A stretch of DNA of 64,000 bases from Hesseltinella vesiculosa (taxonomy: Eukaryota; Mucoromycota; Mucoromycetes; Mucorales; Cunninghamellaceae): contig MCGT01000053.1 in the NCBI GenBank assembly GCA_002104935.1, positions 58,915 through 122,914 on the forward strand. Direction: 5' to 3'. The position numbers were made by a program, and so were the translations under genes. The notes beneath the pieces are model-generated. The model was not told the DNA's origin. It ran no database searches and was given only the letters and a program-made list of their open reading frames with translations. Shown in pieces: positions 1 to 64,000 of this stretch. The number at the start of each line of letters is the position of its first letter. Positions within the stretch are counted from its first letter, which is position 1.

Positions 1-22
1 CACCCCTATTTTCCTGTTTTAG

Positions 23-1012
23 ATGGCGGATGAAGATGCATTTCTGGTGCTTGTGCAACTGATGCAAACGTATGGCTTACGCGGTCATTTCACCCCCTCC
101 ATGGAAGGTCTGCATCTGCGTCTCTATCAATTTGACAAGCTGATCGCCGAATTCTTGCCTCACATCTCTGGTCATCTGCAGCGCCGCGGCATTGATGCCA
201 CCATGTATGCTTCACAATGGTTCATGACTCTGTTCGCCTACAAGTTCCCTCTGGATCTTGTGTTTCGCATCTATGACCTCTTATTTGTTGAAGGCGTTCA
301 AGTCGTGCTCAAGTTTGCACTAGCACTGCTCAAGCGCAATGAAAAATACCTTTTGCAGCTCGACTTTGAACCTCTCCTCGACTTTCTCAAAAACGGCCTA
401 TTGGATTCTTACAAGGTAACAAAAAAAGAAATAAGAAAACATGTAAAACAAGGGCTGACGTTTTTTTTTCCCCACCAGGGCGAGGATGCGCTATTGATCC
501 ATGATGCAATGCAATGGGATTTACCCAAGCGGCGAATGGCCCAATTGGAAAAAGAACACAAGCAGCAAGTGGCCAAGGAGGAACAGGACGCACGCACCAT
601 CCAGACATTGCAACAAGAACAAGTCCGCCTCAAGCAGCAAGTGGATGAAAAGCAAGAGATTCACGACCACATGGCCCGGGAGCAGCAGGAGCTCCGAGAC
701 CAGTGGCAAGCCAGCCGCATGCACCTTGACCGAATGAAGGAAGATCAAATCACTCTCCAAACTGTCGTCGATACCCTCCAGCACGAAGTCGAGATCTTGC
801 CGCTCCGCATCGAGGAGCAGCACAAGGCCGAGTTTGATGGCTTGTTTGCCGAAAACTCACGCCTCACCAACAAAAACGTGCATTTGGAAGATCAGCTAGC
901 CCAACTCGAAGCACATCTTATCGACTTTAAAATGCGCTATGCTCAAAATGAAAATGACTGCACCCAATTATCCAAACGGCTTTATGAATTGAAGAAAATC
1001 ATAGACCAATAA
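23..1012 (+). CDS. Rab GTPase-activating protein, TBC domain (Gyp5/EVI5 type), 3' part
   Basis: Exons 23-415 and 479-1012; the gene is cut by the left window edge. The ATG at 23 follows a T-rich tract and AG (21-22), so it is probably an internal Met at an exon start, not the initiator. The first about 130 residues match the C-terminal half of a TBC domain (motifs MQTYGLRGHF, WFMTLFAYKFP, RIYDLLFVEG). TBC proteins stimulate GTP hydrolysis by Rab/Ypt proteins in vesicle traffic. The last about 175 residues are a Gln/Glu-rich coiled coil, as in Gyp5 and EVI5 relatives. The 63-nt intron 416-478 (GTAACA...CCACCAG) is a multiple of three and stop-free, so it can also be read through. The arginine-finger half of the domain lies outside the window. 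Family call is firm; the exact paralogue is not. Confidence 0.85.
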   Translation: MADEDAFLVLVQLMQTYGLRGHFTPSMEGLHLRLYQFDKLIAEFLPHISGHLQRRGIDATMYASQWFMTLFAYKFPLDLVFRIYDLLFVEGVQVVLKFALALLKRNEKYLLQLDFEPLLDFLKNGLLDSYKVTKKEIRKHVKQGLTFFFPHQGEDALLIHDAMQWDLPKRRMAQLEKEHKQQVAKEEQDARTIQTLQQEQVRLKQQVDEKQEIHDHMAREQQELRDQWQASRMHLDRMKEDQITLQTVVDTLQHEVEILPLRIEEQHKAEFDGLFAENSRLTNKNVHLEDQLAQLEAHLIDFKMRYAQNENDCTQLSKRLYELKKIIDQ

Positions 1013-1288
1013 AAAATTTGTTCATGGCTGCCATCCATGGCCTATACTCGAGGCAAAAACGTAAGAGAGAGATAGAGCTGATGAAATTAAAATAAATGGT
1101 ATGCTGCATACGCTTAGCATACACAAAATGGACATTTAATGACGGAGCCTTGTTTAGTTTGTAGGCCCTTGGACATCTTTCCCACGGTTGTCAAACTAAA
1201 AAATAGGTTGAATATGATTGTACTGTATTAAATAAAAAAAAAGATCATGCTGGAGAAAGGGATAAAGGGAATAATATGACAGGTGCCA
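1013..1288. other. convergent intergenic region
   Basis: This AT-rich spacer separates the ends of two convergent genes (the TBC gene and glutamate 5-kinase). It presumably holds both 3' UTRs. I see no further coding signal in it. Confidence 0.6.
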
Positions 1289-2776
1289 TCATGAAGCAGA
1301 AGTAGTGACTTGTTCTTCTTCCACGATGCGGACCAGGTTATCACGGTGGACGACACAGTCGGCGTTGATGTAGCCCAGGATGTTGGTAAAATCAGTGCTG
1401 TTGTGACCCTTGATGCGGCTGATTTCGGAGGAAGAGTAGTTGACCAGGCCCTTGCCAATGACGATGTCCTGGCCATTCAGGCGCAAGCAGATATTGACGG
1501 CTTGCTGAATATTAAAAGGGCCTTGCACGTCGACAATCCCGGCCGCAAACAGGTTGCTACGTAGTCCCTGTGCTACCACAGCTTTAGCAGCTCCTTGATC
1601 AACATAGATGGTGCCTGATACAAGGAAAAAAAGAAAATAAAAAAGCGAGGTGATGAGATCACACCCTAAAAAGGAAGTAAATAAGTGCTTACCGGCGGTA
1701 TGGAGTCCATGAAGAATCCACCATTTCCGATCAATCATGGGGTTGTTCTTGGCAATGAAACGGGTATGTAAAGGCGTGGCAGAGGGTTTTTCATCGATGA
1801 TTTCAAAGATACGGCCAGGTTTTGATCCGTGTGTGATCACTGTAGTCACGCCTGCTGCAGTAGCAAGTTCTGCAGCAATCAGTTTGGTAGCCATGCCGCC
1901 TGTGCCCAATGCAGATCCGCCCGAGGCAACCGACACTGTCGACCGTTTGAAAATAAAGAAGGTCAATGATCGGGTGCTATGGAGATTTTTTTTCTTTTTT
2001 TTTTTTTTGCTTGTTTTACCTTGGTCACGCAATTTACCGATATCTTCACACACCTGCACAGGCTTCGCATCGGGATTGGTCCGAGGATTGTCCGTGTACA
2101 GGCAATCGACATCGGTCAACAAAAAGAGGTAGTCAGCCTTGGCCATGCCAGCGGTTACTGCAGCAAGCGTGTCATTATCGCCAAACCGGATTCCTTGGGT
2201 TGAAATGGTATCATTTTCATTTACGATAGGCACTACATCCATCTGTAACAGCTCGTCTAGACAGCTGACTGCGTTGAGGTATTGTGATCGCTATCAGGAA
2301 TAAACCAAGTAAGACGTTGGCTCACAGCATCAATGAAACCTCCTCTTACATCAGACAAATCATTTTTGGTCAGCAGGATCTGCGCCACTGGTTGATTGAA
2401 TTGGCCAAAGAGATCGTCATACAGAGCCATCAGTCGACCTTGTCCCACCGCGGCAACAGCCTAAAACACGAGAAATAAAAAAAATTAGAAAACTTGGTGC
2501 GTGAACTGCTTCATATTGTCGTTGATCAATTACCTGTCTTGCCGCCAATCCGGAAGGTTTGGTAGCAATGTTTAATCGTCGAAGGCCAGTGCCAACAGCT
2601 GCACTGGTGACGATGATCACTCGGTGGTGCAAAGATTTCAGCTTCAAGACCGTTTCAACCAAACCAGACAAGTTGGACAAGATTGGAAAATGTGACACTT
2701 CGTCACATATCGAAGTCGTACCAATCTTGATCACAATAGTAAGACTGGCACCATTGGAGCGCTGTGCAGGTTTCAT
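1289..2776 (-). CDS. PRO1: glutamate 5-kinase with C-terminal PUA domain
   Basis: Five exons: 2776-2534, 2460-2350, 2290-2020, 1935-1693, 1614-1289; 397 aa, close to yeast Pro1 (428). It catalyses the ATP-dependent phosphorylation of L-glutamate, the first step of proline synthesis, in the cytosol. The amino-acid-kinase fold is visible in order: VIKIGTTS near residue 15 (phosphate loop), SAAVGTG, the VPIVNENDT substrate loop, [10 protein letters not shown], and [12 protein letters not shown] domain follows from about residue 288 ([13 protein letters not shown] onward). All four introns keep frame only when removed at GT...AG. Introns 1936-2019 and 1615-1692 are multiples of three without stops, so an unspliced frame stays open across them. 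The start is the first in-frame ATG before the kinase loop. Identification is firm. Confidence 0.95.
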
Positions 2777-3006
2777 TAGAGGTAAATGTCAAATGAAAAA
2801 TAAGTATCAAAAGAAGATAAAAAGGGGGAAACAGGAAAAAAAAAATCACACAGCTGGAGTGAGTCATTTTTTTCGTAGACTGAATTTCGTGTGTGACATC
2901 ATGCACCAATGATATTCGCCTTGGAGAAACGACTGCATGACATGGGTCCAAAGTCGTAAAAAAATCACTTTCCTTCCTTTCTTCTCGACGTTCATTTTTA
3001 ACAACA

Positions 3007-3402
3007 ATGCACTTGTGCACTCTCATCCTATTGATGGCTTTAGCTACCCAGGCGCCAGCTCAAATGTAAACTTTTTTTTTTGCTTAGCAGAACGAGGTTT
3101 GACGAATTTTTTTCTCCAGACCTGGTGAGTCACAAGTATCATCTGTGGTCAATGCTGCGAGCAGCATGGTTCATTCTTTAACAGGAGGAAACGCTATGCC
3201 GACCTCCTCTGCTGTCAATAGTGATAATCCCGCTGCAAGCCCAGCCCTATTCAGTGCCAGCGGCATGACAAATGCCTTAACCTCCTCTACGCCTTCTTCA
3301 GCTGATTCGTCTGCAACTGGCGTCGTGACCATGAGTATGTCTCTACAATCCTGGGCCTTGGTTGCCCTCTTCATAGCCAGCTTCCTCGTCATCTCTTCGT
3401 GA
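3007..3402 (+). CDS. small secreted Ser/Thr-rich GPI-anchor-type protein
   Basis: Exons 3007-3065 and 3120-3402 give 113 aa. Exon 1 encodes a classic signal peptide (MHLCTLILLMALATQAPAQ, probably cut after about residue 19). The 54-nt intron runs from GTAAAC to CTCCAG, and removing it joins the frames exactly. The middle is rich in Ser, Thr, Ala and Asn with no cysteines. The C terminus is a hydrophobic tail (WALVALFIASFLVISS) preceded by small residues, as expected for a GPI-attachment signal. The likely site is the plasma membrane or cell wall. No family is recognised. Without splicing the second exon looks like an 85-aa cytosolic ORF, so it is easily mis-annotated. Confidence 0.7.
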
Positions 3403-4095
3403 AATAAAAAAAAATCACTTAGCCAATCGTCTCCAGTCCCTGATAATGCTGTAGCCAACTATGGCAGTAGACTAGTCGGAGGCTGAATAGAAAAAAAGGT
3501 ACACCAGTGACGATGGTCAGCTTCGAATTCCTTAACAAGGTCGATTGTATTAGTGGCTGTTGAACATAATTGAATGTCCAAGGGTAGGCTGTGATGGCCT
3601 GGCTTGTTTTCGACTGGTCCTACTCTGATTGAAAGTTTTTAGCGATATCATCATGCAAAATCGGATCGCCACCTTAATATTTTCATGCCGCCGCTTCGGT
3701 TCTCAAAAAAGATGCGCTGGCCATGATCGCGTCCCTGAACGCATGGAACTGCAAACTATTCCCCACGCCAACGCCTTGCTCAAGTCGAAATGGTATCCTG
3801 ATGTGATTACCTCCTATAGATACAATATATACCTCCTCCTCAACACCTCCAACAACTGCCCTTACCACTCTTAGGCAACAAAGGACACCTTCTCTTTGTT
3901 TCTTTGCATCTTTCGCCGATAAAAAAGGAGTCTCCACACCCCCTCTTTAACCTCTTTTTTTATTGAACGCTACCCCCATTCTGTCGGGAGTCTCTGCGCA
4001 GCCCATGACAATGTGCTATTTTTCAAATCGTTAGCAGAATGAAAAAGAAGAGGTATCTCTTTTTTTTCAAAATGACAGCGATAGAGAAAAAGGAG
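3403..4095. other. intergenic, no gene seen
   Basis: AT-rich spacer between the GPI-type gene and the palindrome. Open frames here are short and unsupported by splice signals or recognisable protein. Confidence 0.5.
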
Positions 4096-5454
4096 GTTGC
4101 TATGACAACCCGCAAATATCCAATGGAAATTGAGTTGGATACAGAACACAAACATGGTCGACCATGGGAAAATGAAAACTGAAACACCCCCATCCCAAAA
4201 ACAGCCAACATGGCATTTGAAACCCTATGCTCAAATTTAAAAACAAAAAGTACCCGTGCACCTTGCCTTGAAAACATGCGCGCGGTCTCTGGGTGGCGAT
4301 GAAGAAAAAAAAAGAAGTTCTTCATTTGGTACTAATGAATGTAACTATGAAACCCCTCATAAGCCCTACACGGTGCCTTCGACACCAGCATAAGTAAAAA
4401 AAAAAAAAAAAAAAAACTGTAAGTCGAAAGCTGCCCGCTCCAAAAATATAACTCAAAATCATTTTGATTTAGCTAGAGCACGCTAGCTTACGAGCAGAGT
4501 GTGTTCATTTTGGAACCGAGCTACTGGAAATCACTTTGGATAAGCCAGGGTACGCTGTTTTAAGAACAGACGGGACAGACAACAGGGTGCATGCCAAGTT
4601 TGAAAAAACATCCATATTTAGATAGAGCCAAAAAGTGGGTGTTTTTAAATAAATACTTGCCTTCAAAGGGAATGAAAATAATTGTGAGCGATATATTTTT
4701 CTTTATATGGGTGGTGGATTTTTTGAAAAAATACGTACCTTAAAAGGGTCAATTGCCTTGAAAAGGCACGTATTTTTTCAAAAAATCCACCACCCATATA
4801 AAGAAAAATATATCGCTCACAATTATTTTCATTCCCTTTGAAGGCAAGTATTTATTTAAAAACACCCACTTTTTGGCTCTATCTAAATATGGATGTTTTT
4901 TCAAACTTGGCATGCACCCTGTTGTCTGTCCCGTATTTTTTTTTTTCGACTTTGGCTTTTTTCACGCGTGTCATGGGGATTCTTCTGGCAAAATCATCAC
5001 TTTATTTTTAATAATGAGCGCACTTTTTCAGCATCGTGTGCTGGCTTAATCAATGTGATTTTGTGTAGCTATTTTTTTTTTTTTTTTTTTGCAGAATTGC
5101 GTCTTTGGTTTTTCTTTCACTTTGTTGGCGTCCAACTTTCGTTAGAGACTTTGTGAAGGATTTATAGCCATTAGTGCAATATTGTCGACTGCATCTAGTG
5201 AGTTACAATGTCAAGTCTATCAGAAGAACAGAATTTTTTCTTCATCTCCATCCAGAGACTGCGTACAAAATTATGGCCATCCGGCATCCTCTTTTTGTTT
5301 TGGTGCATTTTTTTTGCTGCGCACTGCCACGTTACTGAACTGAGCACACAAGGTTTCAGATACCATGCTGGGGAATGTTTCAGTTTTTATTTTCCCATGG
5401 TCAACTGTGTTTGCGCTTCCACCAAATTGGATATTTGCAGGTTGTCATAGCAAC
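4096..5454. repeat. nested imperfect palindrome about 1.36 kb, perfect core
   Basis: The core is a perfect inverted repeat: 4570-4736 against 4768-4934, 167 bp per arm, with a 31-nt loop. It is nested in a longer diverged inverted repeat. GTTGCTATGACAACC at 4096-4110 is mirrored by GGTTGTCATAGCAAC at 5440-5454. Segments near 4281-4305 and 5240-5262 also pair, and weaker matches lie between. The centres of core and outer arms nearly coincide. It could be a fold-back transposable element or an inverted duplication whose centre was homogenised. No transposase is visible, and no clear target-site duplication was found. Confidence 0.85.
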
Positions 5455-5965
5455 GCCAATTTTTGCTTTCTTTGTGAGGCTTGTGTTTTTAGGCATTATT
5501 ATCCGGCACTGTATGCTCGGTTTATAAAAAAATTGGAGTGGTTTGGTGGATATCATATTCTCAATGATTTATTGACGCGCAAACAATACGAGGTGATGAA
5601 AAAATAACGGATGAAAGAAGAAAAGAAAAAAAAGAAGGTTTGTGGGCCAAGAGAGGACGATGACTTTGATTTTCTATTGCTACACCGTGGCCTAGTTAAA
5701 GATTCAACAAGGTCTTTGGAGTCTTCAACAAGAAAAAGTGCAAACAGCGTCACCTTGGAAAAATCAACAGGGCTCATAAAGTGGGCGGTTCCCGCTCCTC
5801 AGCAAAAAAAAGAAAAAGTGCGTAGGACTCAGGTCGAGGCTAACAAAAACACCCATAAAAAACCACCTTTTTAAGCGTACAAACCCTTTGGAATGTTTTG
5901 GGCAATGTTGGCTTAAATAAATTATAATATCGTGGCTAGAGCTATATTCTCTGATGACAAAGTGC
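5455..5965. other. gene-poor spacer
   Basis: Right of the palindrome. Two adjacent short plus-strand open frames (ending about 5607 and 5874) are Lys-rich and match nothing I recognise. I see no convincing gene. Confidence 0.4.
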
Positions 5966-6410
5966 CTTGCGTGCATTGACCAGGAAACGAAAGCAAATGC
6001 GGAGATTGAATGTACAATCCAAATTCGATCACCTCATCTTCGAAAAAAAAAAAAAGCAAATGCTACACAGTACTTTTGAGTGGCTCGATCGGTGTGAAAT
6101 TATACATGGGCATGCACATGCATAAATAATGATGATGCTGGAAAAATCGGGTCGAATGGTAAATATCTCCCAGCCAAGTTGTGATCATAGTCGTATTGTC
6201 ACCACCGATTCTCCAGCTTAAAAAAATGAAAACCCGGCCGATTTTCTCATGGGACCCCCAGGTGATCAGGCCAAAAGCCAAAGTGCAAAATTGGTTCAAG
6301 TCAGGCCACCCCCAAATTTTGCATACGAGTACAAAGTGCTATGAAATGACTATAGTTAAAATACAACTCTCTTAGGCAGCCGGGCGGAGAACCAGAAGGT
6401 TGATTACCAA
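5966..6410 (+). repeat. dispersed repeat family, copy A
   Basis: About 440 bp. It begins near TTGCGTGCATTGACC and contains the conserved core TTCTCCAGCT followed by an A-run, then CATGGGACCCCCAG, then AAAGTGCAAAATTGG. Copy B follows directly downstream and copy C lies around 19.7-21.5 kb. Copies share scattered identity with many substitutions, so the family is old. No coding capacity or terminal inverted repeat is evident. Confidence 0.75.
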
Positions 6411-6780
6411 TTTCTCTGCGTGCACCGGCAGGAATCGAATGGTGCTTGCGGAGACGGAGATGGCTTTTTTGTCAAAAAATAAAACCGATATATTACGCAG
6501 TGCTCTCGGATGATTGAATCGATATGAAAATTTGAACAAGTGCACAGAAACATAAATGATGATGGTATTGAAAAAATCAGGTCGAACGTTGAAGGCCGCT
6601 CAACCAACTTATATAAGTTTCGTTTTGATGCGTCTGATTCTCCAGCTAAAAAAAATGAAAAATCGGCCATTTCCCCCATGGGACCCCCAGCGATCTGATA
6701 AATAACCACAGTGCAAAATTGCTCCAAGTTCATGCACCCCAAATTGTAAATCATCTTTTAGCTAACGGATCAAAGTGGAA
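6411..6780 (+). repeat. dispersed repeat family, copy B
   Basis: Same order of blocks as copy A: CTGCGTGCACCGG, then GATTGAATCGATATG, then GATTCTCCAGCT plus A-run, then CATGGGACCCCCAG, then CAGTGCAAAATTGC. It sits in direct tandem with copy A. A further degenerate fragment (GGTTCTCCAGCC plus A-run) is visible near 6865-6890. Confidence 0.75.
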
Positions 6781-8931
6781 TTTGACACGGGGGAAAGTTC
6801 TTATGAAGACATGTATACTAATAAACCCAAGTAAATTGGTGAAGGTTATAAGAGCATGTCAGGTTCTCCAGCCAAAAAAAAAGTTCAAAACGGGTTCTGA
6901 GCTTACAAACGGGAATACTTTTTTCACTCTCTTCTTTTCTTCTCAGCCTTACGTCGACTCGTTATGCATTTGAATGCCAACAAATTGCTGAAACTTGCCA
7001 TTATGCAAAAGCAAGTATATACAGTTATAAATCTTTTGCTCAAGCCAATTTCTTTCAACCTTTTGGCAACGATCAAGGTGCTTCTGTCATCTTGCTACTG
7101 CCCCTACGCAATTCAGTAGCACGAAGGCCATTTGTATAATGCATGTCTTATATTATGCACCACACAGTATAGTTTGTCTTGGATTGCGAAATATTTTTTG
7201 GAAGGGCTTTGGCTTACTGCATGTGTCTCACATTCGATTTTTTCACTTATAGTAGTGCTGGGTGATGCAAAAGAAATGAGGCTCTGTCTAATCAAGCTCA
7301 TCATTTTCTCTCGTTTTTTCTTTTTCGATTCATGCATTTGATATGAACAATCACCCTCTGCCACTTTCGATACTATTCACCAAGCTCTTCAAGTGATACC
7401 CTGACCTTTACCCTGCCAACCTGGTAGCGATTATAATTGGCACTGCAACTTCGTATCCAAAGAAAAGGGGGGCAAGGGTGAAGAATTTCGAAGCTAAGAG
7501 CATGCAACCTGGGCTACAGATGGTGTACATTATGGAGAGCGCGGACCTTTCGTAGATAGCCTGCTACCTTACAAAAAAGCTTCTGCAGGCTTGTTTAAGG
7601 TTCAGGGCTCCCCGTGTACCATGTTTGGCAGGCCAGGGGCGAAAGGCAGCACCCGCTTTATCATCCAGTTGCCTGCAGAATGGCATGGCGAATATTTGGG
7701 CACTTGCGACGTAATGGTATTCAAGTGTAAGGAGAGAGAATGAGAGGGCTGCCCTATGACTTTTGCTCTACTTGGATGGTGAGAGGGGAGGTGGAATAAG
7801 AGCGCTGAGGCCAAGCGTGCTTGCTGATGCTCCTTTTGATATATCTTTCTTTTTTTTTTTTTGAGTAAATTGTGCCCAGAAGTGCGACAGCGACTTCAGC
7901 GTGGAAAGTTATCAGTATAACATTGGCGATGGAGACAAACAAATATCCAAGTATGCTCGGCTGCCGCTTGTTCTGGTAGTGCCGTATTTTCCTCAACTTG
8001 GTCCTTGGAAAAAGTGAGAATAGAAAGACACTCTCTGATCAAAATGGAGTGAGTGGGTCACGGTTCACTTCTTGTTTGCCTTGGGCTGGATGGCTGAAAG
8101 CCACTGTCATTTGACTGGCTGGCAGCATTTTAAAGTTTGAGCGTGCCCAATCACCAGGGATTTTATTTTTTTGCTAAACAGGAAAAAAAAAGGGCAAGTT
8201 TCTATTCACGTCCCTTTTTTAATTTAACAAAAGCGTCGTCATAGGATATGGAGTGTTGAGCAAGTGAGTTCGCATAAGAAAACAGGTAGAAAATAAAGGC
8301 ATAGCAGTTGGGCACATGAACAGGTAAGATCAAAAGCAAAAAAAAATGCACGATGACGTTGGAGAGTATGTTTCTTTTAAAAATGTTTGGGCTCGCTGAG
8401 AGTGATCATCAGGATTATAAGAGTGCCTTATTTTAATGGTGGATTCCTTTCAAAACGAGAGAGAATTTCACACGACAAAAAAAACAGGGGACGGATTGCT
8501 GCTAATAAGTTTAAGGGGGTTGGTTACAAAAGAGGATGATCCGAGTCTCCTTACTCGTGGATCAAATAGCTATAACTGTTCAAAACAACTCATGGTTATT
8601 TCCAACGCAAAAATAACACTCTAACCTCTTGAAAGGGTCCTTCAAGGTGAAAAAGACCTCGAGCATTGCCTAACTGTTTTCATTTGCTCCCAAATTAACC
8701 CCGAGATCCAAAAAAATCAAACCCAGCAGGCATCGCCTTTTTTTCTCCTTGCACTTTGACCACTTTTCTCTCTTTCCTTTTTATTTTGATTGTCACCTTT
8801 TTTTTTTTTTTTTTGCTCAATCCCTGCTATTGTTATTACTTCTAGTTTTGTTATAATCGCAACATAGCTTTACCTTTATCATCTCTTTAGTTTCCTCATC
8901 ACAAAGTCTCAACAACCACTCTCAATCAACA
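6781..8931. other. gene-poor region and upstream region of the LisH/WD40 gene
   Basis: No gene is supported. Short hydrophobic minus-strand frames near 7.4-8.0 kb could be decayed membrane-protein exons, but they do not join into a model. The last about 250 bp before 8932 are rich in T and CT runs, typical of a fungal promoter and 5' UTR. Confidence 0.4.
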
Positions 8932-11900
8932 ATGGCACAGCCGCAAATCAGGAGAAACACCTGGGATGCGTAAGTCTTTTCTTTATTTTGTGTGTGTGTT
9001 TGTGTGTGGGTTATTATGTCATGGCATGTTTCTCCTGTGGCATAATAAGAAGGAGGGATAAGAAGATGAAGGACAGACGTGAAAGGAAACAAAAGAGAAC
9101 CATGAAGATTGGGCAAGAACGCTCAGGCTGATTCATCTTTTTTTTTTATTAGGCCGCCAGGTAGACCTTCTGCCGATGCAAAAGCAACCGAACTTCTCCA
9201 TGTGTACATTTATGATTATTGCAAAAAACATAACTTCCAGCAAGCTGCTCGATCGTTTGCCATGGAAGCCAATGTTTCTGTAGAACAACAGCCTCCCATT
9301 GATGTGGCCACCGGTTTTTTGGCTGATTGGTGGGCTGTTTTTTGGGATATCTACCATGCCAAAAGCAAAGATGCTCCTGCTACAAAAGATGCTGGGATCC
9401 ACAATGAAGTAAGTGTGAATGCACAATACAGGGAACCTTTTTTTTCTGTATAAAAAAAAACCAGAGTTTAGGAGCGCACGAACTCACCAATTTGTTTTCT
9501 CATAGTATCATGAATTTGTGCGCATTAAAAAGGAAGAAGCTCTACAAAGCCAACGTAATATGTCAATGCATCATATGGCACAAATGCAACAACCTGGCCA
9601 TCCTCAACAACGCCGTCCCTCACAAGTCCAACATATGAACCAATCACCCCAATTACAACATGACCTACAATCACCACACACACAACCTCCAGCACAATCT
9701 CACGTGCAAAGCGTGCCATCCCAGCAAGGTCAGCCTACCCCTCCTCAACAGCTTGCCAATAATCAAAACCACCGTCCCTCCCCTTCCATGGGCAGCGTAT
9801 CCCTACCCAATAGCAACGCCATGCAAGCTCCACAAAACCCAATACAGACACCCCAAGCCATGCCAGCCTCTCTACCACAGCAACAGCCTGGGATGCCATC
9901 TCAACACCCCAACCCTCAACATCAGCAACGACAAGTAGGCATGAACACTGCCTCTCCTTCGTTTTCACCTCAACAAATGCAGCGTCCTGGTGAGCCTGGT
10001 GCCGATGGCATGGTCAATTCACCCATGGTTAGCGCTCAAGGTGTGCCCATGAACCCTCAAGCCCATATGATGCAAGGCCAACGCGTGCCTATGGGTGTCC
10101 AAATCCCTAGTGCCTTGGTCATGAGCACCATGGCAGCCATGGGCCTTTCTGGTCGTGATCCGCAGTCGTTGTCACCTGAAGAAAGGGTAAAAAGTGGAGT
10201 GCTGTCCTAGGAAAGCGACGGGGTTGCTTACCAATTCTCCCCCTCCTCTCTTTATTTTTGTTTGATAGAATGCCCTCCAAATGCAATTACGTAAACAAGC
10301 TGGCATGATGAACCCTCAAGCCATGGTCAGACCTCCGTAAGTGACCTTTTGTACAAGAATTGCAAGTCAGCTCACTTTTTTTTTTTTGTGCGTGTGTAAT
10401 AAAAAAAAAAGTGGTATGATGGGGAACAATGTCCAAGCACGAACGGTACAACAACAAATGCTTGCTCATCAGCACTACTATCAAATGCAACATGCACAGC
10501 AGCACGGCCAGAACCCAGGCCAACCACAACAACCAATGCAACCCGGTCAGCCTCCGATACCCTCTCAACAAGGTGCCACCCCTCAAGGTCAAGTGGGCCA
10601 AAACATGCCTAACCAACAACCTAATCAGCAACCTCCACAGCAGCCACAACCACCACAACCACCACAACCTGGCCAGGCCCAGCCTGCTCCTTCCCAAGTG
10701 CCTGGCCAACCCGGTCACCCTGGCAACATGAATGCTGGTGATAACCGCAATCAACCTGGTCAGTCACTTTCCCCCTTATTTAGACATCATCATGCGTGGG
10801 TGAAAACTGACAGCTCTATTTCTAGGCAACACACCTCGCATGGCAGCTGCCCCTGGATCTATGGCTGCTGCACGGCCAGGTCAAATGGCAATGAACATGC
10901 AAAACCCAAACGTCATGTACGGTGGTGGTGAAGGTATGTATCTGGAAATGAAACTCCAAGACGACCGGGGGACTCAAGTTTACTTTTTATATGTTAGCCA
11001 TGATGCTTGCTCAGCAAATGATGCGAAATGGTGGCATGATGAATATGACCCCTCAACAACAACATGTAAGAAGGATAGGCAAAGGGCGAAAGATGGGCAG
11101 CGACGCTGACATTGCCTCCCATATTGTAGATGCTGAACCATCAACAACAGCAACGCATGCTTTTTAACAAGCGGATATTGCAGCAGCAACAGCAGCAGCA
11201 GATGCAGCAGCAGGTACAAGCCTCGGCCGGTCAGCCTCACAGTATGAGCATGGGCAGCCCAAACGCGGCAATGCAATTGTCGACAGACGCTGCTGAAAAG
11301 AATAGGCAGCTCAGCATGTATGCTAAGCAACAGCAGATGCAGCATATCATGCAACAGCAACAAAGTGACCAGCAACGACAGCTGGCCCAACAGCAGATGC
11401 AAGGCCAACACCCCTCACCTGCCCAAGGTCACCCCGCCACACCCGGCAACCCCAATGTGCCCCCCAATAAACGCCAACGCACCGAGGGAGATACCCCGAC
11501 CATGGCTCACCAGCAACCACATCAGTCACCGCAAATGTCCTCGCCCCACGTCATGAACGCACCCCCCACTCCCCAAAACATGTCTGGCTCCGCCCAAGCC
11601 TCACCCGTCATGTCGATGCAACAGCAACGCATGGCTGCTGGCTTCAACCAGGAACAAGTCGCCGGTATGGGGCCTGGCCAGTCCCCCCAGCGCCCTAACC
11701 AACAGCCTCCCTCATCCCAACCTAATCAACAACTTCAGCAAGGTGGGCCCCAACCTCAGCAAGCCATGACTCCGTCTGCCCGCTGGAACCAAGCCGATAT
11801 GGGGGCCGCCGGCTCCCCAGCTGCCATGGTCGATTCCCAACAGAGCGACTCACCCATGATGCCCAACAATGCCAATGCAGCTGCTATGCAAGCCAACAAC

Positions 11901-13175
11901 AGCGGTGTTGTCACTTCCTTTGATTTGGAGCGTTTTATGATGAGCGACGGTGGTGACTTTGGTGAGATGTTCAACGCCAGCGATGACAATGGCGATCCTG
12001 GATTGCTGATGGCTGGTGACAACAATGAAATGTTTGGCGGTGGCTTCCTGGCCAGCATGGGTGGTGGCTTTGGTGCCGAAACAGGCTCGTCCATGAACAT
12101 GGATGGCGCCAATGGCTTGCAACTGATGGGCGAACTGACCGGCCACAGCAACAAACTCCTGACCGTGGCTTTCTCCCCCGACGGCCAGTGGCTCGCCAGT
12201 GCTGGTCACGACAAAAAGGTCCTGATCTGGAACGTCCAGGACAAACGTCTGCAGTGCTCATTGGAAGGTCACACTGGCCAAATCACGTGCGTTCGTTGGA
12301 GCCCAGATCAACGTTACTGGTTGGCCACCAGCTCCTATGACAAGACGCTGCGTATTTGGGACCTGGCCTTGGCCTTGAAAGAAGCCCAGCCCGATGTCAA
12401 ACCGCTGGCCAAATTTGATTGCAAGGTGTCAGTCACTGCCGTGGATTTTGCCTCTGATCGTTCTGATGATATATATTCCGTGGATGCCGAAGGTGAATTG
12501 CGACTCTGGCACATCAGCACGGCTAAATGTGAAAAAGTCATGAAATTGGTAAAAAAAAAAAAAAGACATTTAAAATCAAAAAATTCGAGGACGCTCATGG
12601 AACCTTTTATTCCTTTCTAGGCCAAGTCGATTTTCTCTACGAACCCATTACGATGCCATCCTCGCCAAGGAAATGTCATTGTATGCGCAGCTGCCAATCA
12701 GCTGTTTGTCATTGATATGGACGCAGCCAAAAACAATGCCTCCAGCTCAGATACCACTGCTATCCGGATGATCAATAGTGCAGACCAAGCCAACGGCAAG
12801 AACATTTTGTGTTTGGATTGGTCATCGACCGGCCAATACTTGGTGGCGTCCTCGGAATCGACCGTACAAGTATATGATACCAGCCAATGGAAAGTCGTCA
12901 GTGTTTATACCGCCTCGGACAAGATCGCTGCTAGCGCATTTATTCTGCCCGATGGTCAACAGCAAGTGACTGCCCTGGACAAATCTCGTGTCCTGTTTGG
13001 TGGCTACGAATCTATTTACCTCTGGTCAAGTTCGTCCCAAGGCACCCAACCCAAACGCGTTGCATCTCAATCTGGCATGGTTGCTGCTCTTGCTTGTACC
13101 CAATGGAATGGCCAAACCGTCATTGCCTCCGCAAGTCATAGCAAGGATAAGAATTTGATGCTGTGGTCCATCTAG
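8932..13175 (+). CDS. LEUNIG-like transcriptional co-regulator: LisH, Gln-rich middle, WD40 repeats
   Basis: Nine exons: 8932-8969, 9153-9408, 9506-10186, 10269-10336, 10412-10758, 10826-10933, 10998-11065, 11130-12548, 12621-13175; about 1179 aa. Residues about 20-60 form a LisH/LUFS dimerisation region (ATELLHVYIYDYCKKHNF, then AARSFAMEANV). About 780 residues rich in Gln, Pro, Met and Asn follow, with an acidic FDLERFMMSDGGDF stretch just before the WD40 part. WD40 repeats start near residue 855 (LTGHSNKLLTVAFSPDGQWL, DKKVLIWNV, DKTLRIWDL) and run to the end. This order is that of plant LEUNIG; the N-terminal region also resembles Flo8 and SSDP. Such proteins act in the nucleus as adaptor co-repressors or co-activators. 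All eight introns restore frame. The role in this organism is inferred. Confidence 0.88.
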
Positions 13176-14684
13176 GCTCTTCTTTCTCTGTCTCCCTCTA
13201 CTCTTTGTCACACATACGCATTCGTCGCCTTTTTATTTTTTTTATATTTTCCATTGTTATTTGATCTGATTGTAGCTGTTGTGTACCAAGGCGTTCTTTA
13301 TCCCCCCCCTCCTCTCTCTCTCCTCTTTGCCTATTATACATATTTTCCCCTATCCTTTTTTAACTCTTCGGTGACCCCTTTTTTCTTTGATTGTATCATT
13401 CTTTTTTTTTTTTTTGTCGTAAATCTGAAAATTAAACGTACAGGGCTGACCATTGCTTCCATGCATGATGTCAGAATTTTTTTTTTGAAAATTGCAGCTA
13501 GTGTACGAGTAGAAAACCGGGAAAAAATCCACCTGCCGGAGCTGGATTTCAAACACTGCATGGGCCTGTGCCCATTGCCGGCGTCACCCAGGCTAGAACC
13601 CCATTTCTTTTGCCCCTGAACAAATGCCAGACCTTGTCAAATTTTGCCACAATGTATATGGACCGTCTAAGCTTTATTTAAGCAAAACAACAACAATAAT
13701 AATACACTGAGAAACCAAAGTTGTAGCAAGAGCAATGTTCTTTTCGTGGTGCATGCCTTGTAGTGCTACGGCAGCATTATCTTTGTCCCAACACTAACCC
13801 CACTACACGAGAATAGGATGCCCTGCATTTCTTCTTCTTTATTTTGTCCAGACATCATGTACAATCGTCATTCTTGATTTGCATCCATTTTTTTTCTGGT
13901 GCTGCATGGGACTGTGCTGACACGTTCACGATGGCCAAATCAGTCGGAGGATGGGCTGTCATTCATCGAGATGCCAGTTGCGTGCAGCTTTTTTTTTTAA
14001 AAAAAAAAAGCAAGGTGAATAATATTGCATTGGAACGAGGTCATGGCATAACTGTGCTTGTCGAATTGATGCCTTGTCAGACCATTTTCAACAAGCGCCA
14101 GAGGCGAATGCATAGGTTTTTGTGCCACCTTTCTAAGGGGAAAGAATGAAACTAGCAGCAGATCCAGAAAAAAAAAAGAAAGGAGACTACCATATTTTTA
14201 TGTTGGAAAAGGAAAAACAACAGTTGGCTTATGCATGATCTGCACCATCGTCTTCAAAAATCGCTTATGCATTTCATTCAGTCGATGCATACCGATGCTT
14301 TGCTCACATCAAGCAATAGAAAAAAGGAGGTCGTCAAAAAGTCAAGCAGCAGCCTTGGTCATTGCAGCAAAAATGGTCAGGCTAGCAAGAGCAATGTGAA
14401 ACAGACGAGACATGGTGGTTTATTATTAGAAATATAACCGGGTGAGAGCCAAGCAAACACGAAAAGGAATGGCTCTAGAAGAAAAAAAAAAGGACCGGGA
14501 AAAAGGAGGGATGATTAAATGGGAGGGAAATCAAGAAAAAAAAGGGGGAAGGGGGCGAGGAGGTCCTTGGGGACGATTTTATCCGTCATTCGTAGGTGAC
14601 AGAAAAAAAAATCGTAGAGACGATGGATCGAGTTGTTTATGTACAGATTTGTTAAAAAATGGAGGCAAGAGAAGATGAATGGAA
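13176..14684. other. intergenic, no supported gene
   Basis: T-rich 3' flank of the LisH/WD40 gene, then low-complexity sequence. The only coding hint is a minus-strand 23-residue signal-peptide-like ORF (14341-14412) that stops with no usable splice donor. Plus-strand frames here lack support. Confidence 0.4.
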
Positions 14685-15050
14685 TTAATGTTGCATTTGT
14701 GAATAAAAATAAAACGAGGCATCATCATAATATGAATTGGCCATGGAGAGCGGAGGGGAAGGTGGAGCTACATAATAGGCGGATGGGTTGTAGGTCGGAG
14801 TTACGTGGAATGGGTAATGGTTGGGACGCATGGTGGTCGTTGGTTTACGAACATAGGTTTGATGATAGGTATCATACATCCAGCATCGAGAGCAGGGTTC
14901 ATTGGTCAGGAACCGGTTGCAGTATTCACACTTTCGATGGCAATCCGAGCAGTACCAGTCATCTCCTAGAGGCTTGTCACATGCGCCACACATCACTTTT
15001 TCTTCAGTAGAGGGAGTGGGTGAGCTGGGAGGTGAGGGAAAGTAGTTCAT
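14685..15050 (-). CDS. small CxxC zinc-binding-type protein
   Basis: Single exon, 121 aa. Residues about 20-57 hold four CxxC pairs (CGAC, CSDC, CEYC, CSRC) spaced like two zinc knuckles or a LIM/ribbon-like module. The flanks are disordered: a Pro/Ser-rich N terminus (PSPPSSPTPS) and a Tyr/Pro-rich C terminus. The clean cysteine spacing argues for a real gene. Family and function are not recognised; a protein- or nucleic-acid-binding adaptor is possible. The start is the first ATG of the frame. Confidence 0.65.
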   Translation of the reverse strand: MNYFPSPPSSPTPSTEEKVMCGACDKPLGDDWYCSDCHRKCEYCNRFLTNEPCSRCWMYDTYHQTYVRKPTTTMRPNHYPFHVTPTYNPSAYYVAPPSPPLSMANSYYDDASFYFYSQMQH

Positions 15051-15786
15051 GATGGATTAGAAAGTTTAGGACAATGGGGTAATAAAAAGAAAGACTGGAG
15101 TATGTATTTTTTTTTTTTGTGCTTGAAGCGTGAGGGGGGTATTCTGGGGAAAATACCAGTAAGACACAAGGATGAAAGGAAAGGAAGGGAGTGTAGTTAA
15201 AGATAAAAAGTGATGTCCTTTTTACTTTTGAAATGTATTAGAAAAGAGAGAGAAAAGTAATGAAAGAAATAAAGAAAGAGGGAACAGCGAAGTGGTTTTT
15301 ATATGCGTTTAAAAAAAAAGGGAACAAGGCACAGAGTGCGTTTTTGACGAGATATGCGTTTCAATGCATAAAGTGAGGTTGTCGAGTTAAAAAAGAGATC
15401 TGCACTGGCTTGTTCACATTGCTTTTAGTGTGTCGTAATATGCACGATTTTTTATTTTCATCTCCCTTTGAAATTTTGCTATGTTCTTTTTGCATAGAGA
15501 TTTTTGCCCCCCCCCCTCTCTGATTCCCCTCTCTTTTTTTTTTTTTTTTTTTTAGCTTTGTCCTCAACCTCTTCAAGGCAGATTTCGCTCCATCAGGCAT
15601 TGAACCAGTTCAAATACTAATTTTTTTTTTTTTTTTTACCTAACCCCTTTGTTGTCACTTTCTTTTATATTTCTAGTCATTGCTGTAGTACCGGAGAAGA
15701 TGGCAAAAAGAAATAAAAATAAAAAAAAAAGGAGAGCAGGAAAAAAAAAAGGAGAGTGTATCGAGTGATACTTCAAGTCTAGAAAT
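15051..15786. other. intergenic with homopolymer runs
   Basis: Holds long T, A and C runs (for example near 15541-15554 and 15620-15638). I see no gene. It is the promoter side of the CxxC gene and the 3' side of the enoyl-reductase gene. Confidence 0.5.
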
Positions 15787-17178
15787 CTAATCAAAGAGAA
15801 TAATTTGTTTGCCACTGCCATAACCCTGAATCCCTTGCTCCACCGCTGTCACAACATCTTTCGCCTCCCAATTGACGCGCGTCCATGCAACTTCGTTCAA
15901 TTTGTCTTGATCCATCAGATCCAGCAGGTCTTCGACCATGGTTGCTCGTTCTTGCGCATTGTGGGTGTCAGTCCACCGTGTCATCCAAAAACCATGGAAG
16001 GACAGGTTCTTGAAAATCAATAGCGATGCTGGCAAAGCTAAAGGTGCACGTGCCATAGCCCCGTAGGTGACATATTGTCCATTCGCCCTACACTCCCAGA
16101 AAAGTCAGCCTGGATCAAATCTTCCAAATCCCAGCTTACTTTAGATGGCGAGCCATTTCGGTTGCAGCTTTGCCTCCCACACAGTTCAAACCAAGTTTTG
16201 GCGAACCCCATTGTTTGATCAAGGTCTTGGTATCATGCGACCTGAGCATTTCTTCCGTCAGTACATGTGTGGCTCCCAGCTGTTCTAACGATTGCTTCAG
16301 TTCATCCAAGTTGGGCCTAGTCAAAGTTAAGAGACAAATTAAGGAGGGGTGAAAACCGGTTCTCAATCTCCTTTCCGCCATGTCATAAAAGTGTTGTCAT
16401 GACAAAAAAAAACGCACCCGTTCTCCTAACTTACCGATCTCGAATAACATTGATGGTGTTGAGGCCCCAAGCTTTGGCGAGCTGAATGACAGATTGTCCC
16501 ACAGCACTGTTAGCTCCGTTTTGAATGACATAATCCCCTGAGAGAAACAAAAAAAAAATGAGTGTATCCAACAAACAACCTAGTTGACTGTCTCAGCTGT
16601 TCTATTTACCAGGTTGCAACGGAACAAAATCTTTCAGCATACGATAGGCAGTGCAGGGATTGACGGACAGCGTAGCCTCTTGAATGATCGAGACGTTCTT
16701 GCGCTTTGGTAAGACTTGGAAATCATTGGCAGCACCCGAGGCAAAGTTACGCCAGGTACCAAAACCTGGGTTAGGCAAGACATGATCACCAACCTGAATG
16801 CCTTGCACCTGGTCGCCCACAGCAATGACCTCAGCCACCCCTTCGTTGCCTCCCACAGCATAAGGAGTGGAGTCTTGGTCCCCTAAAGATCGGAATGGTG
16901 GTTTGAAAGGATAGGCTCCTTGCACTTGATTGACATCAGCGGGATTGATAGGCGATGCCAGGAACTTGACATGAAGTGTATTGGCTGTCAATGCTGGTAG
17001 TTTGTACGAATGCCATCTACAAGTAAAACGCATTGAGTATACTTTCGTAAAAAGAGTGACCAGCATACTTTAGCACATCGGAAGGCTTTCCGTAACTTCC
17101 ATAAACGAGAGCATCAACAGTAATATTGGAGGTAGAATAAGCTCGGCGAGTAATGCCAAATGGTCGCATGGAAATCAT
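15787..17178 (-). CDS. ETR1: mitochondrial trans-2-enoyl-(ACP/CoA) reductase, MECR/Etr1 family
   Basis: Five exons: 17178-17069, 17016-16610, 16537-16435, 16316-16140, 16087-15787; 365 aa, close to yeast Etr1 (380). It performs the NADPH-dependent last reduction of mitochondrial fatty-acid synthesis, which feeds lipoate synthesis. The N terminus ([16 protein letters not shown]) is a basic mitochondrial targeting peptide. The medium-chain reductase fold is clear: [29 protein letters not shown], a nucleotide-binding stretch ([18 protein letters not shown]), LGATHVLTE, and the C-terminal FHGFWMTRW typical of this family. Introns are 52-118 nt and all restore frame. It is transcribed divergently from the DUF1752 gene about 200 bp away, so the two may share a promoter region. 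Confidence 0.93.
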
Positions 17179-17383
17179 TTTGCCGTGATAAAGAAACGCG
17201 GTAAAAAGACAAAAATAGCACTTTGACAAGGGAGTGGAGACGAAAAGCGCCCAAAAAATTGGAGCCCAGAGCCTTGCCATTCTTTTCGTCCTGCAGAAAA
17301 AAAAAAAAAAGACCTTTTTTTCCTTTTTCCTTTTTTTAATTCCTTGTGGATTCTTTTGACATTCTTCTGTATTACCAGCTCCA

Positions 17384-19180
17384 ATGAAGAAAAAGCAGTC
17401 TGCCGACGACGATTCCGAATCGCAAAAGAAAACCAATGTCCGATCACCGGAAGTCTGCGTCGATTATCTGTCCTATAAGTTTGATGAGATGGATTTGGCA
17501 GCATCTTGGAGAATGATGACCAAACAGAAAAAGGATGTAGTTAATGGTATCCGATTGGAAAATGCTTCATGGCGCACTTGGGCAAAACAACGCAATAACC
17601 TGCAAACAATCAGCCCAGAAACACTGAACTGGTAACAAGAAGAAGACGCTGTCACAGACGGTTGTTCACCCATTCTTTCTTCTTTTTGTTCTGCTTTTGG
17701 GATTTAGGCTGAAGGATAGTGATGTCACTTGGCTATATGGTCCATTGCATACGGTGATTAAAAATGATGAAGAGGATCGTTACGGCCACAAAACGGCAAG
17801 TGCACATGATACGCTAGGCTTGATCCAAGCAACACCCCAACGACGTCGAAGCACCATCGCGGGAACATCTGCCAAGGTCACACCAGATAGCCATGTGGCA
17901 ATGCCATCAAAAAATACCAAATCTGCATCAGGTAAAAAAAAAAAGCAAAATGCATTCTTTCCCTCATCTGACATGTCTTATCTTTTTTGTGTCACCAAAA
18001 AAAAATAGCCCGGCCTTCTCCATCTCAACCTGCACCTGTGACTGAAAAGCGACCATTGAAATCCGCCTTGAAACGGGTCACTATGTCCGATCTGTTACGT
18101 CGATCTGCCTCGGAATTCAGTATGGGTGACCTGGAACAAAAACGGTCCGCATCGCCAGTTTCCCTCTCTGAAGTCAATCGTCAAGTTGGGTTTGTCTCTC
18201 CCGCTGTGCTGGCCACACACCGTCAACCTCGCTTGCGATTCAATCAAATGGTCGAGCAGTACATGGTTGTGTCCGACGATGACGGTGACGACCATTCCAT
18301 GTCCTCTCTGCATACCCGGGGACCGCCTGCCTTTCCACCTCAGTCTGCTTCTGCTGACAGCGACAGCGATGACCTTGTGCTCCAAGATGCCCCTCCACAT
18401 CCCGACGCTCCCTCCACTCAGCCATCCACTGCCACTTCCAGCCAACCATCATCAACCAACCACCAGGATTCGTTGAACACAGCGACGGAAGACAATGACG
18501 ACGAACCTATTACGTTTTACCCCCATCAACCACCTCGCTCCATCAAACGCCTTGAACCTACTGTTCTCAAAAGCAGCTCGTATTCCGATCAGTCGCAAAT
18601 GTCGCCCATGTCTCCTAGCCGTGCCGCCTGCTGGGACGATGACGCTCGTTCTGTGCACTTGCCTGATTACGATGAAAATCAGTACACCGTAAACCATGCC
18701 ACCTCCGAGCCCCAGCCGATCGAATGGGAGGGCCAGCAAAGCATCGTGTACCATGCCCCTAGTGAGGAAACAGAGAGCGAAGGCTTGGATATTGTTGACA
18801 CCGATTGGGAAATGGACCCCTTGGAAGGTCTCGCCCATGGCCAGGCCTCTTATAATGACATCAACCACCTAGAGAATACCGCTGATACCTCCGCTCCTTC
18901 CTCTACCCCCTCGGACCCTCCCCTCTCTGTTGCCCAGCCCACTGCCATCCGCCAGCCTGTCCAAGCCCACGTTCACCAAGAACAGCCCATGGCCTTTTCA
19001 CCCCCTTCACGTGTGGCCGTCGGCAAAGCTAGACCCATCAGTGAATCGTCTCCTATCGATGCCGCCTCCTCCACCGCCCAGCCTGAGACTGCCTCTACCC
19101 CTTCTCAGCAAGGCCAGCAAAACCACCCATCAATCCTCCAACATATTACCCATTGGGCTAGTAACTATCTTTGGAAGTAG
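17384..19180 (+). CDS. DUF1752 (AreA N-terminal/Reg1-like) domain protein
   Basis: Exons 17384-17631, 17708-17931, 18009-19180; 547 aa. Residues about 25-95 match the fungal domain DUF1752: DLAASWRMMTKQKK, NGIRLENASWRTWAKQ, then SPETLNWLKDSDVTWLYGP. The domain occurs at the N terminus of AreA-type nitrogen regulators and in regulators such as Reg1 of the Glc7 phosphatase. No GATA zinc finger follows. The rest is disordered, rich in Ser, Pro, Asp and Glu, with one conserved-looking basic patch (PLKSALKRVTMSDLLRRS). A Reg1-like phosphatase-targeting role is possible but unproven. A poly(A) signal lies downstream. Confidence 0.75.
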
Positions 19181-19615
19181 GCCCCTACGCCCCTCGTTCC
19201 TTGTCATCCGCTGTTTGTTTATATTTTTAAACCTCCCTGCCCATCCATTCTTGCATATTTCTCTCTTTTTTTTTTAATACAGTACAATCATGATTCTCCC
19301 ATACAATTTGCAATCCCCCATGATAATCTTATTGTAACTAAACCTCAATAAATGACACCTATTGCATACGACGAAAGGACTCAGATGCATGAGAGGGTGC
19401 GCTATGCAGCGCTATTTTGGCAGGCCGCACAAAGCCGGTGTCATTCCACCGCCATCCATTGGGTGGCTGCCAAGTTTTTCGTCGAGCCGCGAAAACATAA
19501 AAACCACCTTCCAGACTTGAACAATCTAGCGCTGAGATTTTGGGATCAGATCGTCTAGGGGTTCAACGCCATGTTCGGTCAGGCTAATTCCTCAGTAGAC
19601 AGACTCGCTTGGTCA

Positions 19616-19650
<35 letters not shown>

Positions 19651-19675
19651 CTGCCTGAAAGAGCTGATTAAAATT
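19181..19675. other. 3' flank with poly(A) signal
   Basis: AATAAA at 19347-19352 is a plausible polyadenylation signal for the upstream gene. A long T-run (about 27) at 19620-19646 precedes copy C of the dispersed repeat. No gene seen. Confidence 0.55.
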
Positions 19676-19751
19676 GGCTTGCGTGCACCGACCAGAACGG
19701 AGATGGAATATAGCCCTCCAAATCCTGGAAAAAAAAACAGACGTCACTGTA

Positions 19752-21145
19752 CCGTAACCTCGAAAAAAAAATTGGAAAGTGTTCAAATTCCGCCCCAATC
19801 AGTGAGAGGTGTCGTGGAAATAAAACGGGGTTTTTACGTCATCAGACGTGTCTTTTTCACTTTTTTTTTCACTCAAACATGGCACTATCAACTGAAGTTA
19901 AAGCCCAAGTTTACAGAATGAAAAAACTCGGATGCAGTAACAAGGAAATCGTATCTGAATTTCAGCTTTCAACTTCTAGAATTTACCAGATAATGAACGA
20001 ATACGAAGATCGAGGCACATTCGAACGTAAAAAGGGCTCAGGAAGAAAACCAAAACTCACCGACCGTGACCGAAGGGCCCTTTCGTCGTATGTAAAAAAA
20101 AAATAGGCGAGCTCCACTTACTGACATCAAGGTGAATCTACTCAATGATGTTCACATCTGCACGATTCGCAAGGAGCTTCATGGAATGGGATACCATTCG
20201 CGTGTTGCAAAGAAAAAACCATACCTGACCGACAGACATAAAGCAGCAAGACTAGCATTTGCAAAAGCGCACAGAAACTGGTCAATTGAAGACTGGAAGA
20301 ACGTGCTATGGACCGATGAAGCGACTTTTGAAATTGGTGAAGAATCGAGGCAGGTACGCGTATGGCGTTTGAAGGACGAAGGCTACCAAGAAAACTGTCT
20401 TTTGAAGACTTTCAGAAGCAATCGATCGTCGATAATGGTGTGGGGAGGTATAGCCCATGGAAAGCGAACTGACTTGGCGATATTCCGCAAGACCGGAAGG
20501 AATGAACGCGAGACCAAGTCGAAGTCTGAGGATTTTGTGGAGCTCGCCTATGAGGGCCCTATTTCGAAGTATCAGCAGGAGAACCCTGGCTTTATTCTGA
20601 TGGAGGATGGTGCCTCCACTCACCGGAGTCTTTTGTCGAAGAAATGGAGAAAGGACCATGGTATTGAGAAGTTGGACTGGCCAGCGCAGTCGCCTGATCT
20701 GAACCCAATTGAAAACCTCTGGAAAAAAATGAAGAACCGCGTATCAGCCAAGTTTAAACCAGGAACTACGCTTGATAAGTTCAGACCGATGGTTAAAAAA
20801 GCTTGGGATGATCTTAACCCTGAGGATGATTGGAACAAGTTGATCGAATCTATGCCAGAGAGATTGAAAGCAGTGATAGATAATAAAGGAGGAAGCACGC
20901 GATGGTGAGGTTCACTAATTTTGACACCATTTTTGTCATATACCCTGTCTGCTCCCTATAATATTTCCAGAGCTCATTTTCAAATGGAAGAAAGTTCATA
21001 TACTAGGCTCCTCTCACACTAAGTTTGGTCCCATTTACTCCTGTTTTAATGATGAATATGGCCATTCAACTCAAGAGGACCATTTAAAAAAAAAAAAAAT
21101 GTTGCGGAATTTGAACACTTTCCAATTTTTTTTTCGAGGTTACGG
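19752..21145 (+). mobile_element. Tc1/mariner-type DNA transposon, 1394 bp
   Basis: Perfect 42-bp terminal inverted repeats start CCGTAACCTCG at 19752 and end CGAGGTTACGG at 21145. The element is flanked by TA dinucleotides (19750-19751 and 21146-21147), the target duplication expected for this superfamily. It carries one transposase gene interrupted by a single frameshift. Identical termini suggest recent insertion. It lies inside copy C of the 440-bp repeat. Confidence 0.95.
19879..20908 (+). pseudogene. Tc1-like DD34E transposase, frameshifted in a poly-A run
   Basis: The N-terminal helix-turn-helix region (CSNKEIVSEFQLSTSRIYQI) is in one frame (19879-20106). The catalytic part is in the next (about 20105-20908). 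The frames meet at a run of ten A (20094-20103); one base fewer would make the reading continuous. Catalytic acids are present: D in LWTDEATF, D in LMEDGASTH, and E in PIENLW, the last two separated by 34 residues (DD34E). The protein would cut and paste the element at TA sites in the nucleus. The break may be a true mutation, a sequencing error in the homopolymer, or a slippage site. Apart from this break the frame is intact. Confidence 0.9.
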
Positions 21146-21475
21146 TACAGCACGCTTGAGTGATTGGATCGATCTGAAATTCTGTATGGATGCGCAGATG
21201 CATGAATGATCAAAACCCCAAGTCTACTGGCTAGCAGGCCCGTTCTGAGGCTTCCGCTTCTCCAGCTAAAAAAATCCCAAAAAACCAGCCTTTTTGCTCA
21301 GGGGTTCCCCCAGACGATCTGATCAAAAACCACAGTGCAACATTCTCCAAAGTCATTTGACTTCAAATTTGCATACGAGCACAGAATGATGAGTAACGGC
21401 TTTGCTTAAAATGACAACCACCTCAGACAGCGTAGCAGGAAGCCAGCAGGCTAGAAGTGATCACGCACTCGCAGC

Positions 21476-21890
21476 TCGCCACTGATTCGAACAGCTCAGG
21501 ATTTTTCTCTTTGTCTCCTGCTTTTTTTTTATTTTTTAAAGGCACCTATATCACCGTGGACTCTGACTTGACGAGCAAAAAGCTGGAAAGCCGCATGATC
21601 TTTTTTTTTTGGAAACACAGTAGTCACTTTTAGGCGTCTGCAAAAATGCGCTACAATTGGCTGCCGATGCCACTTTTTTTCCACAGTGTGTGTGCAAGGG
21701 AGTCAGATATCAGCCAATCAGATAACTGCTGCCTGTGGTTCATGCACAGCAAGTTTTGTTTTTGAACTTCCAAATTTAGTTTTTTTTTCGACCATTCTCT
21801 TTCGCCCTTTTTTTTTTTTTTTTTTTTTTTCTCTCTCTTCAACACCTTTGGTTTTTCGGAAAACGCCTCCCTCTCCTTTAATTTATCACC
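21476..21890. other. upstream region of the formin gene
   Basis: Contains T-runs (longest near 21811-21830) and CT-rich sequence just before the start codon, typical of a promoter and 5' UTR. No gene seen. Confidence 0.5.
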
Positions 21891-24800
21891 ATGGCCTTGT
21901 TTTCCAACATTGGTGGAAAAAGGAAAAAGAAAGCACATCGCTCGGCCCCACCTCCATTGATCCAGCCCACCTCTCATGCGCCGCCTTTACTCTCACCCGC
22001 TTCACCTCAATACCATGAACCACGATATGAAATGGTGTCTCCTACAGTTAGTCATGCCGATTCTTTTTCTGGTCATGGTAAATGCATTAATCTTGTGCGG
22101 AAGAACTTGGAGAAGGGCAGGTCTCACCTAGTTTTTGTCATTGATGGTCGGGGTATGTAGACGAGGCGGCTCTTCAACGACCTTCCGACATGGAAGTGGA
22201 GCGACTCTTCCAAGAAGCTGCGGTAAAAGTCGCCAGGCGTTTTCATGGACAATATACGGTTCATTGACACTAGCTCTGCTCTCTCTCTTTTTTCTTTGCA
22301 ATGTAGATGCGACTTGACTTGAAACTGACAATGGACCCAATGCTCCGGGATTTATCGATCGACAAAAAGTGGTGGATCTTGTGCCATGAAAATACCCTGA
22401 AGCAGTTCCACTCTCCGAACGAGCCATCGGCGTCGCTGCAACACATGTCGCCTATCCCTCAGAACCTCTCTCTCCGTCGCATGTCCAGTCGCTCCAGCCT
22501 CTCGCTTCAAATGGGAAAGCTGTCCTATCGCAATGGCTCGGGGCCAAAGAAGAACGTGCATGACGATACCCCCGGTCATTACGTCCAATTACTTCAACGA
22601 AAAAAGCTGGTGTCGGTCAAATGGGTGCGCGATCTTGCTGTGCGATTACGAACCATGCCCATCGAGTAAAGCCTCTTTTATCACATGGTATGGCACACCC
22701 CTCACGCTCTATTTTTATGTGTAGCTGGGTACATCAGTTTATCGATTTGCGAGGGATCCAAGCCTTGGTAGAATGCTTGGAAAAATCATTTCAAGGATAT
22801 CCAGAGTAAGACGCTGCTGAAAGGAAAGGGCAGTATGGCTCACTTTATATTTTTAGAGAAATGGCCCCGTTGGAGTTGGAACTTGTGAAATGCCTGAAAG
22901 CCTTGGCCAATAACATGGTATTGCCGCCTTTACTGCTCCTAGCGCTATTACTCACATCGCCTATCTCCCTGTCTTCTTTTTTTTTTTTATGGAATATGTA
23001 GCATGGTATCAAGGCAGTGCTCAGCGATGGAATTTGTATAGATGTGTTGACGAGATCGGTCCTCTCGCCCTGGCCTGCGACAAGGCGAATGGTGTGTGAA
23101 ACCTTGACACTGTTCTGCTACTGCCAGCCACCCATTGGGCATACCATGGTGCTACAAGCTCTAGATGCATTGAATGAAGACCCAAGTGACGTTCCATTTG
23201 AAGCTTGGCTTCAGTCATTCCACCATTCCATACGAGAAAAGATCGATCCCCTGTCCAATAGCACCGACACTCAATGGCAAGAATATGTGGCAAGTGGGGC
23301 AGGAGCGAGGAAATAAAAGAAGTCATAGCCAGAAACTCATCCTTTTTTATTAATCAACAGCTGTCCAACGTGTTCTTAGTCAGTGCACTGGTGGAGCCAG
23401 AAAATGTAGATGATCAAGACCGTCGCTTGCTATTGCGTCAGCAAATGTATCAATCCAACCTGGAGTCCATCTTCAACGACTTGGCTTTGATCAACAACGA
23501 ATCGATTCAAAACAAAATCCGCGAATTCCGGTCGCTGGACGACCAGGACGTGTACTCTGTCTATGGTGACTCGGTTGTATCCAATGTACATGAACCTCTA
23601 GGCATGATTGAAGCCCTTACTCCCAATCTGGCTGGCACCAAAGCCTACCAATCGCTTCAAAATATCCTGTATCAGTTTTTGCAAATGGACAATGATACCC
23701 TTCAAAGGTAGATAGGAGAAAGAAAAGGAAGGAAAAGCAACTCATGGAAACACTGTGGCTTACCTGCTTTTTTCATTTTTGTCAAAATCAAAGAAACCAA
23801 CATTTCAAGCTGATCGAGCATCTGGTCACGTCACTGGTGCAAGATAGAAAAGGCTTGCCGACGTCATTCAAGGAGGAATATGGTGTCTCCGTTGGCCAGC
23901 TGCTGTCAAAGTTGGGCGATCATGAAGAAGTAGAGCAAGTTCTCAAGGAACTCTATGAAGAACGCGAGCAGTGCGAACAGGCCCTGCAGCGCGAGGCAGA
24001 GTTGGTACTCCTGGTAGACCGCAAGGCCGACGGCCTGGTAGGAGAACTGCGTGCGAACACCCAAGCTCTTGAACACCAATTACATATCTCCAACCAAGCC
24101 CACGCTGTCCTTCAACAACGGCTCCAGGATATGGAATCTGAATATCAGCATACCCTTGAAACCATGCACAGCCAAATGAACAACCTCTATGCAACTGTCC
24201 AGCTCCTCACTGACCGTCTTGCCACCCACAACAACATCCCTGTGTCCCCATCTGCTCAGCGTCATGGTTCATGGGGGAAAAAGAGGGATGGCGTCAAAAT
24301 GTGGAACGTCCAAGATCAGTCGGAGGTAAAGTAGCAGCAAAAAGGTTCACCATTGGCAATGCCAGCGTCGCTCACTCTTTTTCTTTTTTTTCTTTTTACT
24401 CAACCAATGGCAGGCACTCGAACCCAGTAAGCACCACCAAGAATTGAAGCAAACGATCCGATCGAAACTACGCCCATTGCTTACTCGATCCTCTTCCCGG
24501 CAGCACTCGAGCGATAGTACGAAAGGCGCCTCTGACCTCTGCTTGAGCCCATCTCCCGTTGAGCCTTGCGCATCCATGTCGACGCCCTTGACTCCTACAA
24601 GATTAGCCCAGTCACCCACCTCCTCTTCAGCTTCATCTATTGCTTCCACGTCAGCTGCGTCCTTTTCTCACCCACAGCCTCATCATCCCCGCCGCTCTCA
24701 GTCTTCCAGCAAGCCAGCATCAAATGCCAGCTTGCAAAAACAGTCGTCTCCTAGAACCTCCACTAATGCCTCAGTCTCTTCCTCTGGTAAAGAAAAAAAA

Positions 24801-27515
24801 ATCGTCAAAATAGCGGCCATGGGCTCACTTCTTCCCTGCCTTGTCTTGGTGATTCAGCCGCCGACTCCATCCGGGAGCCATCGCCCTTTGCTTCTCTAGA
24901 AACGATCAGCACCCAAGCGAACAAAGCCCCTTCCATATCCAGTGTTTCCACCACCAAGTCCTCCATCGCTCCTCCATCTCTAGTGCCTTCAGCCTCGGAG
25001 ATGATACCACCTCCGCCCCCCGTTCCTGAATCACTTCAACAAAATGACACTGCTCCTCCACCGCCCCCACCACCACCTCCCCTTCCACCGTCCGTACAGA
25101 GTCCTGCTGACATTCCTCCTCCACCTCCACCCCCTCCAATGCCTGCTTCTCTTCCGTCGTCCAAAGATGCACCACCGCCTCCACCGCCACCACCCACTGG
25201 TCTCCCTGGCTCTCCACCTCCACCTCCGCCTCCACCTGCTGGGCTTCCTGGTTCACCCCCTCCACCTCCTCCATTCGGCTCCCCGCTTACCTCTGGCACC
25301 GGCACGCCTAACCGGAAAGAAAGCAGTTACCAGCCCAAACAGAAGCTAAAGTATTTTGAATGGGAAAAGATCCATCGTGTCAACATCAGCAACACTGTGT
25401 GGAATCAGCTCGACAGCCGTCAGCCGGCCTCGCTCATGGCAGCCGCACAGGAAGTCACCCGCTCAGCTGCTGCCTCCGTCCCACCCTTGGCGTCTTCCTT
25501 TGATCAGTCTTTGGAATTTCAACTTGCCAAGGCTGGCGTCTTTGACGAGATGGAAAGGGCCTTTGCGCAGAAAGCCCCCGTCGCACTCGCCTCGGCTTCT
25601 GGAGCTGCTGGCAAGATTAGACAGATCAAGATCATCGACGCCAAAAAGGCTCATTTGCTCAGTAAGTCTGATTTTGTAAGGGTCTGGGGAGAATCGCGTC
25701 TGCTCATCCTCCCTGTCCGTTGTTTTCTATGTCTAGGTATCACACTCTCCCATATGAAACATTTGACCTTGGATCAAATCCATCAATACTTCCTGAACAT
25801 GGATCCTTTCCTCAATAATGAAGCCATTCTGAATGCGCTGGTTCCCATGACACCTTCGCAAGACGAGCAGCGTCAACTGGCCGAGTACCTTGGCAAGTCT
25901 GATGACGAGAAGGCTCAATTAGCCAAGCCAGACCAATTCTGCTTGATGGTAAGTAAAAAAAAAAAAAAAGAAGAGAAACTGGTGTTGCTGGGATGGCTAG
26001 GCTGACTGTTTTTCTTGTCTGTGATAGACCATGATGATTCCTAGATTCAAGGAGCGACTGCAATGCATGCTGTATCGATCAACGTTTGAAGAAAATAGCC
26101 AAGATCTAGCCGAGCGCTTAAGACTGCTCCGACAGGCGTCCGACACTCTCTATCAAAGCGAGCCATTCAAGGATCTGTTGCAGGTAAGCAAAAAAAAAAA
26201 AAAAAAAGAAAACGGCGCAGTTGACCGAGGCTGTTTTGCATAGTTGATCCTGCTACTTGGCAATTATTTGAACGGCAACAGCTTGCGAGGAGGGGCTTTC
26301 GGCGTCCGTATCCGAAGTATCAACAAGGTAAAAGGAAATTCGCCCCAAAAAATGTTCTGGGTCCCGGCGGGATGACATTGACCACCTTTTTTTTTTTTTT
26401 TTTCACGTGCAGCTCATTGACACCAAAGGTACCTTGAGCACACCAACTTTGTTACATTTTTTGGTGTCAACCGTGGAAGCCAAGTTCCCCGCCACGCTTG
26501 ATTTTATTCAAGATCTTGAAACTTGTTCGGCAGCCCATCGAGGTAAAGAAAAGAACCACGACACCCCAGGTGGCACAGATGTTTGGCTGACTTTTTGATA
26601 CTCAGTGTCCATGGCAGAAGTCGGTCACGATTTCCAAGAGTTGATCGCCGGCCAAGGCTATTTGGACAAGGAGTTGCAGGTGATCTCGTTGGCTCCTGAA
26701 GATACGTTTGCTTCGGTCATGCTGTCGTTCCAAGCCAAGGTGCAAGAGCAAATGAACGACCTCAAGCAATTACGGACTCGGGCCAGCGCCAGCTATGAGC
26801 AGGTCGTCAAGCATTTCGGGGAAACCGGCGCCACCATGGGACCCGATGAATTCTTCGGCATATTTCGTACCTTTTTGGTTCATTGGCAGGTAAGGAATGA
26901 AAAGAGGAGCGCAGCAAGTGGTTGATCATTTTTTTTTTAATCTTCCATTATCATTCTTTTGCCCTTGGAATAGAAATGTTCTCTTGAATTGCAACAGGCA
27001 AAGTTGAAGCGTGAACGAGTCGAAGTGCAAAGAAAGCAAGAAATGGAAAAACTGCATCAGCGCAATGGCACGTCCTTCAAGGGATTCAAGGCTCGGCGGA
27101 AAAACCTATTGGGTAAGCTTTTGGAGGTACGTAGGGTCACGTGCTTATGTCCTTCTTAGATGCATCCGAGGGCGATGATCAGCAAGAAGTGATGGATCGA
27201 TTGATGGAAAAATTAAGGACCGGGACCGTCCGGCGAAGCCACAGGGCTTCCATGGGTCAGATGGTCGTGCACGACCCACTATCCAGTCAAGCACAGCAGC
27301 TTCTTGCCTCGATTCAAAACGAGAAAGAGGAGGAGACTCCAGATGATGAAGACTATGAAGATATCCCTCGATCCATGAGTCGCCAAAGCTCCAAATCTGC
27401 CCATCTTACACCCTCGCAGGGCTCACTGAAAAGCATCAAGGCGAAGCATTCAAAGACAAGACGACCTCGTCGAAAGCCTGAACGTTCCTTCAAATCTGCA
27501 AGGAAGCGCTTGTGA
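21891..27515 (+). CDS. diaphanous-related formin (Bni1-like)
   Basis: Seventeen exons: 21891-22077, 22161-22222, 22307-22665, 22725-22805, 22857-22917, 23002-23286, 23361-23707, 23794-24325, 24414-24786, 24858-25661, 25737-25948, 26028-26183, 26244-26327, 26413-26542, 26606-26889, 26974-27112, 27160-27515; about 1483 aa. Formins nucleate and elongate unbranched actin filaments under Rho control. In order: GBD/FH3 region (SDMEVERLFQEAAM, WVHQFIDLRGIQALVECL), coiled coil, Ser-rich linker, FH1 with many proline runs (about residues 810-905, profilin binding), FH2 (KLKYFEWEKIH, ILLLGNYLNGNSLRGGAFG), and a C-terminal DAD-like autoinhibitory motif (VMDRLMEKLRTGTVRR). All sixteen junctions keep frame. 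Exon 6 ends at an unusual donor (GTGGCA), the least certain junction. Confidence 0.93.
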
Positions 27516-27727
27516 AATCTGTAGATGAAAAACATACCCTTCCTCTTGACTTGCAAAGGCTCATTGGCGGGTGTAGAATGGGTCGGGCTTTTCTTCAGCA
27601 GGAAAAATAAAAAGGGGAGGGCTAGTCTTTTTTCTCACTCTCTTTGTCCTTTTTCTCTTTTTCTATTTCCTTGACTCACCTTTTTTGTTACTTATACCCC
27701 AACTTTATAATTGAATCTCATTGAACA

Positions 27728-29346
27728 ATGGGGTATGGCGTACCAACCTATGTATCCTTTTCCATTGTCATGTTCACCATTGCATTCCTCTTCACCCTAA
27801 AGTCCTTTCTCGAATCTGATTTGAAAAAGAGTGTCAACGACTACGCCGACTTGGACAACACTGTGGATGCTTTTGCCTCTTGGATGTACAACCCATACTA
27901 TCGACAATCCCATTTTTTGTATACCAACTACCTCAGTGCCTTTGTTGCTTTTGTAGAAGCTCAGAAACTGGCTCTGCTGGTAAAGTCAATGACAAAAACT
28001 GTCATGGGACTCGCACTCGTTCCTCACTGAATTGTCTGCACCTTTTTGTTTGTCTCTAGTTTCACGTGAACATGCCGATTTGCTGTACTATTCTATTGGG
28101 CCAACTTATCATTAAAGTGGTCTTTGGTCAGCTCTGGCTGACTGAAAGTCAGGTAATCTTCAAAAAATGACAGCCATTGCATGGGTGTAACCTCTCTTTC
28201 TTTCTGGGATAGCATATGTATGACCGAATGTTGAACTTTTTACTGTTCAAGGTGATATTTATTGGTGCCGTGATGGAACCTGTGTGGCGTCATATCCTGC
28301 GCCTTTCTCTTTGGATCGGTGCTCTTGGGTTTATTCGTATTTTCAGTTTACTGAGCCGTGATCGCTTTGAAAATGCAAGACCAAAAAAAAAACTTGAGGG
28401 CGTAAAGAGGGGGTTACTTATTTTTTTTTTGTCAATAGTTGGCCACTGTATCACATACGCCTGCACAAGTCTATTATAAAATCACTCTGTTATTGGTTGG
28501 TCTGTTTATTGGGAACATCGTTTGGTACACTGGCAGTGTCTTGATGTTTCCCAAATCCATGACGTTTTTGACCTTGGAGGTAAAAAGTGGCAACAGCTCG
28601 GAGAGGATCGACCTGCCCTCTTGTTTTATTTATTTATTTGTGTCATCCCATAGTTTTTGCCCGTTGTGTTGGACACAATGCAAGTGCTGACAAAGTACCT
28701 AGCCTATCTGCTGGATCAATGGCGGGAACAAGGATTTGAAAGCCAACGGTGGATCAATTATTATGTGGAAATCAGCACCGACGTCCTCATTCTCGTCTGT
28801 ACTCTACTGCAGTATCTGCAATTGATGGTAAAGATGAAGGAAAATAGACGTGCACTGACTCGGGCTATTTTCTTTACTCAGTGGATGCATGGTATCTCGT
28901 TTGGTCTTGTGGATATCGTGTTGTTTTTAAATGTGCGCAGCGTGTTCAAGAACCTTCATAGCAAGATCCTGATGCACCGTGAACGATGGCGTGCTATGGC
29001 TTATGTGCAAAGTCACTATGTCAATGCTACCCAGGACGAACTGGATCAATATGACGATGATTGTGCCATTTGTCGCGACGAGCTTAAACTGGCCAAAAAG
29101 CTATCATGTGGCCATTTGTTTCATTTGTAAGAAGGCTTTTTTTTTTTTTTTTTAATTTGAAAGGTGTCATTGAGTCGAGTTTCTCCCAACCATAGACATT
29201 GCTTGCATTCTTGGATCCAACATCATATTTCGAAACCAACGTGTCCCACCTGCCGACGGTCACTCTCCCCCTCGCCAAATGAGGATTCCCCTTCTCCTTC
29301 ACCCACCGACGCCTCCACTTCTTGCAGTTCCCCAATGGTTTCCTAA
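27728..29346 (+). CDS. multi-pass ER RING E3 ubiquitin ligase (gp78/Hrd1 type)
   Basis: Six exons: 27728-27979, 28060-28152, 28213-28374, 28439-28579, 28654-29126, 29196-29346; 423 aa. Several hydrophobic segments span residues about 5-310. A RING-H2 finger follows from about residue 352 (DDCAICRDEL, then SCGHLFHLHCLHSW, then CPTCRR). The layout and the DDCAIC...CGHLFH pattern fit gp78/AMFR and Hrd1 ligases of ER-associated degradation. No CUE domain is seen in the short Ser/Pro-rich tail, unlike gp78. Intron 3 appears to start with GC rather than GT (28375-28438). The only GT alternative gives a 37-nt intron and an extra Lys-rich loop. Substrate and partners are unknown. Confidence 0.85.
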
Positions 29347-29546
29347 ACTTGTCTCTTGCATCTGTGATTATTCCTTTCTGTTTAAATCGATACCCCAAAT
29401 AGCCATCAAAATTAAAACAATCGTTCCCCCTTTTTTTTTTGGACCTGATGTTTATAGCAATTCTAAACAAGGGGGAAGAGGTAGGATATGCACAAGGATA
29501 AAGCTTAAAAGGAAGAAGAGGTGGCTATGGACAAGGCTGATCGTGC

Positions 29547-30097
29547 TTATTGACCAGGAGGAGCCATCTGGTGGAAAGTAGCAAAAGGTAAAAAAAAAAA
29601 AAAAAAAAAAAAAAGTTAGCACACATTCTTTGTTCAGCAGCGTAGGGCAGTAGCGACTTACTTGTTGGCTAAGTTCGGCAAAGCGAGCGCCTACTCGTTC
29701 AGAGTGCTTCAAGAATTTGTCGGCACATTTGTTCACGCAGGTTTCCTATAACCAAATGTTAGGATCTCCAAAGGAATCAAACCCTTGGCCATTGGCTTAC
29801 TTCCTTGCCAGTGATGGACTTGGTGGTGAAGTCATTGGCACAGTCTTCGAAACAACGTTGCACCAAGCTACTGTACAAGCGCAAGAAATCCTTCATCTAA
29901 AAAATAAATAAATAACCAAAGGATAGTTAGGATCCCATAGGGCCAGTTCATGGCAAGCCAGGAAGGACGCCGATGCTGGTAGTCGTTTGCCTTGGTTCTA
30001 TTCAGCCATGCCATTCATGATTAATACTTACTTGCTTGTGCTCGATCATGGCAGCAATTTGAGCTTGTTCGGCTTGGTTGAAACGAGAGAAATCCAT
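29547..30097 (-). CDS. TIM9: mitochondrial intermembrane-space chaperone Tim9
   Basis: Four exons: 30097-30032, 29896-29801, 29745-29662, 29567-29547; 88 aa against 87 in yeast. Tim9 forms a hexamer with Tim10 that escorts hydrophobic precursors across the mitochondrial intermembrane space. The twin CX3C motif is present (CFEDC and CVNKC), with the family signatures [12 protein letters not shown] and [10 protein letters not shown]. Every exon ends on a codon boundary (all phase-0 introns). The last exon adds only MAPPGQ. A T-run of about 24 near 29591 lies inside the last intron. Transcription is divergent from ATG13. Confidence 0.95.
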
Positions 30098-30658
30098 TTG
30101 TGTTAAAGGGTTTAAATTGTTGAAAAGAAAGAGAGAGAAAAAAAAAAGAGACCTTTCACCGCTTTTGGGTCAAGTCCCCCGGCTTTTCAAAAATGAAAAA
30201 CAAGCCTTCAAGTCACGCCCGGGCAAGCTATCCTCTACCCCGATTTGTGCCATGGGAGGTACATGACCAAAGCACTTTGCATTGGACTGTTCAAGTAGTG
30301 TTCTATGTCACCATTGAAAACTTAAATCCAAGGCGTTACTCTGAAGGATATTGAAATGGAGGAGCCGAGGGCTGGGGCTTGCCCTTGTTTTCTGCATGAA
30401 TCTGTCAAGTAGGTCTTTTCTCCTTTGACACAAAAGGGGGCACCAAAAAATCGGCATAAAAATTTGATCACGTCTCTCCCCCCAAGTTTTTTTTTTTTTT
30501 TTCGTTCACACACCAAGCTTAAAAAGAGACACGGAAATGTTTTTGGACGCCAAGCTCTTCTTCCTGTTTTATCTTTCTCTCTCTCACTGCTGGTGGCAGT
30601 CAAAAAAAAGGGGTATTAACTCATCGCCGCTCAGAGTCTATTTTTACAAGGAAGCATC
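30098..30658. other. divergent promoter region, TIM9 / ATG13
   Basis: 561-bp spacer between two divergent starts. It has poly-A and poly-T tracts (near 30139 and 30487-30502). No coding feature is convincing. Confidence 0.5.
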
Positions 30659-32615
30659 ATGACCCGTGTCCAAAACTCATCGCGGTCGAAATTAGAAGCC
30701 ATGTTACTCGTAAGCATTCCTTTGTTCCTTCCATGGGATAAAAATGACACGTCTCGATTGAACAGTCTTGCTCACTTTTCTTTAGAACTTTTACTTGAAA
30801 ACAGTGCAAACCGTTCTACAAGCTCGCGTGTCATTGACTCATGCCAAAGAAAACAAATGGGTAAGAATTACATTTCAAGAAAAAAAAAATGGCCTCACAG
30901 CCTCCGCCGGGCTCCAGTTTAGTCTCCACACACCCAGCGTTTCCAGAGCCGATCTCGACCCATGGCGCAGCGCCATTCTCCAAGCTCTGGATGGCGCCAC
31001 GTTGCCTCCGATGGTGCTCTATATCACTTTGCCACTCGAAGCCTTATCACAGAATGTAGTCGAGCAACTCCTTGGCACCTTGCCTGCATTGGATAAAACC
31101 GAGCTGGTCTTGGAAGCTTGGGTGCTATCGTAAACAGTCATGTCTCTCCTTTCATCTCTAAGCTTCATTTTCTAGGTCGACAGCACATGACAAAGAGACA
31201 GAGCTTCCTACCTTTTACAAGCATGCCATCATCCATTTTCGTTCCTTGTTTTCACTAGTGCATCTTTTACCAGTGTATGAGGCGTTTTCCAACCGACATC
31301 ACCTTTTGCATCATCGCCTTGGATTCTTGGACACTTACCTAGACAACGAAATTCCTCTTGGTAAGAAAAAAGGGTAGCCGCAGAAGCTGCTAACCCCCCC
31401 CCTTTTTTTTTAGGGTTTGCCAATCAACCCACCCACGCTTATACCTTGGCAGCGCTCACAACGCCAACCGGGTAAGTCCCTCTTAACCGAAGATTGTCTA
31501 CGCGCCTGACCCTCTTCTTTTGCTATTCCACTTTTTACCCGCCCTTTTTATATCCAGGCTGCTTTCCATGACCGTTCGATACCGAAATGTAGATGTCCTG
31601 ATGGCCAGTAAACCAGCCGCTTTTGAACCTTTTTCATCCACCCAAGCTGAACAGTCCTCAACAACGTCACAAAAGCTGCCTCGCCAACTTCAACGTAACC
31701 AAGACCACTCCAGCCAGCTCCTACGGTCACAGTCTAGCCCTGTTCTTCATCAGGACGGTTGGGAGGTAAACCGTGTTCATAGGCATCATAGGCATCATGG
31801 CTCACGTCCACTTTTATTCTTACCATTTTAGAGCATTCGTTCTTTCTCAACCTCCGCAGCCATCCCTACATGTTCTCCCACACCTCCCGATCGACGCCGG
31901 CGCATGGCTCGACCTACCATGGTGTCCCCCTTCAAATCACCATCCTTGACAGATTCATCTTTGATGCGAACAGCGGAACCGACCTCCTTGACGTCTTGGA
32001 CTGCTGCTTCTGAGCACATGGCCGCCATGCGACAACCGACTGCGCCATCGGCGGCATCCACCCCTGAATTCATTTCCAGTTTTGAAAAACGAAGAGCCAA
32101 GCCTTCCATGCCACGAAATCATTCGTTCACTCTGGATACTCCCCAAAAGGTGAGCAGTACATGACCAAACATCGACTGATCTTTTTTTTTTTTTTTTTGT
32201 GTGTGTTGCAGGATGAAAGCATGGTGGACTTTATGCGAATGATCAACGCCAAGCCCAGCCTGAAAATGTTTCAAGCCCTCTCGGCCAATTCTTTAGCAGA
32301 CACTCATCTTTGGTCTCCCACAAGCTCGGATGTTTCTTCCAAGAGTGGCTTCTTTGACACCCAACAATCATTCCATGGGTCCAAGGTAGAAGGCGAGCAT
32401 GAAAAAAAAAATAGGAAACTCAATTACCTCCCTCCTTTCTCCAACAGCGGTCTCTCCAGTACTACCGTTCTCTACGGCATGACCATAGTGACTTTAGCAA
32501 CTCAATGGCAAGTACCCTGGCCACGTTACCTCCACCCAGCCCTTCGGCCTCCACCCTTTCCACGCTCGTATGGCACTCTCAAACTTCAGCGCAACAGGAT
32601 CCTCCGAGCCATTAA
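30659..32615 (+). CDS. ATG13: autophagy protein Atg13 (HORMA domain)
   Basis: Nine exons: 30659-30709, 30786-30860, 30918-31129, 31176-31360, 31414-31471, 31558-31765, 31832-32149, 32212-32385, 32448-32615; 482 aa. Atg13 is the regulatory subunit of the Atg1 kinase complex that starts autophagosome formation; TOR and PKA phosphorylate it. The N-terminal about 200 residues form the HORMA domain (KLEAMLLNFYLKTVQTVLQA, NKWFSLHTP, WRSAILQALDG, LLSMTVRYRNVDVL). The remainder is disordered and Ser/Thr/Pro-rich, as in all Atg13 proteins, with short conserved-looking patches (SFTLDTPQKDESMVDFMRMI) that may be the Atg1/Atg17-binding region. All introns keep frame. Identification rests on the HORMA motifs and overall layout. 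Confidence 0.88.
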
Positions 32616-32875
32616 TCCTGGATGCATCTATATCTGTATTTATTGGTATTATTATTTTTAAGCGCATCTTTATTACGACGTCGTTTACAGTATTTGCTCT
32701 CCGTGGTATCAAAATTAAAAAAGGGAATAGTTTTCTTTTGTTGCATGAAGACCCAATCGCAAGCCACAGGGGTACAAATGGAAAAAAAATGGCCAGCTGC
32801 GACTCTCCTTTTTTTTTTTTTTTTTTTTTTGCTTTTCTCGCCTTTTTTTTTTTCTTTTTAATCACACAGTTCAAC

Positions 32876-35380
32876 ATGGGCAAACAAAGAGTCAAGAAAA
32901 GCAATAAAAAGAACCGTCCTAATCCCATTGTTCGAGCTACGGCTGGGATGGATCAAGGATTAAAGGAAGCCAACATTCAAGAAGAGCAAGTCTTGCCTGT
33001 CATTAACAAGGTAAAAAATAGAATAATCTGTCAAGCCCAGTCTCAAGATCTAACTGAGAACGAACATTGCCACCTTCTTCATTGTCAATAGCTCTCCTCT
33101 GCCGATGCAGGTGAACGCTCATGGGCGGCTGCCTGTATTTCCAACCTGGTCATGTCCGGCGAATCCACTCGTAAGCTGGTGCTCTCCAAACGCATCGTGC
33201 CTGTCTTGTTGGAACGTTTGACCGATGACAATCAAGAAGTCATTGAAGAATGCCTAGGCACCCTTCGGTAGGAACCAAAAAAAAATAACTACAATACGAG
33301 AGATACAGCAGCACTAACTTTTCTTATTGTCAGCAACCTGGCTTCGGTCGAACCCACGCTCGTGCGTGAATACTACAACCGCGACATCTTGACCGTGTTG
33401 GCCTCACTCCTGCCCCGCATCACCGAAACTATCGATCTCGTATTGAAAAACGCCCCGGTCAAAGACGAAGCTGACAAGGAGCGACGCCAGTCCATCTGGG
33501 ACTTTGCCGAAAACTATATCTATATCATCTGGGGCATCAGGTAAGACACTGGAAACGAAAGCCGACGCACGGTGTCTCACATCCACCCCCTTCTCTGATG
33601 GCAGTGAAGAATCTGACAAGTACATCCGAGCAGTCAACCGCCTCAACCTGATCACCTTTTTCATCTCCTTCCTTTCTGCTGCAGACCAAATCCCTAATCG
33701 AGTGGTGGTGGCTGCTGGTATGTCAGCACTTTCCAATGAGAGCAAAGAGGAAGGAAAGACTCATTGCGCTGTTTTTTTTCTTTTTTTTTTTTGTAGGCCA
33801 ATGCTTGACAACCTTGACCGAAGATAACAAGGACATCTACATCGAATTCCAAAATCATCCCGAATACATCAATATGCTCTTCAACATTGTGAACAAATCT
33901 GACAAGGTGCTTGTCCGTGTCTTGGCTTGTGGTAAGTTGCCTAGAGGGAAGATAAGTCTAGGAAAGGGAGCTAACCTCTCTCCCATAGCTATTCTGATGA
34001 ACATCAAGGAAGTTGTCGAGCTGTCAGGTTCGTGGGCCGAGGAACAGGACGCGTTGAGCGAGCTGAACAAGACGGTGATGCCAATTCTCGTCTCATGTTT
34101 GGACTTTGACATGCAAAAGGCTGCAGATCAAACCATCGCTGCCACCCAAAGCGGACATGTGCGCACGGCCCAGGAAGCTGAAGAAATCACCCCCAAGCCC
34201 AAACAGCCCTTGACCGATGAAGAAAAATACATTCAAGGCGTCGAAGACCACCTGTCAACCGTACAATTGGCTCTGGAATTATTAGCGGAAATGTGCGTGT
34301 CACAGGATGACGACAATGATGGCTGGGCCGAAGCCGCCGAAGAGGACGACGCCATGATGGAAGGCGAAGAGGAAATGGCTGACCAGGTCAATGAAGACAA
34401 CATCGACGACTTCATCGAACGCGATGCTGAAAACATGATGCGTGACGCCGATACCGACAAGGACGCCTCCAGCAACCCAATCCTGCATTCCTTTACGTTC
34501 GAAGTCATTCCTGCCCTGATCAAGCTTGCCACCCCCACCAGCCTGTCCTACATCGCCAATTCACCCAGCCCCACCGTCAGCCTGGCCCTCGTCCTCACCC
34601 ATGAACGTGCCCTCGAATGCTTCAACAACTTCTTGCTTGCCATCAACGATATCCCCTCCAAACCCTGGTTCAAGCAAAACGCCACCGATGCGACCCAAGC
34701 CTGGCCCTGGTTGTTCCAAATTGCCCATCAGATCGGCAGTGCTCCTGCCTCGGCCGAACGCGACTCCACCTTGGAAATCATCGTTGGCTGTCTCTGGTCT
34801 CTAGGCCGTGGCCTTGGCCAGCAAATCCCACTGCAGCCCAATGATGTCCCCACCTTGTGCGGCGCTTACCAAGCTGCTGCTGCCAACTCCTCTATGCGCA
34901 TCAAGGTCATCGGCTGCCTTGGTCCCATTGCCGCCCGCCAAGGCGATGTTGCCACCAACAAGGTACTGAAGAAAAAAAAAACAGTCGAAGCCGATAGGAT
35001 GCTTACCTTCTTTAACTAGTCAATTGGTGAATTCATTATGAACTGCCTGCGTGACATGAATTCTAGTGATGCTGTCAGGATAGAAGCCCTCAACCTGCTG
35101 TACGATGTGTACAGCGATGAAGCCTTTGATTACGATCTCCCCGTTTTTGTGCAAGGCCAATTCCTTGGTCACCTGAAGCAGCTTGTCCCACCTATCCGGA
35201 AAATGGTAAACCAGAGAGAAACCAAGTCCTCTTGCCTGTTGTCTCACACTCCTTTTTTTTTTTTAGGTCAAATCAATCGATCGTCGAAAGTTCTTTGACC
35301 TGCGCTCCCGGGCTGACGAAGCTCTGATGAACCTGGTCGCCTTTATCAAGTACAAAGCCAGCGAACGAGGTGGCAAATAA
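32876..35380 (+). CDS. SYO1: SYO1/HEATR3-like co-import adaptor for uL18 and uL5
   Basis: Eight exons: 32876-33010, 33092-33267, 33334-33540, 33605-33717, 33797-33931, 33989-34962, 35020-35205, 35267-35380; 679 aa (human HEATR3 has 680). Syo1 carries newly made Rpl5 and Rpl11 together into the nucleus for 5S RNP assembly. The basic N terminus (MGKQRVKKSNKKNRPNP) is the family signature. ARM/HEAT repeats follow (ERSWAAACISNLV, VIEECLGTLRNLASVE). They are interrupted by a long acidic loop (about residues 360-400, rich in Asp/Glu, for example EEDDAMMEGEEEMAD), the known Rpl11-binding feature of Syo1. C-terminal repeats end with LMNLVAFIKYKASERGGK. All introns restore frame. Confidence is high for the family. 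Confidence 0.9.
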
Positions 35381-35833
35381 AAAAAAAATCCTCGACATTC
35401 CATCGTTTGTGTACTTCTTTTAGCATCTCCTTCCTTCATATTTTATATTTATTCATCATGACATCAATAAAAGTCCTAAAGTTTATTGTAGTAAAAAAAA
35501 ACCAACTACCTCGCCTGGTAGTTCATCATCTTGTGATAGAGAATGCCCCAATCCACCCTGCGGTTGCCGCCGTGTCAAAAAAAAACTGCGCAGCTAAAAA
35601 CACTCACCTCCGTTGCCTCTGCTATTACCTTTGTATCCAAGATTCGCTGGCATGAAGAAGCGCATCGCTTTTGCTTTAGGAGAGGAGAAGCAGCACAATC
35701 TCACAAATAGTAAAAACTTTGGTCAATCATTAAAAAAATGCAATAGGGTGATTTTTTACAAAGGGGTTGTAGGGCATTCTCACAAATGCTTCGGCAAGTG
35801 TCGCAACAGACAAGCGCTTCAAACTGTCTCATT

Positions 35834-35866
<33 letters not shown>

Positions 35867-35996
35867 GTGATGATTTTTTAACGAACGAATTCTTCTATTG
35901 CCGCGGGGAATGGTATTCAGGTTTATTCCTTTGAAAGCAAAGCAAAGAGAGATATCACATAAAGAGTAAAAAAAAACACGAGAGACGCACAGATGC
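35381..35996. other. 3' flank of SYO1; poly(A) signal, homopolymers
   Basis: AATAAA at 35466-35471 is a plausible SYO1 poly(A) signal. A run of about 28 A lies near 35837-35864. A possible minus-strand two-exon mini-ORF (35653-35608 and 35557-35526, 25 aa, Gly/Asn-rich) is noted but not called as a gene. Confidence 0.5.
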
Positions 35997-36374
35997 TCAA
36001 CGATGTGGGCTGGATGGTTGACTTTGCGGTCCTTCGCTGGCAACAATTGAGGCGTGTTTTGATTCATTCAAGCGAATAATGATGGGGTCAACAAGAGTGT
36101 CAATGGTTGGGGCCGATTGGCTATTCTTCAAGCGTAATGCATGCTTGTGCTCTTCCTTGAGCTCCTTCAATGTCAAGAGCGTATTTTCACAAATCTACAA
36201 ATTCGCGTCATTTTTTTTTGTCAATTATCCCACAAACAAAAACAGTGTTTCACTTACGGTTAGCGTCTTGTGGAAGCAAATAAAGGCAAAAACTACCGGT
36301 AAGAAACATTGCCATCTATCTAAATCTAATAGATTAGATGGATACAAGTTGGTAGATGCATTTGTGCTAATCAT
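35997..36374 (-). CDS. hypothetical protein, about 104 aa, opposite the 5' part of the micro-exon gene
   Basis: Exons 36374-36258 and 36194-35997 with a 63-nt GTAAGT...TTGTAG intron that joins frames. The downstream exon looks protein-like: a charged helix (TLKELKEEHKHALRLKN), then DTLVDPIIIRLNESKH, then a Ser/Pro tail. The start is uncertain. An alternative first exon runs from about 36519 through the antisense of the neighbouring plus-strand exon, joining at an acceptor near 36316. A hydrophobic stretch (FLPVVFAFICF) could be coding or read-through of an intron tract. No family recognised. Confidence 0.4.
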
Positions 36375-36420
36375 ATCATTTGTTTTTTTTTATTTGATTT
36401 TGTCACATTTTACTCAATAG

Positions 36421-39199
36421 ACGACGTTCGTGCTGCCTCCCGTGCTTCTGCTCTTTCTGCTGCTTCCGGTGTTTCCACCGTTCGATCTTCCCGTGCTTCT
36501 GGCCTTAGTGCCTCCATTTGTAAGTTTTGGTTATAGACTCCATTGGCTACTTGCTGGGCATTGCCATTGCTTATTGCCATGTTTGTTTACTCACATTGCC
36601 TTTTTTTTTTAGATGCTTCTTCTTTTTCCGGTTCAGTTCCCGCCGATGATAATGGTAAGTGCTTCGAAAAACAAGAACTAAGCAACTGCTTGTTTTTAAC
36701 TGCTTTTTCGTTATTTTTATTATTCCATTGCCTCTCTAGACAAAAACACCAGTAAGTGACATTCACAAAATGAAAAAAAAATGGTTTAAAAAAAAGGAAA
36801 AGTCAACCAATCTCCAAGAATTGTCTTTCATGCAAAGATCGCTGACTTTTTGATTTCTTCTTCTCCGCATAGAAAAAAATGGTAAGAACTTAGATCTGAC
36901 TGTTACGAAACGAGTCGGACTAACCAACACCTCTCTTAATCTGCTTCTTGTGGTTGACTCAACTAGAAAACACCCGTAAGTTTGAAGCTGGCTGTAAAGC
37001 GTTTCCAGAGAGAGGATTCACCTATTTCTTTTTTTAATCATTGCCTACCATAGAAAAAACCACCAAAAGTAAGTTGAACCTACCATCAGGAGGACACAAA
37101 TAAGATCGTGAATAATTCAACTAAAGTTTCTTTGCTTTATTTACATTAGAAAATGCAGTAGAAAACCCAGAAAATACCTCCTATGCTTATTCATCATCTA
37201 TGCCTTATGCCTCTTCTTCTTCATCTATGCCCTATGCCCCCTCCTCTATGCCTTATGCCTCTCCTTCTATGCCCTATGCCCCTTCCTCTATGCCCTATGC
37301 CCCCTCCTCTATGCCCTATGCTCCGTCTTCTATGCCCTATGCCACCACCACTGCTTCTCTGACTTCTGCCCCTGCCTCTCCTTCCAACGCCACCAAACGT
37401 AACGCAGGTGGCAACGACGAAACCCGTTTTGCTGGTAAGTTCATTACCCATTGTCGGTGAGGCAACCAGAGCCCAATGAAACTCACTTCTCATTTTTTTT
37501 CTATAGCCCGTCGTGGCATCAAGAGTAAGCAAAAAAAAAAAAAAAAAAGGATGTCAAGATCATAGTCTCTAAGTATCACCCTTTTTATTTTAGGTGCATG
37601 CCACACCGCCCAGGCACCAGGCCCCATGGTGCCTGGCTTTGACATCAACCTTGCCGTTGCCAACGCAACGGCAATCAGACTGACTGCAGCCGCTGCCGCT
37701 GCCGCTGCCGTCACCGCCACTGCTGCTGTCCCAAGTGCTGGTGACTTTTCTGCTGCTGTTCCTGCAGCTGCAGCAGCAGCTGCTGCTGCCGTCGATCCCG
37801 CTGCTGTTGCTGCCTCCGTCGTCGGTGTTCCTGCTTCGGTGGTTCCTCTTCTCTCGGTGGCTGCAGCTACCGCAGCTGCAGTTCTTGCAGCTGTACCTGC
37901 AGCTGTCCCTGGTGATGCTGCTGCCCGTCTTGTTGCCGCCGCTGTTGCTGCTGCCGTTGTTCCCGGCGCCGCTTTTTCTGCTGCCGGCGTTGCCGCCGCC
38001 GCTGCTCCCGTTGCTTCCGGTGCTTCCGGTGCTCCTGCTGCTGTCTCCGTTCCTGCTGGCCCTGCTGGCCCTGTTGTTGGCCCTGTTGTTGGCCCTGTTG
38101 TTGGCCCTGCTGGTCCCGTTGCTAGCCCTGTTGCTAGCCCTGTTGTTGGCCCTGTTGTTGGCCCTGCTGGTCCCGTTGCTGGCCCTGTTGCTGGCCCTGT
38201 TGTTGGCCCTGTTGTTGGCCCTGTTGTTGGCCCTGTTGTTGGCCCTGCTGGCCCTGTTGCTGGCCCTGCCGCTACTTCTGCTCCTGTCCCAGCTCGCGTC
38301 GCAGGAAAAAAGCGACGCGGGCACGGAGAGGACAATCAACGTTTCTCTGGTAAGCATCATTAATTTAAAGAAAACAGCGTTTTCTATCTGACACTTACAT
38401 TTATTGCTATCCCATATTATTCTTGTAGGCCGTCGTGGCCTGAAGTGTAAGTTGTTCAAAAAAAAAAAAAAAAAACGGAGTGATGGCCAAGCGAAATTGA
38501 TGTAACGCACGGTTTTTATATTCTTAGTTGGCCGCTCGCCAGGCGCGGGCCCGTCTGCCACTGTTCCGGCCGTCTGGCCATGGTCCTCCCTTGCCCTTGG
38601 CTGGGGCCCAGTTTTGCCTGTTCTCCCTGGCGTTGTTTTGGTTGCGGGCCCTGTTCGCCGGGCGACGGGCCCGCACACGGCAAAATATGCCGCCCTGTTA
38701 GCTTGCCCCCCTGCCCTCCCCAAGCTAAGCGAAAAGGGCATTCGGGGTAAGTCATAAAAAAAATCTTACATGTTGTTGACCTGTCATTATTTTTTTCCTG
38801 GTCTTAGGCAAGCTGGCTTGTCAACGCCGCCCAGCAGAGCCCAAGCCAAAGCCAAAGCCTCTCTCTTTCCGCCCTCGCCGCTCCACCACAAAGGCGGCAA
38901 TTGCAGCCAAGAGGGCGGTTAAGGCTATGGCAGGCTCTTCTGGTGCTGGGTGGCTGACCAGCCGCACCCTGGCCAATGCTGCTCTGTGCCAGGAAGTTCA
39001 TCGTGTGCTTCCTGGCACCAACTTTGGTGCCGAATTTGGTTCTGGGGTGGAGCCACCTCCACCCCATCTTTCTCGCGAGAACATGTTGCGTAAGTTATCA
39101 CTCTGTTCACCTACACATTTTATTTCGTTCTGATAGTGATCGTACTTTTTTTTTCTTATAGTCATGAAGGACGTGTTCTCGCGAGGTGGCCAAAACTAA
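36421..39199 (+). CDS. micro-exon gene: low-complexity protein with Ala and Val-Gly-Pro repeats (5' end undefined)
   Basis: Thirteen exons: 36421-36519, 36613-36654, 36740-36751, 36873-36881, 36967-36975, 37054-37068, 37150-37434, 37507-37524, 37594-38349, 38430-38447, 38528-38746, 38808-39089, 39162-39199. Six internal exons are only 9-18 nt. Every intron starts GTAAG and is phase 1, and every internal exon length is a multiple of three, so any subset can be skipped without frameshift. The product is at least 600 aa: Ser/Ala-rich start, Lys/Asn/Thr micro-exon stretch, repeats of SSMPYAP, a 252-residue Ala-rich and VVGP-repeat segment, then basic and Gly/Pro-rich segments ending in SRGGQN. 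Two 18-nt exons encode RRGIK and RRGLK. No family is recognised. The 5' exon with the initiator is not identified; an exon ending at the GTAAG near 36299 fits the phase. Confidence 0.7.
37220..37345 (+). repeat. tandem repeat encoding SSMPYA(P/S)
   Basis: Units of about 21 nt (TCTATGCCCTATGCC plus a Ser/Pro codon pair) are repeated about seven times within the 285-nt exon of the micro-exon gene. Units differ only at silent or Ser/Pro positions, so the array is coding and maintained in frame. Confidence 0.8.
38055..38268 (+). repeat. tandem 12-nt repeat encoding (V/A)(V/G)GP units
   Basis: CCTGTTGTTGGC and close variants (CCTGCTGGCC, CCTGTTGCTAGC) are repeated head to tail in the large exon of the micro-exon gene. 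They encode elastin-like Pro-Val-Val-Gly / Pro-Ala-Gly units. The reverse strand is also open, which produces long spurious antisense frames. Confidence 0.85.
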
Positions 39200-41640
39200 G
39201 GCCACCACTCGCTGGTCTTTCTGGTGTCCTGTCTTGGTCTGGCTCTGGCTCCAAACTCTGGCTGATTGTCTTCTCCGGCGCTTGGATGACTTGTTGGTAG
39301 GCAATGCTATGACGACGCTTCCCCTGTTCCCAGTGGGGTCCCACAGGGCAGCGTTCACCAAAAGCAACGAAAGAACGAAAAAAGAAAAAACGCATGCAAA
39401 GAAAAAGCATGCAAGGAAAACGCACACGTCAAAGCAACAATACCTTTTTTCATGTTTTGGACTGAATGGTACGTCAGAGCTGGAAAAAAAAAACGCTGAA
39501 ATGCTTTGCTGATCAGATGCATTGACCTATTTTTTTTTTTTTTTTCGCGAGAGACAGGAAACTTGGTGGTTGGCCAGGCCTCCTCTAGCACGGCGTCTTT
39601 GCTTTGACTCTAAACGGTCAAATCATTGGCATATGCTGGGCTATGTGGCATGGCTTCTTTTTGCCTCTAGGCTTTGGGATCATGAGGGAATGTACGGGTA
39701 TTGTTGCTCCGTGCTATCAAAAAAAAAGTTCAGTTGCTGGTGACACTGCCCGCCGGGATCCTGGGGACAGCGGAAGCCCAACTGTCGTCATAGCACCCTA
39801 CTGGCAGTCATCTTAAACAAGCCCTGACCTCCAGCCTCGCAACTCTGAGCCCAAACTACCGCCCACCAAGACAGGCGGCTCTGGTATCAAGTCAACTATG
39901 TCAACACAGGTGGTGTTGTATCGTGATGGTACAAGCCAAGCCAAGCCTTGGTCGTTTATACCTATGGCTAGCGCGTACGTATTTGCCAAGATCGTCTATT
40001 ATTGGCCATGCGCTGAAGTACCTGTGATGGCCCTCTCGTTTTGATCTATGGGCCTGTCAAGGCTGCACCCCTTGGCATGACTGGCTTCAAGCTACCCTTT
40101 GGTCAACATATCAATCAAGCTATGGTTTTTTTTTTTGCCACAGGCAATGGTGGCTAATGCCCTGAAATCAATGGATGGACGAGAGATGCACCAGTGTACC
40201 TGGCCAAATCAATGACAGATCAGCAACGTGTCAGGTACGTGAAGATGTCACATCCTCTGCCTTGTCAAGCAGTAAGGTCAGACTCTCGATATTGCAAGCC
40301 AACTACCTTTGACTCTTAGTCCATTTGAGTCATGCCAGTACCATTACACATGATTGTCAACGTTCAAGACGTTTCTCTTTGTCACTCTCAACACAAATCA
40401 GTCATGGTGGAGCAATGTTATCAAGCAAGCGTTGGTCGCATTTTGGTGATATGGTAAGTTTTGGTTGCATGACTGGGCAAGGAAATAGGCTGAAGCTTAC
40501 ACCTCTCTTTTTTTATAGTGGGAAGCATTTTTTTTTTTTTTTGGGAAACCTGGCTGCTAGGTCACTCTCACAGCACACCATTGTCCCCTTTGGGTTGGAT
40601 TTTTCATTTTTTTGGTTACAACGTCGTCAATGGTCAAGCACAATGCATGAACAAAAAGGGAGCTTTGTGGGAAGCAACGCGTTGGGTTGTTGGTGGATGT
40701 TGGTGCTGTAAACCTCTGGCAAGCAACCTCTGGTAAGCATAGTACTCTCTTGGGAGCACAAGACTTTGGTGGAATTGGCTATCATCTCTGAATACTCGAT
40801 TATGAAGGCACTTTACACTCTCGTTGGTGGTAATTTGTATGGTGGCATTATTGAACCGGTCGTCATACACGAGGCAAGGCAAGGGAAGAAACCATTGACA
40901 TCTTTGGGCGCAAGTAAGCATGTTTGTGAAAGGGAGCTACATTATAGAAGCCATCTTCTTAAGCACTGACACTTTTTATTTTCATGGTAGGGGTCTACTT
41001 ATGGAAGCATTCTCTACTTGAAAGCATCTATCAAAACGCACCTCTGGCATTACCTGGTTGGGTCAGTGGATCTTTTTCAAGCAAAACCTCGGTTGCATTT
41101 GGTGGTAGGTAAGGTTTTATGAAGGTGCGGTTATGATAAAGACTGCTAGAGCACGGGCATAACGAGATTTTTTTTTTTTTAGTGTGGTGGAACAGTTGAC
41201 ATCTCATTGGCGGCAAGAAAATGGCAACACACTTTTATGATGGCATACTCGAAGCAAGTCTCTGGCTCAAGTAAATCCTCTGACTGCCGCGATAAATAAG
41301 GTTACGTTGATAGAATACAAATGGCTTCAAGGTGGTGATGCTCACTTTTTTTTTTTAATACATCAAGATTTTATTCAAGTTTACATGGCGATACAAGCGG
41401 CTTTTGGCATTTTGACTGGTGTGGTAGTGTGTGTGTATGATTGCACTGGTGTTCTGTCTGGTAAAAAATGGCCACGATTCGACTTAAGGAATCCCACTTT
41501 GACCCAGGACAAGAAAGCGTTTGTACGCGCATTCGAACTTCATCTGGATGGGGAGCGCGAACAAATCTGTGACACGCGGTTGGCTCTTCGCTGAACAATG
41601 ACTATGCAATTGTCTTGAATTTTGACCGAGGATGACTCAA
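39200..41640. other. unresolved region downstream of the micro-exon gene
   Basis: Contains several GTAAG donors and T-rich AG acceptors (for example GTAAG at 40456, 40734 and 40919, acceptor near 40989). Short Gly/Ser-rich frames lie between (LVGGNLYGGIIEPVV near 40.83 kb; LALPGWVSGSFSSKTSVAFGG near 41.05 kb). It may be a decayed relative of the upstream gene, but I could not build a continuous model. Confidence 0.3.
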
Positions 41641-41654
41641 ACTCGAACAACTGC

Positions 41655-41740
41655 GCAATCCTGCAAAAGCACAATCCTCCAAAAAGTACAATCCTCCAAA
41701 AAGCACAATCCTCCAAAAAGCACAATCCTCCAAAAAGTAT
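41655..41740. repeat. 17-nt tandem repeat
   Basis: About five copies of CACAATCCTCCAAAAAG (the first imperfect, some with GTA for GCA). They are followed directly by a GATAAAAAA-type microsatellite to about 41830. No coding meaning is evident. Confidence 0.85.
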
Positions 41741-42410
41741 GCGATAAAAAAAAAAAAGATAAAAAAAAAAGATAAAAAAAAGATAAAAAAAAAAGATAAA
41801 AACATAGAAAAAAAAAAAAAGATAAAAAAAATCATCATTCAAAATCGCATGGCATAATAACTTGCCCTCAGCTGCTGGTAGCAAATCAAAATCACCAGCC
41901 CCTCGCGTAATACCTCTCCTCCGACTCCAATGGCATTGCTTTCTCTTGGCGCCTTCCTTTTACCATGGCAGACACTCGCATCATATACACATACGTACTA
42001 CACAACAAATTGAATAGCCTGTATAAAAATAAACGAACAGACATCATCTTGAAGATGTTGCAAAATAAACCTATTTCTTTTACTTGGTGGGTGGTGGTGG
42101 GTAGCTGGTGTATGCTGAGGTAGTTTTCAGTTGCAGCACTTTTAACGTCAACTTGGCAGTTTGGCTTGGGCCAATGGTGTAGCGGACATGGATCAGGATG
42201 AATGATAAAATAATAAAAAAAAGCATGATTGAGCCAATTTTTTTGAAGCTGGGGAATCGAAAGCGTCGATCGATGCAATCATTCAAAATCCAAAGTCCGA
42301 TTTGATGTGAATGAGGATGAAAAGATCACGTCGACTCCTCAGTGGTCTGCTTCAAAAATCATTAAACTCCAAGTCTCCAAACAAATACTAGGCAATGCAA
42401 ATGGACAAAA
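41741..42410. other. low-complexity and intergenic sequence
   Basis: GATAAAAA-type microsatellite (to about 41830), then unique AT-rich sequence without a supported gene. Confidence 0.4.
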
Positions 42411-42412
42411 CC

Positions 42413-42530
42413 CAACAGCTCTGGTGCTCTCCAACCCATCCAAATTCCAGCAGCTCCAGTGCTCTCCAACATTTCCAAAATCCAGCAGCTCCAGTGCTCT
42501 CCAACATTTCCAAAATCCAGCAGCTCTCTT
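42413..42530. repeat. about 35-nt minisatellite, three copies
   Basis: Unit CCAGCAGCTCCAGTGCTCTC plus CAACATTTCCAAAAT, repeated about three times with the first copy diverged (CAACCCATCCAAATT). It lies in noncoding sequence. Confidence 0.8.
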
Positions 42531-43356
42531 TCTATATCTCCTCATCTTTTTTTTTCTTGCGATTCACTTAGCTGCAATGATAAAATATGACTTGTTGCAG
42601 TAGGTTTTACGTTCGCGTGCATTAGAATTTACTTTCGCGCGCACAAAAAAACAATGTAGCGGTTCGCCCGATTGGTTTGCCTGATAAAAAACATAAAAAA
42701 ATAAATCTAGTGAAAACCCTGATGAGTTCAAGAGTCGGGATCGAAAAGAAAAGAAAAAAAAAAGAGGAACAGGTGTTAATTTGTTTTATTTGTCATTGGA
42801 CGCAGGGGTTAAAAAAAAGTAATGTAGAAAGTAAAAAAAGCAGTGGAAAAAGGTCGACCCGTAATAGACGACATTGATACGACGGTACGTGGTTCCTGAG
42901 GTAAAGGTAACGGAGTGCTTACTTTGAAGCTTGCTGGAATAATTATTCTTATGAGGGTTAGAAATAGCAACCGCAGTCATGATTCTAGCTAATGATGTTT
43001 TGAACTCCTTAAAAAGTTTAAACAGTCTCTCTTGGATAATCTTTTCACTATTAACTTCAACATGTCTTTTGTGTTGGCTTCATATTCGGCTGCACTGCAT
43101 CCGTTCCTTTCATTGCGTAATGGTGGGCACTCCAGTTTGCTTGCGAGTCGCTGCATCAAGCTGACCGATGTTGATTTCCAAAAAGAGACGATGAGAGGCA
43201 GAAGGAGTAGATCCGAAAAGTCCAAATGTTGTTCCGTCTTTTCCTTGGCTGCTTGGAGGTAAGTGATGACTTCTTGTAGCCGCTTGCGTACTCTTCTGGC
43301 CGCGAGGGGCTATAGAAAAAAATGAGAGTGAGTTTCATTGGGCTCTGGTTTTTTCC

Positions 43357-43640
43357 TTACCGACAAAGGGGAATGCAAAACGGGTTGCATCGTTGCCACC
43401 TGTGCAACGCTCGGCGGGGTTTGAAGGAGAGACAGGGGCAGAACATAGGGCATATAAATGGGAGCAAAATCCATCTCGCCAAGCGTCCTATGATTGTATC
43501 CTTGTTCAGAAGGAAACGCAATGCCCGATTGTCCGTGTAGAGGTCAAATGGCTTGTCAATCAGATATTTTCGTAGCTTCCAAAACTCCAAACCACAATCA
43601 ATGTCTCACTTTCCAAGCCGGTCGGGACAAGCATCAGCAG
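43357..43640 (-). pseudogene. Ty3/Gypsy-type RNase H fragment
   Basis: The minus strand encodes KYLIDKPFDLYTDNRALRFL then GRLARWILL, matching the RNase H segment of LTR-retrotransposon polyproteins (the YTDNRAL and ARW signatures). Flanking frames are shifted and carry stops, and no full polyprotein or LTR is visible. It is a decayed remnant. Confidence 0.7.
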
Positions 43641-43949
43641 ACACAGCGGGGCGAGCAGCATCAGGCACAGCGGGATACCTATCATTTCCTCCCACGTCTT
43701 GACCATCATAGGTATACTGGCTACCGGATTCCACTTTGATGCTATAATGGTGCCTCTTCTTGGCATATAACCATTCGTAAGTCACTGGGTCCTTGAGTTT
43801 TTTTGATGGCGATGGGGCTTGATGGCGGAGATGAGGGAGGTGGGCAGGTTGACCACCCGGCGTTGCTGGTTGGCCGGCGAAAAGTGCGCCGGAGACAAGT
43901 GTGTCAGCATGTCTGCATTCCAGCGGTCATGAGCGGCAAACACCTCATC

Positions 43950-44320
43950 ATCGTCCTCCATCCAGGTGTTGTTGAAGGATCCAGCTGGTGCGTATCGAAC
44001 GAGGACATTGAAGTTGCGATGCGGCCATCAATGGCAAAAGGCTGTATTGCGTAGCGAGCTGGCGTAAAAGGACACCTCTTCGTCCAACTCATGGCCCACT
44101 ATTTGCTATGGATGTTCTTATCGAGCGAAGCAGTGATAACCATGTGTGGTCGGATATGCTTTCTTGACGAAAGGCTTCGCAGACTAAGATTAGTTGCTGG
44201 CAGGGATGGTTACAGCCACGACAATGTGAAGGCTTTTGGATAAAGCTTCTGAAAGTTTGCACATCCATGCTGTGCGATCGTGGTGCGCAATGTGATGGTG
44301 CCGGCCAGGGTTGTTGTGGA
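43950..44320 (-). repeat. degenerate duplicated segment of the HNH locus, copy 1
   Basis: Blocks 44262-44320 (CATCCATGCTGTGCGATCGT...) and 44054-44087 (GCGAGCTGGCGTAAAAGGAC...) match 45952-46005 and 45910-45943. Short conserved peptides are visible in shifting frames (WFYAPAG, VRYAPAGSFNN, EVSFYASSLR). The segment is largely broken by stops. Confidence 0.6.
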
Positions 44321-45848
44321 TGACTCCAGCTGGCGCATAGAACCATTTTGGACCAGTTGAGGGGATCTGACTGGAGCCTCGATTGCCATCAAAGTAGGTC
44401 TGCCAGTCTTTGTCTTGGTTGACAACTTCGTCGATGCATGCTTGATCGACGACTTTGTTTCCAGCGAACGAGCATATTGTGATTGCACTGACAGCCAACG
44501 AATGCAAAGGCTGAATTGCACACACGGTCTACACAAATGGCAGGGTGTGAGATAACGCAAGTTGGCTACCCGGTTGTCGGTCTTGATGGCGTTGATGTGG
44601 TCGATGACCATGCCATCGGGTCTTGGGCGGACAAACGCATGAATCACCAACGAATGCACGGTGGCGGTGGTCGGGTTGTCCCACAAGCGGTTGGGGGTGT
44701 TGGAGTCATCCAGCAAATGGACGGTGTGGTAGCCAAATACTGTTGTCCAAGGCGTCAAAACTTGCATCGATCGCTTGGAGAAGACGATGCCATTCTCGGA
44801 CACGAGATACGAGGAAAAGCCCAGGTTTCTGTACCCAAGAATGGGGCGGAACTCTGATGAAGAAAAAAAAAGAGTGAGCGAGAGCTGGGGGGAGGGAATA
44901 AAAAGGGATATACCTTGGGCAGGATCGGCGACGGAAGTGAGGTCGAGGAGGTGGGGGATGAAGGACACGGTGTCCATGTACTCGAGGTTCCCCAGCTGGT
45001 AGTCGTGGGGAACGAGGTCGAGGTGGACGAGGAGGAGGTCGGGTTGGTAGGCGGAGAAGGATTCGATGACGGCCTCCTCGAGGCGGATGCCAAACTTGTT
45101 GTTGTTGGTGTCGCGGAGGATGATGCGAGGGGCTTGGGAGAGAGGGAAGGTGGGGACGGACGTGGGGGAGCGGCGCTTGTTGTAAATAGCGCCGGTTTCG
45201 CTGATGTAATAGACGGGGCGGGTGGCGTCGGTGAACAGGTGATGCTTGAGGCGGGTCACCTCTAAAAAAAAAAGAAAAGGTGAGTGGGAGGGATAGAGGA
45301 GAGGTCAGGAGGTTACGGTTGTGAGAGTGGAGGTGGGCGAGGATGGCAGAGAGGCGGAGGTCGGTGGTGTCCTGGGACTCGACAACGAGGCTGTCGAGTT
45401 CGATGTTGTTGAGATTGCCATCGAGGTGGTGGACGGAGGCCTCGGACTCGTCGGCAGCGAGGCCAAGGAATTGGCGGGCGAGGAGGACGGCGGCGGGGAG
45501 TTCATGTAAGACATGCTTTCCGACGGACAGCTGGAAGCGGGGCTCAGCATCAGCACCGTGGTTGATGATGCCGACGCTTTCCAAGTTGGCGTTAAAGACT
45601 TGACAGCGCATGTTGATAGAGTATCCGGAAACAAGCTCGCCAACAATGAGCGTCACCTTCCATGACAAGTCCATCACCCTGGACAGGGCCTCGGAGTGCG
45701 ACATGTGCTTCTGATTTCCCGGGTGTATATGTGGCATGAGGATGGTCGCGTGGGACGACGACAAAGCGTCATTGTTGGGGTTGTCCAATTCTGGAGGGAA
45801 AAAATGGTCAGAGGGAGTGGGATAAAATATTGTGAGAGTACCATCCAT
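44210..45848 (-). CDS. multi-HNH endonuclease-like protein
   Basis: Exons 45848-45317, 45261-44914, 44853-44210 give 507 aa if the ATG at 45848 is the start. Three HNH/homing-endonuclease-like modules occur in order: VHHLDGNLNNIELDSL, then VHLDLVPHDYQLGNLEYMD, then VIDHINAIKTDNRVANLRYL. The last is the best HNH core (DH, DN, NL), preceded by VHSLVIHAFVRPRPDG as in phage and organelle HNH enzymes. HNH proteins cut DNA with a metal ion; the first two modules lack parts of the motif and may be inactive. The two introns are phase 1 and restore frame. The C-terminal about 100 residues are doubtful because a second frame (44525-44190) also looks protein-like. Flanking DNA holds duplicated pieces of this locus. 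Confidence 0.6.
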
Positions 45849-46072
45849 CCGGGTTCATTGTGCCAAAGCAGTGCAGGTAAGAATGCTGGTGCACCAGGTT
45901 CTCGAAGGAGTGAGCTGGCATAAAATGGCACCCCTTCATCCAAACGCATGCGTCCATGCTGTGCAATCATAGTGAGCAATGTGATGATGCCGGTCAGGGT
46001 GGTTTGTCTTCCAGAGCATGCAAGCTTGAACATGACCGAAGTGACGCGATCTTCATCTGAAACTCTGGACAC
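45849..46072 (-). repeat. degenerate duplicated segment of the HNH locus, copy 2
   Basis: Open minus-strand frame (LDEGVPFYASSLLREPGAPA) resembling the sequence downstream of the HNH gene. DNA-level matches are listed under copy 1. It lies just upstream of the HNH gene and may be a remnant exon or duplicated fragment. Confidence 0.5.
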
Positions 46073-46299
46073 TAAAAAACAAAAGGTTAAAATAAGATCA
46101 GCACTTGGGCCATTTTACTGAAAACTTGTCGTCCTGCCAAAGCACAAGTATCAGGTTGCTAACTTACACGACTCTCTTAGTTGAAGATGGCATCACCAGA
46201 GTTCCAGGTTTTGGCTTTGGCTGTCGGGTCCAGATATGTGTCCAGATTTGCGGATCTCGTTCATCGTCGAAGCTATCTATCACAAAAATAAAACGTTAG

Positions 46300-46830
46300 T
46301 TTGTTTCACATTGCTGCGTTAGTCATAATCCCACCTGCTTTGAAGGTGCTTTGTCAAAACCTTCAGTAATAACGAAATTTTACATCAAAGAGGTGTACAA
46401 TAAAACGACGCACAATGTCACCAACTGGCATGTCGACAAGGTTGCTTGGAAGGTACATATTGATCTGCAGGGCACGGTTATGACGTAAATGGGAATAAAA
46501 TTCATCCCAGTTTATCATTGCTTCTGGTGGAGGGGATCTCTGCTGGGCGCCACTGTTTCGGCGAAGGATGCAAGTGAGATACCAGCATCTACATCCTTCA
46601 AATGCACTTGCCAGTGACTATCTCTTCATTTTGTACGTCCTGTAGAAGGGGAGTTGTCCGATCGACACGCTTAATAGGCGGTTTTCTTCCTTGAGAGAGC
46701 GTCTGCATTTGCAATCGCTATAGAAAGGTGGTTCAGGCGTGGTAATAGGTCTTGAGGGCTCAGTACTGAGGAAACACCGTCGAGCACGCGCTTCGCATGT
46801 TCTGCAACATTTGAGCATATTCTTAGTGAG
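46300..46830 (-). pseudogene. Gypsy-type polyprotein remnant (ANADALSR motif)
   Basis: The minus strand at about 46713-46689 reads ANADALSRKK, the conserved boundary after RNase H in Ty3/Gypsy polyproteins. The surrounding frames are interrupted. This is a separate fragment from the RNase H piece at 43.4-43.6 kb, given its position and order. Confidence 0.5.
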
Positions 46831-47604
46831 CGAAGGGTGCTGGTTCAGTAACTGCGGGACCCGCTGACTCCAAGTGAGGGTGTGGTTCGGTTATTAGAAA
46901 CCTATTAACAGGTTTCCGCGTTTTGCCATGCAATAAAGTTTTCAATGAAGGAATTAACTAGGCGATTAAGATTGCGGGACGTCATACTGTGAAGAAGGGA
47001 TTGCAAAGTGGGAAAAAAAACCCCCAAAAAAAAGACAACAAAAATGGAGCGGTTTTATGTTGGTGAGCTTTGGATTTGAATTTTTTTTTGGGAGCTTCAT
47101 ACAGTATTACTCCAGTTTCTCAAACTTGGAAGCGTAATATATGACACCTTTTATTAAGAAAAATCATAATGTTAGAATACAGGGATAAATATAAGAAAAA
47201 AAAACAAACAACCTACCGAATCCTTTCGATGTCATCCTTGTGAAGTTGAGAAAAAGAGAAAAATGTTGGAGAAAAGAGATCAAAAATAACAAAAAATAGG
47301 AGTGGGCGCGTGTAACCTTCATGTCCGTGGTCCCCATTTTACACCCGAATTAAGGGGTGTCCAGATGCTTCTTTGCATATCGTAGTAACTGCTGAAAAAT
47401 ACTTCTGGATCTCAACTAGTGGTTTTAGCACGTTAGCAAGTACGCTGTCGGTTCCTTCATGGAGATAGTGGAAGAGACGATTAGTGTTTTTTTTTTCCTG
47501 AGGGCAGCCTTTTTTTTTAACAGAACCGCAGATCGAAATAAGATATTTTTTACCCCTTTTCTGTGACACGTACACCCAATCCATTTCTCTTTGTTTTCTG
47601 TTTG
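46831..47604. other. intergenic, repeat-derived, no gene seen
   Basis: AT-rich sequence between retroelement remnants. No supported gene. Confidence 0.35.
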
Positions 47605-47905
47605 CGGAAAATCAAGTTGTCTCGTCTGTTTCTGGTGGATACCGGTCGCTGCGTGCTGTTCATTCCCACGAAGAGCAAAGCTGCTTTCTTGAGCAAGAAC
47701 TCAAAATTCAGTAGCTGATGAGTCTCGCAGCTTGTTGCCTAAGCTCTCTACACAACCTGTAGGACGCTATGCCGGTCTGCCACGGCCGATCAAACAGTCG
47801 GAAAACGCTCTATTCAGGTTAGGTTGCCATCATGTGCGACTCTTGTGGATCCCAGGCTTAGGTTGCTCCAACCTCATCCTCGGTAATGACCTGCAGTCTC
47901 TGCAC
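47605..47905 (+). pseudogene. retropepsin (aspartic protease) remnant
   Basis: LFLVDTGRCVLFIPTKS near 47629 and LILGNDLQSLHTI near 47871 are the two hallmarks of retroviral-type aspartic proteases, the catalytic DTG and the flap-distal ILGxD/ND. They lie in different frames with stops between. A duplicated motif (CGCAGCTTGTTGCCTAAGCT at about 47727, CACAGCTTGGTACCTGGGCT at about 47998) follows. Confidence 0.6.
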
Positions 47906-48558
47906 ACGATATGCGCGACATTTCAACGTCTTTTTTTTTTTTTTGTCTAGCCCTCTTTGAACTTCTGTGAAGGATCAGCTTTATGACTAATGGGCCTCAC
48001 AGCTTGGTACCTGGGCTCTCCACGCCGAGACAAGTGGAAAGCCCTCAATTGCACCATTGTGACGACGTGAACGCGTGATCGTTGTTTTTGAGATGACAAG
48101 CTTACAATGACATCATTGCTGGAAAAGCAGGCTCCATGCTTTTGTCTCCTACTATGATGTTGGCTGAATCATTTTGGTCACGACCACAAGAAGGCAGGAA
48201 AAAATTGAATACATCAAGAATACGCTGGTTTATGATGTCAGAGTAAGCGCGGTGGCGTCAACACAAGACAAAAAAACATCACTGACATTCTCGACTTGGG
48301 GCTACCTCCTGAAGGATACATAACGCATAGAAAAATTATGAACGCACCCGTATTGCACATCTGCACAGATCAAACAGATACCCCTCTTCAATAAAAAAAA
48401 CAACCTGCTGCAATAAACCACCTATTGATTGGCCGTTGGTGGTCGTGTACCGCAGTTTTTTTTTTTTTTTTTTTGAATTTCGACTGAGCCAACTGGCTTT
48501 TTTTTTTCCACTTTCTTTTCATTTTATTGCTCAATAGCGCATACTTCCAAATTGCATC
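47906..48558. other. decayed repeat sequence and ASCC2 upstream region
   Basis: Probably continues the retroelement remnant, then T-rich promoter sequence (T-run near 48457-48474) before the ASCC2-like start. No gene seen. Confidence 0.4.
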
Positions 48559-50729
48559 ATGCTGCTCCCCTATATATCCCCTGACAGCCAAGGCATCACT
48601 GTCACCGTGTGGCAAAAAGCGATCACGATTTGGCAGCAGCAATTGGTGCAGTGGCTCTCGATGGACAATGCCGATTTTGAAAAAGTGATTCAGCAAGATG
48701 ACCTGGCGTCTTGGATCCTCGAGACCCTTCAACAACAGCTGGACAACGACAATGTCGATGGCCAATTACTACGCGGCATCTTTTTAGTGTATATGCGCAT
48801 AGGCAATCAAACGCCTGCAACGCCATCCAAACTGACGACCATGACGGGTTTGGACACGTTTGCTTTGGTCTACGCCCGTACCAATCCACACCTGGTCAAT
48901 GTCTGTGTTTCCCACATCTTGACGGAACAACATGTTCTAGCCGACCAATATCAGCAATCGCTTGACCCTTTACTGACCTTGCTTGATGCTTGGGCAGGGC
49001 AGCTACCATCCTTGGCTGCTCAATGGCAAGCACACCCCGACGACCTGGACGACATGCTTCTCATCCTTGATCGCGTTCTTGTCCTGGCCAGATTGCTCGA
49101 AGCCAAGGTTACATGTAGCCGCCCGTTACTCACGCAGCTGATCCCAACCGTGATGCAATGCTACCAACTGCTCACAGATAACCTCCCGTCTCTTCCACTC
49201 ACCGAATCTGCCGCTGGCCACCGCATCTTCCTCATCAAGCAATGCCTTGTCCACGCCTTTGATACCATGGTGTCTATCAAGTTTATTGACCCGCTCCGAG
49301 CTGCTGATGGCGAGAAAAACAACGAGGCCCTGACGACACTGGCTGTCACGCTGTCCGAGGACGTGCTCGAGTGGGTAGAGCAGTGCGAACCGAGTGCTAC
49401 CAAGACTTCCTTACTGGACGCGCCATTGCTAGTCGACTGGCAGGTCGAATGCAACTTTTCACAACAATGCCATGACCTCAACAAGACTATCTTCCACGAT
49501 GACAATGAGCAGCTGGGCTTCCTTGCTTTGGTCTTTGACTCGTACACTGCAGACATGTCGCCCTGGAAACTAAAGCAAATGCAGCACCACCCCATATCGA
49601 CGCCAATGACTATGCCAAACTCGGTTGACTCTACCGCCTATCAACAACAGCCACAGCCACAGCCAGACACCAATACCGCTGAGCTAATTGCTCAAATCAA
49701 GGACATGTTCCCCGACCTTGGTGACGGTTTTATTCAATCATGCTTAGCAGCCAACGACAATCAAGCTGAGCAAGTCATCATGCAGCTCCTGGAAGACAAC
49801 CTCCCACCAGCCCTTGCTAGCCTCGACCGATCCATGTCCCTCCTAGACCTGTCTTCCTTCGCTGCCGTCCCACCTTCATCCACCAATGTCCTTGATTCTC
49901 GGCACAACGTGTTTGACAATGATGCCTTTGACGTGTTTGCTGGCAAGAAAATGGAAAAGGATAATGTCATTGTTGGCAAGAAAGAGTAAGTTGGAGGAGG
50001 AAATGCGGCCTGTGAAACTCACTCCTTTTTTTTCTGCTACTCTAGCAAGGGGACCACCGACACCATGCTCAAGGAAAAGAAGTATACCTCGGACGAGAAA
50101 TCGAAATGGCTACAGCGCGTCTATGATATGTACGATGACGAAATCGATGATACCTACGATTCGGTCAATGAGGTCAGTGGCCCTGTGGATCTGGCAGCAG
50201 TAGATGAATCGGGTGGTGCGGACTTGGTGCGCAAGACGACCGTCACTGTCGACCCCGGTGTGCTGAATGAAAAAGAATTGGTGCATGTGTTTGTGGATCA
50301 CCCTGACGTCTTTGAACGCTCGGCCAATGCCAGGCGCTCTAAAGCCAGAGATGCCCTGCGGAAGAAGACCGACATGACGGATGAGCAACTTGAAGGCTGG
50401 GCCATTATGTTCAATCGTAACGTAAGTTAGCATAAACATAAAACACGAGGGCATAGCAAACTTATATTTTTACACTTTCCATTTGCCAGCCTCGGAAGCA
50501 ACGCATCCTGGATAACTACCGACTCTTTGACGGGTCACAAGACGCAGTCGGCACCGAAACAAAGATCCAACAATCCCAATCGCAGTCTTCACCCAAGCCT
50601 ACACGTCCACCACCCTCCGAAGCCAAGCAACAAGCTTACAAGGAGAAGAACAAAGCTCGGTTTGCAAATCATCAGCGCAAGAAGATGCACGACAAGAAAC
50701 TTGCAAAAGCGGCTCCTCCTGCGCTATAG
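48559..50729 (+). CDS. ASCC2/Cue3-like ubiquitin-binding protein of the ribosome-quality trigger complex
   Basis: Exons 48559-49985, 50046-50421, 50490-50729; 680 aa. A CUE domain sits at about residues 373-420 (TAELIAQIKDMFPDLGDGFI, then LLEDNLPPAL), which binds ubiquitin. The N-terminal helical half (YISPDSQGI, NPHLVNVCVSHIL, FIDPLRA) and the C-terminal basic tail (YKEKNKARFANHQRKKMHD) fit human ASCC2 and yeast Cue3/Rqt3. That protein joins the Slh1/ASCC3 helicase to split stalled, ubiquitinated ribosomes. Both introns restore frame. The start ATG opens a protein-like MLLPYISPDSQGI segment and no earlier in-frame ATG is credible. The orthologue call is inferred from domain order. Confidence 0.88.
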
Positions 50730-51564
50730 ACCCTCTCCCCCTTTGTATTTTTTTTTCAGCTACCTGCAACTTGTCATGTTTAGAGAAATGTAGTTGACAG
50801 GCAATCATACGTGATATAATTAAATAACTCAAATGCAGCGACCTAGTTTCAGTGCTGGTAGCTAAACAATTCAAGATGCAAGAAAGCAATTTTTACTGTC
50901 TATCGAGGAACAGTTTTCAAGTGGACATGTACACCATAATTCCAAGGCATCCAAATACGTTCCCAACATTTACCCCTGTCTAGATTTTCCCCGTCTCCAC
51001 TGCAAGTGACCCCGCATCAATGTAGATCGAGTACCCTTTCCGGTTATGATTTACTAGAACGGAAAGTCACGTTACTATAGCAGTCAGAGAGCAACTCCTT
51101 AGATGACCTTGTTATAGATTTTACCGTTGTTTAAGGGGGGAATAAAAAAGATTAAATTTTTGTAATTAATTTTTTCCAACGCAAGTCAAGCCCGTCACCG
51201 TTCGAGCACAATGACCGAGGCTTCTCCTCACATGCATCTTTTCATTTGGGAAGGAGTAACTCCTTCACTCATGGTATACTTTTTTTTTTTTTTGCTTCGA
51301 ATATGCAAAGGTATAGAACATCGGAAAACCATAGACCAAGTTGGGGAGGACCACACGCGTGGGGTTGGGGTACATGACGGGCATGTAGTAAAGAAGAAAT
51401 GAAGAAGGTAAGGAATTAAAATTAAATGAAACGGGAGAGGCGATCGACCATCTTCGATGCTTTGGAACAGAAAGTCCGTCATCACCTGTGCCCAATTCAA
51501 GAAGATAAAAAGGTCAGCCGCCTTTTTTCTTTTATTGTTTTTAAAGGTTAAAAGGAATACACAC
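50730..51564. other. intergenic, no supported gene
   Basis: 3' flank of the ASCC2-like gene and upstream region of the secreted Cys-rich gene. A minus-strand frame (51265-51495) has a hydrophobic stretch but no start, splice partner or family match. Confidence 0.4.
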
Positions 51565-52265
51565 ATGAAGAATATTAAATCTGTATTATCGTTACTCAGC
51601 CTGTGGGCAGCGTTGGTGGTGGGTGACGGCGTCACTTGTAAAAGTCAAGGACAGACTTGCATGGCGCCCGACAGCGTCGTGCCCGACCGCTGCTGTGGTA
51701 GTAAGACCGTGATGCCCTAAAAAAAAATAAAAAAAATAATGATGCATCGTAACACTTCCTTTGTAACATAGCCATGATATGTGGAGCTGATAATACCTGT
51801 CGTTTGCCAACGAACTTGTCGCCTACCACTGAGTCCTGCCGTGCCAGTTTGAAACCCGAAACGAATCCAAAATGCCTACATAACTCTGTCTCTGTGGAAG
51901 AAGTCATTGGCGGCGAATTCTGCTTCTGTGACTGTGATGATATCAAGATACACAAGGCCAAGAGCCATGCCATCGAATGCTCTGACTTGCTCTTTGGAAT
52001 GGCAAGCGCTGGCACCTTTTCCACACCAGACATGGCCAGCCTGTTGACTGCATCCGAGCAGCCGCCAGCAGGCGAAGCGAAGAAAAAGAAAAAAGATGTT
52101 CGATCTCAGCTGGCTGATGCAATCAAGGCGTTCAATGCCTCTGATGAGCCTGACAAGACTGTCGGGGGATTTGCAGAGAGCAAATACAACATCTGCCCAG
52201 ACATCATCAAGGAAGGCATTGCAGCTTGTGAAAGGTGCCCCAACTGTAGATTTGTCCCAAAATAA
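51565..52265 (+). CDS. secreted cysteine-rich protein with knottin-like N-terminal module
   Basis: Exons 51565-51700 and 51772-52265; 209 aa. The signal peptide covers about residues 1-20 (MKNIKSVLSLLSLWAALVVG). After splicing, the mature N terminus has C-x6-C-x10-CC-x4-C-x5-C, the inhibitor-cystine-knot spacing. The intron falls inside this module (phase 1), so the pattern shows only in the spliced product. The C-terminal part has paired cysteines (FCFCDCDD, CERCPNC) and a Lys-rich linker (GEAKKKKKDVRS). It is probably extracellular; an effector, protease-inhibitor or wall role is possible, none shown. No family recognised beyond the cysteine pattern. Confidence 0.75.
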
Positions 52266-52658
52266 TAAAAAGATCACTCTGATTCAGTTTTACGGTAAAA
52301 AAAAATCATTCAATTGACAGAGGAGATGAATGAAGAGCCTCTTGGTATTTTTTTTTAAAAAAAAAATGAAAGGCACTTGAGGCTACATTTTGGCCCCACG
52401 CTTCAAGAGCATGTCAAAGCAACTGGCAGCGATGTTTGAAATTCGCCTAGGTGAAGAAGTCATGCACAATGAATGTCACTTCCTCCATGCTCTTGCTGAA
52501 CGAGCGCTCCCCTACTGGCCCCCTCTGTCTCTTATTTCCATTCTCGTTTGTTGACTTGCCCAAATCATATTTCCTTAGATTTTTTAAGCAACTGGCAACA
52601 ATGGCTAGATGGCTTCCCTAGAAATGGTGCTTTTTTCTTTAATCCAATAAATACTAAG
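52266..52658. other. intergenic between convergent genes
   Basis: 3' flanks of the Cys-rich gene and of URB2. No coding signal seen. Confidence 0.5.
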
Positions 52659-55600
52659 CTACTGCCCAGAGTATTTGACATCGCGTTTCCAGGTGGCGTA
52701 AAAGGTCTTGAAGAGTTCCTGGCCGGTGGCATTCAGGCCTACGAGGATAAACATGCGGTCGTCGGCATTGCACAGGTTCAACAGTTCATGCCAAGCTGAC
52801 GTCAAGGACGATTTGATCGCAGGGACGGTGATGTTCATGATGGGGTCGGATTGGATCACAAAGTACTGAAGGAGCATATAGGGTGCATGCTTGGAGATGT
52901 GGTGGAAGACCAGGTCGCTGCGTTTGTCGCCAGTATTCTTGGACGTCAGTTCGCTGATCACACGGGTAAAACGCTCGGCACAGGGGGTGTCTAAAGGAGC
53001 AAAGGCTTGAAGCAAGCTGTCACAGCGGGCGAGGGTGTGGTCTGTCTTGCGTTTCTTCTTGGAGGGTTCGGAGGAAGGCGTATTTGTTGAACTAGCGTTG
53101 GAAGTGACTAGAGGGCGTGTTTGGACCAAGGACATGGAGGATGATTTGAAGCACTGAAGCAAGGCGTCGAGAATGGCCACAAAAGGTCCTATGGTATCGG
53201 ACAAGGGATCGCGGTGCAGGCGGGCAATGTTGGCCATGATCATGCCTATTTTCCTGTGCATAGAACTGGCGAGCTGTCGCGTCAATTGGCATTCCAGGTC
53301 GTCTTTGTTCTTTGGGTACATTATCTGCAATAGACACGACAAAATGGTGGATATATCAAACGAGAGAAAGTCGAAGGACTGGGGGAAAAAAAAAACGTTG
53401 GCCTCGATTTTATACTCACTCCGGCTAGCGGTTTACCTTTTCCCCTGTCAGTTGTTGCAGTAGATCCAAGGTGCGGTCTAAAAAGCGGATATGCTTTGAT
53501 TTACCAGCCATTGCAGCAACCTTCGTTACGTAGATTGACACATATGGACGGACGGCTTGTTTTTGGCCTATAAAAAAAGGAGGTGAGCTGTGTTTTGCAG
53601 CCAAATTGATTCTCAGCAAACATACCATCCTTTGTGCACGAGGTCAGTAAGGAGATCATGGAGAGTAGGACATCGTTGGCTGCAATGTCAGCATTGACGT
53701 TTGATTCGAGGTCGATGGAGTTGGATTGAAGTACAAAGCGCTGGGCAAGGACGAGCAATTGGTCATGTGACAGGTGGCGGATCCAGTGAGCAAAGTTGGC
53801 ATTCAGTGCATCGACCACCGCCGTATCTTTGTCAAGCACAAGTCCAAACACGGTGGTGAATATGTCAAAGAGCTCAACGGTCTTGTCATCTTGTTTGAGA
53901 GGAGCTAATATGCTACAGATGGCAGAGACAAACGGGCCGATTGTTGACAGAGCCTCCTGCTGAGCAAGTCTAGGGGGCAGCCATGATAGATACGGAGTGA
54001 CAAGCTTCGGTACCAAGACGACAAGGGAGGACATATCAAAGTCTACATGTTAAGTGAAGCGTTCGTGGTAAGTATCGTCGTCCACTCACTTTCTGGGCTT
54101 GTACCCCATTGGTCATTACCTAAAGAGGCCAGCATTTGGCTGTAGTCTTGCACAAAGGAGACGCCCTGCAAGCAAAGGCTTAGGTGTTTGAGGTCCGCCA
54201 CAGGCAAATCATCGTTGTTTTCTAGGCAGGCATTATACTGAGAGAGATCACTGGAAAGTGTAGCAGCCAGGTTGGTTACACCAGTGTAGGTACCAAGGAT
54301 AGTTGGGTCTTCTTGCAAGCTACCCTCTCTAATTTGACGGTGAAAAGCAAAAAAAAAAAAAAAAAAAAGAAAGAAAAACAAAAAAAAAGCCAATGAGAAC
54401 AGGCTTTAAAATGGGTATCAAGAGATATTGGCTGCTTACTTTCGGAGAAAGCTGGGGAGGTATTGGTTGACCATTTTGACGAGATTGAGGGTCCACAAAA
54501 GGTTGGCTGGTGAGAAGGATGCCAAGCGGTGTTCAACGGTATATTGCAGATAAGATGCTGTTTGCTTGTCAATGCTCTTCCCACTGGCCATCGACAATAT
54601 GGCGCCAAGGACCTTGATGTCGATTTCCGTCGTCACCTGTGTCCAAGCCTCGAGCTTGTCTTGAACCAAGGCGACGTCACTGTTTTGCCAATGATGCACC
54701 GTGGTAACCATCCAATGTAAGAGAGCTGGATTCGCGTTCTAAAAAAAAAAAGTGGGTGAGCCTCAAGCAGCTTCCTGATCTTCTGGATATATGACGTACC
54801 AAGACCCCAATGGATCCCATGGTGTTCATGAAGCGTAGACACATGCTGCGGCAGGAGAGCGAGCAGCGAAGCACGGCGTCAGAAGCCTCAGCAAAGGTAA
54901 GCAGCCAGGCATCCACGAGGAAAAAGAGCCATAGCAGGTGGGAACGATCGGATTTGCGATAAAAGTCGACGGGGAAGAGTAACAGGACGTCGATATAGTG
55001 CGATAGTGACTGGATAAAATCAGAGGTGTCAGGCGTCATAGGTTTATCGACAGGGCTGCTCAGTGAAGTGACAAGCAGCTCAGACAACGAGGCAACGGTT
55101 TCCTTGGGAACAGCATGAGGTGCATCGAGGTCGAGGTCGAGGATGCGGACGATGATCAAATTGGTATCTTCCTTGGCCATGGTTTCAAAAAGACTGGTGA
55201 CAGCAGAGAGCAAGGTTGCCACGCTTTTGTCTTGATGCCATAAAAACAGTAAGTAACAGGGCCAAAGTCAACTCGTCTGGCTTACCATGGAATAGTTTTG
55301 CTTCGTAAAAGTTGGCTGAGCGCAAGAGCGTAAGACTGATCTGCTGGCGAGTGACCAGATTGGGATCCATGATGGCAGTTTGCATATGAGATCCCAATAG
55401 GATTTCAGTTACAAGTCTGCTGCCGAGCTTGTCATCTTCAAGCACAGCACTATTAGAAAAAGAAGGTCAGGTCATTTGTTGAGAGCTTGCTTTGTTTTCT
55501 AAATTTTTACCTAACTGTGTCAAACCATTCATCCAGCATGAGTTTCCACAAGGCCAACTGCACTTGTTCTAGAGTCTTGATCGATTCCAATTGGCCATCC

Positions 55601-58122
55601 CACGTGGTGTTTTTATGCTGGCTTGCTTGAAGCGCTGCGTTCACCGGCCCTTCAATTAAACTGACATTTCTGGTCGAAGACAGGCTGCAGCCAGAATCAA
55701 AGGCGGAGTAATACAGATGCTGGAAGAGGACATTGGTCTAAACATAACAGATAAAAAAAAAAAGAACAAAAAGGAGTGAGCGGATATTCAGGAACGTCAA
55801 TAGGCAAAGGTGGAATGGCCAGGAACTTACGCTGTAGATCATAAACAGCATGGATGTTTGGGTTTCTTGTTGCACAGCACGCAGGAATCGCTGGGACAAG
55901 TGAGAAGCCAGTTCGTCGCGGACGGCTGGGTCAAGCTTGAGCCAGTACACATCGTAAAAGGCGTTGGCCAGGGCAAAGTGAACTTGCAAAGCAGGCAAGG
56001 CATTGTCGACATTGTCGGTGGTTTGAAGCATGCTTGGTTGCAAGAGAGACGTAAAGAGCTGGACAGAGGACTGCTCAAACCAGCGTCGCTGATGGAAGCC
56101 GAGGCGTAGTGATGATACAAAGCATACCATGTAGGATGACACCAGTAACATAGACGTTGCTTGTTTTGCTGAATCTTGCGATTGGTTGAGCGCGGCTGTA
56201 AAGCGATCGAACAAGGTGACAATTTGTGGGCCAGGCACGTGCTTGGATATGATAGCGGCAAACCTAAAGAGGGAAAGCTGTGGTTCGTACTGGAATAAAA
56301 GGTAACAAGAACTCCGAGACTTACTGTTTCAAGAAGAGCTTTGAGAACAATGGCTTTTTCAAGGTGGCATGGATATCATCAACAATGAGAGCATCGATGG
56401 TGTTAAGCAGCTCGTCGACAAATGTATCCACTTGTCTTGAGGCTGCGTAAAGTTCGAGAACAGTCTTGCCAAAGGCAAAGCAGGCTTGCTCGGCGTCGAT
56501 ATTAGGCTATGGATGGAAGGAGCAAAAGGTCAGGAACGAGATCAACGCAAGACAAAAAAAAAATACCTGGACGAGGACGGGCCAGATCAGCGACATGCTA
56601 GGCTCGACCAAGGAGATATCAATTTGCATCAGTTTGTCAAGACTGGCCAAGATATATTGCTGTGATCCGTCTAAAAAGCGAGAGAGGGGTGTTAGCAGGA
56701 ACGGCTGACTTCCGTTTTTTTTTTTTTTTTGCCTTCATGCTTTTTGAGCTCATCGACACAGAAAGATGCCAACTTTTCCATAAATCCAAACTGCTGTTCT
56801 TTGATGGTATCATTTCTTGAGGCGGAATAAACGTTCCAGGTTAAGACTTGGTGCAGTAGATCGGCCAGAGAGGACAGGTAGACGCTGGCGTTGTTTTTGA
56901 CTTTGTCCAGCAGTTTGATGCAATGTTGGAAAAAGCCGAACTCTGCGCGGCGTTCATTGTCCTGCGAGGGCGGTTCTGTATGGTCATGGCGGATTTTTCG
57001 GGATTGCTGGACAAATTCGCCAAAGAGGATCGGCATGGCGCTAATAACTATTAAAAAAAGATGGATGGGAATCGAGCTGATTGATACTTTGTTCAGTTTT
57101 CACTGTCTCACGTACCGTCCAACTGGGAGGTTTCGTCAAGATCCATGAGGGCTGCTGCTTCAGTGAAGAGCTTGGAAACGTAGCTTGTTGATTTGTTAGA
57201 GGAATGGAGGATGGCGTCATAATCGGATTCGAGAAGGATTGAGTTGTATTCAAAAATAGTGTCTCGGTGATAGAGCACCTGGCATAGCAGGGTTGACAGC
57301 TGAGCAACAAACGGGCATGCGGGCATCAAGTGCGATAGCTGGCGACGGATGAATAGCAGGGACGAGAAGCACTTTGTCATAAAAACTGTATAGACCTAAG
57401 AAAGAAAGAAAGACAGAAAAAAACTGAGACATGTTTGCCTATGACCGGAGAGCGTACCTTTTTTCTGCTGCCAGCTTGACTTGTGAGGGAGCCAAAACGG
57501 TCAAGAACGGACGAAGCCATGGTGACCAATGTATTCAGGGCATCGCTTTGGGTTTGATCGGACAGATCTTGCTGGATCTGTTTGATCAATGCGCTAAGCA
57601 AAGCTTCAACCATGGTGGTGATCTGATCCAACGACGGGCGAAATGCCTGCTGAAAGGTGGGCGACAAAAGAAAGCGTAGGCAGTCGGTGACATGGTGAAT
57701 CAGATCGGGTCGTTGATCGGTCAGTTCATCCAAGCTATACATGCGTTGCAGCAAGGTAGCGATGGAGACAGCCAGGGGTAAGCGAATAAATGGCACGGCG
57801 GTGGGCTTGTGGGTGTCAAAATGGCACAGCAGTTGGCTAAACAGTTGCCAGTATTTTTGCTGGAACAAGGCACATTCTTGTACGCTATCCAATAAACGAA
57901 TCAGTTAATACATGATGAGGCTGATGCGAGGCGATCTTCCTACTTTTTCATGTTAGGTTTGGAGAGAGCCATGGCCAACCAATCAAATAAGAATCCGTCC
58001 TTGTTAGGGAAGAACAGCTGTGGATCTTGCCAAATCTTGAGCGCCAGATCAATGCGCTGATCGCTTGTATAGCCAGAACCTTTGATCGCTTTGGCGATCT
58101 TTTCCGATGTCCAGTCGTCCAT
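52659..58122 (-). CDS. URB2: nucleolar pre-rRNA processing protein Urb2/Npa2-like
   Basis: Fifteen exons: 58122-57944, 57884-57458, 57395-57116, 57047-56733, 56670-56567, 56506-56325, 56263-55831, 55737-55511, 55449-55286, 55230-54800, 54738-54440, 54328-54090, 54042-53626, 53567-53437, 53324-52659; about 1497 aa (human URB2 about 1520, yeast 1174). Urb2 acts in early 60S assembly in the nucleolus. The protein is almost wholly alpha-helical, without catalytic motifs. The C terminus resembles the Urb2/Npa2 domain (HAPYMLLQYFVIQSDPI, AWHELLNLCNADDRMFIL, LFKTFYATWKRDVKYSGQ). One disordered insert carries a nuclear-localisation-like KKKRK. Intron 4 (56671-56732) starts with GC, not GT; only that site gives the required phase. 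The call rests on length, position of the conserved end and helical character. Confidence 0.78.
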
Positions 58123-58252
58123 GTAGAAAACAAGCAAGGTTTAAAAAAGACGCAGGAAAAAGAGAAAGAAAAAGTTTTTTGGGCAGGCGGCCGAAAAAAG
58201 GCGGAAGCGTCAGGTTTTTGCATTCTCTTTTTCATCGTTTTACTCTTCGACT

Positions 58253-59637
58253 ATGGCATACTCAGCACCTATTAAAAAGATTATCACCAAGGAACACGTC
58301 GAAGACTTTTTACAGTCTGATGCCTACAATGACTATGTGAGCTACATTTTGCGCCTTAGCGATGCCGTCAAGAACAAAAAGATAAGCGATCAAGTCCATG
58401 AGTCCCCAGTAACTAGAAAAAAAAAAAACGGCCGAGGACCTGACTCAGTCTCCTTTTTACTGATCCCCATGTCTGCATTGTAGAATGTCAAGGTCATTGT
58501 GGATGCCCTTGCCACGATTTCCTCCTGGGTTGAGCTGTTCCCTCCTGTGGAAAACTCTAAATCACGATTCGGCAATCCATCCTTTCGAGATTTCTATGAC
58601 AAGGTCCAAAACGTAACGTGTTCAACAAAGCGGAAGAGCTGCGTACTCATGGTTTGAGGCTTTCTAGGATGCCAATGACTTGTTTGCCCCAGTGGTTCCC
58701 AAGGATGCGCTGCCTGAGCTGGCTGGCTATTTTGTCGAATCATTTGGTAACCGCACCCGTATTGATTATGGCACGGGCCACGAAGCAAATTTTATGGCAT
58801 GGCTGTAAGTAAACCACATAATGACAAATAGTATGCTTATCTATTTTTTGTTTCTACTAGGCTATGCCTGGACAAATTGGGCGTGCTGACTAAGGAAGAT
58901 GATCAGGCAGTGGTGCTGCGTATTTTTGATCGGTGAGGCACCCTGCAAGAAAAAAAAAAAAAAAAGACGGCGACTCATCCTTTATGCTTTAGATATATCA
59001 CGCTGATGCGCAAGTTGCAGTTTGAATATTGGCTAGAACCTGCTGGCTCTCATGGCGTATGGGGCCTGGACGACTACCACTTTCTTCCCTTTTTATTCGG
59101 CTCGGCCCAACTCTATGGTAAATAGGCAGCGGAGGAAAGATGCCATGAGATGACCTCTCGCTTTTTGTTTGGCTGATTCTGTTCTCGGCTGTAGATCATA
59201 AGTATATCAAACCAAAGTCGATCCACAACCACGAGATCGTCAACGAATTCGCAAAGGACTACATGTATCTGGCTTGCATCAAATTCATCAATGAGGTCAA
59301 AACGAGCGCGTCGCTGCGATGGCACTCGCCTATGCTGGACGATATCTCAGCATGTAAGCTCTGGGCCAAGGTGAACCAAGGCATGATCAAGATGTATAAG
59401 GCCGAAGTCATGTCCAAGCTACCCATCATGCAGCACTTTTTATTCGGCACCTTGATCCACTTTGAAGGCGGCTCTGCTCGTGCCGAAGACATGCACGGCG
59501 ACTGTGGTCACGTCCACATCCAAGAAAACGTGTTCGCCCTTGGCCAAGAACACCCCGACTGTTGCGGCATTCCTGTCCCCAGTGCCATTGCTGCCAATGC
59601 TTCCTCCAATTCTCCTCGGCGCATCCCCTTTGATTGA
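58253..59637 (+). CDS. PP2A phosphatase activator PTPA (Rrd/Ypa family)
   Basis: Six exons: 58253-58408, 58484-58612, 58668-58804, 58861-58932, 58993-59117, 59195-59637; 353 aa. PTPA is a peptidyl-prolyl isomerase-like activator that loads metals into the PP2A catalytic subunit. Signatures: [74 protein letters not shown]. All introns restore frame. It is divergent from URB2 with only about 130 bp between starts. AATAAA at 59704-59709 is a plausible poly(A) signal. Whether it matches yeast Rrd1 or Rrd2 cannot be settled by eye. Confidence 0.93.
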
Positions 59638-59776
59638 ACTTCCACTCTCAGCTCGCCAGATCTGGGCTGTCCCCTTTTGAAAAAATGATACCTTTCTCAT
59701 GTCAATAAAGAAAAATAAAGCAAGACCTCATTGAACTCTCCATTATTTTTAATACTATTTAAGTCGGGCACCAACA

Positions 59777-60544
59777 CTAAGCAGCTTTATCAGCGAGGGG
59801 GTTGGCATGGATGGTGACTCTTCGAATGCGGATTTCTTGGATTGGTCGATGTTTTTCGTCCACAGGCACAGCTTCAATGGCATCCAAGGTGGTATCAGCA
59901 CCGTCAATCACTCTAGAACAAAACAATGCGTCAGGAACAAAAAAAAAAGGAAGAGAGTGCCACTTACTTGCCAAAGACGGTGTATTTTGTGTCTAAATGA
60001 GGTTGTTTGCCATACGTTATGAAAAATTGAGAGCCGTTGGTGTTGGGCCCAGAGTTTGCCATGGCCAGGATGCCTCGAGCATTGTGCTATGAAATGGAAC
60101 AGGAGGGTTAGAGCGCTACCACCAACAGCAGTGGTCTTGCGGTTGCTACATTACCTTGAGTGTGGATCGGAATTCATCGTTGAATTTACGTCCCCAAATC
60201 GAGTTGCCGCCTTTGCCTGTGCCTGTTGGGTCGCCTGTTTGCAGCATGAATCCTTTGATGTTTCGATGTAAAAGGTTGTTGTCATAGTAACCGCTAGCAC
60301 AAAGTGCCATAAAATTCTAATGCAGATATCAAAAGAACATAAATAAATCGAGGAGGATGGTGAGCGCTGCCTGGCGAGCGATGTAGGGGAGCTTACTTCA
60401 GCGGTGGTGGGCACAGCTTCGCAAAACACTTCGATCTTTAGATCGCCTAGATCAGTATGTAGAGTCACAGACTATGTGTTGAGAATGACCATAAGAATGA
60501 AGGATTCGTAAGAAAGCAAGAGGTATCAAATGGATGTTTACCAT
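59777..60544 (-). CDS. cyclophilin-type peptidyl-prolyl isomerase, PPIL3-like
   Basis: Exons 60544-60542 (the ATG alone), 60471-60397, 60316-60155, 60086-59968, 59912-59777; 164 aa against 161 in human PPIL3. It catalyses proline cis-trans isomerisation; PPIL3 is a spliceosome-associated cyclophilin. Signatures: [76 protein letters not shown]. The family begins MSVTLHTD. The upstream ATG followed at once by GTAAAC supplies exactly that Met, so the first coding exon is just the start codon. An alternative start further upstream (a MKELDE exon, 60677) is possible but would not match the family. Confidence 0.9.
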
Positions 60545-61228
60545 TGAAGAATGAAATTTTGGTGCGAAGCAGAAAGAAAAAAAAAAAAAGAGGCTGGCGG
60601 GGATTTTCAAACTTATTGCTCAAAAGCGAGAAGGATGTTTTTTTCATCTCTTTTCTTACCTCGTCTAGCTCTTTCATTTTTACAAGATTAGTTTTATCAT
60701 GTGGAGTGTTTTGGGATATCGAGGCTGTTAAGAACGCAGTGTTTGTTTTTTTTATTTACTCAAAAGCAGAGACTCAGTGTTAACAAAGATTGAAGGCTAG
60801 GATGTTAACCCTTTTGCGAATCGAGGATCGTTGATCGTACAAAGGTAAAGACACTACCAACATTTACTATTTAGTAGGCTCCTACGTCGTTCTTACTGAG
60901 AATGAGCAGAGACGCCAATCGCTTTTTTGTTGCCGTTTTTCCTCTTTCAGAGGAAATCCAAGGAAGGGGAGAAACTTGGCCTCGGCCTACCACTCTTTTT
61001 TCTCTCCTTCCTGTGGCAATGCAAAAATGAAAAGCCAGATCAAAAAAGGATGTGATCTCAAGCCAACAATGGGCAAGCGCCTTGCCATTGATATGGTCAG
61101 TTTAGCTCATCCACATCATTTCTCTATCTCTCTCCTTCAGAGTGGACAAGTGAAAAACTGTTCTCATTTCTTTTTTTTTTCAGGCCCAACCATAAAAGAA
61201 ACATGTCACGATGATTGGCATCAGATGC
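60545..61228. other. intergenic, no supported gene
   Basis: Upstream flank of the PPIL3-like gene. Contains a short minus-strand MKELDE exon candidate ending at a GTAAGA donor and unremarkable plus-strand frames leading into the satellite. No gene is called. Confidence 0.45.
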
Positions 61229-61551
61229 GGTTCAAACGGTTCAAACGGTTCAAACTCAGACGGTTCAAACGGTTCAAACGGTTCAAACGGTTCAAACGGT
61301 TCAAACGGTTCAAACGGTTCAAAAAAAAAAAAAAAAAAAAAGGTCAGGCGGTTCAAACGGTTCAGACGGTTCAAACTCAGACGGTTCAAACGGTTCAAAC
61401 GGTTCAAACGGTTCAAACGGTTCAAACGGTTCAAACGGTTCAAACGGTTCAAACGGTTCAAACGGTTCAAACGGTTCAAACGGTTCAAACGGTTCAGACG
61501 GTTCAAACGGTTCAAACGGTTCAAACGGTTCAAACGGTACAAACGGTTCAA
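61229..61551 (+). repeat. 9-bp satellite, forward block
   Basis: Head-to-tail CGGTTCAAA units, with a sporadic variant CTCAGACGG (TTCAAACTCAGACGGTTC). The block is split by an A-run of about 20 followed by GGTCAGG (61320-61347). Being a multiple of three, it opens all frames, giving spurious Val-Gln-Thr, Ser-Asn-Gly or Arg-Phe-Lys polypeptides. Confidence 0.95.
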
Positions 61552-61626
61552 AAAAAAAATTCAGGATCGTGACCTCCCCCTCCCGCATTTTTTTATTTGG
61601 GCCTTCAAAGATGAACACCGTGGCTG
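61552..61626. other. spacer at the centre of the satellite inverted repeat
   Basis: Unique sequence of about 75 bp between the forward and inverted satellite blocks. Confidence 0.8.
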
Positions 61627-64000
61627 CTTAAACCCCCTGAACCTTTTTTTTTTTTTTGAACCTTTTTTTTTTTTTTTTGAACCGTTTGAACCGTCTGAAC
61701 CGTTTGAACCGTTTGAACCGTTTGAACCGTCTGAGTTTGAACCGTTTGAACCGTTTGAACCGTTTGAACCGTTTGAACCGTTTGAACCGTTTGAACCGTT
61801 TGAACCGTCTGAGTTTGAACCATCTGAACCGTTTGAACCGTTTGAACCGTTTGAACCGCCTGACCTTTTTTTTTTTTTGTTTTTTTGAACCGTTTGAACC
61901 GTTTGAACCGTCTGAACGTTTTGAACCGTTTGAACCGTTTGAACCGTTTGAACCGTTTGAAACCGTCTGAGTTTGAACCGTCTGAGTTTGAACCGTCTGA
62001 ACCGTTTGAACCGTTTGAACCGTTTGAACCGTTTGAACCGTTTGAACCGTTTGAACCGTTGACGTTTGAACCGTTTGAACCGTTTGAACCGTTTGAACCG
62101 TTTGACCGTTTGAACCGTTGAACCGTTGAACCGGTTTGAACCGTTTGAACCGTTTGAACCGTTTGAACCGTTTTGAACCGTTTGAACCGTTTGAACCGTT
62201 TGAACCGTTTTGAACCGTTTGAACCGTTTGAACCGTTTGAACCGTTTGAACCGTTTGAACGTCGTTTGAACCGTCTGGTTTGAACCGTTTTGAACCGTTT
62301 GAACCGTTTTGAACCGTTTGAACCGTTTGAACCGTATTTGAACCGTTGACTGAACCGTACTTGAACCGTTTGAACCGTTTACGTGAACCGTTTGAAACCG
62401 TTTGAACCGTTGACTTTGAACCGTTTGAACCGTTGAACGTTTGAACCGTTTGAACCGTTTGAACCGTTTGAACCGTTTGAACCGTTTGAACCGTCCTGAA
62501 CCGTTTGAACCGTCTGAACCGTTTGAACCGTTTGAACCGTTTGAACCGTTTGAACGTTTGAACCGTTTGAACCGTTTGAACCGTTTGAACCGTTTGAACC
62601 GTTTGAACCGTTTGAACCGTTTGAACTTTGAACCGTTTGAACCGTTTGAACCGTTTGAACCGTTTGAACCGTTGAACCGTTTTGAACCGTTTGAACCGTT
62701 TGAACCGTTTGAACCGTCTGAGTTTGAACCGTCTGAGTTTGAACCGTTTGAACCGTTTGAACCGTTTGAGAACCGTTTGAACGTTTGAACCGTTTGAACC
62801 GTGAGTTTGAACCGTCTGAACCGTTTGAACCGTTTGAACCGTGTTTGAACCGTTTGAACCGTTTGAACCGTTTGTTTGAACGTTTGAACCGTTTGAACCG
62901 TTTGAACCGTTTGAACCATTTGAACCGTTTGAACCGTTTGAACCGTTTGAACCGTTGAACCGTTTGAACCGTTTGAACCGTTTGAACCGTTTGAACGTTT
63001 GAACCGTTTGAACCGTTTGAACCGTTTGAACCATTTGAACCGTTTGAACCGTTTGAACCGTTTGAACCGTTGAACCGTTTGAACCGTTTGAACCGTTTGA
63101 ACCGTTTGAACCGTTTGAACCGTTTGAACCGTTTGAACCGTCTGAGTTTGAACCGTGAACCGTTTGAACCGTTTGAACCGTTTGAACCGTTTGAACCGTT
63201 TGAACCGTTGAACCGTTTGAACCGTTTGAACCGTTTGAACCGTTTGAACCGTTTGAACCGTTTGAACCGTTTGAACCGTTTGAACCGTTTGAACCGTTTG
63301 AACCGTTTGAACCGTTTGAACCGTTGAACCGTTTGAACCGTTTGAACCGTTTGAACCGTTTGAACCGTTTGAACCGTTTGAACCGTTTGAACCGTTTGAA
63401 CCGTCTGAGTTGAACCGTCTGAAACGTTTGAACCGTTTGAACCGTTTGAACGCTTTGAACCGTTTGAACACGTTGAACCGTTTGACACGTTTGAACCGTT
63501 TGAACCGTTTTAACCGTTTGAACCGTTTGAAACGTCGAGTTTGAACCGTCTGAACACTTGAACGTTTGAACCGTTTGAAACGTTTTACAACGTTTGAACC
63601 GTCGTAACCGTCGTATCCGTTTGGACCGTCGTTTAACCGTTTGAACCCTTTGAACGCGTTGTTGAACCGTCGTTACCGTCTGAACGTTTGAACCGTTTGG
63701 ACCGTTTGAACCGTTTGAACCGTTTGAACGTTTGAACGTTTGAACCCTGTGAACCGTTTGAACCGTTTGAAACCCTTTGAACCGTTTGAACCGTTTGAAC
63801 CGTTTGAACCGTTTTGAACCGTCTGAGTTTGAACCGTTGAACCGTTTGAACCGTTTGAACCGTTTGAACCGTTTGAACCGTCTGAACCGTTTGAACCGTT
63901 TGAACCGTTTGAACCGTTTGAACCGTTTGAACCGTTTGAACCGTTTGAACCGTTTGAACCGTTTGAACCGTCTGAGTTTGAACCGTCTGAACCGTTTGAA
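61627..64000 (-). repeat. 9-bp satellite, inverted block, runs off the window
   Basis: The same unit in opposite orientation (TTTGAACCG). It carries mirrored landmarks of the forward block: GAACCGCCTGACC then a T-run near 61850-61880. Units are regular near the start; from about 62100, units of 8 or 10 nt and substitutions become common. It extends beyond 64000. Confidence 0.95.

What the first reader, a model, noticed from the sequence alone, without database searches (positions are those of the whole stretch)
36421..39199. Micro-exon gene with only phase-1 introns and skippable exons
Thirteen exons, six of them 9, 9, 12, 15, 18 and 18 nt, are flanked by near-perfect GTAAG donors and T-rich AG acceptors. 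All introns are phase 1 and all internal exons are multiples of three, so every combination of exon skipping keeps frame. The product is low-complexity and modular. The layout recalls the micro-exon genes of schistosomes, which generate protein variants by skipping symmetric exons. I know of no described fungal equivalent of this sequence. Variant production here is inference.
Basis: partly seen in the sequence, partly recalled or inferred. Interest (0 to 1): 0.9.

Follow-up and report, generated by a model that had tools for sequence, protein, structure and literature searches.

The report
Fungal gene family with micro-exon cassettes
In a soil mould, the window holds one headless copy of a multi-copy gene family built from tiny, frame-neutral exons; sister copies have gained and lost blocks of these exons in the DNA itself, which resembles the micro-exon genes of parasitic worms and aphids, and no relative was found outside this genome.

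Summary
Thirteen exons with GTAAG donors and TAG acceptors lie at 36421-39199; all 12 introns are phase 1 and six exons are 9-18 nt. The genome is Hesseltinella vesiculosa, Mucorales. The C-terminal region occurs at 12 loci, this one included. Splice models of 10 relatives, built without a phase rule, give 145 of 148 phase-1 introns and 133 of 138 internal exons divisible by three. Exon indels between copies are multiples of three in 36 of 38 cases, intron indels in 3 of 24.

Two corrections. First, the relatives begin with a 10-nt exon (ATGACTACCG or similar); window homology starts just after that ATG. This copy has lost start codon and promoter; the neighbouring host gene is cut at the same place. 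Second, variation is shown in the genome, not in splicing: the head exon of a cassette occurs once, three or four times in different copies, in frame, and one copy lost a micro-exon in frame. Exon skipping remains inference.

It is not a schistosome-type micro-exon gene. The closest architecture is aphid bicycle genes. Function is unknown.

The parts
36292..36298 (+). Remnant of coding exon 1 (ACTACCG). The ATG present in the 10 relatives examined is absent here; family homology begins at this base
36312..36341 (+). Hairpin-forming stretch in intron 1, strongly conserved in the 11 copies aligned (9 of 10 predicted pairs kept in 11 of 11, one in 10 of 11); no covariation support
36613..36654 (+). 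exon 3, 42 nt, SGSVPADDN module, head of the exon cassette that is amplified in relatives
36740..36751 (+). micro-exon 4, 12 nt
36873..36881 (+). micro-exon 5, 9 nt
36967..36975 (+). micro-exon 6, 9 nt
37054..37068 (+). micro-exon 7, 15 nt
37150..37434 (+). exon 8, 285 nt, MPYAPSS repeats; its end encodes the first part of the KR..GND..RFxxRRGxK motif
37507..37524 (+). micro-exon 9, 18 nt (RRGIK); lost by in-frame deletion in copy C34
37594..38349 (+). exon 10, 756 nt, Ala/Val-rich stretch and GPV repeats, start of the second motif
38429..38446 (+). micro-exon 11, 18 nt (RRGLK)
38528..38746 (+). exon 12, 219 nt
38808..39089 (+). exon 13, 282 nt, part of the C-terminal region found at 12 loci
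39162..39199 (+). last exon 14, 38 nt, with stop
39209..42213 (.). Apparently non-coding tail duplicated with the gene; its core (about 39209-40057) aligns in the 11 copies compared; the first 1.64 kb after the stop diverges less than exons or introns in 3 of 3 comparisons
43284..43443 (-). Inverted fragment of the same family (exon 8 end to micro-exon 9 region)

Best explanation
The locus is one 5'-truncated copy of a fast-changing gene family of Hesseltinella vesiculosa for which I found no relative elsewhere. SHOWN: the 10 relatives modelled start with a 10-nt coding exon; their splice models run through 11 or more introns, nearly all phase 1, with nearly all internal exons multiples of three; indels between copies keep the frame in exons and not in introns. 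SHOWN: blocks of exon plus intron have been added or lost without breaking the frame, which the uniform phase permits. The head exon of a cassette (30-39 nt, SGxVPADx, followed by 12-nt and 9-nt micro-exons) occurs once, three or four times in different copies, and copy C34 lost an 18-nt exon by an in-frame deletion. SHOWN: gene and a conserved, apparently non-coding tail were duplicated together as DNA segments of about 6-8 kb; two copies are circularly permuted relative to a third, which points to a circular intermediate or a lost tandem stage. INFERRED: the micro-exons are spliced in constitutively by intron definition, and protein diversity comes mainly from genomic cassette changes and repeat changes in the long exons rather than from regulated skipping. 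INFERRED: the product is a disordered, intracellular, low-complexity protein with two basic RFxxRRGxK motifs; its biological role is unknown. INFERRED: the window copy is not expressed as this protein, since it lacks start codon and promoter.
For: 12 loci carry the C-terminal region. ATG exon in 10 of 10 relatives examined, absent in the window. 145 of 148 introns phase 1 and 133 of 138 internal exons x3 in 10 relatives, with intron lengths spread 45/61/42 mod 3. Exon indels x3 in 36 of 38, intron indels in 3 of 24 (Fisher p 2.4e-11, optimistic because indels shared by related copies are counted more than once). Cassette repeats in C1b and C4b, longest matches 73-82% identical including introns. 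C34 fuses exons 8 and 10 into one 837-nt exon in frame. The homology of the host gene to its C22 paralog and of the window copy to its relatives end at the same junction, 36292-36294. Circular permutation of C67, C24a and C34. No homolog found in protein, NCBIfam or solved-structure sequence searches beyond one weak low-complexity hit and one hit far below cut-off.
Against: No transcript evidence of any kind. Splice matrices were trained on this gene. With the first, stricter settings 4 of 10 relatives gave no sensible model, and with the second 2 of 10 (C1a, C1b) gave mixed phases, traced to a CAG acceptor of exon 2. The 3' ends of the C1a, C1b, C4a and C4c models are uncertain. Whole-CDS dN/dS is 0.40-0.67, with dS above intron divergence, so selection on the protein sequence is weak or the estimate is disturbed by repeats. 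The window frame is open upstream to 36019 with in-frame ATGs, so a fusion start cannot be excluded. The protein searches scored at most 7999 candidates each, and low-complexity words dominate the query.
Confidence: 0.72

Rival explanations
1. Micro-exon gene in the functional sense: regulated skipping of the symmetric exons makes many protein variants from one locus, as in schistosomes.
For: All internal exons symmetric in the window; 12 of 12 single skips and 64 of 64 micro-exon skip combinations are stop-free in the window and in C67; layout kept in 10 relatives.
Against: No RNA. Donors are uniformly strong and introns short, which fits constitutive splicing (inference). In C4b 13 of 15 single skips and 96 of 128 micro-exon skips are stop-free, so skippability is not strictly kept. 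Symmetry is equally explained by cassette duplication.
Confidence: 0.2
2. The repeated unit is itself a mobile or selfish element; the micro-exon protein is its cargo or a driver-like product, and the conserved non-coding tail is needed for its spread.
For: Dispersed copies, circular permutation, tail less divergent than exons, no relatives found elsewhere, rapid change.
Against: No transposase or recombinase was recognised inside the unit: the gene's product matches Pfam only through low-complexity models, and by eye the tail has no frame that survives its indels (no formal coding test, and tail ORFs were not scanned against Pfam). Copy ends differ between loci and no target-site duplication was established.
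Confidence: 0.2
3. The spliced frame is an accident of GC-rich repeats, or the true gene is on the opposite strand (minus-strand ORFs of 281 and 383 aa).
For: Minus-strand ORFs exist at 37490-38335 and 37590-38741.
Against: Those ORFs run across predicted introns, where indels between copies are mostly not multiples of three. Plus-strand splice sites are kept in relatives. The plus-strand chain is the top-scoring gene of the window.
Confidence: 0.04

Closest known systems
Bicycle genes of aphids (PMC9168663, passages read)
   Same: Many very small internal exons, almost all starting at codon position 2, that is phase-1 introns; rapid divergence; multi-copy family hard to find by sequence.
   Different: No sequence comparison with bicycle proteins was run; only three cysteines in the 582-aa C67 product, so no set of CYC motifs; no secretion signal seen; several long low-complexity exons; fungus, not insect.
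Schistosome micro-exon genes, MEGs (PMC5825161, passages read)
   Same: Short symmetric exons, modular protein.
   Different: Micro-exons are about 4-9% of the CDS in three copies summed instead of about 80%; no signal-peptide-like start; alternative splicing not shown; diversity seen at the DNA level.
SP7-like effectors of arbuscular mycorrhizal fungi (PMC11333574, passages read)
   Same: Fungal family with repeats and a conserved intron position.
   Different: The paper reports no hints of SP7-like proteins in Mucoromycotina; SP7-like proteins have signal peptides; no micro-exon cassettes are mentioned in the passages I saw.
Xlr2 microexon of Trichoderma (PMC11121469, start of abstract and passages read)
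   Same: A functional fungal microexon; [quoted passage not shown]
   Different: One regulated microexon in a transcription factor, not a gene family made of symmetric micro-exons.

Membership tests
Schistosome MEG | About 80% of the coding region in symmetric exons of 6-36 bp | tested here: not met
   Internal exons of 36 nt or less total 81 of 1809 nt in the window, 117 of 1749 in C67, 159 of 1731 in C4b (my sums from the lengths)
Schistosome MEG | Internal exons symmetric | tested here: met
   12 of 12 in the window; 133 of 138 in 10 relatives
Schistosome MEG | Secreted or membrane-anchored product with signal peptide | tested here: not met
   N-termini of 4 of 4 models tested are polar; best 19-residue Kyte-Doolittle mean starting in residues 1-20 is 0.04-0.55. 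No signal-peptide predictor was available; 3 of the 4 models have hydrophobic stretches further in, so a membrane anchor is not excluded
Schistosome MEG | Protein variants made by exon skipping | not testable with these tools
   No transcript data held
Aphid bicycle genes | Internal exons tiny and nearly all starting at codon position 2 | tested here: inconclusive
   Phase met: 145 of 148 introns phase 1. Size only partly: several internal exons are about 200-840 nt
Aphid bicycle genes | CYC motifs (exact spacing recalled) | tested here: not met
   Only three cysteines, far apart, in the 582-aa C67 product printed (read by eye)
SP7-like effectors | Signal peptide | tested here: not met
   No hydrophobic N-terminus in 4 of 4 models
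SP7-like effectors | Family sequence signature | not tested
   The signature was not compared; the paper reports none in Mucoromycotina (passages)

The most novel reading that the evidence does not exclude
A fungal gene family whose all-phase-1 micro-exon layout lets the genome build proteins from interchangeable exon cassettes, spread through circular DNA as gene plus conserved non-coding tail. Its rapid change, apparent restriction to one lineage and dispersed copies would fit a genetic-conflict role (meiotic driver or self/non-self recognition) in Mucorales.
Probability: 0.15. Interest if true: 0.88.

Novelty: new variant of a known kind. Interest (0 to 1): 0.68.

Why it matters
Gene families made of tiny same-phase exons are described in schistosomes and aphids, where they encode fast-evolving secreted proteins. 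A family with a similar layout in a mould, without a recognisable secretion signal, suggests that the layout arises repeatedly and that its use may be genomic cassette shuffling rather than alternative splicing. Because copies with one, three and four cassette heads coexist in one small genome, the question of what all-symmetric micro-exons are for becomes testable with one long-read cDNA experiment. My searches found no matching protein, not even one annotated in this species, so such genes may be missed by annotation in other fungi (inference; the searches score a capped candidate list).

Tried and rejected
Conserved peptide from retained intron 1: the start of intron 1 is strongly conserved in 11 copies, but the variable columns of alignment A1 after the ATG fall on codon positions 1, 2 and 3 in 8, 6 and 7 cases (my count), so a retained-intron peptide is not supported. 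A hairpin that pairs the 5' splice site in the window fold is not part of the consensus fold, which keeps only an inner stem with no two-sided changes.

Tail as second gene or known RNA: by eye no frame survives the indels, and the six Rfam hits are all far below gathering scores and lie in the GC-rich exon repeats.

The Pfam 'male specific sperm protein' hit is above that model's cut-off (26.1 against 21.2 bits), but lies in the GPV repeats and was discarded as a low-complexity match. NCBIfam gave one hit far below cut-off; the sequence search of solved structures gave none.

Exons evolving faster than introns: odds ratio 1.3-1.7 in 5 of 5 comparisons of non-repeat exons, but p < 0.05 in only 2 of 5 (W-C19 and C67-C24b). 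I claim only that exons are not slower.

First splice searches: one search gave no sensible model for 4 of 10 relatives; one search mixed phases for 2 of 10. Acceptor scoring was softened to allow CAG before the counts. The three introns that are not phase 1 are in C1a, C1b and C4a.

Dropped before counting: loci with only partial matches (C1:36k, C4:521k, C35, C7, C45) were not modelled. The last exon of C19, which reads on to 128 nt, was cut to 38 nt; C34 was left out. One search kept only predictions with three or more exons and score 25 or more.

Full report
ORGANISM. The window is C49:58915-122914 of a 27.05-Mb, 85-contig assembly. The window protein at 48559-49989 is 100% identical over its length to Hesseltinella vesiculosa DM01DRAFT_1411542, whose contig has 122,914 bp, the length of C49. 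Next best named hits are Gongronella butleri (44%) and Absidia species (36-37%). So this is a Mucorales mould.

OBSERVATION. Thirteen exons at 36421-39199, all 12 introns GTAAG...TAG and phase 1, spliced frame open for 599 aa. In a splice-chain search over both strands of the whole window without a phase rule, this is the top-scoring gene (13 of 13 introns phase 1, the first joining a chance upstream exon at 36141), while the nine other multi-exon predictions kept show phases 10/8/9, 6 of 18 internal exons divisible by three and none of 18 nt or less.

FAMILY. DNA search of the own genome gives near-full copies on C67, C24, C19 and C34 (87-93% identity) and diverged ones on C24, C1 and C4. The C-terminal region is found at 12 loci, the window included (13 rows, one locus twice). 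I modelled 10 relatives that have a start; the window copy (W) and a partial copy at C1:36k were not among them. Without a phase constraint, and after allowing CAG acceptors, 145 of 148 introns are phase 1 and 133 of 138 internal exons are multiples of three, while intron lengths are spread over the three classes (45/61/42). Stricter settings had failed for 4 of 10 and given mixed phases for 2 of 10; I traced the latter to the CAG acceptor of exon 2 in C1a and C1b.

CODING CONSTRAINT. Comparing W with C67, C24a and C19, exon indels are multiples of three in 36 of 38 cases (the two exceptions are consecutive 1-nt gaps in one repeat exon of C19) and intron indels in 3 of 24 (p = 2.4e-11). Indels shared by related copies are counted more than once, so the p value is optimistic. 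Whole-CDS dN/dS is 0.49-0.67 within the W clade (10 pairs) and 0.40-0.62 in a set of five copies mostly from different clades (10 pairs); over the C-terminal part it is 0.44-0.98 within the W clade, on few changes. Intron divergence is below dS. Non-repeat exons diverge with an odds ratio of 1.3-1.7 relative to introns in 5 of 5 comparisons, p < 0.05 in 2 of 5. The 1.64 kb after the stop diverges least (0.012-0.030 in three comparisons). Its core aligns in 11 copies, by eye without a conserved frame; Rfam has no match near a gathering score.

THE WINDOW COPY IS HEADLESS. Ten of ten relatives examined begin with ATG and a 10-nt exon ending at a GTAAG donor; W homology starts exactly after that ATG (36292), with AAA in its place, and I found none of the upstream sequence shared by relatives. 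On the other side of the junction is the 3' end of a minus-strand host gene; the match of W to its C22 paralog ends at 36294, while the paralog's frame appears to continue upstream. The junction therefore seems to cut both genes. The W frame upstream is open to 36019 with in-frame ATGs, antisense to the host gene; a fusion product cannot be excluded but seems unlikely.

MODULARITY IS GENOMIC. In C1b the head exon of a cassette (36-39 nt, SGSVPADD or alike) occurs four times, followed by 9-nt exons three times and 12-nt exons twice; in C4b the head exon (30-39 nt) occurs three times, with two 12-nt and two 9-nt exons. Head-to-head spacing is about 280-330 bp, and the longest matches between cassettes are 73-82% identical over exons and introns. 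The W clade and C24b have one head exon. C34 lost 18-nt exon 9 with its two introns and fused the neighbouring exons in frame. The motif KR...GxD..RFxxRRGxK occurs twice per protein in the four models examined, completed by an 18-nt exon; in C1b the first is altered. Uniform phase is exactly what lets such blocks be gained and lost. Skipping is also possible on paper: 3616 of 4096 combinations and 64 of 64 micro-exon-only combinations are stop-free in W, but no RNA evidence exists here.

HOW COPIES SPREAD. C67 and C24a hold the same 7.3 kb cut at different points (A-B against B-A, A about 366 bp), and C34 is permuted too, with a deletion. A circular intermediate or a lost tandem stage explains this. 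Segment A contains a member of a dispersed repeat with 48 listed matches in the genome, a lower bound.

RELATIVES ELSEWHERE. Full-length search: one weak hit over 9% of the query; the C-terminal part: none. Each scored at most 7999 candidates, so distant homologs may be missed; even this species' own annotated proteins did not appear. No useful Pfam, NCBIfam or PDB-sequence match. Other Mucorales genomes could not be searched at the DNA level.

LITERATURE. Searches for micro-exon genes in fungi, Mucoromycota and Mucorales listed no described equivalent (open-access library only, listings seen). Passages read: bicycle genes have tiny exons that start at codon position 2; MEGs have about 80% of the coding region in 6-36-bp symmetric exons and are almost without exception secreted or membrane-anchored; SP7-like effectors show no hints in Mucoromycotina; functional microexons were called new for filamentous fungi in 2024.

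VERDICT. A real and unusual gene family.

Noticed in passing
L009/L029 (C67), L010/L032 (C24), L012/L031 (C34): Copies C67 and C24a are circular permutations of the same 7.3-kb segment, and C34 is permuted with a deletion, pointing to a circular intermediate or a lost tandem stage.
   Followed up: partly
C1:1.46/1.51 Mb (L015, L016) and C4:481k/532k (L019, L018): Two pairs of family copies, 96% identical within each pair, lie about 45-51 kb apart in opposite orientation on one contig.
   Followed up: no
window 39209-40057, copies in L009-L012 and L014-L019: Apparently non-coding tail aligned in 11 copies and less divergent than the gene's own exons and introns; role unexplained.
   Followed up: partly
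window 36312-36341: Strongly conserved hairpin-forming stretch within intron 1 in the 11 copies aligned.
   Followed up: partly
window 61676-64000: 9-bp minisatellite TTTGAACCG, about 264 copies, running to the end of the contig.
   Followed up: no
window 43357-43602 (-), 44210-45259 (-), 20132-20908 (+): Reverse-transcriptase RNase H fragment, an HNH_3 endonuclease ORF with a weak NUMOD4 match, and a Tc3-like DDE_3 transposase ORF.
   Followed up: no
L009:8220-8592 (-): A dispersed repeat of about 220 bp with 48 listed matches in the genome, found near several family copies.
   Followed up: no
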